A stretch of 64,000 bases of DNA, from positions 89,467 to 153,466 of the forward strand of contig JAEZSP010000079.1 of assembly GCA_023421735.1 (NCBI GenBank), in the 5' to 3' direction. The DNA is from Bacillota bacterium (lineage in GTDB: Bacteria > Bacillota_A > Clostridia > Christensenellales > Aristaeellaceae). The translations under genes and the position numbers were made by a program. The notes under the pieces are model-generated. The model was not told the DNA's origin and ran no database searches. It saw only the letters and a program-made list of their open reading frames with translations. Shown one piece after another: positions 1 through 64,000 of this stretch (position 1 is the first letter of the stretch; every line of letters begins with the position of its first letter).

Positions 1-1728
1 GGAAATGAGCGCGGTCGTCACGCGCCAGTCCGCGAAACCAAGGGGTCTGAAGACAGGCGAAATGGCGCGTCCCACGGCGGCGAGCAGACTGTTTGCGGAA
101 TCCGCGACCACGTTGAATCGCGCGTCAAAGGTCTGGAGAAACCAGATGATGACGGTCGCGACAAATATGATCGTGAACGCACGCGCGAGGAAGTCCCGCG
201 CCTTGTCCCAGAGGAGAAGGAGCACGTTTCGCGGCGAAGGGAAGCGGTAATTCGGAAGTTCCATCACAAATGGGACCGGTTGCCCCCGAAAAGCCGTGCC
301 GCGCAGCGCCAGCGCCGCAAAGATGCCCACCAGAATGCCCGCCGCGTAGAGCGCGGTCATCACGAAGCCGGCGGTTTTTGGGAAAAAGGCGGCTGCAAAC
401 ACCGCGTAGATGGGGATTTTGGCAGAACAGCTCATGTACGGCGTAAGCAGGATGGTCATCTTCCGGTCGCGATCAGAGGACAGCGTGCGCGTCGCCATGA
501 TCGCGGGCACCGAGCAGCCGAACCCGATCAGCATCGGCACGATGCTGCGGCCCGAGAGCCCGATCCGCCGAAGCGGCTTGTCCATGATGAATGCCACGCG
601 CGCCATGTAACCCGTATCCTCGAGGATTGAGAGGAAAAAGAACAGAACCACGATGATCGGCAGAAAGGACAACACGCTGCCCACGCCCGCGAATACGCCG
701 TCGATCAAGAGCGAGTGGACGACCGAATTCAGCCCGTATGCCGTCAGCGCCCGGTCAATGACCCCGACGAGGGAATCGATCCCGAGCGAGAGGAGGTCCG
801 AGAGGAAGGAGCCGAAGACGTTGAAGGTCAGGTAGAATACCGAAAGCATGACCAGAAGAAAGACCGGCAGCGCGGTGACCTTTCCGGTCAGCAATTTGTC
901 CATGCCCAGGCTGCGCGCATGCTCGCGGCTCTCGCGCGGCTTTACCATCCCCGCAACGACGACGCCTTCGATGAACGTATAGCGCATGTCCGCGAGGGCG
1001 GCGTTGCGGTCGAGTCCTGTTTCACTCTCCATTTCGACCACGGTGTGTTCGAGCGTCTCCCGCTCATTCTCATCGAGGCCCAACTGATCCGCGAGTTTCG
1101 GGTCGCCCTCGATGAGTTTGGTGGCGCAAAACCGCGCCGAAATCCCCACCTCGTTTGCGTGATCTTCAATGAGATGCGCCACCGCGTGGATGCAGCGGTG
1201 CACCGGTCCGACAGGGCAGAAATCCAAAACCTGGGGATGTGTTTTTTTGCGCGCAACCTCGAGCGCACGATTCACCAGCTCCGAGATGCCGTCGCCCTTC
1301 GATGCCGAGATCGGCACCACCGGCACGCCCAGCAGATTCGACAGCTTTGCGACGTCCGCCGCGCCCCCGTTTTTGACAACTTCGTCCATCATGTTCAGCG
1401 CGATGACCATTGGCACCCGCAATTCCAGGAGTTGTAGGCTCAGATAGAGATTTCGCTCGATGTTCGTCGCGTCCACGATGTTGATGATGGCGTCGGGCTT
1501 GCCGCTCACGATAAAGTCGCGCGCGACGATTTCCTCGGTGGTGTAAGGGCGGATGGAGTAGATGCCCGGTAGATCGACCACCCGGTTCCCCTTTGCGGTG
1601 CGAATCTCGCCTACTTTTTGGTCGACCGTGACGCCTGGAAAATTGCCGACGTGCTGGTTTGAGCCAGTCAGCTGGTTGAACAGTGTCGTCTTGCCGCAGT
1701 TCTGGTTGCCCGCAAGCGCAAATATCAT
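1..1728 (-). CDS. feoB: Ferrous iron transport protein B (partial)
   Basis: Inner-membrane Fe2+ transporter with an N-terminal G domain. The visible 576 codons read in one frame from an ATG at 1728 to the window edge; the C-terminus lies outside. The G1 loop GNQNCGKTT is near residue 7, followed by G3 DLPG, G4 NMMD and a G5-like SAS, then hydrophobic Gate segments including GFGCSVPAIMATR, a motif characteristic of FeoB. The start overlaps the feoA stop as ATGA, so the two genes are translationally coupled. Expression should follow the iron-responsive promoter ahead of feoA. Family assignment is secure; completeness cannot be judged. Confidence 0.95.
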   Translation of the reverse strand, partial: MIFALAGNQNCGKTTLFNQLTGSNQHVGNFPGVTVDQKVGEIRTAKGNRVVDLPGIYSIRPYTTEEIVARDFIVSGKPDAIINIVDATNIERNLYLSLQLLELRVPMVIALNMMDEVVKNGGAADVAKLSNLLGVPVVPISASKGDGISELVNRALEVARKKTHPQVLDFCPVGPVHRCIHAVAHLIEDHANEVGISARFCATKLIEGDPKLADQLGLDENERETLEHTVVEMESETGLDRNAALADMRYTFIEGVVVAGMVKPRESREHARSLGMDKLLTGKVTALPVFLLVMLSVFYLTFNVFGSFLSDLLSLGIDSLVGVIDRALTAYGLNSVVHSLLIDGVFAGVGSVLSFLPIIVVLFFFLSILEDTGYMARVAFIMDKPLRRIGLSGRSIVPMLIGFGCSVPAIMATRTLSSDRDRKMTILLTPYMSCSAKIPIYAVFAAAFFPKTAGFVMTALYAAGILVGIFAALALRGTAFRGQPVPFVMELPNYRFPSPRNVLLLLWDKARDFLARAFTIIFVATVIIWFLQTFDARFNVVADSANSLLAAVGRAISPVFRPLGFADWRVTTALIS

Positions 1729-1949
1729 TTCGGCACCACCTCAATCCACCGCGCTTCGTCCACGCGCAACGTCAATTCGTAACCTCGGATGCGGATCTCA
1801 ATCGGATCGCCCATGGGCGCTACTTTTTGCAGCATCACTTCCGTGCGCGGAATGAGCCCCATGTCCAAAAACCTCAGTCGCAGCTCGCCTTCGCCGCCTA
1901 CCGCGCGGATCACCGCATGTGTCCCTGGCTTCAGTTCGTTCAGCGTCAT
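1725..1949 (-). CDS. feoA: Ferrous iron transport protein A
   Basis: A 74-residue SH3-like FeoA protein, a small cytoplasmic partner of FeoB. It starts MTLNELKPGTHAVI and carries the FeoA pattern GEGELRLRFLDMGLIPRTEV. The ATG at 1949 is chosen over upstream in-frame codons because GGAGG sits 7 nt before it and because the -10 element of the promoter lies at 1982-1987. It is first in the operon and overlaps feoB by 4 bp. Confidence 0.93.
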   Translation of the reverse strand: MTLNELKPGTHAVIRAVGGEGELRLRFLDMGLIPRTEVMLQKVAPMGDPIEIRIRGYELTLRVDEARWIEVVPK

Positions 1950-1981
1950 TTCGTTGCCTCCCGCCGTTTCTCTCGCATCAC

Positions 1982-2010
1982 ATGTTAGCACGTACTAACT
2001 AATCTGTCAA
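1982..2010 (-). promoter_or_regulatory. feoAB promoter with DtxR-like operator dyad
   Basis: On the minus strand TTGACA (2010-2005) and TAACAT (1987-1982) are separated by 17 bp. A dyad GTTAG-N6-CTAAC (1984-1999) covers the spacer and the -10. Its arms resemble the TTAGGTTAG-type half-sites bound by DtxR/IdeR proteins, and a DtxR-family gene lies 2 kb away. That this protein binds here is inference. Confidence 0.65.
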
Positions 2011-2088
2011 CCGTTTGTGTGAATTTTACCTAAAAGTCTTTTCAGTGAACGTTCATGGGTGATTCACGGCGAAAGCAAAACGGTCTGC

Positions 2089-2094
2089 TATGAT
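2089..2094 (+). promoter_or_regulatory. Probable -10 element of the beta-helix gene
   Basis: TATGAT lies 25 bp ahead of the chosen start codon. No convincing -35 was found at 16-18 bp, so the promoter may need an activator. The 98 bp up to the divergent feo promoter hold nothing else recognisable. Confidence 0.4.
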
Positions 2095-2119
2095 GTACCC
2101 ATCAAATAAGGAGGACAAC

Positions 2120-3598
2120 ATGATGAAGATCAAGCGGTTATTCTATATTCTACTTGTATTCGTACTCGCGTTCAGCGCAATCGGGGCCTCGGCAGAGAGC
2201 ACATCCACACCACCGGCCATGCCGAGCGGAAGCGCACCATCGGGAGACCCTCCGTCAGGGAACCCACCATCGGGTGATGCGCAGACGGCCGGCATGGCAC
2301 CGGGCGGTATGAGCGGCGGTGCGCCGGAGAGCTACGCCGCGTACACCGCCTATTCGGAGGATACGTCGACCGACGGCGAGACGTATGAATCAACCGGCAC
2401 AGATGAGAACGCAATTCTTGTGACGGACGGCACGGTCGACATTGCCAATGCGATCATCACCCGTACATCCGATGACAGCACGGGCGGCGATGATTCGAGC
2501 TTCTACGGCGTAGGCGCGGCTGTCCTCGCAACGGGCGGCGCGACTACGATTACAGATAGCACGATCACCACCGATGCGGCGGGCGGCGCAGGCGTCTTTG
2601 CCTACGGAGACAGCGTTGTCAACGTCTCGGATACGACCATCGACACCGCGCAGGATACCTCGGGCGGCATCCATGTGGCGGGCGGCGGCACCCTTTACGC
2701 CAACAACCTGATCGTTGAAACAAACGGCAATTCCTCGGCGGCGATTCGCTCCGACCGGGGCGGCGGAACGATCGTTGCGGACGGCGGCACCTATACGGCA
2801 AACGGCGTTGGTTCCCCGGCAGTCTATGTCACGGCGAATATCACCGTCAATGATGCGGCGCTTACCGCCACCGGGTCCGAGGCGCTTTGCCTCGAAGGCC
2901 GCAACAGCGTCAAGCTCTACGACTGCGATCTGACGGGCAACATGCCGGATCAGGAGCAGAACGACAATACCTGGACCGTCATCCTCTATCAGAGCATGTC
3001 GGGCGACGCGGAAGAGGGCGAGGGCCGGTTTGAGATGGTCGGCGGCACGCTGACCTCCGAAAACGGCGGCATCTTCTACACCACCAACACCCAGAGCGAG
3101 TTTGTGCTCTCCGGGGTCGAAATCATCGCATCCGACGGCAGCGAATACTTCCTGCGCTGCACAGGCAACGCCAATGCACGCGGTTGGGGCACCGAGGGTG
3201 CGAACGGCGCGGACTGCACGTTCACCGGTATCGCGCAGCAGATGAATGGCGACGTCGTGTGGGACAGCATCTCGCAGCTTGACCTTTACCTCACCTCCGG
3301 CAGCATTCTGACCGGCGCGATGATCGACGATGAGTCCTGCGCAGGCACAGGCGGCGACGGTTCTGCGGTGCTCACCATCGACGCGGATTCCACCTGGATC
3401 GTCACCGGCGACAGCACCCTTACCTCCCTTAACTGTGCGGGCACCATCGCGGATGCGGACGGCAACGCCGTGACGATCGTTGGCACAGACGGCACCGTCT
3501 ATGTGCAAGGGACGAGCACCTATACTGTGACCGTGGAAAGCTACTCCAAGACCTGCGACCTCAGCGGCGCGGGCACGGCTGGCAGCTTCGCAGACTGA
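2120..3598 (+). CDS. Secreted beta-helix repeat protein, unknown function
   Basis: A 492-residue exported protein. Residues 1-25 form a signal peptide ending AIGASA-ES, with no lipobox cysteine. A Pro/Gly/Ser linker with PSGD/PPSGN repeats follows (about residues 28-65), and then a long Gly/Thr/Asp-rich domain of short beta repeats such as FYGVGAAVLATGG, GGIHVAGGG and AAIRSDRGG, typical of right-handed parallel beta-helix proteins. The start at 2120 has GGAGG 5 nt upstream; an earlier ATG at 2090 overlaps the -10. No catalytic motif was recognised. Such proteins are often surface adhesins or glycan-binding proteins, but that is not shown here. It is transcribed divergently from feoAB and convergently with the DtxR-like gene. 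Confidence 0.8.
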   Translation: MMKIKRLFYILLVFVLAFSAIGASAESTSTPPAMPSGSAPSGDPPSGNPPSGDAQTAGMAPGGMSGGAPESYAAYTAYSEDTSTDGETYESTGTDENAILVTDGTVDIANAIITRTSDDSTGGDDSSFYGVGAAVLATGGATTITDSTITTDAAGGAGVFAYGDSVVNVSDTTIDTAQDTSGGIHVAGGGTLYANNLIVETNGNSSAAIRSDRGGGTIVADGGTYTANGVGSPAVYVTANITVNDAALTATGSEALCLEGRNSVKLYDCDLTGNMPDQEQNDNTWTVILYQSMSGDAEEGEGRFEMVGGTLTSENGGIFYTTNTQSEFVLSGVEIIASDGSEYFLRCTGNANARGWGTEGANGADCTFTGIAQQMNGDVVWDSISQLDLYLTSGSILTGAMIDDESCAGTGGDGSAVLTIDADSTWIVTGDSTLTSLNCAGTIADADGNAVTIVGTDGTVYVQGTSTYTVTVESYSKTCDLSGAGTAGSFAD

Positions 3599-3603
3599 GT
3601 ATA

Positions 3604-3643
3604 GACAAAAAACAACCGCGGGTTTGAAACAACCCGCGGTTTC
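3604..3643. terminator. Bidirectional terminator between beta-helix gene and DtxR-like gene
   Basis: The 11-bp perfect stem AACCGCGGGTT / AACCCGCGGTT (3614-3624, 3631-3641) has a 6-nt loop. Read on the minus strand it is followed by GTTTTTTGT, a good U-tract; on the plus strand only TTTC follows. Confidence 0.8.
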
Positions 3644-3649
3644 ATGCTC

Positions 3650-3691
3650 CCGAAAAACCCACGTGTTTTGGAAGGATACGGGGTTTTTCGG
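3650..3691. repeat. 11-bp inverted repeat near the 3' end of the DtxR-like gene
   Basis: CCGAAAAACCC (3650-3660) and GGGTTTTTCGG (3681-3691) are perfect inverted copies around a 20-bp loop. It may be a second hairpin in the 3' region of the DtxR-like transcript. Confidence 0.5.
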
Positions 3692-3704
3692 CGGCCTGGG
3701 TTTT

Positions 3705-4082
3705 TTATGATTGCATCCTGTGCGTACGGTAGTACGCGCGGATAATGTCGAATGTCTCCCGACTTAAGTCGTGCTCGATTTTGCACGCATCCTGAAAGGC
3801 GATTTTTTCGGGTACGCCGATATCCATGAGCAGTGCGGCCAGGAGGTTGTGCCGCTCATACATGCGTTCGGCAATTTCACGCCCTTGCGGCGTAAGGGTG
3901 ATGTGATTCGCGCCGTCGATGTCGAGATAGCCCTGATCGCGCAGTTGACGCACCACAACGGATACGGTCGGCCGCGAATAGTCAAGAAAGGCGCAGATGT
4001 CGGCGGCGTGCACCTCCGGTTGTTTGCGCGCGAGGATAAATATGGTTTCGAGGTAGTTTTCCATCGCCTCGGAAACGCTCAC
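3705..4082 (-). CDS. Short DtxR/MntR-family metalloregulator
   Basis: A 125-residue predicted metal-dependent repressor. Residues 1-65 form a winged helix (MENYLETIFILAR, DYSRPTVSVVVRQL, LTPQGREIAERMYERH); a metal-binding dimerisation domain follows (HNLLAALLMDIGVPEKIAFQDACKIEHDLS). There is no C-terminal SH3/FeoA domain, as in MntR. The frame stays open far upstream, but a GTG at 4082 gives the usual family start (MSVSEAMENYLETI), has GGAG 9 nt before it, and fits the promoter at 4117-4145. Fe2+ or Mn2+ could be the co-repressor; the nearby feo operon favours iron. Confidence 0.88.
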   Translation of the reverse strand: MSVSEAMENYLETIFILARKQPEVHAADICAFLDYSRPTVSVVVRQLRDQGYLDIDGANHITLTPQGREIAERMYERHNLLAALLMDIGVPEKIAFQDACKIEHDLSRETFDIIRAYYRTHRMQS

Positions 4083-4116
4083 ATCACTCAACTCCGTCCA
4101 TTTCAATCTATTCAAT

Positions 4117-4145
4117 AATATAACACGGGTCGTTGTTTTTTGCAA
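4117..4145 (-). promoter_or_regulatory. Promoter of the DtxR-like gene
   Basis: Minus-strand TTGCAA (4145-4140), 17-bp spacer, TATATT (4122-4117). It excludes the long N-terminal extension of the open frame. Confidence 0.6.
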
Positions 4146-4224
4146 CAGCGGAAGAAAAAAGCGAATTGTCCGCGCGCGGCGCCGTATGACGGTGCGGATT
4201 GCCGGCGAAAAATAGAGGCGCGCG

Positions 4225-4253
4225 TTGAAACGCCCGGCTGTGCATGCTACAAT
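4225..4253 (+). promoter_or_regulatory. Promoter of the BNR-repeat gene
   Basis: TTGAAA (4225-4230), 17-bp spacer, TACAAT (4248-4253) preceded by TGC, an extended -10. Confidence 0.7.
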
Positions 4254-4271
4254 AGGCGCGAGGTGATTTTC

Positions 4272-5651
4272 ATGCGAGGAATTTCGAGATGGGATGCGCG
4301 CCCGTATGCCCGCCTGGACGACGAGGCACGGGGAAACGCTCCCTTCATCTGCCGGGTTGCCCCCGGCGCGGGCAAGATTGAGATCGATTGGATCGACGAT
4401 CATTATGCCGGATCGCACCAGGTCTTTGTCAGATCCTGCGGCGCGGAAAACTGGACAACCGGCGCGCGGGAGATGGAAAACCTCCTGGATGAAACGGAGT
4501 ATGAATTCTATGTCGTTCGCGCGGATCAATCGGCGAAGAGCGATGTGCGGCGCGCTCGCACGGGCGATGCGCCGGGCGCGGTTGTCAATTACCTGCATCC
4601 TGCGGACCCAATTTATGCTTCGTCCGGACGCGCACTGTGCTCGCCGTCGATTTTAAAGCTGCAATCCGGGCGCATTCTCGCGTCGATGGATGTGTTTGCA
4701 TCCGGTGGGCCGCAGAATCTCACGATATTGTTCAAGTCGGATGACGGCGGCGCGACATGGGATTATCTGTGTGAGCTGATGCCCTGTTATTGGGGGTCGC
4801 TTTTTGAACGGGACGACGCGGTCTATATGCTTGCGACGGCGTCCGAATACGGCGATCTTTTGATTGGGCGCTCGACCGATCAGGGCGCGACATGGGCGCC
4901 GCCCGTCCGGCTGTTCCCGGGCGGCGGGATGACGGATGCGGGCCCACACAAGGCGCCCATGCCCGTGATTCGGCATGCGGGGCGCATCTGGTCGGGCATC
5001 GACTACGGCTCGTGGAAGCGCGGCGGGCACGCGAACGCGCTGCTTTCTGCGGATGAGGCTTCTGATCTCATGAATCCCGAAAGCTGGATTTTGACCCCGT
5101 TTCTGGCGTGCGATCCCGCATGGCCGGGCGCATCTGTGGGGGCCGCGAAGGGCGCGATCGAGGGAAACGCCGTGCCCGCGCCGGACGGCGGCATTTTGAA
5201 CGTGCTCCGGTATAACTGCGGCGATGCGGTGCCTTCGCATGATCGGGCGCTGGTTTTGCGCGGGGACGTTAAAAATCCCGCCGCGCGGCTTGCGTTCGAG
5301 TGCTTTCTGGATATGCCCGGCGGCAGCAATTCCAAGTTCCAGTTGCGGCGGGATCCCGTTTCCGGGCATTATTATGCGCTCGTCAGCGAAATCGTCGACC
5401 CCGAAAAACCCACGGCACGCAACGTGCTTTCGCTGATCACCGCGCCGGATCTTGAAAACTGGCGTCTGTGCGCACGGCTGATCGATTGCCGGACGGCTGA
5501 TCCAAAGCAGGTCGGCTTCCAATATCCGGATTTTGACTTCGACGGGGACGATCTGATTTGCCTTTCGCGCACCGCGTGGAACGGCGCTCACAATTACCAT
5601 GACGCGAACTTGATCACATTTCACCGCGTACAGGGATTTCGCAATCTGTAA
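4272..5651 (+). CDS. BNR/Asp-box repeat protein, sialidase-like fold
   Basis: A 459-residue protein with no signal peptide. Two clear Asp-boxes, SDDGGATWDY (about residue 157) and STDQGATWAP (about residue 204), mark a six-bladed beta-propeller of the sialidase superfamily. The first 105 residues resemble a fibronectin-III-like beta domain (GKIEIDWIDDHYAGSHQVFV). The full sialidase arginine triad could not be assigned, so hydrolase activity is uncertain; it may be a cytoplasmic glycosidase or glycan lyase relative. The start ATG at 4272 lies 7 nt after GAGGTG and 19 bp after the -10. It forms a single-gene transcription unit. Confidence 0.75.
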   Translation: MRGISRWDARPYARLDDEARGNAPFICRVAPGAGKIEIDWIDDHYAGSHQVFVRSCGAENWTTGAREMENLLDETEYEFYVVRADQSAKSDVRRARTGDAPGAVVNYLHPADPIYASSGRALCSPSILKLQSGRILASMDVFASGGPQNLTILFKSDDGGATWDYLCELMPCYWGSLFERDDAVYMLATASEYGDLLIGRSTDQGATWAPPVRLFPGGGMTDAGPHKAPMPVIRHAGRIWSGIDYGSWKRGGHANALLSADEASDLMNPESWILTPFLACDPAWPGASVGAAKGAIEGNAVPAPDGGILNVLRYNCGDAVPSHDRALVLRGDVKNPAARLAFECFLDMPGGSNSKFQLRRDPVSGHYYALVSEIVDPEKPTARNVLSLITAPDLENWRLCARLIDCRTADPKQVGFQYPDFDFDGDDLICLSRTAWNGAHNYHDANLITFHRVQGFRNL

Positions 5652-5713
5652 CCTGTGGGTGCGGACCGCGCAATGCAGGGGGCATCGTTCGCCCGTTCTT
5701 TACGAACGCGCAC

Positions 5714-5742
5714 TTGATTGAACGGTTTTTCTCATGTATAAT
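5714..5742 (+). promoter_or_regulatory. Promoter of fmdB-like gene and murA
   Basis: TTGATT (5714-5719), 17-bp spacer, perfect TATAAT (5737-5742). Confidence 0.75.
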
Positions 5743-5781
5743 AAGGAATACTGAATTTAACGGGATCATCGGAGGCCGAAT

Positions 5782-5991
5782 ATGCCCATTTATGAGTTCA
5801 AGTGTCCCGAATGCGGACATAAGTTTGAGATATTGACAACCATTGACAAAAGGGACGAAGCGGTTTGCGAAAAGTGCGGCGCAAAGGTGAAACGGGTGTA
5901 CAACGGTAAGTGCGCCTTCGGCGCGGGCGCGACGGGCGGAAGCAGCTGCAGCGGTGGGAGCTGCGCAAGCTGTTCCGGGTGTAATCACTGA
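5782..5991 (+). CDS. FmdB-family zinc ribbon protein
   Basis: A 69-residue protein beginning MPIYEFKCPECGHKFE, the FmdB/putative regulatory zinc ribbon signature, with Cys pairs at CPEC and CEKC for one zinc site. The Ser/Gly/Cys-rich tail (SSCSGGSCASCSGC) is common in this family. Its function is poorly defined. GGAGG lies 6 nt before the start. murA starts 1 nt after its stop, suggesting coupled translation. Confidence 0.9.
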   Translation: MPIYEFKCPECGHKFEILTTIDKRDEAVCEKCGAKVKRVYNGKCAFGAGATGGSSCSGGSCASCSGCNH

Positions 5992-5992
5992 C

Positions 5993-7249
5993 ATGGGCCA
6001 GGTATTGCGCATCCACGGCGGCATGCGCCTCGAAGGTGAGGTCTGCGTCGGCGGCGGAAAAAACGCTGCCGTTGCGGTGATTCCCGCGGCGCTTTTAGCC
6101 GACGCGCCCTCGGTCATCGAAAACGTGCCGAATATCGAGGACGTTCATGTCCTCATCCGGATGCTCGAGTGGCTCGGCGCGAAGGTGGAATTCCAGGGAA
6201 CCACCATGCGAATTGACCCGCGCGGGCTGAATCGCTATGATCCGCCCTATGAGCTGGCGTGCAAAATGCGCGCGAGCTATTATCTGTCTCCTGTGTTAAT
6301 GGGGGTTTTCGGGAAATCAAATGTCCCCATGCCCGGCGGTTGCGACATCGGCGCACGCCCCATTGATCAGACCATCAAGGGGATGACCACCCTGGGTGCG
6401 CAGGTCGATACGATCGGTGGCATCATCAACGCCTCTTGCGGTCTGCTTCGCGGCGGGGACATCTTCCTCGATTTGCCCTCCGTGGGCGCCACGGTCAATT
6501 CCATGCTCACCGCCGTCTCCGCCGAGGGACTTACGCAGATTCACAATGCGGCGAAAGAGCCGCACATCGTCGATCTGGCGAACTTCCTTTCCGCGATGGG
6601 CGCGAACGTGAAGGGCGCGGGCACCGACATCATCCGTATCCGCGGCGGACGTCACCTGCACGGCGCGAATTACACCATCATCCCCGATCAGATTCAAACC
6701 GGCACGCTCATGATCGCAACCGCCGCGACCGGCGGCGACGTGACCATTACGGGCGCCATTCCCACACATATGGAGTCTTTAACGGCGAAGCTTCTCGAAA
6801 TGGGCGTCTCGGTCTATACCGAGGACGACCTCATTCGCGTGCGCTCGAACGGCGTGTACCGCTCTGTGAACGTGAAAACGCTTGGCTATCCCGGGTTCCC
6901 GACCGACCTGCAGCAGCCGCTTTCGGCGCTTCTCACCATTGCGCGCGGCACCTCCATCGTTACGGAGACCATCTTCGAAAACCGCTTCCGGTTCCTCGAC
7001 GAGTTGCGCCGCATGGGGGCCAATGTTCGTGTGATCGAAACAACCGCCATCATCACCGGCGTCGATCAGCTCGTCGGTGCGCGCATCAGCGCCACCGATC
7101 TGCGCGCGGGTGCCGCCATGGTCGTCGCGGGTCTCATGGCCAGCGGCGTCACCGACATCAGCGGCGTTGACTACATACAGCGCGGTTACGAGAATATGGA
7201 TAAAAAGCTCATTTCACTCGGCGCACGGATCGAACTCGTCGATGCGTGA
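5993..7249 (+). CDS. murA: UDP-N-acetylglucosamine 1-carboxyvinyltransferase
   Basis: First committed cytoplasmic step of peptidoglycan synthesis: transfer of enolpyruvate from PEP to UDP-GlcNAc. The 418-residue protein is full length and has the substrate-binding KN pair (GGGKNAAV, residues 23-24), the catalytic loop PGGCDIGARPID with the fosfomycin-target Cys117, and the C-terminal DLRAGAAMVVAGL motif. The start ATG is 1 nt after the FmdB stop, with only a weak CGGGTG ahead, so reinitiation is likely. Clostridia often have two MurA paralogues; which one this is cannot be told. Confidence 0.96.
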   Translation: MGQVLRIHGGMRLEGEVCVGGGKNAAVAVIPAALLADAPSVIENVPNIEDVHVLIRMLEWLGAKVEFQGTTMRIDPRGLNRYDPPYELACKMRASYYLSPVLMGVFGKSNVPMPGGCDIGARPIDQTIKGMTTLGAQVDTIGGIINASCGLLRGGDIFLDLPSVGATVNSMLTAVSAEGLTQIHNAAKEPHIVDLANFLSAMGANVKGAGTDIIRIRGGRHLHGANYTIIPDQIQTGTLMIATAATGGDVTITGAIPTHMESLTAKLLEMGVSVYTEDDLIRVRSNGVYRSVNVKTLGYPGFPTDLQQPLSALLTIARGTSIVTETIFENRFRFLDELRRMGANVRVIETTAIITGVDQLVGARISATDLRAGAAMVVAGLMASGVTDISGVDYIQRGYENMDKKLISLGARIELVDA

Positions 7250-7277
7250 TCCGCAGCGGATCCTTCATCAATCAGAG

Positions 7278-7312
7278 CGGCGCGGGGTGAAAACCCCGCG
7301 CCGTCGATTTTA
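7278..7312. terminator. Terminator between murA and azlD
   Basis: The 11-bp stem CGGCGCGGGGT / ACCCCGCGCCG with a GAAA tetraloop (7278-7303) is followed by TCGATTTTAT. It separates two convergent genes. Confidence 0.75.
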
Positions 7313-7636
7313 TAGGAGGCGCAGAAGCGCCATATAAGCGACCGTGCCGGCAAATATGCTGACGAATGCGTTCTTTTTCCAGATTTGAAGCGCAGCGACT
7401 AGGAGCACGGCGATCAGTTGCGGGAGCCAGCCCACCTGCGCCTGAAACGACGTGCCGCGCAGGCAATAGATTACGAGCACCGCCATGATCGCTTCCGGGA
7501 GCGCCACGGCAAGCCGGCGCACAATGGCCGGAACGCCCTTCTTCCCGCCAAATAGGAGGTAGGGAACCGCGCGCGTGAACCATGTACAGGCGGCGATGAT
7601 CAGGATCGCGAGCGCGATGTATGTCGTTGCGTTCAT
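7310..7636 (-). CDS. azlD: AzlD-family branched-chain amino acid exporter subunit
   Basis: A 108-residue, very hydrophobic protein with about four membrane helices and the AzlD pattern WFTRAVPYLLFGGKK near the N-terminus. It forms the small subunit of the AzlCD exporter for branched-chain amino acids or their analogues. Its ATG overlaps the azlC TGA by 4 bp, so the pair is coupled. Confidence 0.9.
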   Translation of the reverse strand: MNATTYIALAILIIAACTWFTRAVPYLLFGGKKGVPAIVRRLAVALPEAIMAVLVIYCLRGTSFQAQVGWLPQLIAVLLVAALQIWKKNAFVSIFAGTVAYMALLRLL

Positions 7637-8331
7637 GCGCTGCGCCTCCTTAAAAAGGTCAAATCCTTGACAAATGCGAGGAAGAGCGTCGAAACGGCGA
7701 GGGCCGGGAGAATGAATTTGTCGGGGCCCAGGACAAACAGGAAGAAAAGCGCGCTCACACCGCCCACAAGCGCGGGCACATGGCTCCTAGCCTTTCGCCA
7801 CTGATCGATTACGACCGTCGTAAAAAATGCAGTGGCGGCAAAGTCGATGCCCGAAAGGTCGATGGGCAGTACGTCGCCGGAGATTGCGCCGAATGCACAG
7901 GAGAAAATCCATGTGACATGGCAGCAAATGAGGATCAAAAGCGTCGCGCGCGATTCGTCTATGTCCGGCGGACACGCGAGCGTGCACAGCGCGGAATACG
8001 CCTCGTCCGTCAGCGTGAGCGCCATATAGGGATACCGGATCCCGCCCGCGCATCTGAATTTTTCGACGAAGCCGAGACCGTAGAACATGTGACGCGCGTT
8101 GATGAAAAGCGCCATGAACGCGAGTGCGTAAAGCGGTGCGCCTGCCGCAAGGAGCGGCACCATCACGATCTGCATGGAGCCCGCGTAAATAAACGCCGCG
8201 GACAGGATCGACCAAATCGGCGCGTAACCCGCTTCGGTCATCATAATCCCGAACGCGATTCCAATAAATAAATAGGAAAGTAAAAACGGAGCCGTCTTGG
8301 AAAGCGCAAATCGCAACTCCCGCATGGGCAT
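7633..8331 (-). CDS. azlC: AzlC-family branched-chain amino acid exporter subunit
   Basis: A 232-residue membrane protein of the AzlC family with the N-terminal motif FGIMMTEAGYAPIWSILSAAFIYAGSMQ (read in parts) and FINARHMFYGL near residue 85. It is the large subunit of the exporter. The start at 8331 has GAGGTG directly upstream; an ATG 6 nt further in (8325) is also possible. Longer upstream starts run into the promoter region of the divergent gene. Confidence 0.9.
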   Translation of the reverse strand: MPMRELRFALSKTAPFLLSYLFIGIAFGIMMTEAGYAPIWSILSAAFIYAGSMQIVMVPLLAAGAPLYALAFMALFINARHMFYGLGFVEKFRCAGGIRYPYMALTLTDEAYSALCTLACPPDIDESRATLLILICCHVTWIFSCAFGAISGDVLPIDLSGIDFAATAFFTTVVIDQWRKARSHVPALVGGVSALFFLFVLGPDKFILPALAVSTLFLAFVKDLTFLRRRSA

Positions 8332-8385
8332 CACCTCATCCTCCATGATACCATGTTGCCATGCAATCAAAAAAGGGGGAGATCG

Positions 8386-8414
8386 TTGAAAATTTCGGTT
8401 AATCGTGGTAAAAT
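8386..8414 (+). promoter_or_regulatory. Promoter of the cytidylate-kinase-like gene
   Basis: TTGAAA (8386-8391), 17-bp spacer, TAAAAT (8409-8414). Confidence 0.65.
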
Positions 8415-8513
8415 ACGGGTAGATAAAGCATACGGATTGCCGATGTGCCGCCGCCGGACGGTCGGCAGGACGGCGATCCGAAACGGAAAATGTTCCGGAA
8501 CGGAGGGATCGTT

Positions 8514-9116
8514 ATGGGAAACAGGGTCATCGCAATCAATCGCCAATTTGGCAGCGGCGGACATGAAATTGGCAAGCTGCTGTCGGAAAAGCTGGATGTC
8601 CCGTTCTACGACAAGGCTCTGATCCGGCTCGCCTCCGAGCGCAGCGGGCTGAACCCCGAGCTGATTGAGCGCGAGGAGGAGCGCAAGACGAACCAGTGGC
8701 TGTACGCGGGACTCACGGACACCAGCCAGTCCATCCTCAATAACCTGCCGCCCACCGATATTACATTCGCCATTCAGCGCGACATCATTCTCGACGCCGC
8801 ACGCCAGGGCGATTGCGTGATCGTGGGACGATGCTCGGACGCCATTCTCAAGGAAACGGATGCGCGCGTGCTCTCGGTGTTCATCGCCGCGCCATTCGAC
8901 GATCGGGTCAGGCGCAAAATGGAGATTATGGGCATGGAGGCGCACGAAACCGCTTCGACCGTCCGCAAGACGGATAAGCGCAGAAAGGCCTACTATAACT
9001 TCAACACCGGCCTCGAATGGGGCAAGCCCGAGAATTATGATCTATGCGTGAACAGCTCGGCGCTCGGCGTCGAGGGCGTCGTTGAAATCCTTGCAAAGCT
9101 GTTTGAAAAACTGTAA
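8514..9116 (+). CDS. Cytidylate kinase-like family protein
   Basis: A 200-residue P-loop-like kinase of the cytidylate_kin2 type. The N-terminus VIAINRQFGSGGHEIGKLLSEKL carries the family's modified P-loop (RQFGSGG), and GDCVIVGRCSDAIL and RKTDKRRKAYYNF correspond to further conserved segments. It is common in Clostridia next to unrelated genes, and the true substrate is unknown. GGAGGG precedes the ATG by 6 nt. Confidence 0.88.
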   Translation: MGNRVIAINRQFGSGGHEIGKLLSEKLDVPFYDKALIRLASERSGLNPELIEREEERKTNQWLYAGLTDTSQSILNNLPPTDITFAIQRDIILDAARQGDCVIVGRCSDAILKETDARVLSVFIAAPFDDRVRRKMEIMGMEAHETASTVRKTDKRRKAYYNFNTGLEWGKPENYDLCVNSSALGVEGVVEILAKLFEKL

Positions 9117-9124
9117 AAGCGAAA

Positions 9125-9152
9125 ACCCCCGGCGCCGATTCGGCGTCGGGGA
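9125..9152 (+). terminator. Hairpin after the cytidylate-kinase-like gene
   Basis: The stem CCCCGGCGCCG / CGGCGTCGGGG has one G-T pair and a 3-nt loop. The following ATTCTCAT is a weak U-tract, so it may only slow transcription into the next gene. Confidence 0.5.
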
Positions 9153-9180
9153 TTCTCATACATAAAAGGAGGAGAGCCCC

Positions 9181-10263
9181 ATGAACAGTCGATACGCATT
9201 CGCGCCCGACTACGAGAACCTGGTTCGGGCGGCGAAAAACGAATGGGTTGCGCGCGTTCCGCTCTACGACCACCTCGTGGATATGCCGAAGATCGAGGAA
9301 ATGTCTGGCACCGAGGTCGGCGCGCTGATCGGCGCGTCGGATGCGGGCGAGAGGCGCGAGGGCTTCCGCCGCTATTGGGCGTTTTTCCGCGATCTGGGTT
9401 ACGACGCCGCGCCGTTCGAATGCTGCATCACGTCCGCGCTCATTGACGGCGGCGCGCTCGGCGCACACAAGGAAGGCTGCATCAAGACGCGCGAAGATTT
9501 CGAACGCTATCCTTGGGACGAAATCGAAGCGCGTTACGTTCAGGCGTTTGCGCCGCGGTTTGCATCCCTTCTGGAAACGTGCCCGCCGGGCATGAAGGCC
9601 GTGGGCGGCGTCGGGAACGGCGTTTTCGAGATCGTGCAGGACCTGGTTGGTTACATCAACCTCTGTTTTTTGCGCGCGGACGACGAGGAACTGTATGCGG
9701 ATCTGTTCGCGCGGGTGTCCGCACTCATGCATGCCATCTGGTCCTGGTTTTTGCCGGCCTATGGGGATGCGTACTGCGTTGTGCGCGCGGGGGACGATCT
9801 GGGCTTCCGTTCCTCCACACTTCTTTCAAAGGAAGATTTGCGCGCGCACGTGTTTCCGTGCTATCGTTCGATCGTCGATCTGGCGCACGCGCACGGCAAG
9901 CCGTTTTTGCTCCATTCCTGCGGAAATCTCCTCCCTGTCATGGACGAGCTGATCGACCAAACAGGCATCGACGCCAAGCACTCCAACGAGGACGCCATCG
10001 CGGAATTCCCCGTCTGGGTGGAACGCTTCGGGAAACGAATCGGCAATTTCGGCGGGTTGGACGTAAACGATCTTTGCCTGAAGACCGAGGCGGAGATTGA
10101 GGCGCGGGTGTTTGAATGCCTTGACCGCATCCGGGCAATCCCCGGTCACGGCGGCGTGGCGTTCGGCTCGGGCAACTCGATCCCGGTTTATGTGCCTGCG
10201 TCGGGCTACCGCGCCATGAACGAGGCCGTGCGCAAATGGCGGCAGGACCGGGCGGCGGAATGA
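9181..10263 (+). CDS. Uroporphyrinogen decarboxylase (URO-D) family protein
   Basis: A 360-residue TIM-barrel protein of the URO-D superfamily, which includes corrinoid methyltransferases. Supporting segments are LLHSCGNLLPVMDELIDQTGIDAKHSNED near residue 245 (conserved in the MtaA-like branch) and a final GGVAFGSGNSIPVYVP. No haem genes are nearby, so a decarboxylase role is unlikely; methyl transfer or another anaerobic function fits better, but no corrinoid protein is adjacent. GGAGGA lies 8 nt before the ATG. It is convergent with fumC, 1 bp apart. Confidence 0.85.
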   Translation: MNSRYAFAPDYENLVRAAKNEWVARVPLYDHLVDMPKIEEMSGTEVGALIGASDAGERREGFRRYWAFFRDLGYDAAPFECCITSALIDGGALGAHKEGCIKTREDFERYPWDEIEARYVQAFAPRFASLLETCPPGMKAVGGVGNGVFEIVQDLVGYINLCFLRADDEELYADLFARVSALMHAIWSWFLPAYGDAYCVVRAGDDLGFRSSTLLSKEDLRAHVFPCYRSIVDLAHAHGKPFLLHSCGNLLPVMDELIDQTGIDAKHSNEDAIAEFPVWVERFGKRIGNFGGLDVNDLCLKTEAEIEARVFECLDRIRAIPGHGGVAFGSGNSIPVYVPASGYRAMNEAVRKWRQDRAAE

Positions 10264-10264
10264 A

Positions 10265-11635
10265 TCAGATCATCTGTTCCGGGTGAAACACCGCATCGAA
10301 CTTTTCGGGCGTCAAAAAGCCGAGCTGCACGCACGCTTCCTTCAGGGAGATATTCTCCCGGAACGCAAGCTTGGCGGTCTTCGCGGCGTTGTCGTACCCG
10401 ATGTAGGGGTTGAGCGCGGTTACCAGCATCAGCGAGTTGTGGAGGTTGTGGCGCATCTTTTCCCGATTGGCGGTGATGCCCGCGGCGCAGTGCGCGTCAA
10501 ACGATTGGATGGCGTCGGCGAGCAGCCGTACGGATTGAAGGAAGTTGTAGATGAGCACCGGCATGAAGACGTTCAGTTCGAAATTGCCCTGCGATGCGGC
10601 GAATCCCACCGCCGCATCGTTGCCCATCACCTGAACGGCGACCATCGTCACCGCCTCCGACTGGGTGGGGTTGACCTTGCCCGGCATGATGGAGCTTCCG
10701 GGCTCGTTTTCCGGGATGAAAATTTCACCCAGCCCGTCGCGCGGGCCGCTGGCAAGCCACCGCACGTCGTTTGCGATCTTCATCATGTCGGCGGCAAGCG
10801 CTTTGAGCGCGCCGTGCGCAAAGACCAGATCGTCCTTGGCGGTGAGCGCGTGGAACTTGTTTTCGGCGGTCGTAAACGCCTTGCCCGTCAGGCTGGATAC
10901 GACCTTGGCGACCTCCTCGGCAAATCCCTTTGGGCAATTCAGTCCGGTGCCGACAGCCGTGCCGCCCAGTGCCAGTTCATGAAGCCCCGGCAGAGCCAGC
11001 GCGAGTTGCTTTTTTGTCTTCTGGAGCATGCCGCGCCAACCCGAAATTTCCTGTGAGAACGCGATGGGCGTCGCATCCTGCAAGTGGGTGCGTCCGGTCT
11101 TGACGACGCCCTCGTTTTCTGCTTCAAGCCGCAGGAAGGTCGCGGTCAGCGCGTCCATGGCGGGCATGAGATGGTCCTCGATGGCGATCGCCGCCGCGAT
11201 GTGCATGGCGGTTGGGAACGTGTCGTTCGAGGATTGGGACATGTTCACGTGGTCGTTGGGATGGCACAGCTTTTCACCGAGAATTTCGTTCGCACGGTTT
11301 GCGACAACCTCGTTCGCGTTCATATTGGACTGCGTGCCGCTGCCCGTCTGCCAGACGACGAGCGGAAAGTGCTCGTTGAGCGATCCCGTGATCACCTCGT
11401 CACATGCCTGGCAGATGGCGGCGAGTCGCTTTTCGTCCATTTGATCGGGTACGAGCCGGCTGTTGGCGATCGCAGCCGCCTTTTTGAGAAGGCCGAAGGC
11501 GTGCGTGATCTCCCGGGGCATGACCTCGCCCCCGATTCGGAAATTGTCCTTGCTGCGTTGGGTTTGCGCGCCCCAATATTTGTCCGCGGGCACGCGCACC
11601 TCGCCCATCGAATCCCGCTCGATGCGATCCGTCAT
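10265..11635 (-). CDS. fumC: Class II fumarate hydratase
   Basis: Reversible hydration of fumarate to L-malate by a cytoplasmic homotetramer. The 456-residue length is typical. The superfamily signature [15 protein letters not shown] is present, together with the FumC features [24 protein letters not shown] and [11 protein letters not shown]. The ATG at 11635 with GGAGG 7 nt upstream is preferred to upstream codons. It has no operon partners and probably supports a partial TCA branch or fermentation to succinate. Confidence 0.96.
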
Positions 11636-11757
11636 ATTCTGCCTCCGTTTCAGTCGCAAGCCGCCTTGCAACCGTTTTTTTGCCTGAACTTTATTATATC
11701 GGACATGTACCCCAAGAGGCAATCCCCCTTTCGCATCTCGCTGATCCCATCAGCCAT

Positions 11758-11787
11758 TTGACGGCGTCTCGCGGCACATGGTATAAT
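11758..11787 (+). promoter_or_regulatory. Promoter of def
   Basis: TTGACG (11758-11763), 18-bp spacer, TATAAT (11782-11787). Confidence 0.75.
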
Positions 11788-11807
11788 GGGAAAAAGGGAG
11801 GTATTAT

Positions 11808-12302
11808 ATGGTAAGAAAAATTTTGCTCCTCGGCGATGAAACCCTGTATGAAAAATCCGACCTCGTTTCTCAGGCGGAGCTTTCGCAGCTTCAACCGGTT
11901 GTCCGTGACCTGCACGACACGCTGATGGACTTCCGTGTGCGTTACGGCGCGGGTCGGGCGATTGCGGCGCCGCAGATTGGCGTCATGAAGCGCCTCATCT
12001 ACATGCACGTGGATCACCCCGTTGCGCTCATCAACCCCACGATCCGGTTCCCGGATGGCGGGCTGATGGAGGTGTTGGACGACTGCATGTCCTTTCCCGG
12101 CCTGTACGTCAAGGTCATGCGGCACGACCGCTGTGTCGTGCAATACCGCGACATGGACTGGAACGAGTGCGAAATGACGCTCGAGGGCGATCTTTCCGAG
12201 CTCATTCAGCATGAATATGACCATCTCGACGGCATTCTCGCCGTCATGCGCGCAAAGGACGAGCGCTCCCTCGTCATGAAGAAGCGCCCCATTTTCAATT
12301 AA
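11808..12302 (+). CDS. def: Peptide deformylase
   Basis: Removes the N-formyl group from nascent proteins using a metal bound by Cys93 and the two His of HEYDH (residues 135-139). All three motifs are present but divergent: motif 1 reads GRAIAAPQIG, motif 2 DDCMSFPGL instead of the usual EGCLS, and motif 3 QHEYDHLDG. At 164 residues it has normal length. AGGAGGT-like bases lie just before the ATG. Its 3' end overlaps the convergent LysR gene by 8 bp. Confidence 0.92.
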   Translation: MVRKILLLGDETLYEKSDLVSQAELSQLQPVVRDLHDTLMDFRVRYGAGRAIAAPQIGVMKRLIYMHVDHPVALINPTIRFPDGGLMEVLDDCMSFPGLYVKVMRHDRCVVQYRDMDWNECEMTLEGDLSELIQHEYDHLDGILAVMRAKDERSLVMKKRPIFN

Positions 12303-13227
12303 TCTGCGTAAAGGCGACCTTGTTTTTCGCCTCGAATAACTTATCGATAAAGCGCCGATCCAGATCGGAGAGTTTGTAGTCCGCATGATAAACCAACGTG
12401 TCCCGGTGGCGGGGCATCACGCCGTCGCACCGCCGCTGCATGAGCGAATACCGCAAGAGCGGTTCGGGCGGTACGGGGGAAACCCACATATAGGTGCTCG
12501 GAATGTTTGCCAATAGCTCGAACTGGGTCGAGCGTTCATAGACGTAAATCGCCTGCCGCTCGTTGAGGTTTTCGCGCTCCGGCGCAGGCGATGCGAGGTA
12601 GGGCGTGCGAACGTCGCCCTGAAAGATTTCGACCACGTGATTAAGGTCCGCCGCCTCCACGTTTTTCAGATAGGCAAGCGGCGACTGACTGGATGCAAGC
12701 ACCACGTATTCAAACTCCCAGATCGGCTCCGTTCGCATGTTTTTGCGCTTTACATAATCCATGAAAAAGGGCTCCTCCGCGACGGGATAGCGGATGATAC
12801 CCATATTAAACCGTCCCTCGGCGATGAGGTCGATGGTTTGCACGGAGTTTGTTTCCCGCAGCTTGATGGACAGGGGTTTGTCGAAGTCGAGGGTCGATGA
12901 AAACCGCGCGACGCCCTCAGCGATATAGCTCCCGCGCGGAATGGAAATGGAAAAGGTTTGCTTGTCCGGCTCGTCGTCGTGCGCGAGCGCCTCAATCTGG
13001 GAAACCTGCTTGAGGATGGCGCGCGCGTGTTCCAGCAGGTTGCGCCCCTTTGGCGTTGGAATCACGCCGCGCGGTGTGCGTTCAAAGACGGTGATGCCGC
13101 AGCTCGATTCGAATTCGCGGATCGCCTTGCTGAGGCTGGGCTGGGTGATGTAGAGGTTCTCCGCCGCCTCGGTAATGGAGCCGGTTCGCTCCACTTCGAC
13201 GGCATATCTGAGGTGCTGTATGTTCAC
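12295..13227 (-). CDS. LysR-family transcriptional regulator
   Basis: A 310-residue regulator. The N-terminal winged helix is classical (MNIQHLRYAVEVERTGSITE, ITQPSLSKAIREFE, PTPKGRNLLEHARAIL), followed by a LysR-type substrate-binding domain. The frame is open for 174 more codons, but the GTG at 13227 gives the conserved family N-terminus and has GGAGG 7 nt before it. The effector and targets are unknown: the neighbours (def, a transporter) are not typical, and the divergent CNNM promoter is a possible target. Confidence 0.9.
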   Translation of the reverse strand: MNIQHLRYAVEVERTGSITEAAENLYITQPSLSKAIREFESSCGITVFERTPRGVIPTPKGRNLLEHARAILKQVSQIEALAHDDEPDKQTFSISIPRGSYIAEGVARFSSTLDFDKPLSIKLRETNSVQTIDLIAEGRFNMGIIRYPVAEEPFFMDYVKRKNMRTEPIWEFEYVVLASSQSPLAYLKNVEAADLNHVVEIFQGDVRTPYLASPAPERENLNERQAIYVYERSTQFELLANIPSTYMWVSPVPPEPLLRYSLMQRRCDGVMPRHRDTLVYHADYKLSDLDRRFIDKLFEAKNKVAFTQIN

Positions 13228-13432
13228 TGGCCGTCCTCCGCTTTCCTTCGTCTCACCGCGAGCGCCGTGCGCGATGAAGTGGTTGTCGTCTTGTGCAGGG
13301 CATTGATTCCGTTTCGTTGCAAAATGCAAAGTCACCTGGATCGGATGTTTCTCGTGGCGCGGTATGCGTCCCAAGGCTTGCCCAGATGACGGGACGGGAA
13401 TATCCGCATCTTTGCGCGCCATTCCATTCGAT

Positions 13433-13461
13433 AGTATAATATTGTTCCCGGTCACTGTCAA
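13433..13461 (-). promoter_or_regulatory. Proximal promoter of the LysR gene
   Basis: Minus-strand TTGACA (13461-13456), 17-bp spacer, TATACT (13438-13433). It leaves an mRNA leader of about 200 nt before the GTG, in which nothing was recognised. Confidence 0.7.
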
Positions 13462-13504
13462 CAGCGCTGCGCCGTGCCTGAATTGACAAAAACCTTTCAA
13501 TTCC

Positions 13505-13533
13505 ATTATATCCACATGTGGCTTATGTGTAAA
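13505..13533 (-). promoter_or_regulatory. Distal minus-strand promoter with CCACATGTGG palindrome
   Basis: TTTACA (13533-13528), 17-bp spacer, TATAAT (13510-13505). The spacer holds the perfect 10-bp palindrome CCACATGTGG (13512-13521), a possible operator shared by the divergent promoters. Confidence 0.5.
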
Positions 13534-13550
13534 GCGAAGGTTTGCGTGTG

Positions 13551-13580
13551 TTGACATGAGCGGAAGCGGCATGGTATAAT
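13551..13580 (+). promoter_or_regulatory. Promoter of the CNNM transporter leader
   Basis: Consensus TTGACA (13551-13556) and TATAAT (13575-13580) with an 18-bp spacer. Transcription should start near 13587, 209 nt before the start codon. Confidence 0.8.
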
Positions 13581-13586
13581 AGCCGC

Positions 13587-13795
13587 ATCGGATCAAATCG
13601 GAAGGGAACCAATATGTCCGAAGACGGCGATAGTCCGGCGGAGATGCCTCCGTCAGGTACCTACAGATACATACGACTGGCACAGTTCGCATCCCGTGCG
13701 CCGGGAAGGCGAGCTGTGCTTTGTTTGTGTTCGGCTTCGGATTGCGCATCGATCCGGGAACAGAAAAAGGCGCATCATAAAGGCGGAGGAATCAA
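13587..13795 (+). ncRNA. Structured 5' leader, candidate regulatory RNA
   Basis: Between the promoter and the CNNM gene lies a 209-nt GC-rich leader. Visible pairings are a long-range CGGATC (13589-13594) with GATCCG (13751-13756), a 7-bp stem GGCGGAG/CTCCGTC, and an 11-bp stem GCACAGTTCGC / GCGAGCTGTGC topped by a CCCG/CGGG hairpin (about 13680-13719). The last is followed by CTTTGTTTGTGTT, like a transcription terminator upstream of the start codon. It did not match the M-box, yybP-ykoY, fluoride, NiCo, cobalamin or FMN consensus as I know them. Confidence 0.45.
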
Positions 13796-15118
13796 ATGGA
13801 CGGCCATATAGGTTGGCAACTCTTTTTGCAGCTGATACTCATCTCCATGAATGCGGTGTTCGCGTGCGCGGAAATCGCGGTTATCACGATCAACGATGCC
13901 CGGCTTGAAAAGCTTGCGGTCGGGGGCGACCCACGGGCAATGCGGCTGAAACGGCTGACGGATCAACCCGCGCGCTTTCTGGCGACCATACAGGTTGCGA
14001 TCACGCTGTCAGGTTTTCTGGGCAGTGCCTTCGCGGCGGACAATTTCGCCGAGCGGATCACCGCCTGGGCGATGACCATGCACAGCGGCCTGAGCGCCCA
14101 AATGATCCACACGCTGTCGTTGGTCGCCGTCACGCTGATCCTTTCGTATCTTACGCTGGTCTTGGGTGAATTGGTTCCCAAGCGCGTGGCGATGCGGCAT
14201 GCGGAAAAGGTTGCGCTGGTGCTTTCGGGCGTGGTGACGCTCATCGCAAAGATTTTTAAGCCCATCGTATGGCTTTTGACCGCCTCGACAAATGGCATGC
14301 TCCGGCTGTTCGGCATCGATCCGAACGAAGAGGACGACGCCGTGACCGAGGAGGAGATCCGCATGATGGTGGACGTGGGCAGCGAAAAGGGCACCATCGA
14401 TCCGGAGGAAAAGACGTTTATCCAGAACGTATTCGAATTTGACGATACCACCGCCGGCGAGATCGCCACGCACCGCACGGAAGTAGCCATGCTCTACATG
14501 GATGACACGCCCGAGGAATGGGACGCCGAAATCCGTGAGACGCGCCACACGCTCTTCCCGGTATGCGGCGAGACGGCCGATGACATCATCGGCATTCTCG
14601 ATTCGCGCGACTATTTCCGGCTGACGGATTTCTCCCGCGAGAGCGTGCTCAAGATCGTGCGCGAGCCGTATTTTGTGCCCTCGTCGGTAAAGGCAGACGT
14701 GCTGTTTCGCAATATGAAGGCCGGAAACCGCAGATTCGCCATCGTGCTCGATGAATTCGGCGGCATGGAGGGCGTCATTACCATCAACGACCTCGTGGAA
14801 GAGCTTGTGGGCGAGCTCGAAAGCGAGGCGGGGGACGTCGAAATGCTCTCCGATGGAAAATGGCGCGCGGTCGGCAGCGCCTCTCTCGACGAGATCACCG
14901 CCGTCACGGGCGTCGAGTTCCCGGATGAGGAATATGACACGCTCGGCGGACTCATCTTCTCGCAGCTCGATTCCATTCCGGAAGACGGCGCGAAGTTCGA
15001 GGTGGAAATCGGCGATCTGATCATCATGGTGACCGATGTGCGCGACCACCGCGTCATGTCGGCAGACATCGAGAAACGGGTCACGACAGACGAACAACGG
15101 GAAAAAGTCGAGGTCTGA
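13796..15118 (+). CDS. CNNM/HlyC-CorC family transporter with CBS domains
   Basis: A 440-residue membrane protein. Residues 1-190 form the DUF21/CNNM transmembrane domain with the family motif LGELVPKRVAMRHAEKVAL; a paired CBS domain follows (about 205-325, ending LDEFGGMEGVITINDLVEELVGE) and a C-terminal CorC_HlyC domain. Related proteins export Mg2+ or other divalent ions, often coupled to Na+, with the CBS pair sensing ATP-Mg. The 'hemolysin' label for this family is historical. GGAGGA precedes the ATG. The long leader suggests ion- or metabolite-responsive control, which is inference. Confidence 0.92.
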   Translation: MDGHIGWQLFLQLILISMNAVFACAEIAVITINDARLEKLAVGGDPRAMRLKRLTDQPARFLATIQVAITLSGFLGSAFAADNFAERITAWAMTMHSGLSAQMIHTLSLVAVTLILSYLTLVLGELVPKRVAMRHAEKVALVLSGVVTLIAKIFKPIVWLLTASTNGMLRLFGIDPNEEDDAVTEEEIRMMVDVGSEKGTIDPEEKTFIQNVFEFDDTTAGEIATHRTEVAMLYMDDTPEEWDAEIRETRHTLFPVCGETADDIIGILDSRDYFRLTDFSRESVLKIVREPYFVPSSVKADVLFRNMKAGNRRFAIVLDEFGGMEGVITINDLVEELVGELESEAGDVEMLSDGKWRAVGSASLDEITAVTGVEFPDEEYDTLGGLIFSQLDSIPEDGAKFEVEIGDLIIMVTDVRDHRVMSADIEKRVTTDEQREKVEV

Positions 15119-15130
15119 TCGATCCATTCA

Positions 15131-15162
15131 ACCGCCGCGGCAAATCGCCGCGGCGGTTTTTT
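15131..15162 (+). terminator. Rho-independent terminator of the CNNM gene
   Basis: The stem CCGCCGCGGC / GCCGCGGCGG with loop AAATC (15132-15156) is followed by six T residues. Confidence 0.92.
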
Positions 15163-15218
15163 GCCGCGCGGTTTCCCCGAACCCGTTTTTTCCCCGGCCT
15201 TTCATTCATTCGCGCGTG

Positions 15219-15247
15219 TTGTATCTTCCTGTAAAATGTGGTAAAAT
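15219..15247 (+). promoter_or_regulatory. Promoter of the hydrolase-trmH-oxidoreductase operon
   Basis: TTGTAT (15219-15224), 17-bp spacer, TAAAAT (15242-15247). An in-frame ATG at 15238 falls inside this promoter and so is not used. Confidence 0.55.
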
Positions 15248-15270
15248 CGTTGGCGCGGGGAGGGATATTG

Positions 15271-16092
15271 TTGGCGGCGGACGACCTGTTTATGATCTTC
15301 CACGGGCTGAAGGTGCATGTGAAGGTGGTTGAGCCTGAGGCTGAGATCAGGCACCGCGTGCTTCTCGTCTCTTCGCCCATTACGAGCACATTCAACTGGC
15401 GCAAGATCACGCCGGAGCTCTCCCAGCTCGGCTGCCTGACGGTGCTTCTCGACCTACCGGGATTTGGAGAAAGCGCATGCGGCGAGGGCGTGCCCCAGGA
15501 TGCGCGGCTGCGCGCGAATGTCGCGTGGGGCGTGATCGACGAGATCGATTACGCGCTGGGCGACGATATGTCCACATGGCACCTCGTCGGGCACGGCGCC
15601 GCCTGTCCGGCGATTCTTGAAATGGGCAATGCGCATCCCGATTCCGTGCGCTCGCAGGTGCTGATTGCGCCGACGCTCGCGGACGGTGATCTTTTTCGTG
15701 TCGGGCGTATGCCAAGGGAGAAATGGTACGAACAATATATTGAAAGCCCATCCGGCTTTCGGCGGTTCATGGACGCGCTGTTTGCGCGTCGGACGGACGA
15801 ATACATACTCGACAACATGCGCAGGCCTTTTTTGCGCGAGGGCGCAAAGGCCAGCTTTCTGAATATGCTCGGCGCGCGGACGCCGTCGCGCCCCGCAAAA
15901 GGATTTGCGCCGGTCATGGCGCTGTGGGGTGAAAAGGATATCCTGATGGATGAGCGCGCCCGCACGGCGCTCAAGTCGCTCGCGCCCGAGGCCGAGACAC
16001 ACCTGTTTAAGACCGCCGGACACATTCCCATGGAGACCCACAGCCACGCGCTGCGGGATTATCTGCGGGGCTGGCTCCGGTACGTGGGGTGA
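15271..16092 (+). CDS. Alpha/beta hydrolase-fold protein lacking the usual nucleophile serine
   Basis: A 273-residue alpha/beta hydrolase. The fold motifs are LLVSSPITSTFNWRKI (oxyanion region), LLDLPGFGES, a nucleophile elbow, ALWGEKDILMD (acid) and TAGHIPMET (His). The elbow reads LVGHGAACP where active members have GHSxGG, so the catalytic Ser is replaced by Gly. It is probably non-hydrolytic or atypical. The TTG at 15271 has GGGGAGGG 6 nt upstream; a TTG at 15268 is an alternative. The last four bases overlap the next gene (GTGA). Confidence 0.78.
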   Translation: MAADDLFMIFHGLKVHVKVVEPEAEIRHRVLLVSSPITSTFNWRKITPELSQLGCLTVLLDLPGFGESACGEGVPQDARLRANVAWGVIDEIDYALGDDMSTWHLVGHGAACPAILEMGNAHPDSVRSQVLIAPTLADGDLFRVGRMPREKWYEQYIESPSGFRRFMDALFARRTDEYILDNMRRPFLREGAKASFLNMLGARTPSRPAKGFAPVMALWGEKDILMDERARTALKSLAPEAETHLFKTAGHIPMETHSHALRDYLRGWLRYVG

Positions 16093-16826
16093 AATCATTG
16101 GGGAAATTGGAACCGTATTCGAAGAAACTCACGTATAGCTACTGCCTGGGGCTGTTTCCGTCCTTCGCGCTCATGGAGGCGCGACCCGAGGCCGCGACGC
16201 GGCTGCTCGTCCATCCGGCGGGCGCGGGGAATGAGGGCGTTGAGAAGCTGCGCGCGCTGTGTGAGGAGAAGAACATCCGCGCCGAGGAGGCCGAGCGCGT
16301 GCTGCGGCGCGAGTCGAAAAAGGACAATACGTTTGCGGCGGTGGTGTTTGATAAGTACGAATGCCAGCTCGATCCGCAGGCGAACCACGCGGTTTTGTGC
16401 CAGATCTCGGACGGCGGGAATCTGGGGACCGCGCTGCGCTCGCTTTTGGGGTTCGGCATCCGCGACGTGGCGGTGATCCGCCCGTGCGTCGACCTCTTCG
16501 ATCCGCACGTTTTGCGCGCATCCATGGGCGCTTTTTTCAAAATGCGCGTCTCTGCGTTCGATGATTTCGGCGCGTATCGCGCGGTGGCGGGGCGTCGGGA
16601 GATTTATCCCTTCATGCTCGACGGCGCGGTTCCGCTCAAAGAGGCGGTTAAATCGCGCGGAGAGCCTTATACCCTGGTGTTCGGAAATGAGGCGGCGGGA
16701 CTTCCGCCGGAGTTCGCCAAGATCGGAAAGAGCGTATTCATTCCCCAGTCAGGGGAGATCGATTCACTCAATCTCGGGGTCGCGGTGTCGATCGGCGCAT
16801 ATGCGTTTACAAACGGAGGAAACTGA
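16089..16826 (+). CDS. TrmH/SpoU-family RNA 2'-O-methyltransferase
   Basis: A 245-residue SPOUT-fold methyltransferase that uses S-adenosylmethionine to methylate a ribose in tRNA or rRNA. The three SpoU motifs are visible: DGGNLGTALRSLLGFG, LVFGNEAAGLPPEF and SLNLGVAVSIGAYAF. The N-terminal part (to about residue 95) is the substrate-recognition region. The start is GTG, overlapping the hydrolase stop by 4 bp, with no clear Shine-Dalgarno, so it depends on coupling. The target nucleotide cannot be inferred. Confidence 0.87.
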   Translation: MKSLGKLEPYSKKLTYSYCLGLFPSFALMEARPEAATRLLVHPAGAGNEGVEKLRALCEEKNIRAEEAERVLRRESKKDNTFAAVVFDKYECQLDPQANHAVLCQISDGGNLGTALRSLLGFGIRDVAVIRPCVDLFDPHVLRASMGAFFKMRVSAFDDFGAYRAVAGRREIYPFMLDGAVPLKEAVKSRGEPYTLVFGNEAAGLPPEFAKIGKSVFIPQSGEIDSLNLGVAVSIGAYAFTNGGN

Positions 16827-16827
16827 C

Positions 16828-17859
16828 ATGCAGAATTTTAGGGTGGGCCTTGTCGGCTGCGGGGGCATCAGCTCCGCGCACATTCCCGCGCTCATGGGGA
16901 TGGAAAACGTGAAGATCACAGCAGTGTGCGATCCTAAATCGGATCGGGCGCTGGCGGCAGCGGAAAAGACGGGCGCGCAAATCGTCCGGGACTTTGAAGA
17001 AATGATCGCGCGGCCGGACGTCGACGCGGTGCACATCCTGACGCCCCACTTTTTGCACGCACCCATGACCATTGCCGCGCTCGGCGCGGGCAAACACGTG
17101 CTGACCGAAAAACCCATGGCCACGACGCTTTCAGACGCGCGCGCGATGATCGCGGCGGCGCGCAAATCGACGGCGCGTCTCGGCGTGATTTTCCAGAACC
17201 GCTATAACCCCGCCACCATCGAGCTCAAGCGGCTCGTCGCCTCCGGGGAAGGCGGCGCGCTCCTGGGCGCGCGGGCCACGGTCGCCTGGAAGCGTGAGGC
17301 ACCCTATTACCTCGATTCCGGTTGGCGCGGACAGATGGCGACCGAAGGCGGCGGAAGCCTCATCAACCAGTCGATTCACACGCTCGATTTGCTGTCCTAT
17401 ATCGCGGGCAAGCGGATCGCGCGCGTGTGCGGACACATTTCGACAGACCTTCTGGCGGGTAAGGTCGATGTGGAGACAAGCTGCCACGCCGTTGCGGAAT
17501 ATGCGGGCGGCGGGCGGGTCGTCATCTTTACCTCGAACGACTACGCGCTCGATGCACCCGTCGAGATCGAAATGGCCTGCGAAACGAAGCGGTGGATGCT
17601 CGTGGGCGATGAGCTCTACGACGCGACAGATGGGATGACGCTGCTCCTCAGCGGAAAAGCGCCTGCGGTTTCCGGAAAGGCCTATTGGGGCGCGGGGCAT
17701 CCCGCCGAGATCCGGGACTTCTACGACGCCATCGAAACCGGGCGACCGTTCATGCTCGAGGGCGCGGCGGGCTATCCGGCGCTCAACCTCGTCAAGGCCA
17801 TTCAGCAATCCTCTGCGACCGGAAAATGGGTCGCTCTCGACGATCCGAAGGAGATATGA
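16828..17859 (+). CDS. Gfo/Idh/MocA-family oxidoreductase
   Basis: A 343-residue NAD(P)-dependent sugar or inositol dehydrogenase-like protein. The Rossmann motif VGLVGCGGISSAH is at residues 6-18, followed by the conserved EKP motif (LTEKPMATTL) and the C-terminal alpha/beta domain with GGGSLINQSIHTLDLLSY, where the HxxD-type catalytic residues sit. The substrate is unknown. GGAGG lies 8 nt before the ATG. It is third in the coupled operon and overlaps the next gene by 4 bp (ATGA). Confidence 0.9.
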   Translation: MQNFRVGLVGCGGISSAHIPALMGMENVKITAVCDPKSDRALAAAEKTGAQIVRDFEEMIARPDVDAVHILTPHFLHAPMTIAALGAGKHVLTEKPMATTLSDARAMIAAARKSTARLGVIFQNRYNPATIELKRLVASGEGGALLGARATVAWKREAPYYLDSGWRGQMATEGGGSLINQSIHTLDLLSYIAGKRIARVCGHISTDLLAGKVDVETSCHAVAEYAGGGRVVIFTSNDYALDAPVEIEMACETKRWMLVGDELYDATDGMTLLLSGKAPAVSGKAYWGAGHPAEIRDFYDAIETGRPFMLEGAAGYPALNLVKAIQQSSATGKWVALDDPKEI

Positions 17860-18401
17860 AAATGGATTATTTCAGTCAGGCACATGACGCGGCGGCGGAA
17901 CTTTATCATGCCGACGCGAAGCACTTTAACCCGGTGAGACTCATGGTGATCGGCGCGTCGTCCAGCGAGGTCGGCGGCGGAATGATCGGTCACGCTTCAT
18001 CATATGAAATAGGCGAGCGCGTCGCGGAAGGCGTGCTTGCGGCAGCCGATGCGCTCGGATTTGACTGCGCATTCCAATGTTGCGAGCATCTCAACCGTGC
18101 GCTCGTCGTCGAGCGCCGCGTCGCCGAAGCGCGCGGCTATGAAATCGTGTGCGTTGTGCCCCAGCCCAAGGCGGGCGGCTCCGTCGCCACGGCTGCCTAC
18201 AAGCGCATGACCGATCCCGTCGTCGTCGATCTCGTCTCGGCAGACGCCGGGCTCGACATTGGGCGCACCATGATCGGTATGCACCTGCGCCGCGTCGCCG
18301 TTCCCGTTCGCCTGCAAACCGACCGTGTGGGCGACGCCATCGTCATCGCCGCACGCACCCGCCCGCGGCTCGTCGGGGGTGAACGGGCGAAATACGAGTA
18401 A
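17856..18401 (+). CDS. UPF0340 / TIGR01440 family protein (YwlG-like)
   Basis: A 181-residue protein of the Firmicutes-wide UPF0340 family, recognised by VIGASSSEVGGGMIGHASS, CCEHLNRALVVER, VPQPKAGGSVATAAY and GIHLR-like MIGMHLRRVAVPVR. Its biochemical role is not established. The ATG overlaps the oxidoreductase stop (ATGA), with AAGGAG upstream. It is the last gene of the 15.3-18.4 kb operon. Confidence 0.9.
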   Translation: MKMDYFSQAHDAAAELYHADAKHFNPVRLMVIGASSSEVGGGMIGHASSYEIGERVAEGVLAAADALGFDCAFQCCEHLNRALVVERRVAEARGYEIVCVVPQPKAGGSVATAAYKRMTDPVVVDLVSADAGLDIGRTMIGMHLRRVAVPVRLQTDRVGDAIVIAARTRPRLVGGERAKYE

Positions 18402-18414
18402 CGGCGCGTATACT

Positions 18415-18531
18415 CGGCCGCTCGGGGCTGAGCCCCGGGCGGCCGACGCACATCATGGAAGATGGATCATATCGCATGGGATTCTCAAGGGCGCCAGCCC
18501 TTGCATGGGAGCGCGCGGGCAAGGCCCGCGC
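18415..18531 (+). repeat. Cluster of three intergenic hairpin units
   Basis: Three short palindromes follow one another: CGGCCG around CGGGGC-TGA-GCCCCG (18415-18445), CAAGGGC-GCCA-GCCCTTG (18486-18503) and GCGCGGGC-AAG-GCCCGCGC (18513-18531). The last two units share a GCATGGGA flank. None is followed by a U-tract. It resembles the modular intergenic hairpin repeats of clostridial genomes. Confidence 0.6.
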
Positions 18532-18562
18532 CGTACTTCCTGTTTCCCTCGGAGGTGAAGGC

Positions 18563-20113
18563 ATGTATTTTCAGGCACTCGAGGCTTCGGCGGAAATTCG
18601 GCCGGAGCTTGCGGAGGTGGTGCGCGGCGAAGGGCCGCAGTTGGCGGGTCTGCGCGCGGACTATGGGCGTGCGCTGAAACGTGCGTATGTGGACATGCCG
18701 CTCTCGGCGCGCGGGGATGGGGCGTATCTGGATTTGCGGCGTGAAAGGCGCGCGGATCTGGAGGCACTGGTGCGCACGGGGCTGCCGGATGAGAGCCTGA
18801 CAAGGGCGCGGGATCTCATTTGCGCAATCGCGGAAGAATCCGCATGGGCTGAACACCCGGAGATGCCGCTCGAGGACGACATGCATCCGACCATCGACCG
18901 GATGGCTGCTGAAACGGCGGCTCTGTTTGCGTGGACAAGGCGCGTGGGGAAGCTGGATGCGCGCACGGAGGGACGCCTTCTCTATGAGGCGCGCAGACGG
19001 GTATTCACCCCGCTGATCGCGCACGAGGACTATCCCTGTCTGCGTGGGGAAGGGAAAAATGCGCTTGCCGCGCTCGCGTCGGCGCTTTCTGCGGCGCTGC
19101 TTCTGGAAACGGACGGGGCGCGGCTCTATGCACTCATTCGGCGTGCTGCGCGCGCATTGGATGAACTGATCGACCGCCCCGTACATGCACCGCTTGCGGA
19201 GGCGCTCGTCGATCGCGTGGGAACGACGGCTGCGTGGCTGCTCGCGCGCAAAATCGCCGGCCCCTCGGCGCTGGGACGCACGCTCCCCAAGGCGGAATGG
19301 CTGGATGAGTTCTATATGTCCCATCTCGGCGGCGCTGTTTTTATGGACCCCATGGGCGAGGGCGTGCGCGGGGGACTCAACGGCGCAGACCTCGCGCTTC
19401 TGGGGGCGGCCGGCGGCGACGACGCGGTGCGCGCACTCGGCGCGCAGCTTTTCCGTGCGAACCCGGAACCCGCGTCCTCTCTCAACGCGCGAATGCTCGT
19501 CGATGTCGAGGCGGGATTGACGCAAGGTGCGGTGCCCCGGCTCCGGCATGCCCATCTTCCGGATTTTTCGATCATGTCCGCGCGCGGGGGCGGCATGCTC
19601 TGCACGATGCACGCGGGCGGGCGCGGGAACGCAGGCGGCCTATGCGTATATGTCGAGGGGACGCCGGTGCTCGTGACAGTTCCCGGGGATGCCCCGGTTG
19701 TAAATGGCGTTCGGCAGGCGGAAAAATCCGGCGTGGGCGATTGCGCATTTGGCGACGCCCGTGCGGATCTGTCCATGGATCTGACCGCGCTCTATCCCGG
19801 CGGCGGCGTCCGGTTTTTTCAGCGCACGCTGATGCTCGACCGTGCGGAGGGCTCCGCCCGGCTCATCGACATCGTAGAGTCCGAACAACCCGGCGCGATC
19901 CGTTATGCCTTCGTCGCGCCCTATCCCCCCGCCCGGCTTGCATCCGGCGTGCGCGTGGGTGTCGGCATGCTCTCTTGGGAAGGTGCATCCGACGCTGACA
20001 TTCGGCGCGTTCCCGGGCGCGGCGCGTTCCCCGACGGCCTCTATCTGGTGGAACTGGAATATCCCCTTGCGCCCGGCAGCAATTACATCAACTTTGTCGT
20101 TGAACGGACATAA
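18563..20113 (+). CDS. Heparinase II/III-like protein
   Basis: A 516-residue protein without a signal peptide. The N-terminal two thirds is alpha-helical with an incomplete-toroid look (repeated AAETAALFAW, ALASALSAALLLETD), and the C-terminal third is beta-rich (FSIMSARGGGMLCTMHAGGRGNAGG), the domain order of polysaccharide lyases of the heparinase II/III group. The segment MHAGGRGNAGGLCVYVEG corresponds to the region after the usual catalytic Tyr/His. Intracellular uronate-oligosaccharide degradation is plausible. GGAGG lies 7 nt before the ATG. Confidence 0.6.
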   Translation: MYFQALEASAEIRPELAEVVRGEGPQLAGLRADYGRALKRAYVDMPLSARGDGAYLDLRRERRADLEALVRTGLPDESLTRARDLICAIAEESAWAEHPEMPLEDDMHPTIDRMAAETAALFAWTRRVGKLDARTEGRLLYEARRRVFTPLIAHEDYPCLRGEGKNALAALASALSAALLLETDGARLYALIRRAARALDELIDRPVHAPLAEALVDRVGTTAAWLLARKIAGPSALGRTLPKAEWLDEFYMSHLGGAVFMDPMGEGVRGGLNGADLALLGAAGGDDAVRALGAQLFRANPEPASSLNARMLVDVEAGLTQGAVPRLRHAHLPDFSIMSARGGGMLCTMHAGGRGNAGGLCVYVEGTPVLVTVPGDAPVVNGVRQAEKSGVGDCAFGDARADLSMDLTALYPGGGVRFFQRTLMLDRAEGSARLIDIVESEQPGAIRYAFVAPYPPARLASGVRVGVGMLSWEGASDADIRRVPGRGAFPDGLYLVELEYPLAPGSNYINFVVERT

Positions 20114-20124
20114 CAGGAGATCAT

Positions 20125-20247
20125 ATGCGCACGGAAGAAGAGATGATGGGGATTATCCGCGGCGTTGCGGAAGCGGACGCGCGGGTGCGTGCGGTTTGCA
20201 TGAACGGCCCGCATTTGACTACCGGCGGGAAGAAAAATCCAATATGA
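20125..20247 (+). pseudogene. Remnant of a 6-aminoglycoside adenylyltransferase (N-terminus only)
   Basis: A 40-codon frame with a good ribosome-binding site (AGGAG, 6 nt) starts MRTEEEMMGIIRGVAEADAR and continues VRAVCMNG. This matches the start of ANT(6)/AadK-type enzymes (MRTE.EM...I...A..D.RIRAV.MNGSR). The conserved SR-N-P and the DxD metal motif that should follow are missing; the frame ends at TGA after a few unrelated residues. It appears to be a decayed gene after a deletion. Assignment rests on about 28 residues. Confidence 0.6.
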
Positions 20248-20289
20248 TCGCGCATCTGCGTGGCGTTCAGGCGAATTGCTGAGCGATTC

Positions 20290-20338
20290 TTTCAAAGATA
20301 AAGCCGACGGCTTGGGGGAGTGCCCTCGAGCCGTCGGC
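20290..20338 (-). terminator. Terminator of the thymidine kinase-nagB operon
   Basis: The 10-bp stem GCCGACGGCT / AGCCGTCGGC (20303-20312, 20329-20338) is followed, on the minus strand, by TTATCTTTGAAAG. Confidence 0.65.
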
Positions 20339-20370
20339 GTATTTGGATGTGTTTGGGGCTTTTCCTGGCG

Positions 20371-21084
20371 CTACAACCCCGCAGCCGCGGCGCGGTCGAG
20401 CAGGATCTGACAGTTGGGATGAACGCGGAGGATGGACGCGGGCATCTGGGGCACGATAGGCCCTTCGATGGCTGCCTTTATGGCGTCTGTCTTGTTCGCG
20501 CCGGTGGCGAGCAGGATGATGCGCCGTGCGGAGAGGATGGTGCCGATGCCCATGGAAATGGCGGAACGCGGCACATCGTCAACGGAGCCGAAAAAGCGCG
20601 CGTTGTCGCGGATGGTGTTTTCCGTGAGCGGAATGATATTTGTGGGATAGACAAACTGATTGCCCGGCTCGTTAAAGCCGATGTGCCCGTTGGAACCGAT
20701 GCCCAGCAGCTGGAGATCGATGCCCCCCGCGGCGGCGATCATCCGATCATAGCCGTCCGGGTCGGGATTTACGCCGTCGGGCACGTGCGTATTTGCGGAA
20801 TCGATGTTGACGTGATCAAAGAGCTGCTCGTTCATAAACCGCCGATAACTGCACGGATGATCCGGCGAGAGTCCGATATACTCGTCCAGGTTAAAGCTCA
20901 CCACCCTGGAAAAATCGATCAATCCGTTTTGATAGAGCTTGATGAGCTCGCCGTAACAGGGTACAGGCGTCGAACCCGTTGCGAGTCCGATGACCGCGCC
21001 GTCGCGCTTCATGATCTCGGATGCGAACACCATGGCTGCCGCGCGCGCCACATCCTGCGCGGTCTCATAAACGCAAACCTTCAT
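20371..21084 (-). CDS. nagB: Glucosamine-6-phosphate deaminase
   Basis: Converts glucosamine-6-phosphate to fructose-6-phosphate and ammonia in the cytoplasm, the catabolic counterpart of GlmS. At 237 residues it has the length of the Firmicutes enzyme. Conserved segments are GLATGSTPVPCYGEL, SFNLDEYIGL (catalytic Asp), LLGIGSNGHIGFNEPG and ATGANKTDAIKAAIEGP. GGAGA precedes the ATG, which overlaps the upstream gene stop by 4 bp. No nagA is seen nearby. Confidence 0.96.
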   Translation of the reverse strand: MKVCVYETAQDVARAAAMVFASEIMKRDGAVIGLATGSTPVPCYGELIKLYQNGLIDFSRVVSFNLDEYIGLSPDHPCSYRRFMNEQLFDHVNIDSANTHVPDGVNPDPDGYDRMIAAAGGIDLQLLGIGSNGHIGFNEPGNQFVYPTNIIPLTENTIRDNARFFGSVDDVPRSAISMGIGTILSARRIILLATGANKTDAIKAAIEGPIVPQMPASILRVHPNCQILLDRAAAAGL

Positions 21085-22097
21085 GCCTTTTCTCCTTGTC
21101 TCCCGTCGAGTTCCATGGAGAGGTATTGCATGTCGCAAAGCCGCACCCCGTCCACCACGATGGGATTTTCGTAATTGTCTATGAAGAAATTGGGCTCTAC
21201 ATAGTCCGTATGAAACCCAAATTTCTCGTAAAAGGGAACCATGGATCGGTCGGTGCCGACGTACATCCGCTGATATTTCGGCGCGCTCAGCCGGATTGCG
21301 TGCCGAATCAGCTCGCCCGCGCAGCCCCTGCCCCGCGCCTCGGGGGCGGTGGCCAGGGACTTGATCTCAATGTGCCCGTCCGCGCGTTCATAGAGCGCAA
21401 TTTCACTCACCGGACGACCGCTCTGCATGAGCACGTAAAGATCCGACCTGTCGAGGTATCGCTCGATGGCCTGCACCTCTTCGTCTGCCTCGAGCAGCAG
21501 GGGCATAAACTCGCGCTTGCCGTGTGTAATCCGCCGAATCTCGCGCGGCGCAAGTTCCCCCTTTTGCCAATGCTTGCGGCACAGCGCCACATAACTCTCG
21601 CTGCCGCCGAGCATGATCTGCTCGCCTTCTTTGGTCACGCGTCCGCCCACCACGCGCGTGTTGCAGATGGCCTTGCGTCCGCACCAGCAAACGGTCTTGA
21701 GTTCTTCGATGGAATCCGCCCAGGCGAGCAGCCATAAGCTCCCCTCAAACAAATTCCCCTGAAAATCGGCGCGCAACCCGTAGCAGATGACGGGAATGTC
21801 CCATTCGTCCACGATTTTGACGAGGGACGCCACCTGCTCCTTATTCATGAACTGCGCCTCATCTACGATCAGGCAATCGTATTGGCTGACGTCTATCTCA
21901 GGAAGCTCTTCGACAAACATGCAAGGCGCGGATAGCCCTGAACGCGAACCAACCGTGCGCGCCCCGTCGCGGTCGTCCAACCGCGGCTTGAGCAGCAATG
22001 CCGATTGCCCTCGCTCCTGATAATTATACTGTACCATGACGGCGTTCGCGGTTTTGCTCGAACCCATCGCGCCATACCGGAAATACAGCTTGGCCAT
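21081..22097 (-). CDS. tdk: Thymidine kinase fused to a GNAT acetyltransferase
   Basis: A 338-residue two-domain protein. Residues 1-180 are a complete type II thymidine kinase: P-loop GAMGSSKT (9-16), VDEAQF (78-83), YGLRADFQGNLFEGS, and zinc ligands in CWCGRKA and CRKHW. Residues 186-330 are a GNAT domain starting IRRITHGKREFMPLLLEADE, with the acetyl-CoA loop ARGRGCAGELIRHA (about 254-267). No stop or start-like break separates them. The kinase salvages thymidine; the acetyltransferase substrate is unknown. AGGGGGTG lies 5 nt before the ATG. It is co-transcribed with nagB. Confidence 0.9.
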   Translation of the reverse strand: MAKLYFRYGAMGSSKTANAVMVQYNYQERGQSALLLKPRLDDRDGARTVGSRSGLSAPCMFVEELPEIDVSQYDCLIVDEAQFMNKEQVASLVKIVDEWDIPVICYGLRADFQGNLFEGSLWLLAWADSIEELKTVCWCGRKAICNTRVVGGRVTKEGEQIMLGGSESYVALCRKHWQKGELAPREIRRITHGKREFMPLLLEADEEVQAIERYLDRSDLYVLMQSGRPVSEIALYERADGHIEIKSLATAPEARGRGCAGELIRHAIRLSAPKYQRMYVGTDRSMVPFYEKFGFHTDYVEPNFFIDNYENPIVVDGVRLCDMQYLSMELDGRQGEKA

Positions 22098-22133
22098 CTT
22101 GCACCCCCTGCGTTTCTCTTTCGCACATACCCT

Positions 22134-22161
22134 ATTATAGCCATTCTGCGGGCGTTTTCAA
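22134..22161 (-). promoter_or_regulatory. Promoter of the thymidine kinase-nagB operon
   Basis: Minus-strand TTGAAA (22161-22156), 16-bp spacer, TATAAT (22139-22134). Confidence 0.7.
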
Positions 22162-22225
22162 GTATTGACAGTGGTTCAAAAAAGTGATATGGGAGCCTGA
22201 TATTTTACCCCGCGTTCGGCTTCAT

Positions 22226-22251
22226 GAAAAACGCCCCGCACCTGCGGGGCG
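22226..22251 (-). terminator. Terminator of the secreted protein gene
   Basis: The stem CGCCCCGCA / TGCGGGGCG (22232-22240, 22243-22251) is followed, on the minus strand, by TTTTT. Confidence 0.85.
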
Positions 22252-22264
22252 AAGGTCGTGCGGA

Positions 22265-22954
22265 TTAATAGGGGCTTTCGTAGGCGATCGCGTCCGCGGT
22301 CGCGGGGACGAGGCCATTCGCGTCGAAATACGCGAGAACGGAGTCGGGCAGCGTCGTGCGCATGAATATCGTGCCGTCGGCCGGAACGCCGATCGCATAC
22401 GCTGTGGTGTAATAGACGTAGAGAAGCGCGCCATCCGCATCCTTGAGTGCATAGACGCAGTAAAGATCATATATGGTGTCGGCCGTCTCGTTGGTGATTT
22501 CGGCGGTCAGGTAATTGTACGTCCAGTAGCCATCCTGCACGTTCGCGTCATAGGTGCCCACGGTCTTCATCACGACCGAAGCCTCGGTGGAGCCCTTGCC
22601 GGTTACGGTCAGCGTGTAGTCCGCGATATCGGCTGCGACGCTTGCGTTGTCCGGGTACATCGATACGTAGATGTAGCCCTTCTCACCGGGGGCAAGGATG
22701 GATGGATAGCAGTAAACGTAGTCGGTCGAATCGATCGTGTTGCCGTCCGCGTCGAAGAGTTCAACCAGACCCGCACTGAATTCGACGGGCTTGTCGCCTG
22801 TGTTTTCAACCTCGGCGTACACATCGACGTCGACTGTGCCATAGGAGTCGAGGGCGATCATGCGCTCCTGATTGACGGTGAGCTTGCCTGCTGCGAATGC
22901 CGGCGCACAGGCGAGAGAAAGCGCCAAAACGAGAATGAAGATCCGCTTAAACAT
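22265..22954 (-). CDS. Secreted protein of unknown function
   Basis: A 229-residue exported protein with a signal peptide (MFKRIFILVLALSLACAPAFA). The Cys in the signal is too far from the cleavage region to form a lipobox. The rest is beta-rich in two similar halves, with 'VENTGDKPVEFSAGLVELFDADGNTID' and 'ITNETADTIYDLYCVYALKDADGALL' (quoted in parts) looking like duplicated FxLYD-type immunoglobulin-like domains. No function can be assigned. GGAGGG precedes the ATG by 6 nt. It is a monocistronic unit. Confidence 0.78.
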   Translation of the reverse strand: MFKRIFILVLALSLACAPAFAAGKLTVNQERMIALDSYGTVDVDVYAEVENTGDKPVEFSAGLVELFDADGNTIDSTDYVYCYPSILAPGEKGYIYVSMYPDNASVAADIADYTLTVTGKGSTEASVVMKTVGTYDANVQDGYWTYNYLTAEITNETADTIYDLYCVYALKDADGALLYVYYTTAYAIGVPADGTIFMRTTLPDSVLAYFDANGLVPATADAIAYESPY

Positions 22955-23121
22955 GGATATCCCTCCTTATTGACATGATATACCACCGATCTCGTTTCGT
23001 CAATCATTTGACATAAAAATGATTAAATGGGTTGTGATTTTGATGTTTTTGCGTAAATGGGATGACGGCGTACGTGTGTGCGATTATAATGGAAGATAGA
23101 AACGAAAAGGGGATGAAGCAC

Positions 23122-23838
23122 ATGAAACGCACGACGCGCGTCATTTTGCTCGTGGCGGTGGTTTTTGCCGCGGGCGTGTTTGCTGCGCTTGTTTATGGAG
23201 GCGTGATTCGCTTAAACCGACCGTCCGATCAGGATTACCCTGTGCGCGGCGTGGACGTATCTGAATATCAGGGAACGATCGATTGGACCAAAATTGCCGC
23301 ACAGGGAATCGACTTTGCCTATGTCAAGGCGACCGAGGGGAGTTCCGCCGTCGATTCACGCTTTGCGGATAATTTCCCGGGCGCACAGGCTGCGGGGCTG
23401 CGGGTCGGCGCGTACCACTTCTTCAGTTTTGACACGCCCGGTGACATGCAGGCCGCCAACTATATCGCCAACGTACCTGCGCAGGAGGACCTTCTCCCGC
23501 CGGTCATCGATCTCGAGTTTTATGGCGAGTATCAGAACAATCCCCTGCCCGCGGATGAGGTTTGGCCGCAATTGCAGGCGGCGCTCGATGCGCTCGAGGC
23601 GGCGTATGGGAAAAAGCCGATCATTTATACGACCGAGCGCTCCTATGATCTCTATGTCTCCGGGCACGATGCGCCGTATGACATCTGGATTCGAAGCACC
23701 TACTTTTCCCCGCGCGTGAAGGGCTGGACAATTTGGCAGTATACGGGTCGGGGCAAGCTCGACGGATATGATGGCGAGGAAATTTACATCGACCTGAACG
23801 TATTCAACGGAAACGAGGATGCATTCGCGGTTTATTGA
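23122..23838 (+). CDS. GH25 lysozyme (N-acetylmuramidase)
   Basis: A 238-residue membrane-anchored or secreted peptidoglycan hydrolase. One hydrophobic helix (residues 8-30) is followed by a complete GH25 barrel with the catalytic acids in GVDVSEYQG (Asp45) and VIDLEFYG (Asp130, Glu132), plus FAYVKATEG, GAYHFFSF and WTIWQYTGRG. It cleaves MurNAc-GlcNAc bonds. The ATG at 23122 has AAGGGG 9 nt upstream; an ATG at 23113 is too close to it. Its end overlaps the convergent ATPase gene by 7 bp. Confidence 0.93.
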   Translation: MKRTTRVILLVAVVFAAGVFAALVYGGVIRLNRPSDQDYPVRGVDVSEYQGTIDWTKIAAQGIDFAYVKATEGSSAVDSRFADNFPGAQAAGLRVGAYHFFSFDTPGDMQAANYIANVPAQEDLLPPVIDLEFYGEYQNNPLPADEVWPQLQAALDALEAAYGKKPIIYTTERSYDLYVSGHDAPYDIWIRSTYFSPRVKGWTIWQYTGRGKLDGYDGEEIYIDLNVFNGNEDAFAVY

Positions 23839-24635
23839 TCCCGCGCGATTTCGGCGACATAGCGTGCGGTATTTGCGAGAAAATCGCGCAGAAAGCGCAC
23901 GCCCTCAAGCCTGTCAAACGTTTCCTCTGTGAGTTTGCCGCTTTCAAATGTGAGAATGCGCGCGCCGGGGCAGGCGAGCAAAACCGGCGAATGCGTCGAG
24001 ATGATGAACTGGCAACCCCGCTTCGCCGCATCGACGATCATGGTCAAAAGCACGTACTGGTTGAAGGGCGAAAGCGCCGCCTCCGGCTCGTCGAGCAGAT
24101 ACAGACCCCGGTCGATCAGCCGCGCGCCGAAAAAATCCAGAAAACCCTCTCCGTGGGAACGCGCGGAGAGGTCGTTTTCGTATAGCCCCTCGAGAGATGC
24201 GAGGCTGGAGGCATATGCCATGCGCGCCTGCTGCCGCGCGAATGCGCTGCGGCCTTCTGATTCCTGATCCGCGCGCGCAAGATCGCGCCGCGCGTCGTCC
24301 TTCATGCGATTGACCGAGTCGATGTAGCGGATAAAACCCTCCGCGTGGAAAAAGAACGCGCGGTCGGGCCTTCTGGACATGGCAATGCGGAAGTTTTCCG
24401 CCGCTTTTGCGATGGGCGCCTTTCGCATGTCGCTCGTCATCTTCGCGTGATCGACGCGCACCGCCGCGGTCTTGTTGGCGATCAACTCGATCAGCGTGGT
24501 CTTTCCGCAGCCGTTGTCGCCCGCGAGCAGCGTTACCGGGGTCGTAAATTCGATGCGCTCCATGTTGTCATATAGCGCCATCGGATAGCCGTCGCCGGGT
24601 CGCATCCGGGTCAGCGCTTTTAAAAACACGCTCAT
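23832..24635 (-). CDS. AAA-family ATPase with ABC-type nucleotide-binding fold
   Basis: A 267-residue ATPase with Walker A GDNGCGKTT (residues 39-47), a charged helical insert (about 95-150), Walker B GLYLLDEPEAAL and the H-loop ISTHSPVLL. This pattern is that of small SMC/OLD-like 'AAA_21' ATPases found singly or in defence and stress modules, not of membrane transporters. The start overlaps the GNAT gene stop (ATGA). No partner nuclease or toxin is adjacent, so a defence role is only a possibility. Confidence 0.85.
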   Translation of the reverse strand: MSVFLKALTRMRPGDGYPMALYDNMERIEFTTPVTLLAGDNGCGKTTLIELIANKTAAVRVDHAKMTSDMRKAPIAKAAENFRIAMSRRPDRAFFFHAEGFIRYIDSVNRMKDDARRDLARADQESEGRSAFARQQARMAYASSLASLEGLYENDLSARSHGEGFLDFFGARLIDRGLYLLDEPEAALSPFNQYVLLTMIVDAAKRGCQFIISTHSPVLLACPGARILTFESGKLTEETFDRLEGVRFLRDFLANTARYVAEIARDQ

Positions 24636-25096
24636 AATGGCTTTACCATGATAAGACACGGATTCTCCGGCCCCCATATGTCCACCGTCATCAGCGGAAG
24701 AAAGCCCATTGTCCTGTAAAACGCGCGCGTCTTTGCGTAGAACGGATCGGGGTGCCCGTCCGAAAGCGTCATGACGCTCAAAAGTCTTTTACCCTTCTCG
24801 CGTGCAAATGTCTCCGCGATTGCGCAGAATCGCCGCCCGATGCCCACGCGCTGGTATGATTGCAGGATGCCAAGCACGTGCAGATCGAGGGCAGCCGGAC
24901 TCGTCTCCTTGCACGCGCAAAAGCCGATCGGGGAACCGCCGTCGAACGCGACCCACATCGGCAGATCGCGGCAATCACGCGCGTAGTCTTCAATCGCATC
25001 GGGGATGCCGAACCAGTCCGGAAGCGCCTGCAGAACCCTTCGGCAGACGTGCGCGCGCGCGTCACGACTTGAGACGCATACGACGTCGATTCCCAA
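24632..25096 (-). CDS. GNAT-family N-acetyltransferase
   Basis: A 154-residue acetyltransferase. The acetyl-CoA loop is QSYQRVGIGRRF near residue 80, preceded by the beta-4 strand LDLHVLGIL and followed by FYAKTRAFYRTMGFLPL, all typical of GNAT. The substrate is unknown. The start is TTG at 25096 with GAGG 7 nt before it. It is coupled by ATGA overlap to the downstream ATPase. The 12-bp inverted repeat upstream may control it. Confidence 0.85.
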   Translation of the reverse strand: MGIDVVCVSSRDARAHVCRRVLQALPDWFGIPDAIEDYARDCRDLPMWVAFDGGSPIGFCACKETSPAALDLHVLGILQSYQRVGIGRRFCAIAETFAREKGKRLLSVMTLSDGHPDPFYAKTRAFYRTMGFLPLMTVDIWGPENPCLIMVKPL

Positions 25097-25108
25097 ATAA
25101 TCACCTCA

Positions 25109-25159
25109 TTTTGCAATTCGCAAAACAGACTTTGGGTATAATATGCGCAAAGTCTGTTT
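25109..25159. promoter_or_regulatory. 12-bp inverted repeat enclosing an AT-rich -10-like core
   Basis: AAACAGACTTTG (25123-25134) and CAAAGTCTGTTT (25148-25159) flank GGTATAATATGCG. A second overlapping dyad TTTTGC-N5-GCAAAA lies at 25109-25125. It could be an operator over a promoter for the GNAT-ATPase pair, or a terminator of the gene ending at 25174; both readings remain open. Confidence 0.5.
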
Positions 25160-25173
25160 ATGAGTGGATAAAA

Positions 25174-26280
25174 TCATCGAAACACACGCTTGATCGCTTC
25201 TAGGTAGCCGTATCCGTACAGGTCGTCCGGCTCGAGATAACTGGTTTCCGTCCACTCGTTCCAGCTGTTAATCGTGACGAGGGGCGGAAGCTGCGGCCGC
25301 GCGTCGAGATACTCCTTTGCCGCATGAAGCGCCTTTTCGATGTTCTCCGGCGTGCAGTCCCGCATGACGCCGGGACGGAATTCATTGAAGCGCGGGTTGT
25401 TATCCCAGCCGAGGGAGACGTGGGGGAAATACGGGAAGGGGAACTCCTTTTCGAGCCTGTCCCATTCCGCACGGGCATCGCGGAACACATCCGGGTAGGA
25501 GCGGTCGACGTCCGTGAAGTGGACGTACTGATAATGCGTGGCGGAAGCAAAGCCGAGGTTGCCGAAATCGCGCGCCGAGACGGACTTTGCCCCGTCTACG
25601 CCCGAAACATTGGTCGCCTTTTCGTTCCACATCGTGAACTGGATGTGTACGCCCGCAAGGCCTGCGCGCACACACTCGTTTTGAAACCAGTCGATCTCTG
25701 CGCGCGCCGCATCCAGGCCGCCCAGGCCCTTGACCAGATTCGGCACATCGTAAATCATGAAGACCGGTTTCCCGTCGATGGTATAGTAATTTGGAAGCGC
25801 GAAATACTGCTCGATGACCCGCCGCATGGCGCGTCGGAACTGCGTCTTGTCCTGCGCGCCTTCCCACACGACGGTCGAAAGGTCGTGGCTGTTGCGCTTG
25901 TCCCAAAGCCCCACCGCATCGTGGTTTGCCCACATGAGGTAGAACTTCATCCTGCCGCTGTTTTTCGCCTTCAAAAACCCGTCGTTCAGGCAGTTTTCCA
26001 AAAATGGGCGGCGGTCGTACCAGTACCAGTCGTAGATGAACACGTTGACCCCGTGATCCAGCGCGGCCTCAATCTCCATCTCCATGACGTAGGGGTCCGC
26101 TTCGTTGACGTAGCCCCAAAGCGGACGCCGCGGCCAGAGATGCCCTTCAAACTTTGCCTGCGCGGCCCGCACCGTCTGCCATTCGCCCATTCCCTCCGGC
26201 CAGAAGATGCGGCTTCTCGGTTCGTCTCCCGTGTACGCCGGCCAGATGTAGGCCGCGACGTCATATGTTCGCTTGTCCAT
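25174..26280 (-). CDS. WbsX / GH99-like glycoside hydrolase-fold protein
   Basis: A 368-residue cytoplasmic protein related to the WbsX 'glycosyltransferase' and GH99-like TIM-barrel families. Supporting motifs are the N-terminal DVAAYIWPAYTGDEPRSRIFWPEG, EIEAALDHGVNVFIYDWYWYD, GKPVFMIYDV and the C-terminal INSWNEWTETSYLEPD. GH99 enzymes cleave internal alpha-mannosidic bonds; WbsX-type proteins are usually found in polysaccharide loci. Activity here is unproven. GGAGGA precedes the ATG. The start overlaps the upstream MFS gene by 20 bp, so the two form an operon, perhaps for import and cleavage of a glycan product. Confidence 0.82.
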   Translation of the reverse strand: MDKRTYDVAAYIWPAYTGDEPRSRIFWPEGMGEWQTVRAAQAKFEGHLWPRRPLWGYVNEADPYVMEMEIEAALDHGVNVFIYDWYWYDRRPFLENCLNDGFLKAKNSGRMKFYLMWANHDAVGLWDKRNSHDLSTVVWEGAQDKTQFRRAMRRVIEQYFALPNYYTIDGKPVFMIYDVPNLVKGLGGLDAARAEIDWFQNECVRAGLAGVHIQFTMWNEKATNVSGVDGAKSVSARDFGNLGFASATHYQYVHFTDVDRSYPDVFRDARAEWDRLEKEFPFPYFPHVSLGWDNNPRFNEFRPGVMRDCTPENIEKALHAAKEYLDARPQLPPLVTINSWNEWTETSYLEPDDLYGYGYLEAIKRVFR

Positions 26281-27424
26281 ATGGTTCCTCCCATTTCAAT
26301 TTTGAAAACAAAAGAAGGCCGATGGTGCAAAATGCGGCGCCCATCCACATTGCACCGGGCAGGTTCCGCTTTGCCATGCCGCCAAAGGCCAGATTGGTGA
26401 CAATGGCGACCGATTCGATGATGACGGCGTTCGCGCTCAACGCCGTCGCGCGGTCGGCCGATCGGATGCGCGACGACTGAATGTCTGTCAAAAGCGGCTG
26501 AAAGAGACACGCACTCGCGCGCAGAAGCATGATCGCAAAGACGGATGCCGCCGCCAGACGCATTCCTGAAAGCGCAAGGCAAGACAGAGCCGCCGACGCG
26601 TACAGAAGGATGCCGAATCGCTTCGCTGTCAACCGCCGTGTGAGCCGCGCCGAGAACCCGCCCCAAAGCCCCGCGAGCGTGACAAGAAGGTACGCGCTCC
26701 CGATCGCCGCGCTTCCCATGCCGCTTCGCACGAATTGAAGTTGGCTGAGAAAGACCGTGACCGTCTGGTTGGTCTCGATCAGCAGCGCCGCGCCCACGAG
26801 GAATAGAAGATACCGTCTGTCCTTCAGAAGGGTGAATAGGATGGGCCGAAGCGTCGCCGCGCGATCATTGCGCGGGGATTCTGGCCTGACTTCCCGGATG
26901 CCCAGGGTCAGAAGAGACGCGAGGCCGTAACTCAGAACGGTTAAAAACCCCGCAAGCCGGTAATCGTCGCCGATGAAGCTTGTGTAAATGACTGCCGCGA
27001 CGAGCAGTCCCGCCGTTCCAAGGTTCTGATAGACCCCGAACACGCCCTGCGCACGATCCTTTTCGCAGGAAAGATATAGCACGCTGGTATCGACACCCGA
27101 AAGACCTGCCAGAACGACCGCGAGCATCACGCGCTCAAGAAGAAACGAACCGAAGCCGTTTGCCCGCCAAAACACAACTTTGGAGAGGAAAAAGAGCGCG
27201 TTGCAGAGAAGAAGTGTCCGCCGATAGCCGATTCGATCGGCGATGACGCCCCATGGAAGCTCCAGAAGGAGCGAAAGCGCCACACTGAACGACTCGATGA
27301 GTGCAATTTGGAAGATGCCGATGCCGGATGCCTGACGGTATAGCGTCGCGATGGGGCCGTAGAAGACCATGCCCTGCAAAAGCGCGACAAAATAAAGGAT
27401 GAGGATGTTGCGCCTGATCCGCAT
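26261..27424 (-). CDS. Major facilitator superfamily transporter
   Basis: A 387-residue membrane protein with about 12 helices. The MFS signature between helices 2 and 3 reads GVIADRIGYRRTLLL (about residue 59), and the second half has GGFSARLTRRLTAKRFG. No substrate is evident; linkage to the WbsX/GH99-like gene suggests a sugar or oligosaccharide, but drug-efflux-like carriers look similar. The ATG at 27424 has AAGGGA 10 nt upstream. The mRNA leader is about 125 nt and holds a GGGC-TTTT-GCCC hairpin. Confidence 0.87.
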   Translation of the reverse strand: MRIRRNILILYFVALLQGMVFYGPIATLYRQASGIGIFQIALIESFSVALSLLLELPWGVIADRIGYRRTLLLCNALFFLSKVVFWRANGFGSFLLERVMLAVVLAGLSGVDTSVLYLSCEKDRAQGVFGVYQNLGTAGLLVAAVIYTSFIGDDYRLAGFLTVLSYGLASLLTLGIREVRPESPRNDRAATLRPILFTLLKDRRYLLFLVGAALLIETNQTVTVFLSQLQFVRSGMGSAAIGSAYLLVTLAGLWGGFSARLTRRLTAKRFGILLYASAALSCLALSGMRLAAASVFAIMLLRASACLFQPLLTDIQSSRIRSADRATALSANAVIIESVAIVTNLAFGGMAKRNLPGAMWMGAAFCTIGLLLFSKLKWEEPYGQANI

Positions 27425-27555
27425 GAGATTCGTCCCTTTCTATTTTCATAAGCACAGCAAAACAGGGACGGGCAAAAGCCCAACCCCGGTCGTTGATGCT
27501 GTTCTTATGCGGGACGATGCATGCGATGCCCTCACAATCCGAAGTCTTTGGCGTC

Positions 27556-27584
27556 AGTATACCATGTGCGCGCCGTGCGATCAA
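27556..27584 (-). promoter_or_regulatory. Promoter of the MFS-WbsX operon
   Basis: Minus-strand TTGATC (27584-27579), 17-bp spacer, TATACT (27561-27556). The -35 overlaps the stop of the HD gene. Confidence 0.65.
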
Positions 27585-28078
27585 GCGATACCGAACATGT
27601 TCCGGCAGAGGTCTCGCCCGGCATCTGTTTTAAAAATGCCGTCATATGCATGGCGGATCGCCTCTGTGCGCGCGCCGTCCTCGTACAGGTTGACCAGAAA
27701 GTCCGCCTCCACGAGAATCTGCCAGTCCGCACCGTCGATCCCGGCATATGTGTGGTGATGGCCGATGAGGAAGCATACGCGCTCGACGACTGCGCGCGAA
27801 AATCCCAGCCGCGCGAGCATGTCCGCCGCGACGGGCGGCCCCTCCGCTTCCTGCTGTTGTCCCGTGCAGCTTCCGTACTTTGCCTCGCAGACGCGGATGC
27901 CGATGTCGTGGGTCAACGCCGCGATCTCGAGCTTTTCCTGCGTCTGCGCGTTAAGCCCTTCTCGCTGTCCGATCCGCCGGGCAAACGCATGCACCTTGAT
28001 CAAGTGCTGAATGCGCCTGGCATCGCCCGCGTCAAACCGCAGCATTTCATCGAACACCGCGCCAATTCTATCTGCCAT
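27581..28078 (-). CDS. HD-domain phosphohydrolase
   Basis: A 165-residue protein with the HD pattern H(24)-HD(56-57)-D(126) visible as RRIQHLIKVHAFARRI, IAALTHDIGIRV and VEADFLVNLYEDG, and an extra GHHHTYAG segment that may hold metal ligands. It probably hydrolyses a nucleotide or phosphoester; the substrate is unknown. The ATG at 28078 has a modest GAGGCGGA signal. It appears monocistronic from the promoter at 28112-28140. Confidence 0.83.
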   Translation of the reverse strand: MADRIGAVFDEMLRFDAGDARRIQHLIKVHAFARRIGQREGLNAQTQEKLEIAALTHDIGIRVCEAKYGSCTGQQQEAEGPPVAADMLARLGFSRAVVERVCFLIGHHHTYAGIDGADWQILVEADFLVNLYEDGARTEAIRHAYDGIFKTDAGRDLCRNMFGIA

Positions 28079-28111
28079 TGTCGATTCCGCCTCGCTTCCC
28101 CGATGATCGTT

Positions 28112-28140
28112 ATTTTAACATACGAACCGAGCGCTGTCGA
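28112..28140 (-). promoter_or_regulatory. Promoter of the HD-domain gene
   Basis: Minus-strand TCGACA (28140-28135), 17-bp spacer, TAAAAT (28117-28112). Confidence 0.55.
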
Positions 28141-28292
28141 GCGTGGGGATTGGGTTTTCCCGCACCATAAATAAGATATGATCGATACGCCGGCGATCGC
28201 CCAGGTCGGACGGCGCGTTTTCCGTACGCTTTGTTCAACGGGAGCCCGCAATATCATTTAACGTATCATCCGCTCTCCGGCGGGTTGGGTTA

Positions 28293-28301
28293 TGCTATAA
28301 T
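28293..28301 (+). promoter_or_regulatory. Extended -10 promoter of the 2-hydroxyacid dehydrogenase
   Basis: TGC-TATAAT (28293-28301), an extended -10; no good -35 was found. Confidence 0.55.
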
Positions 28302-28323
28302 CATTCAAAAGGAGATGACGCAA

Positions 28324-29277
28324 ATGAAGAAAATGATCATCATGCGCGAGGCGGCGCCTCTCGCGGTCGAAACCATCGCGGCCGCCGCACCGGGCTGGGA
28401 GATCGTCTATTGTGAAACCGAAGAGGCCGCGGCCGCGCATCTGATGGACGCGGAGATCATTGCGACATGGAGCGGCGCGCAGGTGAAAAAGGCGGTCGCG
28501 GGAGACAAACTGAAATGGGTTCAGTTCTTTGCGGCAGGCGTCGATTCGCTGCCCCTCGAGGCCATGAAGGAAAAAGGCGTCTATCTCACAAACGCCAGCG
28601 GCGTGCACGGTGCGCCGATTTCCGAGACCATGTTCGCCATGATCCTCGCCTTTGCGCGCGGGATTGATGCCGCCATCGCGGACCAGAAAAAACACGTCTG
28701 GGGCCGGGGCAACCACCCGCTTACCGAGATACACGATAAAACGCTGGGCATTCTGGGCGTCGGGGCCATCGGACTCGAGGCCGCGCGGATCGGCAAGGCC
28801 TTTGGCATGCGCGTTCTGGGACTCAGGCGCGGCGGGAAGCCCGCCGAGAACGTCGATGAGATGTTTGCGCCCGAGCAGGTCGACGAGATGCTTGCGCAGT
28901 GCGACTACGTGATGAATGTACTTCCCTGGACGCCCGAAACGGAGCATTTCATGAATGCGCAGCGATTCGCCGCCATGAAAAAGACCGCCTGCTATGTGAG
29001 CGCGGGGCGCGGCGCGACGACCGATCAGGACGCGCTGATCGCGGCGCTCCAATCGGGTGAGGTTGCCTGCGCGGGACTCGACGTCATGACGCCCGAGCCG
29101 CTCACGGCGGACAGTCCTCTTTGGGACATGGACAACGTGATTTTGACGCCGCATAACGCGGGCCTGACGGATCGTTACTTCGAGCGCGCGATTAAAATCC
29201 TGGTCGAAAATCTGAAAACGTATATTGATACAGGTGCGCCGTTAAGAAATCGCGTCGACTACGACCTCAGATATTGA
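28324..29277 (+). CDS. D-2-hydroxyacid dehydrogenase (NAD-binding)
   Basis: A 317-residue dehydrogenase of the PGDH/formate dehydrogenase group. The cofactor motif GILGVGAIGLEAARIGKAFGM is near residue 142 and the catalytic Arg-Glu-His set appears in SAGRGATT, MTPEPL and TPHNAGLTD. Substrates in the family include phosphoglycerate, glyoxylate and phenylpyruvate; no neighbour narrows this. AAGGAGA lies 8 nt before the ATG. It is a single-gene unit with a hairpin downstream. Confidence 0.9.
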   Translation: MKKMIIMREAAPLAVETIAAAAPGWEIVYCETEEAAAAHLMDAEIIATWSGAQVKKAVAGDKLKWVQFFAAGVDSLPLEAMKEKGVYLTNASGVHGAPISETMFAMILAFARGIDAAIADQKKHVWGRGNHPLTEIHDKTLGILGVGAIGLEAARIGKAFGMRVLGLRRGGKPAENVDEMFAPEQVDEMLAQCDYVMNVLPWTPETEHFMNAQRFAAMKKTACYVSAGRGATTDQDALIAALQSGEVACAGLDVMTPEPLTADSPLWDMDNVILTPHNAGLTDRYFERAIKILVENLKTYIDTGAPLRNRVDYDLRY

Positions 29278-29283
29278 ATCTCG

Positions 29284-29318
29284 GCGGCCCTGGGAAATCC
29301 ATATGGATTGCGGGCCGC
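29284..29318 (+). terminator. Hairpin after the 2-hydroxyacid dehydrogenase
   Basis: GCGGCCC (29284-29290) pairs with GGGCCGC (29312-29318), with an inner palindrome AATCCATATGGATT; GTTCTTATG follows. The next 100 bp also hold a palindrome CCTTCAATTTTGAAGG and no gene. Confidence 0.6.
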
Positions 29319-29421
29319 GTTCTTATGCTAAATTACATATTTTTTAGGAACGTCTCCTTCAATTTTGAAGGGATATAACAGAAAAATTTCATTTTTTCCG
29401 GCGCTGCGGGCTGAATTTCCA

Positions 29422-29449
29422 TTGACAGCGTGATGAATCTGGATATAAT
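29422..29449 (+). promoter_or_regulatory. Promoter of the opp operon
   Basis: Consensus TTGACA (29422-29427), 16-bp spacer, TATAAT (29444-29449). Confidence 0.75.
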
Positions 29450-29548
29450 AAATATATACTTTGGATGCGAAGGGGCGTCCGGCTGGAAATCGTATCCTGC
29501 CGCGGCGTCCCTTTGCGCATTCGGAGAACCAATTAAGGAGGTATGCCC

Positions 29549-31141
29549 ATGAGACATTTGACCAAGGTCGTCGGCATGATCGTTGCCCTTGCGCTCTTGA
29601 TCACCCCCGGCGCCCTGGCCGGCGGAATCCTGAACATCCATTCGGATGTCGAGGTCATCTCCCTGGACTCCACCATCGCAACGGATGGCTTCTCCTTCAA
29701 CGTGCTGACCCAATTCGTCGAGGGTCTTTACGCGCTTGATCCGGCAGGCACGCCCGTTCTTGCGGCGGCCGAGGCCGTTTCCAAGAGTGAAGACGGCATG
29801 ACTTACACCTTTACCATTCGTGACGCGTCCTGGTCGAACGGGACTCCCGTCACAGCAAACGACTTCGTATTCGCTTGGAGAAGGATCGTCGATCCAGCGA
29901 CCGCCAGTGAGTACAATTACATCATGGGAATCGCGGGCGTTGCGAACGCAACCGCGATCATGAATGGCGAAATGCCGATTGAAGAGCTGGGTGCGAAGGC
30001 GCTCGACGACAAGACGCTTGAAGTGACGCTTGACATCCCCGTACCGTTCTTTGAGTCTCTCATGGCCTTCGCTTGTTTCTACCCGATCAATCAGGCCTTC
30101 TTTGAGGCGTGCGGCGACAGCTACGGCACCTCGCCCGACACCATCATCGCGAATGGCCCGTTTGTCATCTCCTCCTATGAGCCGGCGGCCCTGACGATCG
30201 AACTCGTCAAGAACCCCAATTATTGGGACGCCGACTCCGTAAGCCTCGACGGCCTGACCTACAAGGTCATTAAGGACGCGCAGCAGGCGATGCTCGTTTA
30301 TGAATCAGGCGAGCTTGACATCGCGATCCTCACCGGCGAGCAGATCGAGCTCTATCAGGACGAACCCGATTTCACCGTCATTCCCGAGGGCTACCTCTGG
30401 TTCCTGACCGACAACCAGCTCAAACCCGAGCTCGCCAACCTCAACATCCGCAAGGCGCTTGCGACTTCCTTCGACAAGGACGCGATCGTCAATTCCATCC
30501 TGAAGGACGGCTCGATCGCCGCCGACTTCGCGGTTCCGAAGGGATTTGCGACCGGCCCCGACGGCACCGACTTCCGCGACGGAACGCCCACCTACCTCTC
30601 GTGCGACAAGGAAAAGGCTGCCGAATACTGGGCAGCCGGTCTCGCCGAGCTGGGCGTTGACAGCATGACCCTCTCCCTCATCGTCGAGGATGCGGATCCC
30701 TCGCCGCGCATCGGTGAGTTCCTGCAGTCCGAGTGGCAGACCGCTCTACCGGGTCTGACGATCGAGCTTCAGGTGATGCCCAAGAAGAGCCGCCTCCAGT
30801 ACATCCGCGAGCGCGACTATGACATCTCGCTCACACGCTGGGGACCGGACTACGCGGATCCCATGACATATCTCGATCTGTGGACGACCGAAGAATCCGC
30901 GCAGGAGTGGTCCAACGCAGAGTACGACGCGATCATCCAGTCTGCCAAGACCGGTGAACTCGCGCTCGATTACACCGCGCGTTGGGCGGCTCTCAAGGAC
31001 GCCGAGGGCATCCTTCTCAACGACGCGGCGATCTTCCCGGTTTACCAGAAGGGCGCTGTTCGCATGATCAAGCCCAATGTCACGGGCGCTGCATTCTATG
31101 CGGTTGGTCACCCCGTGTTCAAGAACGTCACCAAGGACTAG
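29549..31141 (+). CDS. Peptide ABC transporter substrate-binding protein (OppA-like)
   Basis: A 530-residue solute-binding protein of family 5 (SBP_bac_5). The signal peptide ends about LITPGALAGG and has no lipobox Cys, unusual for a Gram-positive binding protein. SBP_bac_5 features include VEGLYALDPAGTPVLAAAE, TFTIRDASWSNGTPVTANDFVFAWRRI (read in parts), LRKALATSFDKDAIVN-like NIRKALATSFDKDAIVN and YDISLTRWGPDYADPMTYLD. The ATG at 29549 has GGAGG 7 nt before it; the ATG at 29543 abuts the GGAGGT. It heads the opp operon. Confidence 0.93.
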   Translation: MRHLTKVVGMIVALALLITPGALAGGILNIHSDVEVISLDSTIATDGFSFNVLTQFVEGLYALDPAGTPVLAAAEAVSKSEDGMTYTFTIRDASWSNGTPVTANDFVFAWRRIVDPATASEYNYIMGIAGVANATAIMNGEMPIEELGAKALDDKTLEVTLDIPVPFFESLMAFACFYPINQAFFEACGDSYGTSPDTIIANGPFVISSYEPAALTIELVKNPNYWDADSVSLDGLTYKVIKDAQQAMLVYESGELDIAILTGEQIELYQDEPDFTVIPEGYLWFLTDNQLKPELANLNIRKALATSFDKDAIVNSILKDGSIAADFAVPKGFATGPDGTDFRDGTPTYLSCDKEKAAEYWAAGLAELGVDSMTLSLIVEDADPSPRIGEFLQSEWQTALPGLTIELQVMPKKSRLQYIRERDYDISLTRWGPDYADPMTYLDLWTTEESAQEWSNAEYDAIIQSAKTGELALDYTARWAALKDAEGILLNDAAIFPVYQKGAVRMIKPNVTGAAFYAVGHPVFKNVTKD

Positions 31142-31158
31142 TTCCACGTGATTGCGTT

Positions 31159-31188
31159 CCGCCGCGCGCTCAACCGGGCGTGCGGCGG
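31159..31188 (+). terminator. Intercistronic hairpin between oppA-like and oppB
   Basis: The 11-bp stem CCGCCGCGCGC / GCGTGCGGCGG (one G-U) has an 8-nt loop. There is no U-tract, so it probably stabilises the binding-protein mRNA or partly attenuates transcription, giving more binding protein than permease. Confidence 0.5.
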
Positions 31189-31228
31189 GTACATTTCTCA
31201 CTCAATTCCCTGAAAGTTGGTGTAATAC

Positions 31229-32164
31229 TTGCGCAAATACATAATGAAGCGAATCGGCATGGCAATCGTCGTATTGCTGCTGATCGTGCTGATCCTCTTC
31301 ACACTCCTTGAGTTCATGCCAGGGTCCCCCTTTAATGACGAGAAGCTCTCGAATGAGCAGATCGCCGTTCTGGAGGCGAAGTATGGGCTTGATCAGCCGA
31401 TTGTGATTCGCTTCGCAAAATACCTCTGGTCGCTTGTGCAGGGCGATTTTGGCGTGAGTTACACGATTACCAAGGATACCGCCATCTCCCTTCTTTTGCA
31501 GACCCGCGTTCCAACGACGCTTCGGATCGGCGGGCAGGCGGTACTGTTGGGTACCGTCATCGGGCTCATTCTCGGAATTATCGCGGCGCTCAAACGTAAC
31601 ACGATCCTCGACACACTCACCACCATCGTATCGGTTCTCGGTGTGAGCCTGCCTTCCTATGTGTTTGCGCTGGGCCTTTCGTACCAATTCGGCTACAAAC
31701 TTAGGTGGTTCCCACTGATTTATGATAATAACCGAGCCTTCTTTTCCTCTGTGCTTCCGACCATCGCGCTTTCGATGTTCACCATCGCGACGGTTGCGCG
31801 CTTCACGCGCACAGAGATGGTAGAGGTTCTGGGCTCGGATTACCTGCTGCTCGCGGAGTCCAAGGGAATCTCCGGCGTGCGGCTGATCTTCCGGCATGCG
31901 ATCAGAAATGCAATGATCCCCATCATCACGGTGCTCGCGCCGCTGATCGTGGGTCTTATGACCGGGTCGCTGGTCATCGAGAAGATTTTTGCGATCCCCG
32001 GCATCGGATCTTTGATGGTGCAGGCGATCCAGACAAACGACTTTAACGTGATTATCGTCCTCGCGTTTATATACAGCCTCATGTACGTGATTGCCATGCT
32101 CACAGTCGACATCCTCTACGGCATCATCGATCCGCGCATCCGGCTCGCAAAGGGGGATATCTGA
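31229..32164 (+). CDS. oppB: Oligopeptide ABC transporter permease OppB
   Basis: A 311-residue permease with six predicted helices. The BPD_transp_1 EAA-like loop is LLLAESKGISGVRLIFRHAIRNAMIP, and an OppB N-terminal segment (RKYIMKRIGMAIVVLLLIV, FMPGSPF) is present. The TTG at 31229 gives the family's usual N-terminus; its ribosome-binding site is weak, and an ATG at 31244 is the alternative. Confidence 0.92.
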   Translation: MRKYIMKRIGMAIVVLLLIVLILFTLLEFMPGSPFNDEKLSNEQIAVLEAKYGLDQPIVIRFAKYLWSLVQGDFGVSYTITKDTAISLLLQTRVPTTLRIGGQAVLLGTVIGLILGIIAALKRNTILDTLTTIVSVLGVSLPSYVFALGLSYQFGYKLRWFPLIYDNNRAFFSSVLPTIALSMFTIATVARFTRTEMVEVLGSDYLLLAESKGISGVRLIFRHAIRNAMIPIITVLAPLIVGLMTGSLVIEKIFAIPGIGSLMVQAIQTNDFNVIIVLAFIYSLMYVIAMLTVDILYGIIDPRIRLAKGDI

Positions 32165-32165
32165 C

Positions 32166-33212
32166 ATGGACGACCGCTTCGAATTCAGACCGGACGACTT
32201 CGAGATGATAGGCATCGATGAAAAGAACTTCATCGACACCACCTATGCCAGTCAACCCTATTGGAAGGACGTCCTTTCGCGTTTTTCCAAGAACAAGGGC
32301 GCGGTCGCAGGCCTTATCGTCATCCTTTTGATCATCATCATGGCAATCATTGGCCCCGGACTCAATCCCTACACCTACGACGAACAGAACATTGCGAACC
32401 AGAACCTGGCGCCGCGCGTGCCCGGCCTCGAAGATACGGGGATCTTTGACGGCAGCGAGACCATGCGCACCGCGAGCAAAGTGAAGGTCATCAATAAGTA
32501 CGTCAAGGAGGGCGAGGAGACCGGCCTCGAGGACACGTACTACTGGTTTGGCACCGACCCGCTCGGCCGCGACTTGTTCACCCGCGTGTGGACGGGCACG
32601 CGCATATCGCTTTATATCGCGCTGATCGCGGTGCTCATCGACATGGTGTTCGGCCTATCCTATGGCATGATCTCGGGCTATTTCGGCGGCGCGATCGACA
32701 GCGCCATGCAGAGATTCTCGGAGGTCCTCAATTCCATTCCAACGCTGGTTATCGTGACGCTTTTGATGTTAGTTTTAAAACCGGGACTTGCGACGATCAC
32801 GTTTGCACTCATGTTTACCGGATGGATCGGCATGAGCCGCATCGCGCGCGCACAGGTTCTGAAGATCAAGGAACAGGAGTTCGTGCTCGCCTCGCGCACG
32901 CTCGGCGCGAAGAATTTCTTCATCCTCTTTAAGGAGATTCTGCCGAATATATTCGGGCAGATCATTATCGTTTCGATGTTCTCAATCCCCAATGCGATCT
33001 TCACCGAGGCGTTCCTGGCGTTTGTGGGTCTCGGCGTTCCCAAGCCCCTGGCATCTTTGGGCTCGCTCATCTCGGACGCGTATAACTCGTTCACCACGCA
33101 TCCCTACATGATCGTCTTCCCGGTGATCGTGCTCGGCCTCATCATGCTGTCGTTCAACATGCTGGCCGACGGCCTGCGCGACGCATTCGACCCGAAGATG
33201 AAGGAGATGTGA
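32166..33212 (+). CDS. oppC: Oligopeptide ABC transporter permease OppC
   Basis: A 348-residue permease. An N-terminal OppC_N helix (GAVAGLIVILLIIIMAIIGP) is followed by an extended external loop with YYWFGTDPLGRDLFTRVWTG, characteristic of OppC/DppC, and the coupling loop LASRTLGAKNFFILFKEILPN. GGGGGAT lies 8 nt before the ATG. It starts 1 nt after the oppB stop. Confidence 0.93.
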   Translation: MDDRFEFRPDDFEMIGIDEKNFIDTTYASQPYWKDVLSRFSKNKGAVAGLIVILLIIIMAIIGPGLNPYTYDEQNIANQNLAPRVPGLEDTGIFDGSETMRTASKVKVINKYVKEGEETGLEDTYYWFGTDPLGRDLFTRVWTGTRISLYIALIAVLIDMVFGLSYGMISGYFGGAIDSAMQRFSEVLNSIPTLVIVTLLMLVLKPGLATITFALMFTGWIGMSRIARAQVLKIKEQEFVLASRTLGAKNFFILFKEILPNIFGQIIIVSMFSIPNAIFTEAFLAFVGLGVPKPLASLGSLISDAYNSFTTHPYMIVFPVIVLGLIMLSFNMLADGLRDAFDPKMKEM

Positions 33213-33214
33213 GG

Positions 33215-34288
33215 ATGGCAAACGCAAACATTCTCGAGATGAAAAATCTCTCGATTTCATTCAAAACATCGGCTGGCGAGGTCAATGCCATCCGCGGCGT
33301 GGATTTAAGCCTGACGCGCGGAAAGACGCTTGCGCTCGTGGGCGAGTCGGGTTCCGGCAAATCCGTGACCGTCAAGGCGATTATGGGCATCCTCGCCTCC
33401 AATGGAAAGATCAACACCGGCGAAATCCTCTTTTACGATCCCAGAAAGCGGGAAGACGCGCCGCCGACCGATTTGATCAAAATCTCCAAAAAGGAGATGC
33501 GCAGAACCATCAACGGTCAGCGGATTTCCATGGTCTTTCAGGACCCCATGACGAGCCTCAACCCGACCATGACCGTCGGCGATCAGGTCATGGAGGGCAT
33601 GGTGTTTCATAAAAAGCGCAGTCCGCACGCCGCACGCGCCCGGGCGCTGGAGCTCTTGGAGTTGGTCGGCATTCCGGAACCGGATAAGCGCATGAAAAAC
33701 TACCCGCACCAGCTTTCCGGCGGCATGCGCCAGCGCGTGGTCATCGCGATCGCGCTCTCGTGCGAGCCGGACATCCTCATTTGCGATGAGCCGACGACCG
33801 CCCTTGACGTGACGATTCAGGCGAAGATACTCGAGCTGATCGCCTCGATTCAGAAAAAGCTCGGCATTTCCGTCGTGTATATCACGCATGATCTGGGCGT
33901 GGTCGCAAAAGTTGCGGACGACGTGGTCGTGATGTATGCGGGCAAAATCGTCGAAAAGGGCAGCGTGGACGACGTGTTCTACGATCCGCGCCATCCCTAT
34001 ACGTGGGGGCTTTTGTCCTCCATGCCGGACATGGATTCGGAAAACGAACGGCTCTATACCATTCCCGGAAACCCACCGAACCTCTTGCATAAGCCCGCGG
34101 GCGATGCCTTCGCGGTCAGAAATGCATTTGCGCTCAAGATTGACCATCGCGCGGAACCGCCGATGTTCAAAATCAGCGATACGCACTTTGCCGCAACGTG
34201 GCTTCTTGACCCGCGTGCACCGAAGGTCGACATGCCCGCCGCGCTCAAGGAGCGTATCGAACGCATCATGAAGGAGGCGCGCGGATAA
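33215..34288 (+). CDS. oppD: Oligopeptide ABC transporter ATPase OppD
   Basis: A 357-residue ATPase with Walker [11 protein letters not shown]-loop [12 protein letters not shown], signature [12 protein letters not shown], Walker [13 protein letters not shown] and H-loop ITHDLGV, plus the C-terminal oligopeptide extension [17 protein letters not shown]. Its C-terminal oligo_HPY region lacks the usual four-cysteine iron-sulphur pattern. The ATG at 33215 is preferred (GGAG, 8 nt); a GTG at 33209 is possible. Confidence 0.94.
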
Positions 34289-35232
34289 TGGAACAGAAAA
34301 AACCTCTCCTGGCCGTGCGCGGCCTCAAACAGTACTTTCGAATCAACCGCCATTACACCGTGCGCGCCGTCGATGGGGTGTCCTTTGACATCTATCCCGG
34401 CGAAACGTATGGCCTCGTGGGTGAATCGGGTTCCGGCAAGTCCACCATTGGGCGTTCCGTCATTCGGCTTTATCATCCCACGGACGGAAAAATCACCTTC
34501 GACGGCGACGACATTTCAGATCATCTGTCCTCTTCCGTGAACCGGAAGCTGCGCATCAAAATGCAGATGATCTTTCAGGACCCCATGGCGTGCCTCAACC
34601 CGCGCAAGAAGGTTTTGGACATCGTCGCGCAGGGACTCGACATCCACAAGATCCACAAGTCGCAGGCGGAGCGCGCCGAGCGCGTGTATGAGATGCTTGG
34701 CAAGGTCGGCCTCGCGCAGGAACATGCGAATCGCTATCCGCATCAGTTTTCCGGCGGACAGCGCCAGCGCATCGGCATTGCGCGCGCACTCATCATGAAT
34801 CCGGACCTGATCATCGCGGATGAGCCGATCTCCGCGCTTGATATGTCCATTCAGGCGCAGGTCGTAAACCTCATGAAGGACATTCAGAAAGAGACGAACA
34901 CCGCGTTTCTCTTCATCGCGCACGATCTTTCGATGGTCAAGTATATCTCCGACCGCATTGGCGTTTTGCACCTTGGCCACTTGGTCGAGACGGGCACCAA
35001 GCAGGAGATCTTCGATAATCCCATTCACCCCTACACGCGCTCGCTCCTGTCGGCCATTCCGCGGCCCGATCCCGCCTTTGAGAAGGCGCGGATGTCGCTT
35101 CACTATGACTACAAGACCAGCGGCATCGTCTATAACGACGGGGAGATGAATCTCGTGGACGGCACCCACTATGTGCTCGGTACGCCGCGCGAGTTTGAAA
35201 AGTGGCGCAACGAGGCCACGCCGGTGTACTGA
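34288..35232 (+). CDS. oppF: Oligopeptide ABC transporter ATPase OppF
   Basis: A 314-residue partner ATPase of OppD. Walker [11 protein letters not shown]-loop FQDPMACLNPRKKV, signature FSGGQRQRIGIARAL, Walker B LIIADEPISALD and H-loop IAHDLSM are intact. The ATG overlaps the oppD stop as TAATG. It is the last gene of the operon; a large hairpin follows 90 bp downstream. Confidence 0.94.
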   Translation: MEQKKPLLAVRGLKQYFRINRHYTVRAVDGVSFDIYPGETYGLVGESGSGKSTIGRSVIRLYHPTDGKITFDGDDISDHLSSSVNRKLRIKMQMIFQDPMACLNPRKKVLDIVAQGLDIHKIHKSQAERAERVYEMLGKVGLAQEHANRYPHQFSGGQRQRIGIARALIMNPDLIIADEPISALDMSIQAQVVNLMKDIQKETNTAFLFIAHDLSMVKYISDRIGVLHLGHLVETGTKQEIFDNPIHPYTRSLLSAIPRPDPAFEKARMSLHYDYKTSGIVYNDGEMNLVDGTHYVLGTPREFEKWRNEATPVY

Positions 35233-35322
35233 CGCGAGGAGCGAGAGGGCGGCGATCTGGACTGCCGTGGGCAATCTTGGCCCTTTTCAATCCTTGGTTG
35301 GGTGTTTTTTCTGTTCGTTTGT

Positions 35323-35364
35323 CGGATCTCCCGGGACTTGGGCCCCGGGAGATCCGAGATCTGT
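35323..35364 (+). terminator. Large hairpin closing the opp operon
   Basis: A perfect 13-bp stem CGGATCTCCCGGG / CCCGGGAGATCCG (35323-35335, 35344-35356) is followed by AGATCTGTTTT. The rest of the 300-bp gap (35233-35534) holds GC-rich dyads around 35380 and the next promoter, and no gene. Confidence 0.65.
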
Positions 35365-35475
35365 TTTGGGGGAAATTGCCGCCGGCCGGCGAAGTCGCCC
35401 CACCCAGGGTCCTCCGTTCGGCGTTTTCTGGGTCTGCGAGCGGGTGATTTGTATGTCATGCGTGGGTGATTCTTA

Positions 35476-35504
35476 TTGTTCTTTTTAGGTTTACATGTTA
35501 CACT
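35476..35504 (+). promoter_or_regulatory. Promoter of the GT2 gene
   Basis: TTGTTC (35476-35481), 17-bp spacer, TACACT (35499-35504). Confidence 0.55.
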
Positions 35505-35534
35505 GTGTATGTCAATGACGAAGGGAGAATCACC

Positions 35535-36230
35535 ATGGAGCAGATGACGCGCGTCGCACTGATCCCCGCCTATGAACCCGGGAAGGAGCTTGCCCCGCTC
35601 GCTGCAGCGCTCAAGGAAGCCGGGCTCACGGTCGTCGTCGTGGACGACGGGAGCGGTATGCGCTTTGACGGCGTGTTTGTTGCCTGTGCGGCTTGCGCGG
35701 ACGTGATTCGCTACGCGGAAAACGGAGGAAAGGGACACGCGCTCAAGGTGGGGTTTCAGCATATAAAAGAAAAGATCCCCGCGCCGTATGCGGTCGTCAC
35801 GCTGGACGCCGACGGCCAGCACAGCGTTGCGGATGCGATCCGGACGCTCGACGAGGCGCAGAAGAGTCCCGGTGCGCTCGTGCTGGGTTCGCGCAAGTTT
35901 GACGGCGATGTGCCGCTTAGAAGCCGATTTGGAAACGGCGTCACGCGGCTTGTGTTCCGGCTGATGACGGGCCGGTATGTGCGCGATACGCAGACGGGGC
36001 TGCGCGCATTTGTCGATGCGATGACGGATTTTATGTTGGGTATCGGGGGCGAGCGATATGAGTACGAGATGAACATGCTCCTGACTTGTGCGCGCGACAA
36101 GGTTCAAATGCGCGAGATCGACATCGAGACGATTTACATCGACAAGAACGCCGCGTCCCATTTCAACACGTTGAAGGACTCGGCGCGCATCTATAAGACC
36201 ATATTAAAGTTCAAAAAGGCGCCTCGCTGA
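35535..36230 (+). CDS. Family 2 glycosyltransferase (DPM1-like)
   Basis: A 231-residue GT-A-fold glycosyltransferase without membrane segments. It has ALIPAYEPGKELAPL, VVVDDGSG, NGGKGHALKVGF, TLDADGQHS (DxD-type metal site) and VRDTQTGLRAF, the pattern of dolichol-phosphate mannosyltransferase-like enzymes that charge a polyprenyl phosphate or sugar-transfer intermediates. GGGAG lies 8 nt before the ATG. The 3' end overlaps the convergent M15 peptidase gene by 20 bp. Confidence 0.88.
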   Translation: MEQMTRVALIPAYEPGKELAPLAAALKEAGLTVVVVDDGSGMRFDGVFVACAACADVIRYAENGGKGHALKVGFQHIKEKIPAPYAVVTLDADGQHSVADAIRTLDEAQKSPGALVLGSRKFDGDVPLRSRFGNGVTRLVFRLMTGRYVRDTQTGLRAFVDAMTDFMLGIGGERYEYEMNMLLTCARDKVQMREIDIETIYIDKNAASHFNTLKDSARIYKTILKFKKAPR

Positions 36231-37377
36231 CCACGGATGTGAGGATATATTTGCCCGTACTCTTATCCGCGCTCGTCGCTTCGAGCGCGTCGAGGTCGTT
36301 GAAGTGCCACCATTCGGACGCGAGCGGCGTGAGCCCCGCGTCCGTCATATATTTTTGGAGCCGCTTTGCAGGCGCATTCATGGATTTGGACAGCGTGGCA
36401 CTCTTCCATGCGGTGCGCGAGCTGCCGCTCACGGGGCCCGTGAACGTGGCGGCTGCCTCGCTTAGCTCATGCATCGGGGTCGGCATGTCGTAGTTTGTCG
36501 ATCCCGCGACAATCGTATAGCCATAAGCGCCCGCGCGCTTTTCTTCCGTCTGTGTCACCTTCGCAAGGCTCACGTCCACCGCGCCGCCGCGCTGGTGGTT
36601 GGAAAGTCGCGTCGACGCAAACCATGAAAGTGCCCAAGGTGCGGACGAGATGCCCGCCATTACGGTCTGATCGGAATTTGCCAGCTTTTGAAGCGCCCGG
36701 ACGATGGTCATCTGTACGTCATAGGGACGATAGGCCTCGTAGAGCACCAATGTCTCCCCGTTTTTGAGCGCGGCCTTTTGCGCGGCGTTTATTTTTTGGG
36801 CCATGGGATACAAAACAGGCATGATAAATGCGCGCGTGCCGAGCCGCGCGTTTTCCTGTTTGCCGGGATAAAGTCCCACGCCGGTGATCCCAGGAATTTC
36901 CTTTCCGGAGGAATGCAAAATGGAGGAATAGGTGTTCGTCGCATTATAGACGATAGAGGGCACGATGTCCGGGAGATTGATGAGGCAGTAACGCGCGTAG
37001 AGGTAACCGTCGGCGTCCCCGACCCGTACATGCAGCCAGTCGCCCGCCTCGCCGAGAATCAAAAATGCGTCGCCGGGCGACAATGCCTTTAAAAGCTGGG
37101 ATGAGGCGGAAGCCCCTGCGCGCAGATTGAGCGCCACGGACGCAAACCCTGTGGCACCCTTGAGGGGCAGCTCGAATGTCGTCGATTTGAGCGGTGCCGC
37201 GGTGGGCGTGGGTGCGGGCGTCGGCAGGGCGGTTGGCGTTTCAAAAGGCATGAGGGTTGGAATGGGCGTGGGCAATACGGGCGCCGCCTTTTGCCGCACG
37301 TTCCAGAAAAACGCAAAAACGAGAGCCGCCGCCAGAACGCCAATTGCAATGAACGTATAAATCGTACGCTTTTGCAT
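36211..37377 (-). CDS. SH3-domain M15 peptidase, VanX-like D-Ala-D-Ala dipeptidase
   Basis: A 388-residue membrane-anchored cell-wall peptidase. One N-terminal helix (residues 4-24) and a Pro/Thr linker with TPxP repeats (35-62) are followed by a bacterial SH3 domain (about 75-130, LNLRAGASASSQLLKALSPGD) and a zinc peptidase domain. Zinc ligands fit the M15 pattern SNHQRGGAVDVSL and the catalytic EWWHFND near the C-terminus, closest to VanX/DdpX. As an exported enzyme it more likely recycles wall peptides than confers vancomycin resistance. GGAGG lies 10 nt before the ATG at 37377. Confidence 0.88.
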   Translation of the reverse strand: MQKRTIYTFIAIGVLAAALVFAFFWNVRQKAAPVLPTPIPTLMPFETPTALPTPAPTPTAAPLKSTTFELPLKGATGFASVALNLRAGASASSQLLKALSPGDAFLILGEAGDWLHVRVGDADGYLYARYCLINLPDIVPSIVYNATNTYSSILHSSGKEIPGITGVGLYPGKQENARLGTRAFIMPVLYPMAQKINAAQKAALKNGETLVLYEAYRPYDVQMTIVRALQKLANSDQTVMAGISSAPWALSWFASTRLSNHQRGGAVDVSLAKVTQTEEKRAGAYGYTIVAGSTNYDMPTPMHELSEAAATFTGPVSGSSRTAWKSATLSKSMNAPAKRLQKYMTDAGLTPLASEWWHFNDLDALEATSADKSTGKYILTSVVSEAPF

Positions 37378-37463
37378 CCTGTTCCCACCTCCTTCGATCA
37401 TTTTTCCCCCGAATCCAATTCCCATGCGCGGGGAATAGTAGACCTAAAAAAACGGAGGCCGTC

Positions 37464-38891
37464 ATGCGATCCATTTGGCAAACCGAATCCACTCCATCTT
37501 ATCCCCCGCTTGGGGAAGACGTGCGCGTGGACGCGTGCGTGATCGGCGCGGGCGTCGCGGGGCTGAACTGCGCCTATCTGCTTCAAAAGGCGGGGCTGCG
37601 CACGGCGGTGATCGAGGCAAGGCGCGTCGGTGCGGGGACATCCAGTCGCACGACGGGCAAGATCACCGCCCAGCACGATCTCATTTACGATTTTCTTGCG
37701 CGCACATCCGGCGACGATGCCGCGCACATTTATGCCGAGATCAACGCGCGCGCGCTCGAGACCTATGAACAAATCATTCGGGAAGAGGGCATCGACTGCG
37801 ACTTTGTGCGCGCCGATTCGTTCGTGTTCGCGCGGGGCGATGCGACGTCCCTCGAAAATGAGCGCAAGGCCATGAAGCGGGTGGGTCTCGACGCGTACCT
37901 GACGGATCGCGCCGCACTCCCATTTCCCGTGACGGCGGCGCTCGGACTGCGCAATCAGGCGCACTTTCATCCCGTGAAGTACATGGATGCCATTGCCCGC
38001 CGCGTGCCCGTGTACGAGGATATCCGCGCGCTTGCGGTAGAAGGAAACACCGTGCGCACGGCGCACGGGACGATTACCGCCGACCGCATCGTCGTTGCGA
38101 CGCGCTTTCCCTTTGTCAACGCGCCCGGCTACTACTTTTTGCGGATGCATCAGGAGATGAGCTGCATCGTCGCGCTCGCGGGCACGCCGCTTTTTGAGGG
38201 CATGTACATTGACCGGGCGGATGGTGGTCTGTCCGTGCGGCCCTGGCAGGACAAACGCCTCGTCTGCGGCGGAAGTTGGCGCACGGGGGAGAACCCGGGG
38301 AACCAATATGACGAACTCGAACGCAAGGCGGGGGATATGTTCCCCGGCGCGACGCCCGTTGCGCGTTGGTCGGCGGAGGACTGCGTGACGCAGGATCGAC
38401 TGCCCTTCGTGGGTCACTATGGCGCGCATACGGAGAATCTTTACGTCGCAACGGGATTCAATAAATGGGGCATGTCGCTCTCCATGGCGGCTGCGCTCGT
38501 GCTGACGGACTTGATTGGGGGCAAAAAGACGCCCGCGGCGCGCCTCTTTTCGCCGCGCCGCACGCCGATCCACGGCATGAAGGCGCTGGGAGACGACATG
38601 ATTGCGAGCATGAAGGGGTTCGCGCGGCACCTGAAGATTCCGGACGACGTGTGCGCGGATGTTCAAAAAGGCGAGGCGCGCGCGGTGGAGCACGATGGAC
38701 GTAAAATCGGCGCGTATCGCGATGAAGAAGGTGCGCTTCACATGGTGTCGCTCACCTGTCCGCACCTGGGCTGTCTGCTTTCCTGGAACCCCGACGAGCG
38801 CACCTGGGACTGCCCCTGTCACGGTTCGCGCTTCGACTTCGACGGGAATTTACTCGATGGTCCCGCACAGGACAATGTTCCGCCCTTGTGA
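37464..38891 (+). CDS. FAD-dependent oxidoreductase fused to a Rieske [2Fe-2S] domain
   Basis: A 475-residue two-domain protein. Residues 23-380 form a DAO-type FAD oxidoreductase (CVIGAGVAGLNCAYLLQKAG dinucleotide fold, GTSSRTTGKITAQHD, ATGFNKWGMSLSMAAALV). Residues about 395-475 form a Rieske domain with ligands Cys432, His434, Cys450 and His453 in CPHLGC and CPCHGS. This fusion is known in Firmicutes and cyanobacteria; the substrate is unknown. GGAGG precedes the ATG by 6 nt. It is transcribed divergently from the M15 peptidase. Confidence 0.92.
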   Translation: MRSIWQTESTPSYPPLGEDVRVDACVIGAGVAGLNCAYLLQKAGLRTAVIEARRVGAGTSSRTTGKITAQHDLIYDFLARTSGDDAAHIYAEINARALETYEQIIREEGIDCDFVRADSFVFARGDATSLENERKAMKRVGLDAYLTDRAALPFPVTAALGLRNQAHFHPVKYMDAIARRVPVYEDIRALAVEGNTVRTAHGTITADRIVVATRFPFVNAPGYYFLRMHQEMSCIVALAGTPLFEGMYIDRADGGLSVRPWQDKRLVCGGSWRTGENPGNQYDELERKAGDMFPGATPVARWSAEDCVTQDRLPFVGHYGAHTENLYVATGFNKWGMSLSMAAALVLTDLIGGKKTPAARLFSPRRTPIHGMKALGDDMIASMKGFARHLKIPDDVCADVQKGEARAVEHDGRKIGAYRDEEGALHMVSLTCPHLGCLLSWNPDERTWDCPCHGSRFDFDGNLLDGPAQDNVPPL

Positions 38892-38914
38892 AACGGTTGA
38901 AATTAGTGTATAAT
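38886..38914 (+). promoter_or_regulatory. Promoter of prs
   Basis: TTGTGA (38886-38891), 17-bp spacer, TATAAT (38909-38914); the -35 overlaps the stop of the Rieske-fusion gene. Confidence 0.6.
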
Positions 38915-38960
38915 ACCCCTGTCAATCAGGAACCAATGGACAGGCAAAGGAGCGAGAAGG

Positions 38961-40163
38961 GTGAGCTTAATAGAGCCAATATTCAGCGCGAACGGCGATG
39001 CCTGCGGCCCGCAGACCTCGGTGGGGCCGCTTGGGATCATCGCGTTGCCGGGCACGCAGGAAATCGCGGGTAAAATCAACCGGTATCTGGTCGAGTGGAG
39101 AAATCAGCCGGAAAACGGCAACGGCCTTTTGATGGCGCAGCCGGGTTACGCCCGGGACGACTTTATCATCGACGCATCCTTACCCCGATTCGGCAATGGC
39201 GAGGGCAAGGGAATCATCCGGGAAACCGTGCGCGGCTACGACGTCTACATCCTCTGCGATATTGGCAATTACGGGGAAACTTACTCCATGTTCGGGATCA
39301 ATTATCCCATGTCCCCGGACGATCATTTTCAGAACCTCAAACGCGTCATCGCCGCGATGGGCGGCAAAGCAAAGAGAATTACAGTCGTCATGCCCATGCT
39401 TTATGAGGCGCGGCAGCACAGGCGCATGGCGCGTGAATCGCTCGATTGCGCGATCGCGCTGCAGGAGTTGGTTCAGATGGGCGTTGATAACCTCATCGCC
39501 TTTGACGCGCACGATCCGCGCGTCCAAAACGCCATCCCCCTGCACGGATTCGAGAACATCATGCCCACCTATCAGATGCTCAAGGCGCTGATCCGCTGCG
39601 AACCGGAGCTTTCCATCCACCAGGACCGGATGATGATCGTCGCCCCGGACGAGGGCGGCATGAGCAGGAACATCTACTATGCCACGTTCATGGGTCTCGA
39701 CCTCGGCATGTTCTATAAAAGGCGGGACTATACGCATATCATCAACGGCAGAAATCCCATCATCGCACACGAGTACATCGGCGCGGACGTCGCGGGCAAG
39801 GATATCCTGATCGCGGACGACATCCTCTCCTCCGGCGATTCCATGCTCGATCTTGCAACGGAACTGAAAAAACGCAACGCCCGCAATATCTATATGTTCA
39901 TTACATACGCCCTCTTTACGGACGGCCTCGGCGCGTTCAATAAGGCGTATCGCGAGGGCGTTATCACGCGGCTTTTCTCGACGAACCTGACGTACCGCAC
40001 GCCGGAGCTCAAGGCCGCGCCGTGGTTCCGCGAGGTGGATCTATCCAAGTACATCGCCTATATCATCGCAACGCTCAATCACGACCGTTCGGTCTCGGCG
40101 CTCCTTGATCCCGCGGTGCGCGTCGCCGCACTTCTCAAAAAGAAGCGCCAAACGGAAGTGTAA
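38961..40163 (+). CDS. prs: Ribose-phosphate pyrophosphokinase (long clostridial form)
   Basis: Makes PRPP from ribose-5-phosphate and ATP for purine, pyrimidine, His and Trp synthesis. At 400 residues it is longer than classical PrsA (about 315), as in a clostridial subgroup. Recognisable segments are YDVYILCDIGNYGETYSMFG, RITVVMPMLYEARQHRR, NLIAFDAHDPRVQNA, IVAPDEGGMSRN and the PRPP loop LIADDILSSGDSM. The start is GTG at 38961, with AAGGAG 8-9 nt upstream. A strong terminator follows. Confidence 0.93.
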   Translation: MSLIEPIFSANGDACGPQTSVGPLGIIALPGTQEIAGKINRYLVEWRNQPENGNGLLMAQPGYARDDFIIDASLPRFGNGEGKGIIRETVRGYDVYILCDIGNYGETYSMFGINYPMSPDDHFQNLKRVIAAMGGKAKRITVVMPMLYEARQHRRMARESLDCAIALQELVQMGVDNLIAFDAHDPRVQNAIPLHGFENIMPTYQMLKALIRCEPELSIHQDRMMIVAPDEGGMSRNIYYATFMGLDLGMFYKRRDYTHIINGRNPIIAHEYIGADVAGKDILIADDILSSGDSMLDLATELKKRNARNIYMFITYALFTDGLGAFNKAYREGVITRLFSTNLTYRTPELKAAPWFREVDLSKYIAYIIATLNHDRSVSALLDPAVRVAALLKKKRQTEV

Positions 40164-40199
40164 CGGGGGAAGAATACGGGTATCATTGAATTACGGCAT

Positions 40200-40232
40200 G
40201 GGCGCGTCACGCATGACGCGCCCGTTTTGTTT
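40200..40232 (+). terminator. Terminator of prs
   Basis: The 10-bp perfect stem GGGCGCGTCA / TGACGCGCCC with loop CGCA is followed by GTTTTGTTT. Confidence 0.85.
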
Positions 40233-40244
40233 GGAGGTGTTCCC

Positions 40245-42197
40245 GTGAATCGGTTGATGCATGAAAAGTCGCCCTATCTTCTCCAGCATGCGGACAATCC
40301 CGTGGACTGGTTCCCCTGGGGCGAGGAGGCGCTTGAAAAGGCAAAGAAGGAAGACAAGCCCATCTTCTTGAGCATCGGATATTCGACCTGCCACTGGTGT
40401 CACGTCATGGCGCATGAATCCTTCGAGGACGATGCGGTCGCGCGCGCGCTCAATGAAGGGTTCGTGCCCATCAAGGTCGACCGCGAGGAGCGGCCGGATG
40501 TAGATCAGGTGTATATGAACGCATGCGTGGCGACGACCGGCGCGGGCGGATGGCCGCTCACCGCATTTCTTGCGCCCGATCAGAAGCCGTTTTTGCTCGC
40601 GACGTATCTGCCCAAGCGGGCGCGCTACGGACAGCCGGGGTTGATGGAGGTGCTGGAAACCGTCTCGCGTATGTGGCGAACACAGCGCGCATCGCTCCTC
40701 ACCCGCGCAGACCGCATCACAGCGCACATCGCAGAGACCGCGCCCGCAGACGAAGCGGAGATCGCGCCGGAGACGCTCGACCGCGCCGCGGAGGCGCTGC
40801 TTTCAGATTATGTGCCTAGCGCGGCGCGCTTCGGCGCGGCGCCGCTGTTTCCCATGCCGATGCGCCTCCTGTTCCTTGCGCGGCAGGGCGAGGCGGGACA
40901 AAGCGCCGCGCGCGCGGTACTCGAACGGATGGCGCGCGGCGGGATATTCGATCATGTGGGCGGCGGATTCTCGCGCTATTCGACGGATGATAAATGGCTG
41001 ATTCCGCACTTTGAGAAGATGCTTTATGACAACGCGCTGTTGGCCTATGCCTGTGCGGAGGTTGCTTCGATTGCGGGAGACGCGTTTCTTGCGCGTGCTG
41101 CTGAGCGGACAATCAACTATGTTCTGCGCGAATTGCGTGACCCATCGGGCGGTTTTTATTGTGCGCAGGACGCGGACAGCGAGGGGCGCGAGGGGCTCTT
41201 TTACGCTTTCGAGTATTCCGAAATTTTGGAAGTCGTCGGCGCGCAGGGCGCGATCTTTGCAAAGCGGTTCGGGATGACGCAGGAGGGAAATTTCGAAGGG
41301 CGCGCGGTGCCGAATCTACTGGGAGATTCCGCCTTTCGAACCGCCTGGGCGGAAAACGCGGACGCGCTTACCGGACTGCGAACCTATCGCGCAAATCGGT
41401 TTTCCCTGGGCCGGGACGACAAGATACTGACTTCTTGGAACGGACTCATGATCGCGGCGCTCAGCCGTGCGGGAATGCTGCTCAACCGTGGGGATTGGAT
41501 CACGTCCGCAACGCGCGCCATTGATTTCGTGAACGGCAACATGCGCGCCCCGGACGGCGGGCTGTTTGCGCGCGATCGGGCAGAGATTCCCGGTACGCTC
41601 GAGGACTATGCGTTTTTTGCGTGGGGACTGCTCGAACACTACCACGCGACGCTTGCGCAAGAGGACCTTCTCGAAGCCGCGCGGGTCGCAAACGAGGCGC
41701 ATACGCGCTTTTTCGACGAAAAAAACGGCGGCTATTTCATGACCGCCGCGCAAACGCTCGTCGCGCGTCCCAAGGAAGTCTTCGACGGGCCGATTCCCTC
41801 CGGAAACGGCGCGATGGCGCTGGTTTTGACGGAACTTACCACCTATTCGCTCGACGATGTATGGCGTCAGCGGCGCGACCGCCAGTTCTCGTTTCTTTCG
41901 GGCGGCCTCACAAAACAACCCGCCGCGCATGCGCTCGCGCTGGTCGCGCTGCGGTCGCTCTTTTTCGAGGACCGCAAGGTGGTTGCCGCCTGCGCCAACG
42001 AGGATGCGGCAAAAACAGCGCGCGCCGTGCTCCTGAACGATTTGGGCAACAACCACCCCATCGTCCTGACCCCGCAGAACCAGGCGCGTTTGATAGAATT
42101 TGCCGACCATCCGCTGCCCGAAGCGGGCGTTAAATGGTATATCTGCGAAAATGGCGCGTGCCGGGAAGCGGAAGATGCCGTTTTTCAATCATCATGA
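40245..42197 (+). CDS. YyaL/DUF255 thioredoxin-domain protein (spermatogenesis-associated 20 type)
   Basis: A 650-residue protein. Residues 1-165 form a thioredoxin-like DUF255 domain with the family opening [24 protein letters not shown] and the redox motif STCHWCHVM (CHWC). The remainder is an (alpha/alpha)6 barrel like N-acyl-glucosamine epimerases ([26 protein letters not shown], read in parts; [14 protein letters not shown]). The family is conserved from bacteria to mammals without a defined function. The start is GTG with GGAGG 8 nt before it. Its end overlaps sdaAA by 6 bp. Confidence 0.93.
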
Positions 42198-43037
42198 CTG
42201 GCATACCTTGCAGCTCGCGCAGCCGCCGCGTCCCGTTTCGCGCAGATCGCGGGGGAGAGAGCGCCCGACGCGCCCCATGGCGTCGATGATGTCGTCGGGA
42301 TCGAGCGGGAGACGCGCGTCCGCAGTCGCAAGGTCGGCGGAGGTGAAAGCGGCTGCGACCCCGATGACGTTGCGATAGACGCAGGGAATTTCCACCAAAC
42401 CCTGCACGGGGTCGCATACGAGTCCCATGAGGTTCATCAGCGCGAATCCGGCAGCCTTTGCGCATGCGCGGGGCGGGGTGCCTGCGAGTTGGGAAAGCGC
42501 GGCGGCCGCCATGGCTGCGGCGGAACCGACCTCGGCCTGACAGCCGCCCTCCGCGCCGGAGATGGTTGCGCGCCGCGCGATCACCGCGCCGACGCCTGCC
42601 GCGCAAAACAGCGCGTCTAGAAGCATGTCGTCCGAATAGCCGAACCGCTCCTTTGCAGACAAAAGCGCACCGGGCAGTATGCCGCACGCACCGGCAGTCG
42701 GTGCGGCGACGATGCGGCCCATGGATGCATTCAATTCCGCGACGGCCAGCGCGTAGGCTTCTGCGCGCGCAAGCGCCTCTCCGCCGGGCGCCGCGTCTTT
42801 TGCGGCAAACAGCTTCGCCGCCTGTCCGCCCGTCAGGCCGGACACGGATTTCGTCGCGGGGTCGAGCCCCTGCGAAACGGACTCGAACATGACAAGAAGA
42901 GCCTCGCGCATGCGCGCCGTGACCGCCGCCTCGTCAAGCCGATCCTGTTCAACCTGAAGAAGGAGCGCCGCGCGCCCCAAAGTGATTCCATCCGTTTCCG
43001 CGCGCTCCACGAGTTCGCGCAAAGAGGTTATTTCCAT
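42192..43037 (-). CDS. sdaAA: L-serine dehydratase, iron-sulphur-dependent, alpha subunit
   Basis: Deaminates L-serine to pyruvate using a [4Fe-4S] cluster. The 281-residue alpha chain has [53 protein letters not shown] and the C-terminal CASCKVC, which supply the cluster cysteines. The ATG at 43037 has GAGGTG 8 nt before it. sdaAB lies 196 bp upstream, a wider gap than usual; the gap holds GC-rich dyads (for example around 43080-43100) and no gene. Confidence 0.94.
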
Positions 43038-43233
43038 GTCATTTGCACCTCGTTCGTTACCCAACCCCGATCGGCTGGGCGGGCGGGGGATATCCCGCCG
43101 CCAAAATGATCCATACGCTGATTTCTCGCGCGTTGGATGAGCCTCGCGCACGATCCGTTTTGAAAGTCCGATTTGGAATGCCTGTATACCGCACCAATCC
43201 TACGCGCGCAGACGGAGGTTTCTGCCGGTTCCC

Positions 43234-43893
43234 TCAAAATCTTTGCACGTAAGCCACACCCGAAATGTGCGCAACGGCGCGCAGTTCGTCGCGCAGGGCG
43301 AGGGGCACGTCGCCGTCGACTTCGATGGCCATGACGGCCTGTCCGCCCTCGCAGGCGCGGAAGACCTGCATGGTGGCGATGTTGACGCCATGCGCGGCGA
43401 TGATGCCGGAGACGTGCGCGATGACGCCGGGGAGATCGACGTGCCGCACGACGATGGTATCCTGCGCCACGCGAAACGACACGGCGAGGTCGTCGATCAT
43501 ATCGACGCGGATTGCACCCCCGCCGACGGAACTCGCGCGCAGGGAGACGGTCGCGCCGGAAACGCCCCGGAGGGCAAGGACCGCGGTATTCGGATGCGCC
43601 GCCTCGATTTCGGTTGTTCCAATGGTAAACTGGAGGCCCTGTGCGCGCGCGATGGACAGCGCGTCACGTATGCGCGGGTCGTCGACGCCCATGCCCATCA
43701 GTCCCGCGATGAGCGCGCGGTCGGTGCCGTGTCCTGCGTATGTGTCTGCAAAGGAGCCGTGAAACAGAATCTCCGCGCGCACGACGTCCTCGCCCAGTAT
43801 CTTGCGCGCAACCAGGCCGATGCGCGCCGCGCCGGCGGTGTGCGAGCTCGACGGACCGATCATGATCGGCCCGACGATATCGAAAAGTGTCAT
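43234..43893 (-). CDS. sdaAB: L-serine dehydratase, iron-sulphur-dependent, beta subunit
   Basis: A 219-residue beta chain. The N-terminal signature IVGPIMIGPSSSHTAGAARIG is followed by the beta domain (HGSFADTYAGHGTDRAL) and a C-terminal ACT domain from about residue 148 (HVDLPGVIAHVSGIIAAHGVNIATM), which may sense an amino acid. The ATG has AGGAG upstream and overlaps the previous gene by 4 bp (ATGA). Confidence 0.95.
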   Translation of the reverse strand: MTLFDIVGPIMIGPSSSHTAGAARIGLVARKILGEDVVRAEILFHGSFADTYAGHGTDRALIAGLMGMGVDDPRIRDALSIARAQGLQFTIGTTEIEAAHPNTAVLALRGVSGATVSLRASSVGGGAIRVDMIDDLAVSFRVAQDTIVVRHVDLPGVIAHVSGIIAAHGVNIATMQVFRACEGGQAVMAIEVDGDVPLALRDELRAVAHISGVAYVQRF

Positions 43894-44396
43894 GCCGCGT
43901 TCTCCTTTGCGATTTCAAAAAGCCGCGCGCGCAGTGCCTCGTCGGGCTGCATGTTTGCGAGCCGTATGCCCTTATCGTCTTCATAGGCGACGACCAGCAC
44001 CTCGATGTCCGCGCGCGCACGTGTGTAATTCGAGGGATGCGCGCCGGTATATTTCTTCTGTGCGTCTTCGGGTGAACCGACGAACGTGATTTTGCGGGTG
44101 ATGATCTGGGTAGCCATGCGCGGGCGCATGCCGCCGTAGATCCGGTCGATCCGGAGGGTCAGCCCCTCGAGCGTGTACTCGTACTCCATAATGAAATTCC
44201 GGACAATGCCAAGTGCGAGGACTGCGCCGAGAATCCAAAAGACGATGGACGCCTGCAAAGGCGCGTTTTCAAAGCCGGATAGATAGGTGTATGCCGCGGC
44301 GGCAAATTGTCCCGCGAGCAGGATTGTCACGATTCCCAGGATCAAAAGGATTCCCTGCCACCACTTGAGTTTAGGATTTGCCAGTCGCTGCCGCAT
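43890..44396 (-). CDS. Membrane protein of unknown function
   Basis: A 168-residue protein with two N-terminal membrane helices (GILLILGIVTILLAGQFAAAA and ASIVFWILGAVLALGIV) and a soluble PH-like C-terminal half (EYEYTLEGLTLRIDRIYGGMRPRM, quoted in parts, then ITFVGSPEDAQKKYTG). No family function is known to me. It overlaps the ABC-F gene by 26 bp and sdaAB by 4 bp, so it is part of the same operon. Confidence 0.78.
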   Translation of the reverse strand: MRQRLANPKLKWWQGILLILGIVTILLAGQFAAAAYTYLSGFENAPLQASIVFWILGAVLALGIVRNFIMEYEYTLEGLTLRIDRIYGGMRPRMATQIITRKITFVGSPEDAQKKYTGAHPSNYTRARADIEVLVVAYEDDKGIRLANMQPDEALRARLFEIAKENAA

Positions 44397-46299
44397 CCGA
44401 AAGTTCCTCCCATTGCTCGTAGAGCGTCTCGATCCTCGCCTTGAGTGCCTTGTGTTCGCGCGTCACACGCGCCGCCTTGTCGTTGTCCCTGTACGTCTGT
44501 GGATCGGCCATCAGCGTTTCGAGATGCTCGAGCCGTTCCTCCGCGTCGGAAATGGCCTGTTCCGATTGTAAAACCATCTCCTGAAGCCGCTTTGCGCCCG
44601 CCGCGATCAGCCGTTTTTTGCGCTTTTCGCGCTCGAGCTGCGTGCGCGTGACGCCGCTTTCGAGCGGATTGCTTGCGCGCTCGGCGTCGAGGCTCTTTTT
44701 CTCGAGATAATCGTCGTAATTGCCCAGATATTCGATCGCGCCGTCGGGCGTCATCTCGATCACGCGGGTTGCAATCTTGTTGATAAAGTATCGGTCGTGC
44801 GAGACGGTCAGAATCGTCCCTTCAAAGTCCCGCAGCGCGCCTTCGAGCACCTCGCGCGAATCCATGTCGAGGTGGTTTGTCGGCTCGTCGAGGATCAACA
44901 GGTTGTCGCGCTTGAGCATCAATTTCGCCAGCGCGATGCGCCCCATCTCGCCGCCCGAGAGCGTGGAGACTTTTTTGAAAACTTCCTCGCCGAGAAAGAG
45001 GAACAGCGCAAGGACGCTTCTCACTTCACCCGGCTCAAGTCGCGGAAAGTCATCCCAGACTTCGGCCATGATGTCCTTTTCCGGGTGCAGGCCCCATTGC
45101 TGCTGGTCGTAGTAGCCCATGTCCACGTTCGAGCCGAAGACCGTGCGTCCCGTATCCGGGCGTTCCTGGCCCACCACGCACCGCAGCAGCGTCGTCTTGC
45201 CCACGCCGTTCGGCCCGATGATCGCAACCCGGTCGCCCGCGCGCAGGTGCAGATCGAAATCCTCGAAGAGCGTCCGCCCCCCATATCCCTTTGACAGGCC
45301 TTTGAGGATCAATACATCCTCGCCCGTCCGCCTGCGCGCCTCGAAGGCGAAGCGCACTTTTTTCTCCTCCATGGGCCGCTCGACGCGCTCAATCTTGTCG
45401 AGATGCTTTTCGCGGCTCTCGGCTGCGCGCACGGACCGTTCGGTGTTGTACATCCGGTAGCGGGCGATGATCGCCTCCTGCCGCGCGATTTCGGCCTGCT
45501 GAACCCTGTATTCCTTCTCCTGCCTTTCGCGTTCCGCCTGCCGTTTCTGGGCGAACACGTCGTAATTTCCCTCGTACTGGCTCAAATGGTGCATCGAAAT
45601 TTCCGCCATCTGACCGCACACCGCGTTCATGAAATAGCGGTCGTGCGAGATGACGATCACGGTGCCCCTGTACCGCTTCAGCGTATCTTCGAGCCATGCG
45701 GTGGAATTCAGATCGAGGTGGTTCGTCGGCTCGTCGAGCATCAAAAGGTCGGGCTGCGTGAGCAGAAGCCGCGCGAGGCACAGCCGCGTCTTTTCACCGC
45801 CGGAGAGGAGCGACGCGACCTGATCCCGCTTGTCGTCTGCAAAGCCCAGGCCCGCCAGAACCCCCTGAATGCGGCTCGGCCATTCGTAGCCGCCCGCCTC
45901 CTCAAAGCGATCGGTGAGCCGCGCATATTCGTCGGAGATGCGTCGAAACGCGATCTCGTCTTCATGCACGTTTGCCATTTCGTGCTCCATCTCGCGCAGT
46001 CGCGCTTCCATCTGGCGCACGGGCTCGAACACGCGCTCGAGTTCTTCCTTCACGGTCAAATCGCCCTCGATGTCCGCATGCTGGGTAAGAACGCCTACGC
46101 GCGCACCCTTCATGAGCGTGACCGTGCCGGAATCGGGCAGCATGTCGCCCGCGATGATTTTGAGAAGCGTCGATTTGCCGGAACCGTTCGCGCCGACAAG
46201 CCCCATGCGCTGACCGAGCTGGAGCGTCAATGTGACATTGTCCAGAACCGTCTTCATGACAAACGCCTTGGAGACTGCGTTTACTGAAAGTAAGACCAT
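44371..46299 (-). CDS. ABC-F family ATPase
   Basis: A 642-residue soluble ABC protein with two nucleotide-binding domains and no membrane part. Domain 1 has GANGSGKST, LSGGEKTRLCLA and LLMLDEPTNHLD; domain 2 has GPNGVGKTT, LSGGEMGRIALA and LLILDEPTNHLD. The ABC-F linker (about 245-320, rich in Arg/Glu) and a C-terminal coiled coil (about 555-635) are present, resembling Uup/YdiF-type translation factors acting at the ribosomal E site. A resistance role is possible but not shown. The ATG at 46299 overlaps the upstream stop (TAATG). Confidence 0.93.
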   Translation of the reverse strand: MVLLSVNAVSKAFVMKTVLDNVTLTLQLGQRMGLVGANGSGKSTLLKIIAGDMLPDSGTVTLMKGARVGVLTQHADIEGDLTVKEELERVFEPVRQMEARLREMEHEMANVHEDEIAFRRISDEYARLTDRFEEAGGYEWPSRIQGVLAGLGFADDKRDQVASLLSGGEKTRLCLARLLLTQPDLLMLDEPTNHLDLNSTAWLEDTLKRYRGTVIVISHDRYFMNAVCGQMAEISMHHLSQYEGNYDVFAQKRQAERERQEKEYRVQQAEIARQEAIIARYRMYNTERSVRAAESREKHLDKIERVERPMEEKKVRFAFEARRRTGEDVLILKGLSKGYGGRTLFEDFDLHLRAGDRVAIIGPNGVGKTTLLRCVVGQERPDTGRTVFGSNVDMGYYDQQQWGLHPEKDIMAEVWDDFPRLEPGEVRSVLALFLFLGEEVFKKVSTLSGGEMGRIALAKLMLKRDNLLILDEPTNHLDMDSREVLEGALRDFEGTILTVSHDRYFINKIATRVIEMTPDGAIEYLGNYDDYLEKKSLDAERASNPLESGVTRTQLEREKRKKRLIAAGAKRLQEMVLQSEQAISDAEERLEHLETLMADPQTYRDNDKAARVTREHKALKARIETLYEQWEELSDAAATGKS

Positions 46300-47165
46300 T
46301 ATGATTCCCCTTGCCACCGCCCGGACGCGCCGCAGGGCAAAACCCCGCCCGCCGTCACGGGCAAAACGATTTCATCTGCTATGGCCGTGCCGCCTCGGCC
46401 TTTTTGCACGGCCATCACAAGCATGTTTGAGAGTACCGCCGGTTGGAGGCCCGTGGTGTACGAATTAATGAGCATAAAAAGCGCGTTTTCAGAAAGGATT
46501 TGCGCGCATGCCGCGACGAGCGGGTACAGCTCGTTTTCGAGCTTCCACACCTCTCCGCCCGGGCCGCGTCCATAACTGGGCGGGTCCATCAGGATGCCGT
46601 CATAGCTGTTTCCGCGTCGCGCTTCCCGCGCGACAAACTTGCCCGCGTCCTCGATGATCCAGCGCACGCGCGCCTCATCCACATCGGACAGCTTGCGATT
46701 TTCGCCCGCCCATTGCACCATGCCCTTTGCGGCGTCGACGTGCGTCACGTGTGCGCCGGCTTGTGCGCAGGCGATCGTCGCGCCGCCCGTGTAGCCAAAC
46801 AAATTCAAAATTTTCAGCGGACGCCCGGCCTTTTCGATCAGCTTCGCCATCCAGTCCCAGTTGACGGCCTGCTCCGGGAAAAGCCCCGTGTGCTTGAAGC
46901 CCGTGGGACGCACATAAAACGATAAGCCGCGATAGGCAACCGTCCAGCGCGCGGGCAGCTTTTTCCGGAATTCCCATTCGCCGCCGCCGTGTGCCGAGCG
47001 ATGGTAAACCGCATCCGCCGTCGCCCAGATTTTTTCGTCCTGTTTCGGCCAGATCGCCTGCGGATCGGGCCTGCGAAGCACGATGTCTTTCCATCTTTCA
47101 AGCTTTTCGCCCTCGCCCGTGTCCAGCACCTCATAGTCGCGCCAGTTGTCCGCAACGAACATCAT
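46299..47165 (-). CDS. Class I SAM-dependent methyltransferase (RlmI/RlmK-like)
   Basis: A 288-residue Rossmann methyltransferase. The SAM site is LKILNLFGYTGGATIACAQAGA (quoted in parts) and the catalytic or target-binding motif DGILMDPPSYGRGPGGEVW is of the DPPxxG type seen in 23S rRNA m5C methyltransferases, although no PUA domain is present. AGGTG precedes tandem ATG codons (47165, 47162). It is first in the five-gene operon ending with sdaAA. Confidence 0.87.
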   Translation of the reverse strand: MMFVADNWRDYEVLDTGEGEKLERWKDIVLRRPDPQAIWPKQDEKIWATADAVYHRSAHGGGEWEFRKKLPARWTVAYRGLSFYVRPTGFKHTGLFPEQAVNWDWMAKLIEKAGRPLKILNLFGYTGGATIACAQAGAHVTHVDAAKGMVQWAGENRKLSDVDEARVRWIIEDAGKFVAREARRGNSYDGILMDPPSYGRGPGGEVWKLENELYPLVAACAQILSENALFMLINSYTTGLQPAVLSNMLVMAVQKGRGGTAIADEIVLPVTAGGVLPCGASGRWQGES

Positions 47166-47179
47166 ACCACCTCCCGCCT

Positions 47180-47209
47180 ATTATAAAGCATTTCAACCAT
47201 AAAAAACAA
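47180..47209 (-). promoter_or_regulatory. Promoter of the methyltransferase-ABC-F-sda operon
   Basis: Minus-strand TTGTTT (47209-47204), 18-bp spacer, TATAAT (47185-47180). The -35 lies within the U-tract of the terminator just upstream. Confidence 0.6.
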
Positions 47210-47230
47210 CCCGGCGTCCGGTGCGCCGGG
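47201..47230 (-). terminator. Terminator of the minus-strand GT2 gene
   Basis: The stem CCCGGCG / CGCCGGG (47210-47216, 47224-47230) is followed on the minus strand by TTGTTTTTT. The 180 bp between this and the GT2 stop hold only spurious frames. Confidence 0.8.
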
Positions 47231-47413
47231 GAGATTGTCATTTAAATCAGGGTAAAGTCGCGGGGATGCGGCCAATCTCGCCACGGTTTATGTGCGCAAG
47301 GCGAATGTCTCTTCGGTTCGCACGTCGTTTTTGATTGGCGGGATCGCCGCACGCGCGGCATATGGCATTGCCTTTTCGGGATCCGCGACAACGCCGAACG
47401 GCCGGGGCGTTCC

Positions 47414-48151
47414 TTATTTTTGGGGCTGTTGCTCGATCGTCTTTAGCATCCGGTTGATTGTTCGAAAGTCTTTCATGGCGCGCAGTCCAATCTTTGCGAT
47501 TTTGCGCAGGTTGATGGAGTTGACCCCTCCTTGGCGCGGCCGGAACGTGATCGGCAGATACCGGAGAGACTGCCTTTTTTTTGCGTAGAGAACGGTCAGA
47601 ACCGCGTTCGAAAGGTTGAAATCGCGAGGGATCAGCGCGATATTCTCGGCAAGTGGTTTTGCCCGCATAAGGCGATACGGTGTATTCGCATCCATAACGT
47701 TTGCGCCGAAGCACAGCCGGATTACGACCTTGAGGGTCTTTGTGACGACGATGCGGGAGAATCCGTCCTCCCGGCTGCGCCGATTGCCGATGACGAGGTC
47801 GTATTCGTTTCGCAGCTGCCAAAACGGCTCGAACTCCGTCGGAATGGTTTGGCCGTCGGAATCGGTTTGGAACACGAAATCCGCGCCGTTTTCCAGCGCG
47901 TAGTGATAGCCGTATAAAACGGTCGCGCCGTGCCCGCCGTTGGGTTTGGTCAGGCATACCAAAAGCGGACGATCTTCGGCGAGCTTTTGCAGGATCTCGT
48001 ATGTATGATCTCGGCTTCCGTCGTCGATGACAATGAGCCGCGAATTGCCCTCCTGGTTATGCGCCTCAACGACTGGGTACCAGTCGTCGACGACCTTTTC
48101 GATGTTCTCTTCCTCGTTATAGGCGGGAATGACGATGTAAAGACGATCCAT
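47414..48151 (-). CDS. Family 2 glycosyltransferase (DPM1-like)
   Basis: A 245-residue GT-A enzyme. Motifs are LYIVIPAYNEEENIEKVV, IVIDDGSRDHTYEIL, PNGGHGATVLYGYHYAL, FQTDSDGQTIP and DANTPYRLMR, as in polyprenyl-phosphate mannose or glucose synthases. Residues about 218-232 might be a weak membrane contact; there is no clear transmembrane helix. It differs from the GT2 at 35.5 kb, so it is not a recent duplicate. AAGGGAAAA lies before the ATG. Confidence 0.9.
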   Translation of the reverse strand: MDRLYIVIPAYNEEENIEKVVDDWYPVVEAHNQEGNSRLIVIDDGSRDHTYEILQKLAEDRPLLVCLTKPNGGHGATVLYGYHYALENGADFVFQTDSDGQTIPTEFEPFWQLRNEYDLVIGNRRSREDGFSRIVVTKTLKVVIRLCFGANVMDANTPYRLMRAKPLAENIALIPRDFNLSNAVLTVLYAKKRQSLRYLPITFRPRQGGVNSINLRKIAKIGLRAMKDFRTINRMLKTIEQQPQK

Positions 48152-48313
48152 TTCTCATTTTCCCTTTCATGTGATAGCACGAAACCGGAACGAACGCATG
48201 GAATGATGCGGATCCTACGCCCTTGACGCTCGATGTTGGCGGGAGAAACGGTGCAGAAAAACGTCCCCCCGTGGGGCGAGGAGGACGTTTTTGCTTTATC
48301 TTTCCTACATATG

Positions 48314-48811
48314 TTAATTGTCAGGTTGATAGACGGGGGGATTGCAGAGCTGGCATGGCGTCCGGTAACCCAGCATGTACGCCTCGTAAAGCGTCATCCG
48401 CTTGGCGCTGGCATATGCGTATTTGCACGTGGATGTGTGATAATATGTGCTGCCCTCGCTCGCGCTCGCATAAACATATACCGTATTGTCCACGGGATCT
48501 TCCGCGCGGGTAACGGTGCCGACCGTTTCGATGTAGTAGCTCGCGGGGTCATAACCCGCGGGAAGTGCGGGACCGAAGACCTCCGCCTCCGGCTTTGCGC
48601 CGACGAGCACAACCTTTGTCGCCTCCGCGCGTTCGGGCGAGGGGAACAGGACGATCAAAAGCGCCGCTGCAACAAAAAGCGCCGTTACGCCCGATTTCAG
48701 GAACAGATTCCAGCGACAACTTTTCCGCCACATGAGATACAATCCATACGGAAAGCACATCAGGAGCCATTTGAGCGTTGCGCGCGGCGCCTTCCGTCCG
48801 GCTCTCTTCAT
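48314..48811 (-). CDS. Membrane-anchored protein with a Cys-His C-terminal motif
   Basis: A 165-residue protein with two hydrophobic stretches (about 15-28 and 41-58) and an extracytoplasmic tail ending YYHTSTCKYAYASAKRMTLYEAYMLGY-RTPCQLC. This H-x3-C-x(n)-A-x(n)-PCxxC arrangement resembles the small metal-binding C-terminal domain appended to some secreted nucleases and surface proteins. Function unknown. GGAGG lies 8 nt before the ATG at 48811. It is monocistronic; a weak promoter (TTTACA-17-TAATTC) may lie near 48915-48945. Confidence 0.75.
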   Translation of the reverse strand: MKRAGRKAPRATLKWLLMCFPYGLYLMWRKSCRWNLFLKSGVTALFVAAALLIVLFPSPERAEATKVVLVGAKPEAEVFGPALPAGYDPASYYIETVGTVTRAEDPVDNTVYVYASASEGSTYYHTSTCKYAYASAKRMTLYEAYMLGYRTPCQLCNPPVYQPDN

Positions 48812-49003
48812 GGGCTTTCCTCCTGTTCGCAAAAAGATTCAGGGGATGACAAAAATCGACAAATACCATCACCCATTTTAATGCAGTGCAGTATCCATGT
48901 AAATGGGAAGGCATAAGAATTACCAAAAACGTTGAAATTTGTAAAGAAATGAAATACATTTGAAATAACAATATGACGCGCAGAAGGCGAGCCGGCCATG
49001 CGC

Positions 49004-49032
49004 TTGCAATTTCAACAGACGACTGTTATAAT
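49004..49032 (+). promoter_or_regulatory. Promoter of the J-domain gene cluster
   Basis: TTGCAA (49004-49009), 17-bp spacer, TATAAT (49027-49032). Confidence 0.7.
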
Positions 49033-49065
49033 ATGGTGCATCCAAACTGATTGGGAGGGAACGCG

Positions 49066-49536
49066 ATGCGCGCGCCCTATGAAATATTGGGAACAAGTGA
49101 AAATCCGGGCATTGGTGAAGTGCGCAAAGCCTATCGGGCGCTTGCAAAGAGATGGCACCCCGATCGTTTTGTCGCGGGTCCGGAGCGGGTGTGGGCGAAC
49201 GACCGGATGGCGGAGATCAACGCTGCTTATCGGGCACTGTTAAATGCCGCACGCGCCAAGGATCAAAATGAGACGGAAAAGCTCAAAAAGGCGCGGCAGA
49301 TGATCGATGACGGACGCCTGACGGGTGCACGTGAGCTGCTTATGGGCATGCCGACGCGCTGCGCGGAATGGAATTACCTGTTCGGGGCATTACTTATGAA
49401 ACTAAACGACTATAATAAGGCGCTGATTTATCTTACGGTGGCGGCGCACCAGAAGCCGGATTCTGCAAAATACGCTTCTGCGGAGTTGAGTGCACGCGCG
49501 GCAGCTGACAGAAGGCGGCGGCTCTTCGGACGATAG
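49066..49536 (+). CDS. Minimal J-domain protein with TPR-like tail
   Basis: A 156-residue protein. Residues 1-66 are a J domain (PYEILGTSENPGIGEVRKAYRALA) with the HPD motif at 31-33 that activates DnaK. The Gly/Phe region and zinc finger of DnaJ are absent. Residues about 75-145 contain helix pairs (ARELLMGMPTRCAEWNYLFGALLMKLNDYNKALIYL, read in parts) resembling one or two TPR units. It is likely a specialised DnaK co-chaperone. GGGAGGG lies 5 nt before the ATG. Confidence 0.88.
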   Translation: MRAPYEILGTSENPGIGEVRKAYRALAKRWHPDRFVAGPERVWANDRMAEINAAYRALLNAARAKDQNETEKLKKARQMIDDGRLTGARELLMGMPTRCAEWNYLFGALLMKLNDYNKALIYLTVAAHQKPDSAKYASAELSARAAADRRRRLFGR

Positions 49537-49586
49537 ACAGATCGGGATGCGACGGCATCCCGCATTTTTGGTCGGACAAGGACGAT

Positions 49587-50066
49587 ATGAAGCGAAAAAT
49601 CTTGGCGTATCTGGCGTCTGCGCTCCTCGTCGCGGCGCTCCTTTTGAGTGCCTTCGCGCGCCCCACGCGCACGCGGGCGGATGTCGTGGTCGCGGCTGCT
49701 TTGGCCGAATGGGGTGACACGTATGTGCTCGCCGCATGCGAACCGGGGCGCGCGTTCGACTGTTCGGCACTGGTGAGCTATTGCTATGGCAAGGTTGGGA
49801 TCGATTTTTATCCCAAGGCGATTGCCATCGGTTACACGGAGCAATTCGACCGCGTGTATGACATCGGAAGGCTCCAGCGCGGGGACATCGCCTGTTTCGA
49901 CACGGTTTCCGACAATGACCTTTCCGACCATGTCGGAATTTGTCTGGGGAACGGCTATTTTATCCACGCCTCCTCCTCGGCGGGCCGGGTGATTATTTCG
50001 CCCCTCAGCGCCTATGGGGGCGTGTTTTCTTGGGGAATCGACATGCAATCTGCGCTTCAAGATTGA
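49587..50066 (+). CDS. NlpC/P60 family cell-wall peptidase
   Basis: A 159-residue secreted cysteine peptidase. A signal or anchor helix (residues 5-24) is followed by a compact NlpC/P60 domain with the triad Cys59 (FDCSALVSYCYG), His115 (SDHVGICLGNGYFIH) and His127 as the third polar residue. Such enzymes cut D-Glu-meso-DAP-type bonds in peptidoglycan stems. AAGGA precedes the ATG. It lies 50 bp after the J-domain gene and is probably co-transcribed. Confidence 0.9.
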   Translation: MKRKILAYLASALLVAALLLSAFARPTRTRADVVVAAALAEWGDTYVLAACEPGRAFDCSALVSYCYGKVGIDFYPKAIAIGYTEQFDRVYDIGRLQRGDIACFDTVSDNDLSDHVGICLGNGYFIHASSSAGRVIISPLSAYGGVFSWGIDMQSALQD

Positions 50067-50098
50067 GCGACAGAATAGAAACCGAGGTGCTTTGAGAA

Positions 50099-50659
50099 AT
50101 GGCAAGAAAGTATTACAAGCTGAAGGTCGCGGGATTTGAGCGCGACCTGCCCCTCTGCCCCCTGAACGACAAACTGCAGATCGCGGCGTTCGTGATTTTC
50201 GGGGATACCGCTTTGACCTGCGCGTGTGCGCAGGCGCTCTCGGACGTTGCGCCGCCGCACGACGTGATGATTACCGCGGAGTCCAAGGGCATTCCGCTTA
50301 TCCACGAAATGGCGCGGCTCGAGGGCATGAAGCGCTATGTGCTGGCGCGCAAGTCCGTTAAACTCTACATGACGGATGTGCATAAAACGCAGGTCAATTC
50401 CATCACCACGTCCGGCATGCAGACGCTGTATTTGAGCGGAAGTGACGTTGAATATCTGCGCGGGAAGCGCGTGCTGATTGTCGACGACGTGATCTCGACG
50501 GGCGAATCTTTGCATGCCATGGAGGAACTTGTCAAGGACGCGCAGGGCACCGTCGTGGGGCGCATGGCAATCCTCGCAGAAGGAGACGCCATTGCGAGAA
50601 AAGACATTCAGTACCTTGCGCCACTGCCCCTGTTCGATCGGGAGGGGAATGAGGTTTAA
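50099..50659 (+). CDS. Adenine/xanthine phosphoribosyltransferase-like protein
   Basis: A 186-residue type I phosphoribosyltransferase. The PRPP-binding motif VLIVDDVISTGESLHA is near residue 122 and MITAESKGIPLIHEMARL corresponds to the flexible APRT-like segment. The purine acceptor is not defined: the hood differs from canonical apt and xpt. GAGGTG precedes the ATG by 9-10 nt. It sits between an NlpC peptidase and amino-sugar genes and is likely part of the same plus-strand transcript. Confidence 0.85.
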   Translation: MARKYYKLKVAGFERDLPLCPLNDKLQIAAFVIFGDTALTCACAQALSDVAPPHDVMITAESKGIPLIHEMARLEGMKRYVLARKSVKLYMTDVHKTQVNSITTSGMQTLYLSGSDVEYLRGKRVLIVDDVISTGESLHAMEELVKDAQGTVVGRMAILAEGDAIARKDIQYLAPLPLFDREGNEV

Positions 50660-50712
50660 TCAGGGCCCAAAGAGGCAATGGACTGTAATCGGTGAAAGGA
50701 GGTGAGAAAAGA

Positions 50713-51396
50713 ATGACGGCAATGGACAAAATGACGGTCAAGAACCTTTTTTCGATGGAGTATACCATCGCGGCTGCGCTGTTTGATGAAATTGCGTATC
50801 CCTGGGAGGCGCTTTCCGAGATCAAGGCGTTTATTTTGGCGCTTGGTGAAACATTGGGCGACGAATTTGAAGCGCGCGAGGGTGGCATCTGGATTGCAAA
50901 GAGCGCGAAGGTTGCGGCAACGGCGTCGATCACCGGCCCGTGCATCATCGATGAAAATGCCGAGATCCGGCATTGCGCCTTCATCCGCGGCAGTGCGATC
51001 ATCGGGAAAAACGCGGTCGTCGGCAACTCCACCGAGGTGAAAAACGCGGTGATCTTCGATGGCGCGCAGGTTCCGCACTTTAACTATGTGGGCGACAGCA
51101 TACTGGGATACAAGGCGCACATGGGGGCTGGCGCGGTGACGAGCAACGTAAAGAGCGACAAGACGAATGTGACCGTGCGCTTCGGCGCGGCGAAGATCGA
51201 GACGGGTCTGCGTAAATTCGGCGCGATGCTCGGCGATCACGTCGAGGTCGGCTGCAACAGCGTGCTCTGTCCGGGCACGGTGATCGGGCGAAATACAACG
51301 ATTTATCCCCTGTCGCGGGTACGCGGGTTCGTGGACGCGGACTCGATCTTCAAAGCGCCCGACGACATCGTTAAAAAGAGGACAAGGGAGGTATAG
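50713..51396 (+). CDS. Hexapeptide-repeat acyltransferase-like protein (GlmU C-terminal-like)
   Basis: A 227-residue left-handed beta-helix protein. From about residue 65 it shows hexapeptide repeats (IWIAKSAKVAATASITGPCIID, quoted in parts; IIGKNAVVGNSTEVKNAVIF) and a GlmU-like segment NYVGDSILGYKAHMGAGAVTSN. There is no uridylyltransferase domain; the first 60 residues are helical. It may acetylate glucosamine-1-phosphate or supply part of a split GlmU, which fits its position 1 nt before glmM. AAAGGAGGTGA precedes the ATG. Confidence 0.85.
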   Translation: MTAMDKMTVKNLFSMEYTIAAALFDEIAYPWEALSEIKAFILALGETLGDEFEAREGGIWIAKSAKVAATASITGPCIIDENAEIRHCAFIRGSAIIGKNAVVGNSTEVKNAVIFDGAQVPHFNYVGDSILGYKAHMGAGAVTSNVKSDKTNVTVRFGAAKIETGLRKFGAMLGDHVEVGCNSVLCPGTVIGRNTTIYPLSRVRGFVDADSIFKAPDDIVKKRTREV

Positions 51397-51397
51397 A

Positions 51398-52762
51398 ATG
51401 GGTAGACTTTTTGGAACGGACGGCGTGCGGGGCATCGCCAACGAGGGACTGACCTGCGAACTCGCGATGGAACTCGGCGCGGCTGCCGCCATGGTGCTCG
51501 CCGGATCAAACGCGCGCAGACGACCCGTGATTGCCATCGGCATGGACAGCCGCATTTCCTCGGACATGCTGGCGCTGTCTGTCGCCGCGGGGCTGTGCTC
51601 CGTGGGTGCGGACGTCATCATGCTGGGCGTGGTGCCGACGCCGGCGGTTGCGTACCTGGTGGGCAAGTACAAGGCGGATGCGGGCGTCATGATCTCGGCA
51701 TCACACAATCCGGCGGACTTTAACGGCATCAAGATTTTCTCGGGCGACGGCACCAAATTGCCGGACGAGCTGGAGGAGCGCATCGAAGCGATCACGCTCG
51801 ACAAGGTTGTGAAGATGCACAGGCCCCTCGGCGCGGGCATCGGCAAGGTCACATATATGAACGATCGTGCGGCGCGCGATTATGTGGATCACCTGCGGTC
51901 GACCGTTGCGTTTTCGCTCGATGGGCTCAACATCGCGGTGGACTGTGCGCACGGCGCGGCAAGCGAGACGGCGAAGCTGCTCTTTGATTCCCTGGGCGCG
52001 AACTGCCACATCCTCCATGCGGCGCCGGACGGCATGAACATCAATGACGGCTGCGGCTCGACGCACATGGAGAAACTGACCGCGTATGTGATGGAACACA
52101 AGCTCGATGCCGGCGTGGCCTTTGACGGCGACGCGGATCGCTGCCTCATGGTCGATGAAAAGGGAAACCAGATCGACGGCGACATGATCATGGCCATGTG
52201 TGCGCTCGACATGAAAAAACGCGGCAGGCTTGCGCGCAACAGCGTCGTGGGGACCATCATGACAAACCTTGGCTTTGTCAAGTTCTGTGAGCGCGAGGGC
52301 ATTAATTTTGTCGCCACCAAGGTGGGCGATCGCTATGTGCTCGAGGAAATGCTGCTTGAGGACTACTACTTCGGCGGCGAGCAGTCCGGGCACGTGATCT
52401 TCCGCGATTTTGCCACGACGGGCGATGGCCAATTGACCGCCATTCAGCTTCTTTCGCTCATGCGGCGCGAGGGGAGGCCGCTCTCCGAGCTTGCGAGCGC
52501 GATGACCCGCTATCCGCAGTCGATGATCAACGTGCGCGTGACCCCCGAGGGAAAGCTCGCCTTCTATACCGACCCGGATATCAAGTCCGCCATCGAAGAA
52601 GCCAAGCGCGAACTCGGCTCCGATGGGCGCATCGTCGTTCGCACGTCCGGGACCGAACCGCTCATCCGCGTGATGACAGAGGGCGCCGACGATGCGAAGA
52701 TCAACGCCGTCTGCAAGACCGTAGCGGACACCGTAAAAAACCTTCTGGGAGACCTTCACTAG
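51398..52762 (+). CDS. glmM: Phosphoglucosamine mutase
   Basis: Isomerises glucosamine-6-phosphate to glucosamine-1-phosphate for UDP-GlcNAc synthesis. The 454-residue protein is complete: MGRLFGTDGVRGIAN start, phosphoserine loop ISASHNPADFNG (Ser102), metal loop FDGDADRCLM, sugar loop GGEQSGHVIF and the phosphate site RTSGTEPLIRVM. The ATG is 1 nt after the upstream stop. Its 3' end leads directly into a palindromic element and a glmS ribozyme, with a terminator only after the ribozyme. Confidence 0.97.
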   Translation: MGRLFGTDGVRGIANEGLTCELAMELGAAAAMVLAGSNARRRPVIAIGMDSRISSDMLALSVAAGLCSVGADVIMLGVVPTPAVAYLVGKYKADAGVMISASHNPADFNGIKIFSGDGTKLPDELEERIEAITLDKVVKMHRPLGAGIGKVTYMNDRAARDYVDHLRSTVAFSLDGLNIAVDCAHGAASETAKLLFDSLGANCHILHAAPDGMNINDGCGSTHMEKLTAYVMEHKLDAGVAFDGDADRCLMVDEKGNQIDGDMIMAMCALDMKKRGRLARNSVVGTIMTNLGFVKFCEREGINFVATKVGDRYVLEEMLLEDYYFGGEQSGHVIFRDFATTGDGQLTAIQLLSLMRREGRPLSELASAMTRYPQSMINVRVTPEGKLAFYTDPDIKSAIEEAKRELGSDGRIVVRTSGTEPLIRVMTEGADDAKINAVCKTVADTVKNLLGDLH

Positions 52763-52918
52763 AGCAATCCTCAGAAATACCGAGAAGCCCAGCGCGTCTT
52801 TTCGCCCAATACCGCGTCGCTGTTGCCTCGACGTAGCGCTGCTACGCCTTCGTCTCTGCTCCTTGTATTGAACGAAAATCCATCGCTTACTTTTTCTCTT
52901 GATTCCTAAGTCTTGCTC
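52762..52918 (+). repeat. Long palindromic intergenic element, copy A
   Basis: The element starts at the last base of the glmM stop codon. Nested inverted pairs converge on a centre: GAGCAA/TTGCTC at the ends, GAGAA/TTCTC, TTTTCG (52799) / CGAAAA (52873), CAATAC (52807) / GTATTG (52865), and CGTAGC-GCT-GCTACG at 52832-52846. The transcript would form one long imperfect hairpin. Copy B at 58742 has the same plan and the shared core GACGTAG...CTACGCC. Confidence 0.65.
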
Positions 52919-52922
52919 AAAA

Positions 52923-53068
52923 GGATAAGCGCCTGAGCCGCCTTGGCGGCTGACGAGGTGGGAAGTGATCGAATCTTCGGCGGATGCTTCCCCGGCGACG
53001 GAACGCCGTAACCCGACCGACAAATACGCGGGTAACCGCGGGACAAAACGATCGGGGTTCCGGGAATC
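52923..53068 (+). ncRNA. glmS ribozyme (glucosamine-6-phosphate-activated), without glmS
   Basis: The conserved core is present in order: cleavage site A/GCGCC with G+1 at 52929; P2 hairpin GCCGCC-TTG-GGCGGC; GACGAGG; GGGAAG-TGATCGAA; TTCGGCGGATGC; CTTCCCCGG closing P2.1; GGCG-ACGGAA-CGCC then GTAA (P3); and the P4/P4.1 arm AACCCGACCG...CGCGGGTAACCGCG...CGATCGGGGTT. This is the ribozyme that normally opens glmS mRNA and self-cleaves with GlcN6P as cofactor. No glmS reading frame follows; a terminator does. Confidence 0.9.
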
Positions 53069-53081
53069 ACACTCTTTGAGT

Positions 53082-53125
53082 CGACCGTCCGTGGGCCGTG
53101 TCCCGGACGGTCGCATTTGTATTTT
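53082..53125 (+). terminator. Terminator after the glmS ribozyme
   Basis: The perfect 10-bp stem CGACCGTCCG / CGGACGGTCG (53082-53091, 53104-53113) is followed by CATTTGTATTTT. It ends the glmM-ribozyme transcript before corA. Confidence 0.8.
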
Positions 53126-53200
53126 GACGCACGGTTTACGGGAACTTTGCGGCGCAGTCACTGCAATTTAGAGCGCGTTGGGCAGAGAGGCGACCGGTCA

Positions 53201-53229
53201 TTGCCCGCGGTGCGCGGTTGTGCTACAAT
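53201..53229 (+). promoter_or_regulatory. Promoter of corA
   Basis: TTGCCC (53201-53206), 17-bp spacer, TGC-TACAAT (53224-53229). It makes corA independent of the ribozyme transcript. Confidence 0.6.
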
Positions 53230-53247
53230 ATGGGCGGAGGGATGCGC

Positions 53248-54078
53248 ATGGCAATTTATGTGGGCGAGCACGCGGATGCGCGGATGCGGGAGAAGGTGGG
53301 TGCGGATTTATATGCGCGGCAGCGTGCGACGCGGCACTTGTGTGTGCCGATCGACGACGGCGCATACTTTCTCGCGTTTTATGTGACGGATGTGCGCGGT
53401 GCGGCCGGGCGCGATCTGCGCGTGACGATCTATGTGAACCAGGAAGATCTGATTGCGGACAGCGAAAGCGAAAAGGTAAACGGCGTTTTTCGGGGCATGA
53501 AGGATGGCATCAAGCCCGCGCAGGCGCTGACTGAATTCTTGAGCACGCTGACGGAGGGCGACGTGGATGCGTTGGAGACGATCGAGAACGACATCAATGC
53601 GCTCGACGACGCGCTGATCTCCGGAAAAAAACCGCTCGACGACGCCATTGCGCGGATTGTTGCGCTGCGGCGCGCACTGCTCAATTATAAAAGATATTAT
53701 GAGCAGCTCGAGGCCGTTCTCGGGCGGTTGGTCGAAAATGAGGCGGAGGCATTTACAAAGGCGGAAACGGAGAAGCTCGAAATCCTGGAACGGCGCGTTT
53801 CGCGGCTCGTGGACGCAGTGAGCCACCTGCGCGAGGGCGTGACGCAGGCACGCGAGGCATACCAGGCGCAGATTGACATTGAGCAGAACCAGATCATGAA
53901 AATCTTTACCGTCATCACCGCGTTTTTCCTGCCGCTCACACTCATTGTCGGCTGGTATGGCATGAATATGCAGATGCCGGAATACGGTTGGCGCTACGGA
54001 TATCTCTATGTGGGGATTCTCAGCGTCGTCGTGTGCATCGCCCTGTTTATTTTCATTCGCAGGAAGCGGTGGTTTTGA
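53248..54078 (+). CDS. corA: CorA-family divalent cation transporter
   Basis: A 276-residue CorA-type Mg2+/Co2+ channel. A cytoplasmic alpha/beta domain and long coiled helices (about 90-215, LEIEND-like LETIENDINALDDAL) lead to two C-terminal membrane helices with the selectivity signature YGMNMQMPE. The basic tail RRKRWF is typical. It is shorter than classical CorA (about 315). The ATG at 53248 has GGAGG 7 nt upstream; an ATG at 53242 is too close. Confidence 0.92.
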   Translation: MAIYVGEHADARMREKVGADLYARQRATRHLCVPIDDGAYFLAFYVTDVRGAAGRDLRVTIYVNQEDLIADSESEKVNGVFRGMKDGIKPAQALTEFLSTLTEGDVDALETIENDINALDDALISGKKPLDDAIARIVALRRALLNYKRYYEQLEAVLGRLVENEAEAFTKAETEKLEILERRVSRLVDAVSHLREGVTQAREAYQAQIDIEQNQIMKIFTVITAFFLPLTLIVGWYGMNMQMPEYGWRYGYLYVGILSVVVCIALFIFIRRKRWF

Positions 54079-54144
54079 AAGCGCAGCAGGTAAATGTCAA
54101 GGCGGGGAGATGGTGAACGAGCCAAGACCACTTTTTTTGAGAGA

Positions 54145-54194
54145 CAGACCCCTTGATTGATCAATAAAATCAAGGGGTCTGATGTGTTTTGGAG
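54145..54194 (+). terminator. Terminator between corA and the AraC gene
   Basis: A perfect 14-bp stem CAGACCCCTTGATT / AATCAAGGGGTCTG (54145-54158, 54168-54181) is followed by ATGTGTTTT. The remaining bases between corA and the regulator hold nothing else. Confidence 0.75.
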
Positions 54195-54256
54195 CGTCAA
54201 AATCACCTTAAAATGCTTCCTTTGGCATTGCAGAAAGCGGAAAGATCCCGGCCACT

Positions 54257-55195
54257 TCATTTTCGAAGCTGATCGAGTAACCTTTCGTATGCAGGCCTGA
54301 TACCGCCTTCTCGCGCACGCCAGGCGCGCGGAGAAAGGTCGGTGGATTTTCGAAATACAGTCGAAAAGTAGTTGGGATCGGAAAAGCCTGATATGCGGGA
54401 AATCTGCTCGATGGGGAGATGGGAACTCAAAAGGAAGGACTTGGCGAGTTCTACACGCAGGCGGTTCACGATTTCGCGAAACCCAGCACCGCCATATTTT
54501 CGAAATAAGCGCGACGCGTACGACGCAGAGCAGCCGAAACGCGTACAAATATCATCGAGAGTAAGATCGGATGTGTAGACAGACTCGATGTAGCGGATCA
54601 TCTCGGTGTAAAATACGGCAGAGTTGGGAACGCCGACATGCGCCTCCGCGCCGCGCGTCCCGGCGGCGTAATAGAAGAGCAGAGAACACATATGTGAGAG
54701 CGGCATGACGAGTGAGTCGAGCCAGTTTTCGTCAGGCAACTGATGCGGGAGTTGTTTGTCGAAGATCTCGATCGCCTTGTCTTCGTCCAACCCATGCATC
54801 TGGCACGCGCGGGTCAGCCGCGGCAGCGCTTCTGCGGGCGAGGCGCCGTAACCGCTCACAGATATAAAAGCCGCAATGCGCCCTTCCGGATCATGGATCG
54901 GGTATACGAATTCGGTTACTCCCGCCCAGCACATGCCGCAATATCGCCCGCGTGAGGCGCGCTCGACAACCTTCGTCTGTCGCTCGATGCAGTGATCCAT
55001 CAGCCGGACGTTGTCCTTGAGAAATACGCATAAGGGGTTCGGGTGTACCGTATAAAGGTTTCCAAAGTCCATGTGCCGATAGGGATTGAACTGCATCAGA
55101 TGCACCGTCAATGACAGCCTTTCCGTCCCGCGCAGGTAACGAATGTAGGAAAGAATGTCGTTTTCCAGCGCCGCCGCACGTTCATCCATGTTCAT
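54257..55195 (-). CDS. AraC-family regulator with PocR sensory domain
   Basis: A 312-residue regulator. Residues about 15-150 form a PocR domain (PNPLCVFLKDNVRLMDHCIERQ, quoted in parts; GRYCGMCWAGVTEFVYPIHD), a small-molecule sensor with conserved Cys residues. Residues about 205-305 form the AraC DNA-binding region (LTLDDICTRFGCSASYASRLFRKY, quoted in parts; ISRISGFSDPNYFSTVFRK). The ATG at 55195 has GGGGGAG 9 nt upstream. It is divergent from the solute-binding protein gene, its likely target. Confidence 0.92.
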   Translation of the reverse strand: MNMDERAAALENDILSYIRYLRGTERLSLTVHLMQFNPYRHMDFGNLYTVHPNPLCVFLKDNVRLMDHCIERQTKVVERASRGRYCGMCWAGVTEFVYPIHDPEGRIAAFISVSGYGASPAEALPRLTRACQMHGLDEDKAIEIFDKQLPHQLPDENWLDSLVMPLSHMCSLLFYYAAGTRGAEAHVGVPNSAVFYTEMIRYIESVYTSDLTLDDICTRFGCSASYASRLFRKYGGAGFREIVNRLRVELAKSFLLSSHLPIEQISRISGFSDPNYFSTVFRKSTDLSPRAWRAREGGIRPAYERLLDQLRK

Positions 55196-55219
55196 AGAGA
55201 CCAACTCCCCCTATTTTGC

Positions 55220-55248
55220 ATGATAATGAACACCTTGAAAAATGTCAA
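55220..55248 (-). promoter_or_regulatory. Promoter of the PocR-AraC gene
   Basis: Minus-strand TTGACA (55248-55243), 17-bp spacer, TATCAT (55225-55220). Confidence 0.7.
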
Positions 55249-55329
55249 CGTTTTTATTCCCTTCGTGTAAATTCTGACCGGATTTTGGTGGTTTATGTGC
55301 ATATTTTTAAAGGTATTCTCTGTGCCATC

Positions 55330-55338
55330 TGCTATGAT
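55330..55338 (+). promoter_or_regulatory. Extended -10 promoter of the solute-binding protein gene
   Basis: TGC-TATGAT (55330-55338) with no good -35, as expected for an activator-dependent promoter; the divergent AraC protein is the natural candidate. Confidence 0.5.
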
Positions 55339-55400
55339 ATTACTGAAAGAGGCGTGCCGCCGAATGATTCCGGCTCGCCCGTATTGACGGAGGGAAGACA

Positions 55401-57410
55401 ATGAAAAAACTCTCGTTCCTCATTGCCCTTGCGATGCTCCTCGCACTCGTTCCCGCACATGCCGAGCAGGCGACCTATCAGGAGGCCCCGATGCTTGCGG
55501 AAATGGTCGAAGCGGGCGAACTGCCCCCAATCGCCGAGCGCGTACCGCTGGACCCGGCGCCCCCGGCGGAGATACTGCCCGAATACCTCGATTACGAAAG
55601 CGGCGACTACGGCGGAACGCTCCGCTTTGCAACCTCCGGCGTCAACTGGAACGCCGACATCTTCATGGGCATCACCGAAAACTTCTTGACCATGGCCTCC
55701 GCAAACAGCGGTGTCATCACCCCGAACATCGTAGAGGACTTCTCCGCGAACGACGACAACACCGTTTTCACATTCAAACTTCGAAAGGGCTTAAAGTGGT
55801 CGGACGGCACGGAAGTCACCATGGAGGACTTCCGGTTCGCCATCGAGAACGTGGTCTTTCATTCCGAGCTCACGCCCACCGTATCCGCCTGGATGCGCGA
55901 CGGCGGCAGCGCATCCGGCGAGCCCTTCAAGTTTGAGGCACTCTCCGATGATACGTTCACGATCACCTTCGGCTCCTCCTATGGCGGATTCGCGGTGCAC
56001 ATTTCGGTCGCCGGGTGGAAGGGTTATACCGAGCTTCTGAAGCCCGCGCACTATCTCAAGCAGTTCCACAAGGACTACGCGGTCGAGTGTCACGGCTCAC
56101 TGGAGGCATACTACGCCTTTATTCAGCCCTTCGCATCCATCCTCGGCTATGACGACGCTGCCGCCGAGAGCGTGTGGACGTATGTGTTCGCCGCCATCGA
56201 CGCAACCAACTGGGAGGCCACCGACCATGTGGACATGCTCACCACCCAGACGTTCCCCGACTGCGGACTTACGCAGAACTTTCCGGCGCTCTACGCCTGG
56301 ATTCTTTCGGACTACGAGAATGGCGTTACCACATACACCCGCAACCCCTACTACTTCAAAGTTGACGCGGCTGGTAAGCAGCTCCCCTATTTTGATTTCC
56401 TCATGAGCACCGAGGTCGAGGATCAGAACATGGTGCAGCTGAAGGTCATGTCCGGTGACGTGGACTTTTTGCGCGAATCCGCGTCCATCACGAACATCTC
56501 GCTCTATCGCGAGGCCGAGGCGACGGCGGACATCACCGCCTATATCGGCGACCGCACATCAAACCCGACCAGCATATTTATCAACCAAACCTATGGACTC
56601 AATCCTGACGGGACCGTGAAAGACGACGGCGCATCCATGGCCTGGCAGGAGGTCATCACCGACCTTCGTTTCCGGCAAGCGCTCATGCACGCCATCGATG
56701 CGGGTGAAATCCTCGACACGGTCTACAGCGGCTTCGGCGAAACGAACCCCACCTATGCCTGCGACCACGACATCGACGTCGCAAACGCGCTGCTTGACGA
56801 GATGGGCATGAAGGATATTGATCACGACGGTTACCGCGAAACGCCCGCGGGGCTTCCGCTCTCATGGCAGATCTGGAACGCAAGCGAGGCGACGGACATC
56901 GTTCCGGTGTGCGAGCTGCTCGTCGAATTCTGGTCGGAGATCGGCCTGCATGTGGATGTGTATACCACGGAATCTTCGCTGCTGGGAACCTCCGAGGCTG
57001 CAAACGAGGTGCCCATGCGTGTGTTCTGGGCGCAGTCGACCATGCTTTGGTACTACCTTGGCTGGAACGAAGGCATGTGGGGTTCTCTCTGGAGCACATG
57101 GAACAATAACGGCGGGTTCTCCGGCGCACTGGACGGTGTGGACGGCTACCTCGAACCGCCGCAGGAAGTGAAGGACCTCTATCTCAAGATCGATTCGCTC
57201 ATGACGGTATCTTCCGATGAAGCTGTGAACGTGATCCTGCCCCAGATCGATCAGTGGTTCGGTTCCCATCTCTATATCATCGAACCGCTCACCAACATCA
57301 AGATGTGCATTGTTCTTAATTCGAACATCGGCAACGTGCCGACAGGCGGACATATCCCCGGCTGGGATCTTGCGATGGAGCAGTTGTTCTACCGCGGCGG
57401 CAAACAATAA
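55401..57410 (+). CDS. Family 5 ABC solute-binding protein without a linked permease
   Basis: A 669-residue exported binding protein (SBP_bac_5). The signal peptide ends ALVPAHA-EQA with no lipobox Cys. Family segments include YDYGGTLRFATSGVN-like GDYGGTLRFATSG, FTFKLRKGLKWSDGTEVTMEDF (quoted in parts), YTRNPYYFKVD and FRQALMHAIDAGEIL. The length and the Trp-rich C-terminus match the large clostridial subgroup thought to bind oligosaccharides or peptides. No permease or ATPase gene is near. GGAGG precedes the ATG. Confidence 0.9.
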   Translation: MKKLSFLIALAMLLALVPAHAEQATYQEAPMLAEMVEAGELPPIAERVPLDPAPPAEILPEYLDYESGDYGGTLRFATSGVNWNADIFMGITENFLTMASANSGVITPNIVEDFSANDDNTVFTFKLRKGLKWSDGTEVTMEDFRFAIENVVFHSELTPTVSAWMRDGGSASGEPFKFEALSDDTFTITFGSSYGGFAVHISVAGWKGYTELLKPAHYLKQFHKDYAVECHGSLEAYYAFIQPFASILGYDDAAAESVWTYVFAAIDATNWEATDHVDMLTTQTFPDCGLTQNFPALYAWILSDYENGVTTYTRNPYYFKVDAAGKQLPYFDFLMSTEVEDQNMVQLKVMSGDVDFLRESASITNISLYREAEATADITAYIGDRTSNPTSIFINQTYGLNPDGTVKDDGASMAWQEVITDLRFRQALMHAIDAGEILDTVYSGFGETNPTYACDHDIDVANALLDEMGMKDIDHDGYRETPAGLPLSWQIWNASEATDIVPVCELLVEFWSEIGLHVDVYTTESSLLGTSEAANEVPMRVFWAQSTMLWYYLGWNEGMWGSLWSTWNNNGGFSGALDGVDGYLEPPQEVKDLYLKIDSLMTVSSDEAVNVILPQIDQWFGSHLYIIEPLTNIKMCIVLNSNIGNVPTGGHIPGWDLAMEQLFYRGGKQ

Positions 57411-57424
57411 AAAAACAAGCATGG

Positions 57425-57446
57425 GGCGGGCGAATCATCTCCCGCC
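57425..57446 (+). repeat. Intercistronic hairpin between binding protein and oxidoreductase
   Basis: GGCGGG (57425-57430) pairs with CCCGCC (57441-57446), 14 nt before the next start. As in the opp operon, a hairpin follows the binding-protein gene. Confidence 0.45.
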
Positions 57447-57459
57447 TCGCGGAGGGAAT

Positions 57460-58740
57460 ATGGCTTACGTAACCGAGATCCTTGAGACAAGGATCGCAGG
57501 CGCATACGACGTCATCGTGGTCGGCGGTGGTCCGGCGGGCACGGGTGCAGCGCTCGCGGCGGCGCGGCATGGCAAAAAGACGCTCGTCATCGAGCGATTC
57601 TCGTGCATGGGCGGTATGTGGACGAGCGGGCTGGTCAACCCCCTCTTTGATTACGAGGGAAAGGGCGGCATCGTGGAGGAATTGGTTCGCGATATCGATG
57701 CGGCAGGTATGAGCGCCCGCAGTGGGTACCGCTACTACACCTTTGATATGGAATTTATGAAGCTGCTCATCGACCGAAAGATGCGGCAGGCAGGCGTAGA
57801 TGTCTTGTTCCATACATACTTTGCATTGCCCATCCTCTCGGACGGAGCGGTCACGGGCGTCATCGTCGAAAATAAGGGCGGGCGCATGGCATTTCTCGGA
57901 GAGCGCGTCATCGATTGCACCGGCGACGGCGACGTGGCCGCACGCGCGGGCGCGCCATGGAGCTACGGTCGCGACGGGGATCATGCCGTTCAGCCCATGA
58001 CGCTTATGTTCAAAATCAGCAATATGGAATTTGTGCAGCAATATCCCTATCCGGGCGGCAATGACCTTTATCAGCTCATGAAGCGCGCCGTCGAGCATGA
58101 CAACCTCAATTACGAATTCAACTTCGTCAATCCCTGCCTGCTCCGACTCCCGGGCCGACAGACGGGCGTCCTACAGATGACGCATATGCGGGGGCTGAGC
58201 GCCATCGATCCGTGGAATCTTTCCGCCGCCGAAATGGAGGGGCGCGAGCGCGTGGACGACGCGATGCGATTTTTTAAAAGCCACCTGCAACAATTTGCGA
58301 ATGTGCAGCTCGACCAAACAGCGGCGACGATCGGCGTGCGTGAATCGCGCCGCATCACGGGCGAATACGAGATGACCCTCGCAGACATGGAAATCGGGCG
58401 CACGTTTCGCGACGGTTTCACCACTTGTCGCTTCGGCGTGGATATTCACCAACCCGACGGAAAATCGCAGGAGGAAAATCGCAAGTATCAAATCAAGCCA
58501 TACCAGATCCCTTATCGCTGCCTCGTACCCCTCTCTGTCCAGAACTTGCTTGTCGCAGGCCGCTGCATTTCCGGCAGCTATGAGGCGCATGCATCCTACC
58601 GGGTCACCGGCGATTGCGTCGCAATGGGCCAGGCCGCAGGCACCGCCGCCGCGCTCTCCCTCGATGCCACAGTAGCACCCCGGGCCCTTGACGGCAAGCA
58701 TGTCGTCGACGCCATGATCGAAGATGGAGCGATTCCGTAA
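57460..58740 (+). CDS. FAD-dependent oxidoreductase
   Basis: A 426-residue flavoprotein of the FAD_oxidored type. The dinucleotide-binding fold is YDVIVVGGGPAGTGAALAAARHGKKTLVIE (residues 17-46, read in parts), followed by FSCMGGMWTSGLVNP, VIDCTGDGDVAARAGAPW and the C-terminal FAD motif LLVAGRCISGSYEAHASYRVTGDC. This clostridial family commonly sits next to ABC binding proteins and glycan genes; the substrate is unknown. GGAGGG lies 4 nt before the ATG. It is probably co-transcribed with the binding protein. Confidence 0.9.
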   Translation: MAYVTEILETRIAGAYDVIVVGGGPAGTGAALAAARHGKKTLVIERFSCMGGMWTSGLVNPLFDYEGKGGIVEELVRDIDAAGMSARSGYRYYTFDMEFMKLLIDRKMRQAGVDVLFHTYFALPILSDGAVTGVIVENKGGRMAFLGERVIDCTGDGDVAARAGAPWSYGRDGDHAVQPMTLMFKISNMEFVQQYPYPGGNDLYQLMKRAVEHDNLNYEFNFVNPCLLRLPGRQTGVLQMTHMRGLSAIDPWNLSAAEMEGRERVDDAMRFFKSHLQQFANVQLDQTAATIGVRESRRITGEYEMTLADMEIGRTFRDGFTTCRFGVDIHQPDGKSQEENRKYQIKPYQIPYRCLVPLSVQNLLVAGRCISGSYEAHASYRVTGDCVAMGQAAGTAAALSLDATVAPRALDGKHVVDAMIEDGAIP

Positions 58741-58741
58741 G

Positions 58742-58939
58742 ACAGCTCGTCCTCCATCCGTAACAGAACCGCGTTTTCGGCGACACCCTTTCGCCTCTGG
58801 CTTTGTCGCTCTCCACTTGACGTAGACGGAAAGTCCGCCCCTGGCTGCTACGCCTGCGCGCTGGCTTCGCGCTAGGAACAAAAGGGTCGCGCCGAATTCC
58901 ATCGCTTCTGTCATGGACGGGGTACGAGCCGTTCGCTGT
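58742..58939 (+). repeat. Long palindromic intergenic element, copy B
   Basis: It begins right after the stop codon of the oxidoreductase gene. Nested pairs are ACAGC (58742) / GCTGT (58935), ACAGAA (58763) / TTCTGT (58906), GGCGACACCCTTT (58779) / AAAGGGTCGCGCC (58881), and a core CGTAG (58821) / CTACG (58848). The core phrase GACGTAG...GGCTGCTACGCC and the following TCCATCGCTT also occur in copy A. Confidence 0.6.
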
Positions 58940-59007
58940 TTGATGATGCCGTTCCCTGAGAAAATAATCAGCCGAATTAACTACGGTTATCACCTTTTAC
59001 GCAACTT

Positions 59008-59045
59008 GACCGCCTGTGAGACAATCACAGGCGGTCGCCTTTGTG
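59008..59045 (+). terminator. Terminator of the binding protein-oxidoreductase operon
   Basis: A perfect 12-bp stem GACCGCCTGTGA / TCACAGGCGGTC with loop GACAA (59008-59036) is followed by GCCTTTGTG. Confidence 0.7.
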
Positions 59046-59142
59046 TCCGCAAATTTTCAGTGCACAGCAAATGATAAACGGAAATCAATGAACAAACCCG
59101 ACGAATATTTTGATCCATGCAAGTCAGAAGCAAGTCAGCCCG

Positions 59143-59171
59143 TTGACAGATCATCATAACCACAGTATAAT
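59143..59171 (+). promoter_or_regulatory. Promoter of the FMN riboswitch-ribU transcript
   Basis: TTGACA (59143-59148), 17-bp spacer, TATAAT (59166-59171). Confidence 0.85.
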
Positions 59172-59184
59172 GAAGGCGCTTGAA

Positions 59185-59293
59185 GTCTTCAAGGTGGGGA
59201 GAATATCCCAACCGGCGGTGATAGTCCGCAAGCCGCGAGGCAGATCCGGTGCAATTCCGGAACCGACGGTATAGTCCGGATGAGAGAAGATAT
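59185..59293 (+). ncRNA. FMN riboswitch (RFN element)
   Basis: The aptamer matches the RFN consensus throughout: TCTTC, GGGGAGAATATCCCAACC, GGCGGTGATAGTCCGCAAGCC, GATCCGGTGCAATTCCGG, CCGACGGTATAGTCCGGATG and the closing GAAGA. Downstream, GATATG-A-GCC can pair with GGGCCCATATC next to the ribosome-binding site, and no U-tract is seen, so control of translation is more likely than termination. FMN should repress ribU. Confidence 0.95.
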
Positions 59294-59341
59294 GAGCCGA
59301 GGCCTTTCGCTTCAATCCGGGCCCATATCCCAAGGAGAAAT

Positions 59342-59941
59342 ATGACGGCTTTTTCAAAAAGTCCCCGCCGCGCGGTAGCGCGCAAGCTGGCGCTGGGGGG
59401 CATGCTTTCTGCACTCGCCACGATTCTGATGTTCATTTCTTTCAACGTACCGCTCATGCCCAGTTTCATCAAGCTCGACTTTTCGGAGTTGCCCGCGCTC
59501 ATCGCGGCATACGCGCTTGGGCCGATTGGCGGACTCGCAGTTTGCCTGATTAAGAACCTCGTGAACCTCACCTTTACCCAGACGGGCGGCGTGGGTGAAC
59601 TTGCGAATTTCATCATCGGCGCGCTGTTTGTGGTTCCGGCGGGACTCGTCTTCCGGAAATGGCCTACGCGCGGCGGCGCGCTCGCGGGCGGACTGATCGG
59701 CGCGGCGGCAATGGCGGTTTTGAGCGTTTTTACAAATTATTACGTCGTTTATCCCGTGTATACAGCCTTCATGCCCATGAACGTCATACTTGATATGTAC
59801 CGCGTGTTCAACTCGAATGTCAAGACGCTGTGGGACGCGCTTTGGTGGTTCAATATGCCCTTCACGTTTATCAAGGGGCTGATTTCGGCGGGCATGTGCT
59901 TTGTGATCTTCAAGCCCATCGCGCGGCTCATCAAATTTTGA
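59342..59941 (+). CDS. ribU: Riboflavin ECF transporter S component
   Basis: A 199-residue membrane protein with about six helices. It has the RibU pattern FSELPALIAAYALGPIGGLAVCLIKNLVN (quoted in parts) and a C-terminal FTFIKGLISAGMCFVIFKP. The S component binds riboflavin and works with the shared ECF module, whose genes are elsewhere. AAGGAGA lies 4 nt before the ATG. The upstream FMN riboswitch confirms the vitamin specificity. Confidence 0.95.
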   Translation: MTAFSKSPRRAVARKLALGGMLSALATILMFISFNVPLMPSFIKLDFSELPALIAAYALGPIGGLAVCLIKNLVNLTFTQTGGVGELANFIIGALFVVPAGLVFRKWPTRGGALAGGLIGAAAMAVLSVFTNYYVVYPVYTAFMPMNVILDMYRVFNSNVKTLWDALWWFNMPFTFIKGLISAGMCFVIFKPIARLIKF

Positions 59942-59955
59942 TCGGAGTGAGTCCC

Positions 59956-60420
59956 ATGACGACGTTTCGCAGTGCGGAGCCGGGCGACGCACAAACGCTG
60001 ACCCGGCTTCGCCTCGCGTTTTTTGAAGGCGGCGTGAATGTGCCTTCTGCGACGCAAAAAGAGGAGCTGCTTTTCAAACTGCCGGATTACTTTGCCGCCC
60101 ACGTCGGGCGCGACCTCCTCGTCTACCTAGCAGAGGCGGACGGCAACGCGGTCGCGTGCGCATTTCTGCTGATTTCGGAAAGGCCGGCGGGCCCCGCGTT
60201 TATGAACGGTCTGACCGGACTTATTTTAAACGTACACACCGATCCTGCCTATCGTCGGCGCGGGATCGCCCGCACGCTCCTCGAAATGGCGCTCGCGGAC
60301 GCGCGCCGGATGGGCGTTTCGCGCATCGAGCTGAAGGCGACGCCCATGGGACAGGGGCTTTACGAAAAGCTCGGCTTTCGCGCGGACGCGAAGAGCGCTT
60401 CCATGATGAAGGACCTATGA
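59956..60420 (+). CDS. GNAT-family N-acetyltransferase
   Basis: A 154-residue acetyltransferase. LILNVHTDPAYRRRGIARTLLEMAL (quoted in parts) gives beta-4 and the acetyl-CoA loop RRRGIA, followed by RIELKATPMGQGLYEKLGF. It resembles clostridial GNAT proteins of unknown substrate. GGAG lies 8 nt before the ATG. It lies 14 bp after ribU and 1 bp before pcp, so all three may share the riboswitch transcript. Confidence 0.88.
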   Translation: MTTFRSAEPGDAQTLTRLRLAFFEGGVNVPSATQKEELLFKLPDYFAAHVGRDLLVYLAEADGNAVACAFLLISERPAGPAFMNGLTGLILNVHTDPAYRRRGIARTLLEMALADARRMGVSRIELKATPMGQGLYEKLGFRADAKSASMMKDL

Positions 60421-60421
60421 T

Positions 60422-61015
60422 ATGCGAATTCTGACGACCGGATTTGAGCCCTTCGGCAGGGAGACGATCAATCCCTCGTGGGAAGCGGTCTCTCGACTGC
60501 CGGATGAAATACACGGCATTGAGATCGTCAAGCGCCGTTTGCCCGTGTCCTATGCGGCCAGCGAAGCGCTGCTTGCGCATCTGATGGACGAGATTTCGCC
60601 CGGTTACGTCATCGCGACGGGGCAGGCGGGTGGGCGCACGGGCGTATCCGTGGAGTGCTGCGCGCTGAACCGCGATCACGCGGATGCCCCGGACAACGAC
60701 GGCGACAGGCGGCAGTTTGCGCCCATTACAAAAAACGGCACGGCTGCTTTCTTTACGGGGGCACCTGTCGAGCGAATTGTCGCAGCGGTGCGCGCGGAGA
60801 ATCTCGCGTGTGCGCCGTCGTTTTCCGCAGGTACGTATGTCTGCAATCATGTCTACTATCGGCTTCTCGAACGCACCGGGCGCGCGCTGTTTCTCCATGT
60901 GCCGTTCATCCCTGCGCAGGTTCCGGGCGGGGAGAAGCCGTCGATGGAATTGACGGACATCGTCCGCGCGTTCGAAATTGCGGCAACCCAAATCATAACA
61001 TTCATTTCCGCTTGA
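60422..61015 (+). CDS. pcp: Pyroglutamyl-peptidase I
   Basis: Cytoplasmic cysteine peptidase (family C15) that removes N-terminal pyroglutamate from peptides. The 197-residue protein has the opening MRILTTGFEPFG and the triad Glu78 (GGRTGVSVE), Cys141 (GTYVCNHVYY) and His159 (LFLHVPFIP). It starts 1 nt after the GNAT stop. Together with the Opp transporter it suits peptide use. Confidence 0.95.
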   Translation: MRILTTGFEPFGRETINPSWEAVSRLPDEIHGIEIVKRRLPVSYAASEALLAHLMDEISPGYVIATGQAGGRTGVSVECCALNRDHADAPDNDGDRRQFAPITKNGTAAFFTGAPVERIVAAVRAENLACAPSFSAGTYVCNHVYYRLLERTGRALFLHVPFIPAQVPGGEKPSMELTDIVRAFEIAATQIITFISA

Positions 61016-61042
61016 CATTGACGTTACGGAATGGCCTATCAT
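61012..61042 (+). promoter_or_regulatory. MerR-type promoter with 19-bp spacer
   Basis: TTGACA (61012-61017) and TATCAT (61037-61042) are 19 bp apart, the long spacing that MerR activators correct by distorting DNA. The spacer TTGACGTTACGGAATGG resembles Mta/TipA-type operators. Autoregulation is inferred. Confidence 0.7.
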
Positions 61043-61062
61043 CGTCTCCGGGAGGCGATCAA

Positions 61063-61821
61063 ATGGAATATACAGTGGGCGCGTTGGCGCACCTTGCCGG
61101 CGTGAGTCCCCGGACGATCCGGTTCTACGACGAGGCGGGGCTACTGGCGCCTGCGCGCGTCGGGGAAAACGGATACCGGGTGTACGGCATGGCGCAGGTC
61201 GACCGACTGCAGGACATTTTGATCCTGCGCGCCCTGGGCATGAAACTTTCGCAGATTGCGGAGGTGCTCGCGGCGCCGGAATTTGACCGGACGACGGCCC
61301 TTGAGAACCATCTGATCGAACTCAAAAAAAGGCGCGCGCAGGTCGACGCCCTCATCGGGAACGTCGAAAAAACGCTCGACGCGCTGAAGGGAGAGATTGA
61401 GATGAAGGATCAGGAAAAATTTGAGGGCCTCAAGGAGAGGCTGGTGCGGGAGAACGAAGAGAAGTACGGCGAAGAGATTCGCGCAAAGTACGGTGAGGAG
61501 ACCGTTGCACGCTCGAACGCGCGCATCCGGGGCATGAAGCCCGAAAGCTTCGCGCGGGTGGAGGAATTGAATCGCGGGATTGCGGAAGCGCTGTGCGCGG
61601 CTGTTTCATCCGGCGACCCGACGGGCGCAGCGGCGCAGCGGGCATGCGCGCTCCACAAGGAGTGGCTCTTGCTCTTTGCGGGTCAATATTCGCCGGAATA
61701 CCACGTGGCGCTGGGCGAGATGTACGTGTCGGACGAGCGGTTTCGCGCCTATTACGACAACATCATCCCCGGCGGGGCGCAGATGCTGCGCGATGCGATC
61801 CGGGAATTTGTCAAGGATTAG
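61063..61821 (+). CDS. MerR-family regulator with TipAS antibiotic-recognition domain
   Basis: A 252-residue activator. Residues 1-70 are the MerR winged helix (YTVGALAHLAGVSPRTIRFYDEAGLL, quoted in parts), 75-110 a coiled coil, and about 130-250 a TipAS domain (EEKYGEEIRAKYGEETVARSNARI in parts; ALHKEWLLLFAGQYSPEYHVALGEMYVSDERF in parts). TipAS domains bind structurally diverse antibiotics or small molecules. GGAGG lies 7 nt before the ATG. The next gene, a secreted ribonuclease, lies 25 bp downstream. Confidence 0.93.
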   Translation: MEYTVGALAHLAGVSPRTIRFYDEAGLLAPARVGENGYRVYGMAQVDRLQDILILRALGMKLSQIAEVLAAPEFDRTTALENHLIELKKRRAQVDALIGNVEKTLDALKGEIEMKDQEKFEGLKERLVRENEEKYGEEIRAKYGEETVARSNARIRGMKPESFARVEELNRGIAEALCAAVSSGDPTGAAAQRACALHKEWLLLFAGQYSPEYHVALGEMYVSDERFRAYYDNIIPGGAQMLRDAIREFVKD

Positions 61822-61846
61822 GAAGAATACCCGAGGAGGTTCAATC

Positions 61847-62299
61847 ATGAGGAGAATCGCCAAAATGGCGCTGGTTTTCGTGCTTGCGGGCATTCTCCTT
61901 CTGCTTTCCGGTTGCGGCGTACCGCAAAATCCGGTTGACGCATCCATTGACGAAGCAGGATCTTACACGTCCAAGGACGACGTCGCGCTGTACATCCACA
62001 CCTACGGCCGCCTGCCCGGCAACTTTATCACAAAAGCACAGGCGCGCGATTTGGGCTGGGACGGCGGTTCACTCGAGCCTTACGCGCCGGGGATGTGCAT
62101 CGGCGGCGACCGATTCGGCAACTACGAGGGGCTTCTGCCCGACAAATCCGGGCGCACATACGCGGAATGCGACATCGACACCCGCGGCGTGTCCAGCCGG
62201 GGAGCGAAGCGCATCGTGTTCTCGAACGATGGGCTTATCTATTACACGGCGGATCACTACGAGTCCTTCACCCTTTTATACGGGGAGGATGGGACATGA
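61847..62299 (+). CDS. Barnase-family ribonuclease, predicted lipoprotein
   Basis: A 150-residue exported guanyl-type ribonuclease. The signal peptide ends in a lipobox LLSGC with Cys23, so it should be lipid-anchored. The mature part aligns with barnase: VALYIHTYGRLPGNFITKAQA, GGDRFGNYEGLLPDKSGRTY and ADHYESFTLLY. Catalytic equivalents are Glu107, Arg118, Arg122 and His137 (barnase Glu73, Arg83, Arg87, His102). GAGGAGG lies 7 nt before the ATG. The stop overlaps the barstar start (ATGA). Confidence 0.93.
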   Translation: MRRIAKMALVFVLAGILLLLSGCGVPQNPVDASIDEAGSYTSKDDVALYIHTYGRLPGNFITKAQARDLGWDGGSLEPYAPGMCIGGDRFGNYEGLLPDKSGRTYAECDIDTRGVSSRGAKRIVFSNDGLIYYTADHYESFTLLYGEDGT

Positions 62300-62586
62300 A
62301 AACGATTGTCATCGATGGGCGGCGCATGACGGGCCGGGACGAGGCGCAAGCGTACCTCGCGCAGGTGATTGGCGCGCCGGATCATTATGGAAACAATCTC
62401 GACGCGCTTTACGATGTGCTGACGGGCTATGCCGGGCAGACGCGGTTTGTCATTTGCAATGCCGCCGCCGCGGAGCAAAATCTCGGCGGATACGCAAGGG
62501 CGATTCTGCGCGTCTTCTGCGATGCGGCGGCGGAGAACGGGGCGATTACGGTTGAGATTGTGCCTGCGGAACCGTGCGGAAATTGA
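62296..62586 (+). CDS. Barstar-family ribonuclease inhibitor
   Basis: A 96-residue cytoplasmic inhibitor. PDHYGNNLDALYDVLTGYAG matches the barstar active-site-blocking helix, with Asp residues at the positions of barstar Asp35 and Asp39. Coupled translation with the ribonuclease (4-bp overlap, GGGGAGGATGG upstream) protects the cell before export. The 3' end overlaps the convergent VOC gene by 41 bp. Confidence 0.93.
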   Translation: MKTIVIDGRRMTGRDEAQAYLAQVIGAPDHYGNNLDALYDVLTGYAGQTRFVICNAAAAEQNLGGYARAILRVFCDAAAENGAITVEIVPAEPCGN

Positions 62587-62932
62587 GGACATTCCCGTCC
62601 GGATCGGCAAACTGGAACGAGCGGGCACCCCAGGGATGCGTCGTCGGCGCGTTGAGCGTCAGGATCCCCAGCGATTTGAGCCGAGCGTATTCCGCGTCCA
62701 CGTCTTCCACGTCGAAGGACAGGATTGCCGCGCCGGGACGCATGGTCTCGGCATAGGAAAACGCGTCCGTCGTCGCGAGGTTTTGGGTCGAATCAAACAC
62801 GATCGCCAACCCGCCCGCCGAAAGCCAGGCGTGGAACGCGTCACCATCTGATTTTTCCCGGAACACGGCCTCATAAAAGGCGCGCAACCGGTCGACATCT
62901 TCCGTCAGAAAGCTGATGTCCGCAAATTTCAT
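62546..62932 (-). CDS. VOC-family (glyoxalase/bleomycin-resistance fold) protein
   Basis: A 128-residue protein with paired beta-alpha-beta-beta-beta modules: KFADISFLTEDVDRLRAFYEAVF at the start and FDVEDVDAEYARLKSLGI...WGARSFQFADPDGNVLNF at the end. Metal ligands of true glyoxalases are not all present. Function unknown; relatives include resistance proteins. Its ATG overlaps the upstream HD gene stop by 4 bp. Confidence 0.87.
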   Translation of the reverse strand: MKFADISFLTEDVDRLRAFYEAVFREKSDGDAFHAWLSAGGLAIVFDSTQNLATTDAFSYAETMRPGAAILSFDVEDVDAEYARLKSLGILTLNAPTTHPWGARSFQFADPDGNVLNFRTVPQAQSQP

Positions 62933-63546
62933 CGGGTTCCTCCCATCTCGCCGAGGTCTTCGGCGAGGTTTTTTACAAATGTGAAGTAGAATTGCTGTTT
63001 ATTCCTCCAGATATTTCGCGCGGTCTTCGTTGCGCAGGGGAACCGATCCGGTACGCGAAAGATGCTCCTCTCAAGCAATCGATCGTATACCTGCCGATAA
63101 TCCCCACCGCGCGCGCCCAATGCGAGCGCGTCGCGCAGGATGGACATCGCACCCGTCTCGTCGAGGCAATCGGCTTCAATGAGAAGGATCAGCTCCATGG
63201 GTGTTCCCGGATCATCGAGAAGCGCCTTGTCGTCGTGGCGGCGGACGCAGTCGGCGACGCGGGATGTGAATGCCGCGTCAAAGCCATGACCAAGCAGATA
63301 TTTTTCGCAGATTTCCGCCCCGTGCGCCGGATGATTGTCCGGTGAAACGGTGTAGCCGACGTCGTGAAATGTTGCCGCCATGAGGAGAACCTCCGCGTCG
63401 GCCCGCTCCGTTCTCAGAAGGCGGTTCGCCCAGTGGACGACGCGCTGCGTGTGGGCATATTTATGACGGAATCCGAATGCGCCTGCGTGCGCGGGGGCGG
63501 CATCAAAAAGGGCCTTGACATACCTGTCGGCTTGCGCGCGTGTCAT
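62929..63546 (-). CDS. HD-domain hydrolase
   Basis: A 205-residue protein with an HD domain: HTQRVVHWANRLL, LMAATFHDVGYT (HD pair near residue 62), CVRRHDDKALL and LIEADCLDETGAM. It differs from the HD protein at 27.6 kb. Probable phosphohydrolase; substrate unknown. The ATG at 63546 has GGAGGGG 6 nt upstream, and the promoter at 63568-63597 rules out the 23-codon upstream extension. Confidence 0.87.
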   Translation of the reverse strand: MTRAQADRYVKALFDAAPAHAGAFGFRHKYAHTQRVVHWANRLLRTERADAEVLLMAATFHDVGYTVSPDNHPAHGAEICEKYLLGHGFDAAFTSRVADCVRRHDDKALLDDPGTPMELILLIEADCLDETGAMSILRDALALGARGGDYRQVYDRLLERSIFRVPDRFPCATKTARNIWRNKQQFYFTFVKNLAEDLGEMGGTR

Positions 63547-63567
63547 TTTATCCCCTCCCTGCGATTG

Positions 63568-63597
63568 ATCATACACCTGTAAAGGCGCATCGGTCAA
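63568..63597 (-). promoter_or_regulatory. Promoter of the HD-VOC operon
   Basis: Minus-strand TTGACC (63597-63592), 18-bp spacer, TATGAT (63573-63568). It is back to back with the pucR promoter. Confidence 0.65.
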
Positions 63598-63626
63598 TTG
63601 TAAACTTAACAACAATATGTTATACT
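63598..63626 (+). promoter_or_regulatory. Promoter of pucR
   Basis: TTGTAA (63598-63603), 17-bp spacer, TATACT (63621-63626). Confidence 0.6.
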
Positions 63627-63691
63627 GATATATCCCTCAAGGGTGGGGCGTCGCGATGCGGCGCCCTTTTCTTTTGATCGGAGGCGATGAC

Positions 63692-64000
63692 ATGTCAATT
63701 ACGGTGGGAGGACTTTATCAGAACGCGACCTTCCTGTACGGGATGCGTCTGGTCGCCGGAGGCGCGGGCATGGATGAGTTTGTCTCCTGGGTGCATGCCG
63801 TGGAGGACGCGTGTGCCGTGCAGGGCTTGCGCGGCGGGGAGGTGGCATTCACTTCCGGGCTTGTGGGTGCGGAGCAATGCCATCAACTTAAGGATGCAAC
63901 CACCCTAAAAGCACCAAAAGGACGGCACAAAACCGGCCCTCTTTTCCAACAGATTCATGCACAAATAGGCGCCCGAATTCTTGGTGATTCCGCGAATTGA
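63692..64000 (+). pseudogene. PucR-family regulator, interrupted after about 60 codons
   Basis: The first 60 codons encode the start of a PucR N-terminal domain (MSITVGGLYQNATFLYGMRL, then SWVHAVEDACAV and GGEVAFTSGL), as in purine-catabolism and other CdaR/PucR regulators. From about 63873 the composition drops in GC and the translation no longer looks like PucR; the frame ends in TGA exactly at the window edge. GGAGG lies 7 nt before the ATG. The break is best explained by an insertion. Whether the rest of pucR follows cannot be seen. Confidence 0.65.
63873..64000. mobile_element. Probable end of an insertion sequence (partial)
   Basis: About 128 bp at the right edge, AT-richer than everything around it, begins near GCAATGCCATCAACTTAAGG. 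On the minus strand a frame enters from the edge and stops at TAG near 63912, as the 3' end of a transposase or passenger gene would. No complete inverted repeat or target duplication can be checked, because the element leaves the window. Confidence 0.45.

Follow-up and report, generated by a model that had tools for sequence, protein, structure and literature searches.

In the glmM-glmS operon of Bacillus, the glmS ribozyme lies behind glmM, which is also its position in the locus described here. The product of glmM, phosphoglucosamine mutase, consumes glucosamine-6-phosphate (GlcN6P) as its substrate. In 2011, McCown, Roth and Breaker reportedly surveyed 463 ribozymes of this class and found all but two within glmS mRNAs, and Collins reportedly found in 2007 that Bacillus degrades the cleaved message starting at the newly formed 5' end. 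The accessible part of one review assigns the class to the 5' leaders of genes required for GlcN6P synthesis (PMC6154101), and that of another states that cleavage eventually leads to mRNA degradation (PMC10043782). Ribozymes of this class without glmS go unreported in the titles or abstract openings among the literature matches listed. The molecule itself is known; its place at the 3' end of glmM is, to our knowledge, new.

The locus belongs to a contiguous stretch of 64,000 nucleotides, referred to below as the window, whose features are collected in Table 1. When the whole window was scanned with cmscan against all Rfam families, two of them reached the cut-off, the glmS ribozyme and the FMN riboswitch. 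The glmS ribozyme (RF00234) was matched at 92.9 bits (E 3e-20; gathering score 37 bits), and the alignment spans model positions 1-167 of 167. This is the Infernal search that a previous, sequence-only reading of the DNA had proposed, and it bears out the claim that every conserved segment of the core is present: A/GCGCC, GACGAGG, AUCGA and UCGGCGG are all found. A GUAA tetraloop on 5 closing pairs caps the P4 arm. The Rfam helices also form, the alignment marking 3 non-standard pairs among them; this check consists of the Rfam alignment and the P4 tetraloop, the pseudoknot helices lying outside the scoring. The earlier description of pairing as intact in all helices is therefore nearly, though not entirely, accurate. 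The FMN riboswitch (59181-59295, 106.5 bits) overlaps the start of an ORF (59249-59941) that resembles a riboflavin transporter by eye, which is an ordinary placement.

The match starts 154 nt behind the glmM stop codon (52760-52762). Cleavage is predicted between A52928 and G52929, which we take to be the cut site from its position in the glmS ribozyme family; this places it 166 nt past the stop, in agreement with the earlier estimate of about 165 nt for the start of the core. The window RNA thus shares its core, the Rfam helices and the GNRA-ended P4 arm with the Bacillus subtilis type of RF00234. It differs from that type in its surroundings, since no GlmS relative is present in the window and the ribozyme forms the hairpin-closed 3' tail of a glmM unit. 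Lying in a glmS 5' leader describes how such a ribozyme is used and is not a property of the RNA itself. Negative feedback of GlcN6P on its own synthesis is likewise not what the locus offers, as the adjoining upstream gene is glmM and the window is without glmS. The window RNA is a real, structurally intact glmS ribozyme, orphaned at the 3' end of glmM, and one of a recurring set.

Table 1. Features of the glmM-corA interval of the window, and layouts of ribozymes without an adjacent glmS in related genomes
Feature	Position or genomes	Strand	Evidence or remark
Hexapeptide (left-handed beta-helix) transferase gene, first of the glmM unit	50692..51396	+	Pfam Hexapep 55.5 bits
glmM, phosphoglucosamine mutase, 454 aa	51398..52762	+	Pfam PGM_PMM I-IV
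Spacer with matching ends GAGCAA / TTGCTC	52762..52918		End-to-end fold as imperfect palindrome possible
glmS ribozyme (RF00234), intact core	52917..53066	+	cmscan, core segments, tetraloop
Perfect 10-bp hairpin, then CATTTGTATTTT; likely transcript end	53082..53113	+	Hairpin search, -24.4 kcal/mol
Promoter-like site TTGCCC, 17 nt, TACAAT before corA	53201..53229	+	9/12 matches
corA-like Mg2+ transporter gene (ORF open from 53218)	53248..54078	+	Pfam CorA 150.1 bits
Group A, 3' tail of glmM/hexapeptide unit	8 genomes: G007, G326, G216, G301, G035, G423, G408, G087		Window is the ninth case
Group B, stand-alone unit	6 genomes: G413, G308 (identical), G387, G349, G400, G438		
Group C, before nagB	6 genomes: G149, G616, G668, G582, G931, G814		
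Group D, before hexapeptide gene or glmM	4 genomes: G634, G244, G104, G1026		
Group E, relic-like	3 genomes: G079, G715, G850		G079 core broken; G715 core intact, with GlmS pieces; G850 core broken

The hexapeptide gene also matches Hexapep_GlmU at 19.8 bits, under the Pfam cut-off of 23.3. The GlmM of the window is 71% identical to that of L001 and 93% identical to P0001, the closest metagenomic protein; such close metagenomic relatives, P0001-P0018 at 79-93% GlmM identity, are known as proteins only. The spacer (52763-52916) folds at -33.0 kcal/mol, and blastn revealed no second copy of it in the window or in the relatives' loci searched, so it was not retained as a repeat family. Its palindrome ends ten bases before the predicted cut. 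The fold might shield the cut glmM end, which is only a possibility because 26 of 200 shuffled sequences fold as well.

The stretch behind the ribozyme (53067-53125) folds at -26.6 kcal/mol (z -4.68), beating 200 of 200 shuffles. The perfect hairpin with a U-rich tail noted previously is thus present, although its tail begins two bases past the stem, is weak for an intrinsic terminator and fails the strict terminator (U-tract) rule; a simple terminator scan lists only a shorter, overlapping stem. Consequently, the hairpin is called a likely rather than a proven transcript end. The order given by the sequence-only reading holds, a promoter-like site and corA coming only after the hairpin. The site before corA is the sole promoter-like one on the + strand in 52700-53300, and none was found on that strand between glmM and the ribozyme (52762-52917). 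The ribozyme could in principle govern corA as part of its leader, given that this gene has the same orientation and starts about 180 nt further on, but the hairpin and the separate promoter-like site stand between them, and the remaining 3'-tail genomes have a different gene at this place or one in the opposite orientation. A role as corA leader was rejected for the window on these grounds and is very improbable.

The absence of glmS, claimed earlier for the site of the ribozyme, extends across all 64 kb of the window, where tblastn with two GlmS queries from relatives (E 1e-3) returned nothing; this statement covers the window, and a glmS may lie elsewhere in the chromosome. Over the 2.5 kb that follow the ribozyme, the strongest GlmS match has an E value of 4.3. 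With the window GlmM as query, 80 relative loci were collected, and the ribozyme was sought in the genomes of the first 33, whose titles include Clostridiales (as for L001), Clostridia and Oscillospiraceae bacterium. It is present in 8 of the 33, and in 7 of these 8 the order is glmM, then ribozyme, then glmS. Four of the loci (L001, L005, L008 and L009) resemble the window in having an upstream glmM and the same ribozyme class, but have glmS within about 200 nt where the window has none; the glmS of L001 (genome G001) is read as two fragments with overlapping model coordinates. The eighth ribozyme-bearing relative (L007, genome G007) has a hairpin with a U-tract behind its ribozyme and is without glmS. 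Because the relatives keep the glmM-ribozyme-glmS order in seven of eight cases, glmS was most likely deleted at the window locus. G715 has glmM, a ribozyme with an intact core and, directly behind it, short GlmS pieces, a deletion scar that shows the route by which glmS is lost. The earlier proposal that glmS was lost while the ribozyme stayed is well supported by the relatives' layout, eight orphan genomes and G715. We put a probability of roughly 60% on the reading that the window ribozyme was left behind when glmS was deleted from an ancestral glmM-ribozyme-glmS operon and now forms the 3' end of a hexapeptide-glmM unit, where it is probably transcribed and most likely still cuts itself. 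A gene removed by faulty assembly would give the same picture, and the window does rest on one contig; against this, eight other assemblies have the same layout without glmS over the cut-off (among them G087, whose contig ends 1,058 nt behind its ribozyme), which makes such an error very unlikely.

The survey of the class was extended to overlapping family, genus, order and class sets of genomes. A ribozyme was found in 68 of 295 genomes of the family of G001, 12 of 30 of the genus of G007, 99 of 394 of the order and 148 of 391 of the class. Among 170 ribozyme loci from the 33 genomes and the family, genus and order sets, with repeats of one place counted once, 22 are without a GlmS relative (tblastn, E 1e-5). 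The same applies to 5 of 111 further ribozymes of the class survey, outside of which 35 places were left out and 4 were already in the first set. In total, a GlmS relative is missing from the downstream stretch examined for 27 of 281 ribozymes, which come from the taxonomic class to which L001 belongs. In the first set this stretch was between 1.5 kb and several kb long, except near contig ends, where it was shorter (182 nt in G149, 1,058 nt in G087). For 3-kb loci, "linked" denotes a GlmS relative within 1.5 kb, and four odd class-survey loci (GlmS more distant, or a partial match) were counted as linked. The 27 include two genomes identical at the locus (G308 and G413) and two ribozymes under the gathering score (G582, 33.6 bits; G814, 30.1 bits). 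To describe glmS ribozymes as 5' leader elements of glmS, as the sequence-only reading did, is therefore too strict, as these 27 are not. To look for sister 3'-tail orphans of G423, 117 of its relatives were searched; 28 carry the ribozyme, and the order survey had already listed every one of these. In a side observation, locus L404 (genome G833) has a pair of glmS ribozymes upstream of glmS, with the same orientation and separated by about 1.3 kb; the class is listed among those not found in tandem in the accessible part of a review (PMC9481103).

The unlinked ribozymes fall into the five groups of Table 1. Hexapeptide genes of the relatives were named by likeness to the window gene, and the nagB genes of G931 and G814 by likeness to other nagB genes, in both cases without a family scan; the nagB frame of G814 is short, and no gene was identified behind the broken ribozyme of G850. 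All four core segments are present in 9 of 9 ribozymes of group A (window included), 5 of 5 of group B (G308 omitted as a copy of G413), 4 of 4 of group C and 3 of 3 of group D, compared with 141 of 146 linked ribozymes (L091 and L230 dropped, their ribozymes not being placeable by the script) and 0 of 1 for G079. Of the class-survey orphans, G715, G931 and G1026 have all four segments, G814 misses one and G850 two. Group A ribozymes score 72.6-100.3 bits, inside the range of the family and order surveys; their alignment has 36 invariant columns, and in 9 of 9 a GNRA loop caps P4, whose stem has 5 to 7 pairs and varies in sequence.

A contiguous hairpin of at least 9 bp occurs within 110 nt behind the ribozyme in 6 of 9 cases of group A, 5 of 5 of B, 1 of 4 of C and 0 of 3 of D, and behind 31 of 146 linked ribozymes, for which the search was limited to the stretch before the glmS start. 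Under the strict terminator rule (-8 kcal/mol), the corresponding figures are 5 of 9 (the window not among them), 5 of 5, 0 of 4, 0 of 3 and 25 of 146. Hairpins behind linked ribozymes also occur and are not rare.

The search for glmS elsewhere took in all genomes of the 27 except G931, G814, G1026, G715 and G850. No TIGR01135 match over the cut-off was found in the eight group A genomes, which are multi-contig and possibly incomplete assemblies. Full glmS genes are present elsewhere in five group B genomes (G349, G387, G400, G413 and G438), and none over the cut-off was found in G308. In group C, the hit of 501 residues in G668 starts near a contig end, the glmS of G616 is broken into several frames, and G149 and G582 have no glmS over the cut-off. 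G634 of group D has a full glmS; G244 and G104, as well as G079 of group E, have none over the cut-off. Among 40 chosen genomes, nagB (TIGR00502) exceeds the cut-off in 31; its coordinates place it behind the ribozyme in G616, G668, G582 and G149 (cut by the contig end). In group A, G408 has no nagB match and G423 has matches only under the cut-off. Elsewhere, a nagB-like gene stands directly 3' of glmM in L017 past position 9356, and that genome (G017) is without glmS over the cut-off.

In group B, a promoter-like site (TTGACA, 17 nt, TATACT or TATATT, by eye) lies just upstream and a hairpin downstream. Loci L257, L258, L260, L261 and L269, in five genomes with a full glmS elsewhere, show the ribozyme alone between a consensus-like promoter and a hairpin. 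It is possible that these stand-alone ribozymes would function as a free GlcN6P-sensing RNA. Pairing between the stand-alone RNA and its own genome's glmS leader was considered and rejected, as it did not stand out from 20 shuffles per genome in 5 of 5 genomes. The glmS leaders L310 and L312, from genomes with stand-alone ribozymes, share GTGTGCTGCCAGGTGCAGCGA, followed by a terminator-like hairpin, by eye. For the window, independent transcription of the ribozyme from a promoter of its own, the arrangement of G349, G387, G413, G400 and G438, has the existence of such units in relatives in its favour, but the spacer is without a promoter-like site on the + strand and the ribozyme directly adjoins glmM. 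This explanation was rejected for the window and is highly improbable.

Ribozymes before glmM or the hexapeptide gene were seen at loci L303, L306, L308 and L467, and ribozymes before nagB at L295, L300, L304, L305, L472 and L481, of which L304 and L481 score under the gathering score. The layouts of groups B, C and D are common to related genomes, with conserved cores and changed stems by eye. This comparison, which is not a covariation test, covers 12 ribozymes aligned in three sets, with G582, G814 and G634 left out, and it suggests a stronger case for kept function without glmS in these three groups.

In the window, the ribozyme is probably transcribed by read-through from glmM, since the spacer is without a promoter-like site of its own. 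When GlcN6P, the substrate of GlmM, is abundant, the RNA would most likely cut itself between A52928 and G52929. Such a cut would part the glmM message from its terminal hairpin, freeing a fragment made of ribozyme and hairpin and leaving glmM upstream, minus the hairpin. In the other eight group A genomes, the new 3' end would be short and probably mostly bare, since the start of the Rfam match relative to the last gene ranges from an overlap of 13 bases to a gap of 134 nt. A ribozyme acting on the glmM transcript from its 3' end, the second possibility raised by the sequence-only reading, is plausible and fits the anatomy of the locus. That GlcN6P triggers removal of the glmM hairpin where GlmS is gone, as one of several rewirings of the class, is nonetheless a tentative reading; equally tentative is the list of rewirings it would comprise, with the ribozyme as 3' tail of glmM, 5' of glmM, 5' of nagB or as a stand-alone RNA.

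The history of the group A loci was examined on two GlmM trees, one with the window and 77 loci, among which some genomes are represented by two stretches, and one of 112 sequences, both read without branch supports. Members of group A are scattered on the trees, which therefore suggests many separate losses of glmS, most simply recent ones. No clade sharing the 3'-tail state was found. A shared loss in G216 and G301 is not supported, the two being paired in the 77-locus tree and split by linked relatives in the 112-sequence tree. G007 and G326 lie close together; the 77-locus tree places the linked L110 between or next to them, while the 112-sequence tree has no linked genus mate of theirs; G035 is on neither tree, as its examined stretch holds no GlmM. 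In the genus of G007, 15 of 30 genomes are without glmS over the cut-off; 13 of these 15 are also without the ribozyme, and only G007 and G326 keep it.

These patterns bear on whether the window ribozyme serves glmM at all. It may be a passive relic of a recent glmS loss, still undecayed and of no use to glmM, whether it cuts or not. A scattering of 3'-tail orphans is what undecayed relics would produce, and the double absence in most glmS-less genomes of the genus of G007 points the same way. So do L003, L004 and L006, from genomes without both glmS and ribozyme, which have a hairpin within about 50 nt behind glmM by eye, as well as the broken cores of G079 and G850 and the deletion scar of G715. 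Against a relic stand the core segments and tetraloop kept in 9 of 9 3'-tail cases, the fact that only three of the 27 unlinked ribozymes (G079, G850 and G814) miss a core segment, and the sharing of other unlinked layouts among groups of related genomes. The sequence-only reading had taken intact pairing as an argument against decay, which is weak because a recent loss of glmS leaves an intact RNA too. Overall, a passive relic is possible but uncertain.

Somewhat less probable still, and a special case of the favoured reading of a ribozyme left behind by glmS deletion, is that the ribozyme has been kept by selection because GlcN6P-triggered 3' cutting lowers glmM mRNA. The sign of this effect would be the same as that expected of the 5' ribozymes before glmM or its partner gene in the four group D genomes, where a ribozyme does lie 5' of the glmM unit, and the hairpin closure of the 3' class together with its intact cores is consistent with it. 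A loss of glmS common to the window and L004 would speak for long retention of the ribozyme, and L004, without either element, is the window's nearest leaf in the 112-sequence tree; the 77-locus tree, however, groups the window with L001 and kin and sets L004 outside them. The lack of a 3'-tail clade on the trees also counts against selection.

The nagB-side ribozymes resemble that of the window in having no adjacent glmS but differ in position, forming the 5' leader of a glucosamine-6-phosphate deaminase gene instead of a 3' tail. In the four such genomes tested, glmS is absent over the cut-off, partial or broken. In this layout GlcN6P would lower nagB, a sign that fits NagB being used to make GlcN6P. 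In the accessible part of one study (PMC5902328), Akkermansia muciniphila is without GlmS and needs GlcNAc or GalNAc, and thus GlmS-less bacteria living on host amino sugars are known; according to the same part, its NagB formed no GlcN6P at physiological conditions. The latter result is a warning against assuming that NagB makes GlcN6P.

The glmS ribozyme is regarded as belonging to a single gene, and yet 27 of 281 are unlinked, some in layouts that recur in related genomes. It has been proposed as an antibiotic target, as stated in the accessible part of one article (PMC11477304), and the identity of the governed gene therefore matters. The ribozymes before nagB would point to GlcN6P production by the deaminase in lineages where GlmS has been lost or is being lost. 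If the 3' case is active, it would represent a metabolite-dependent cut working from the 3' end of an mRNA.
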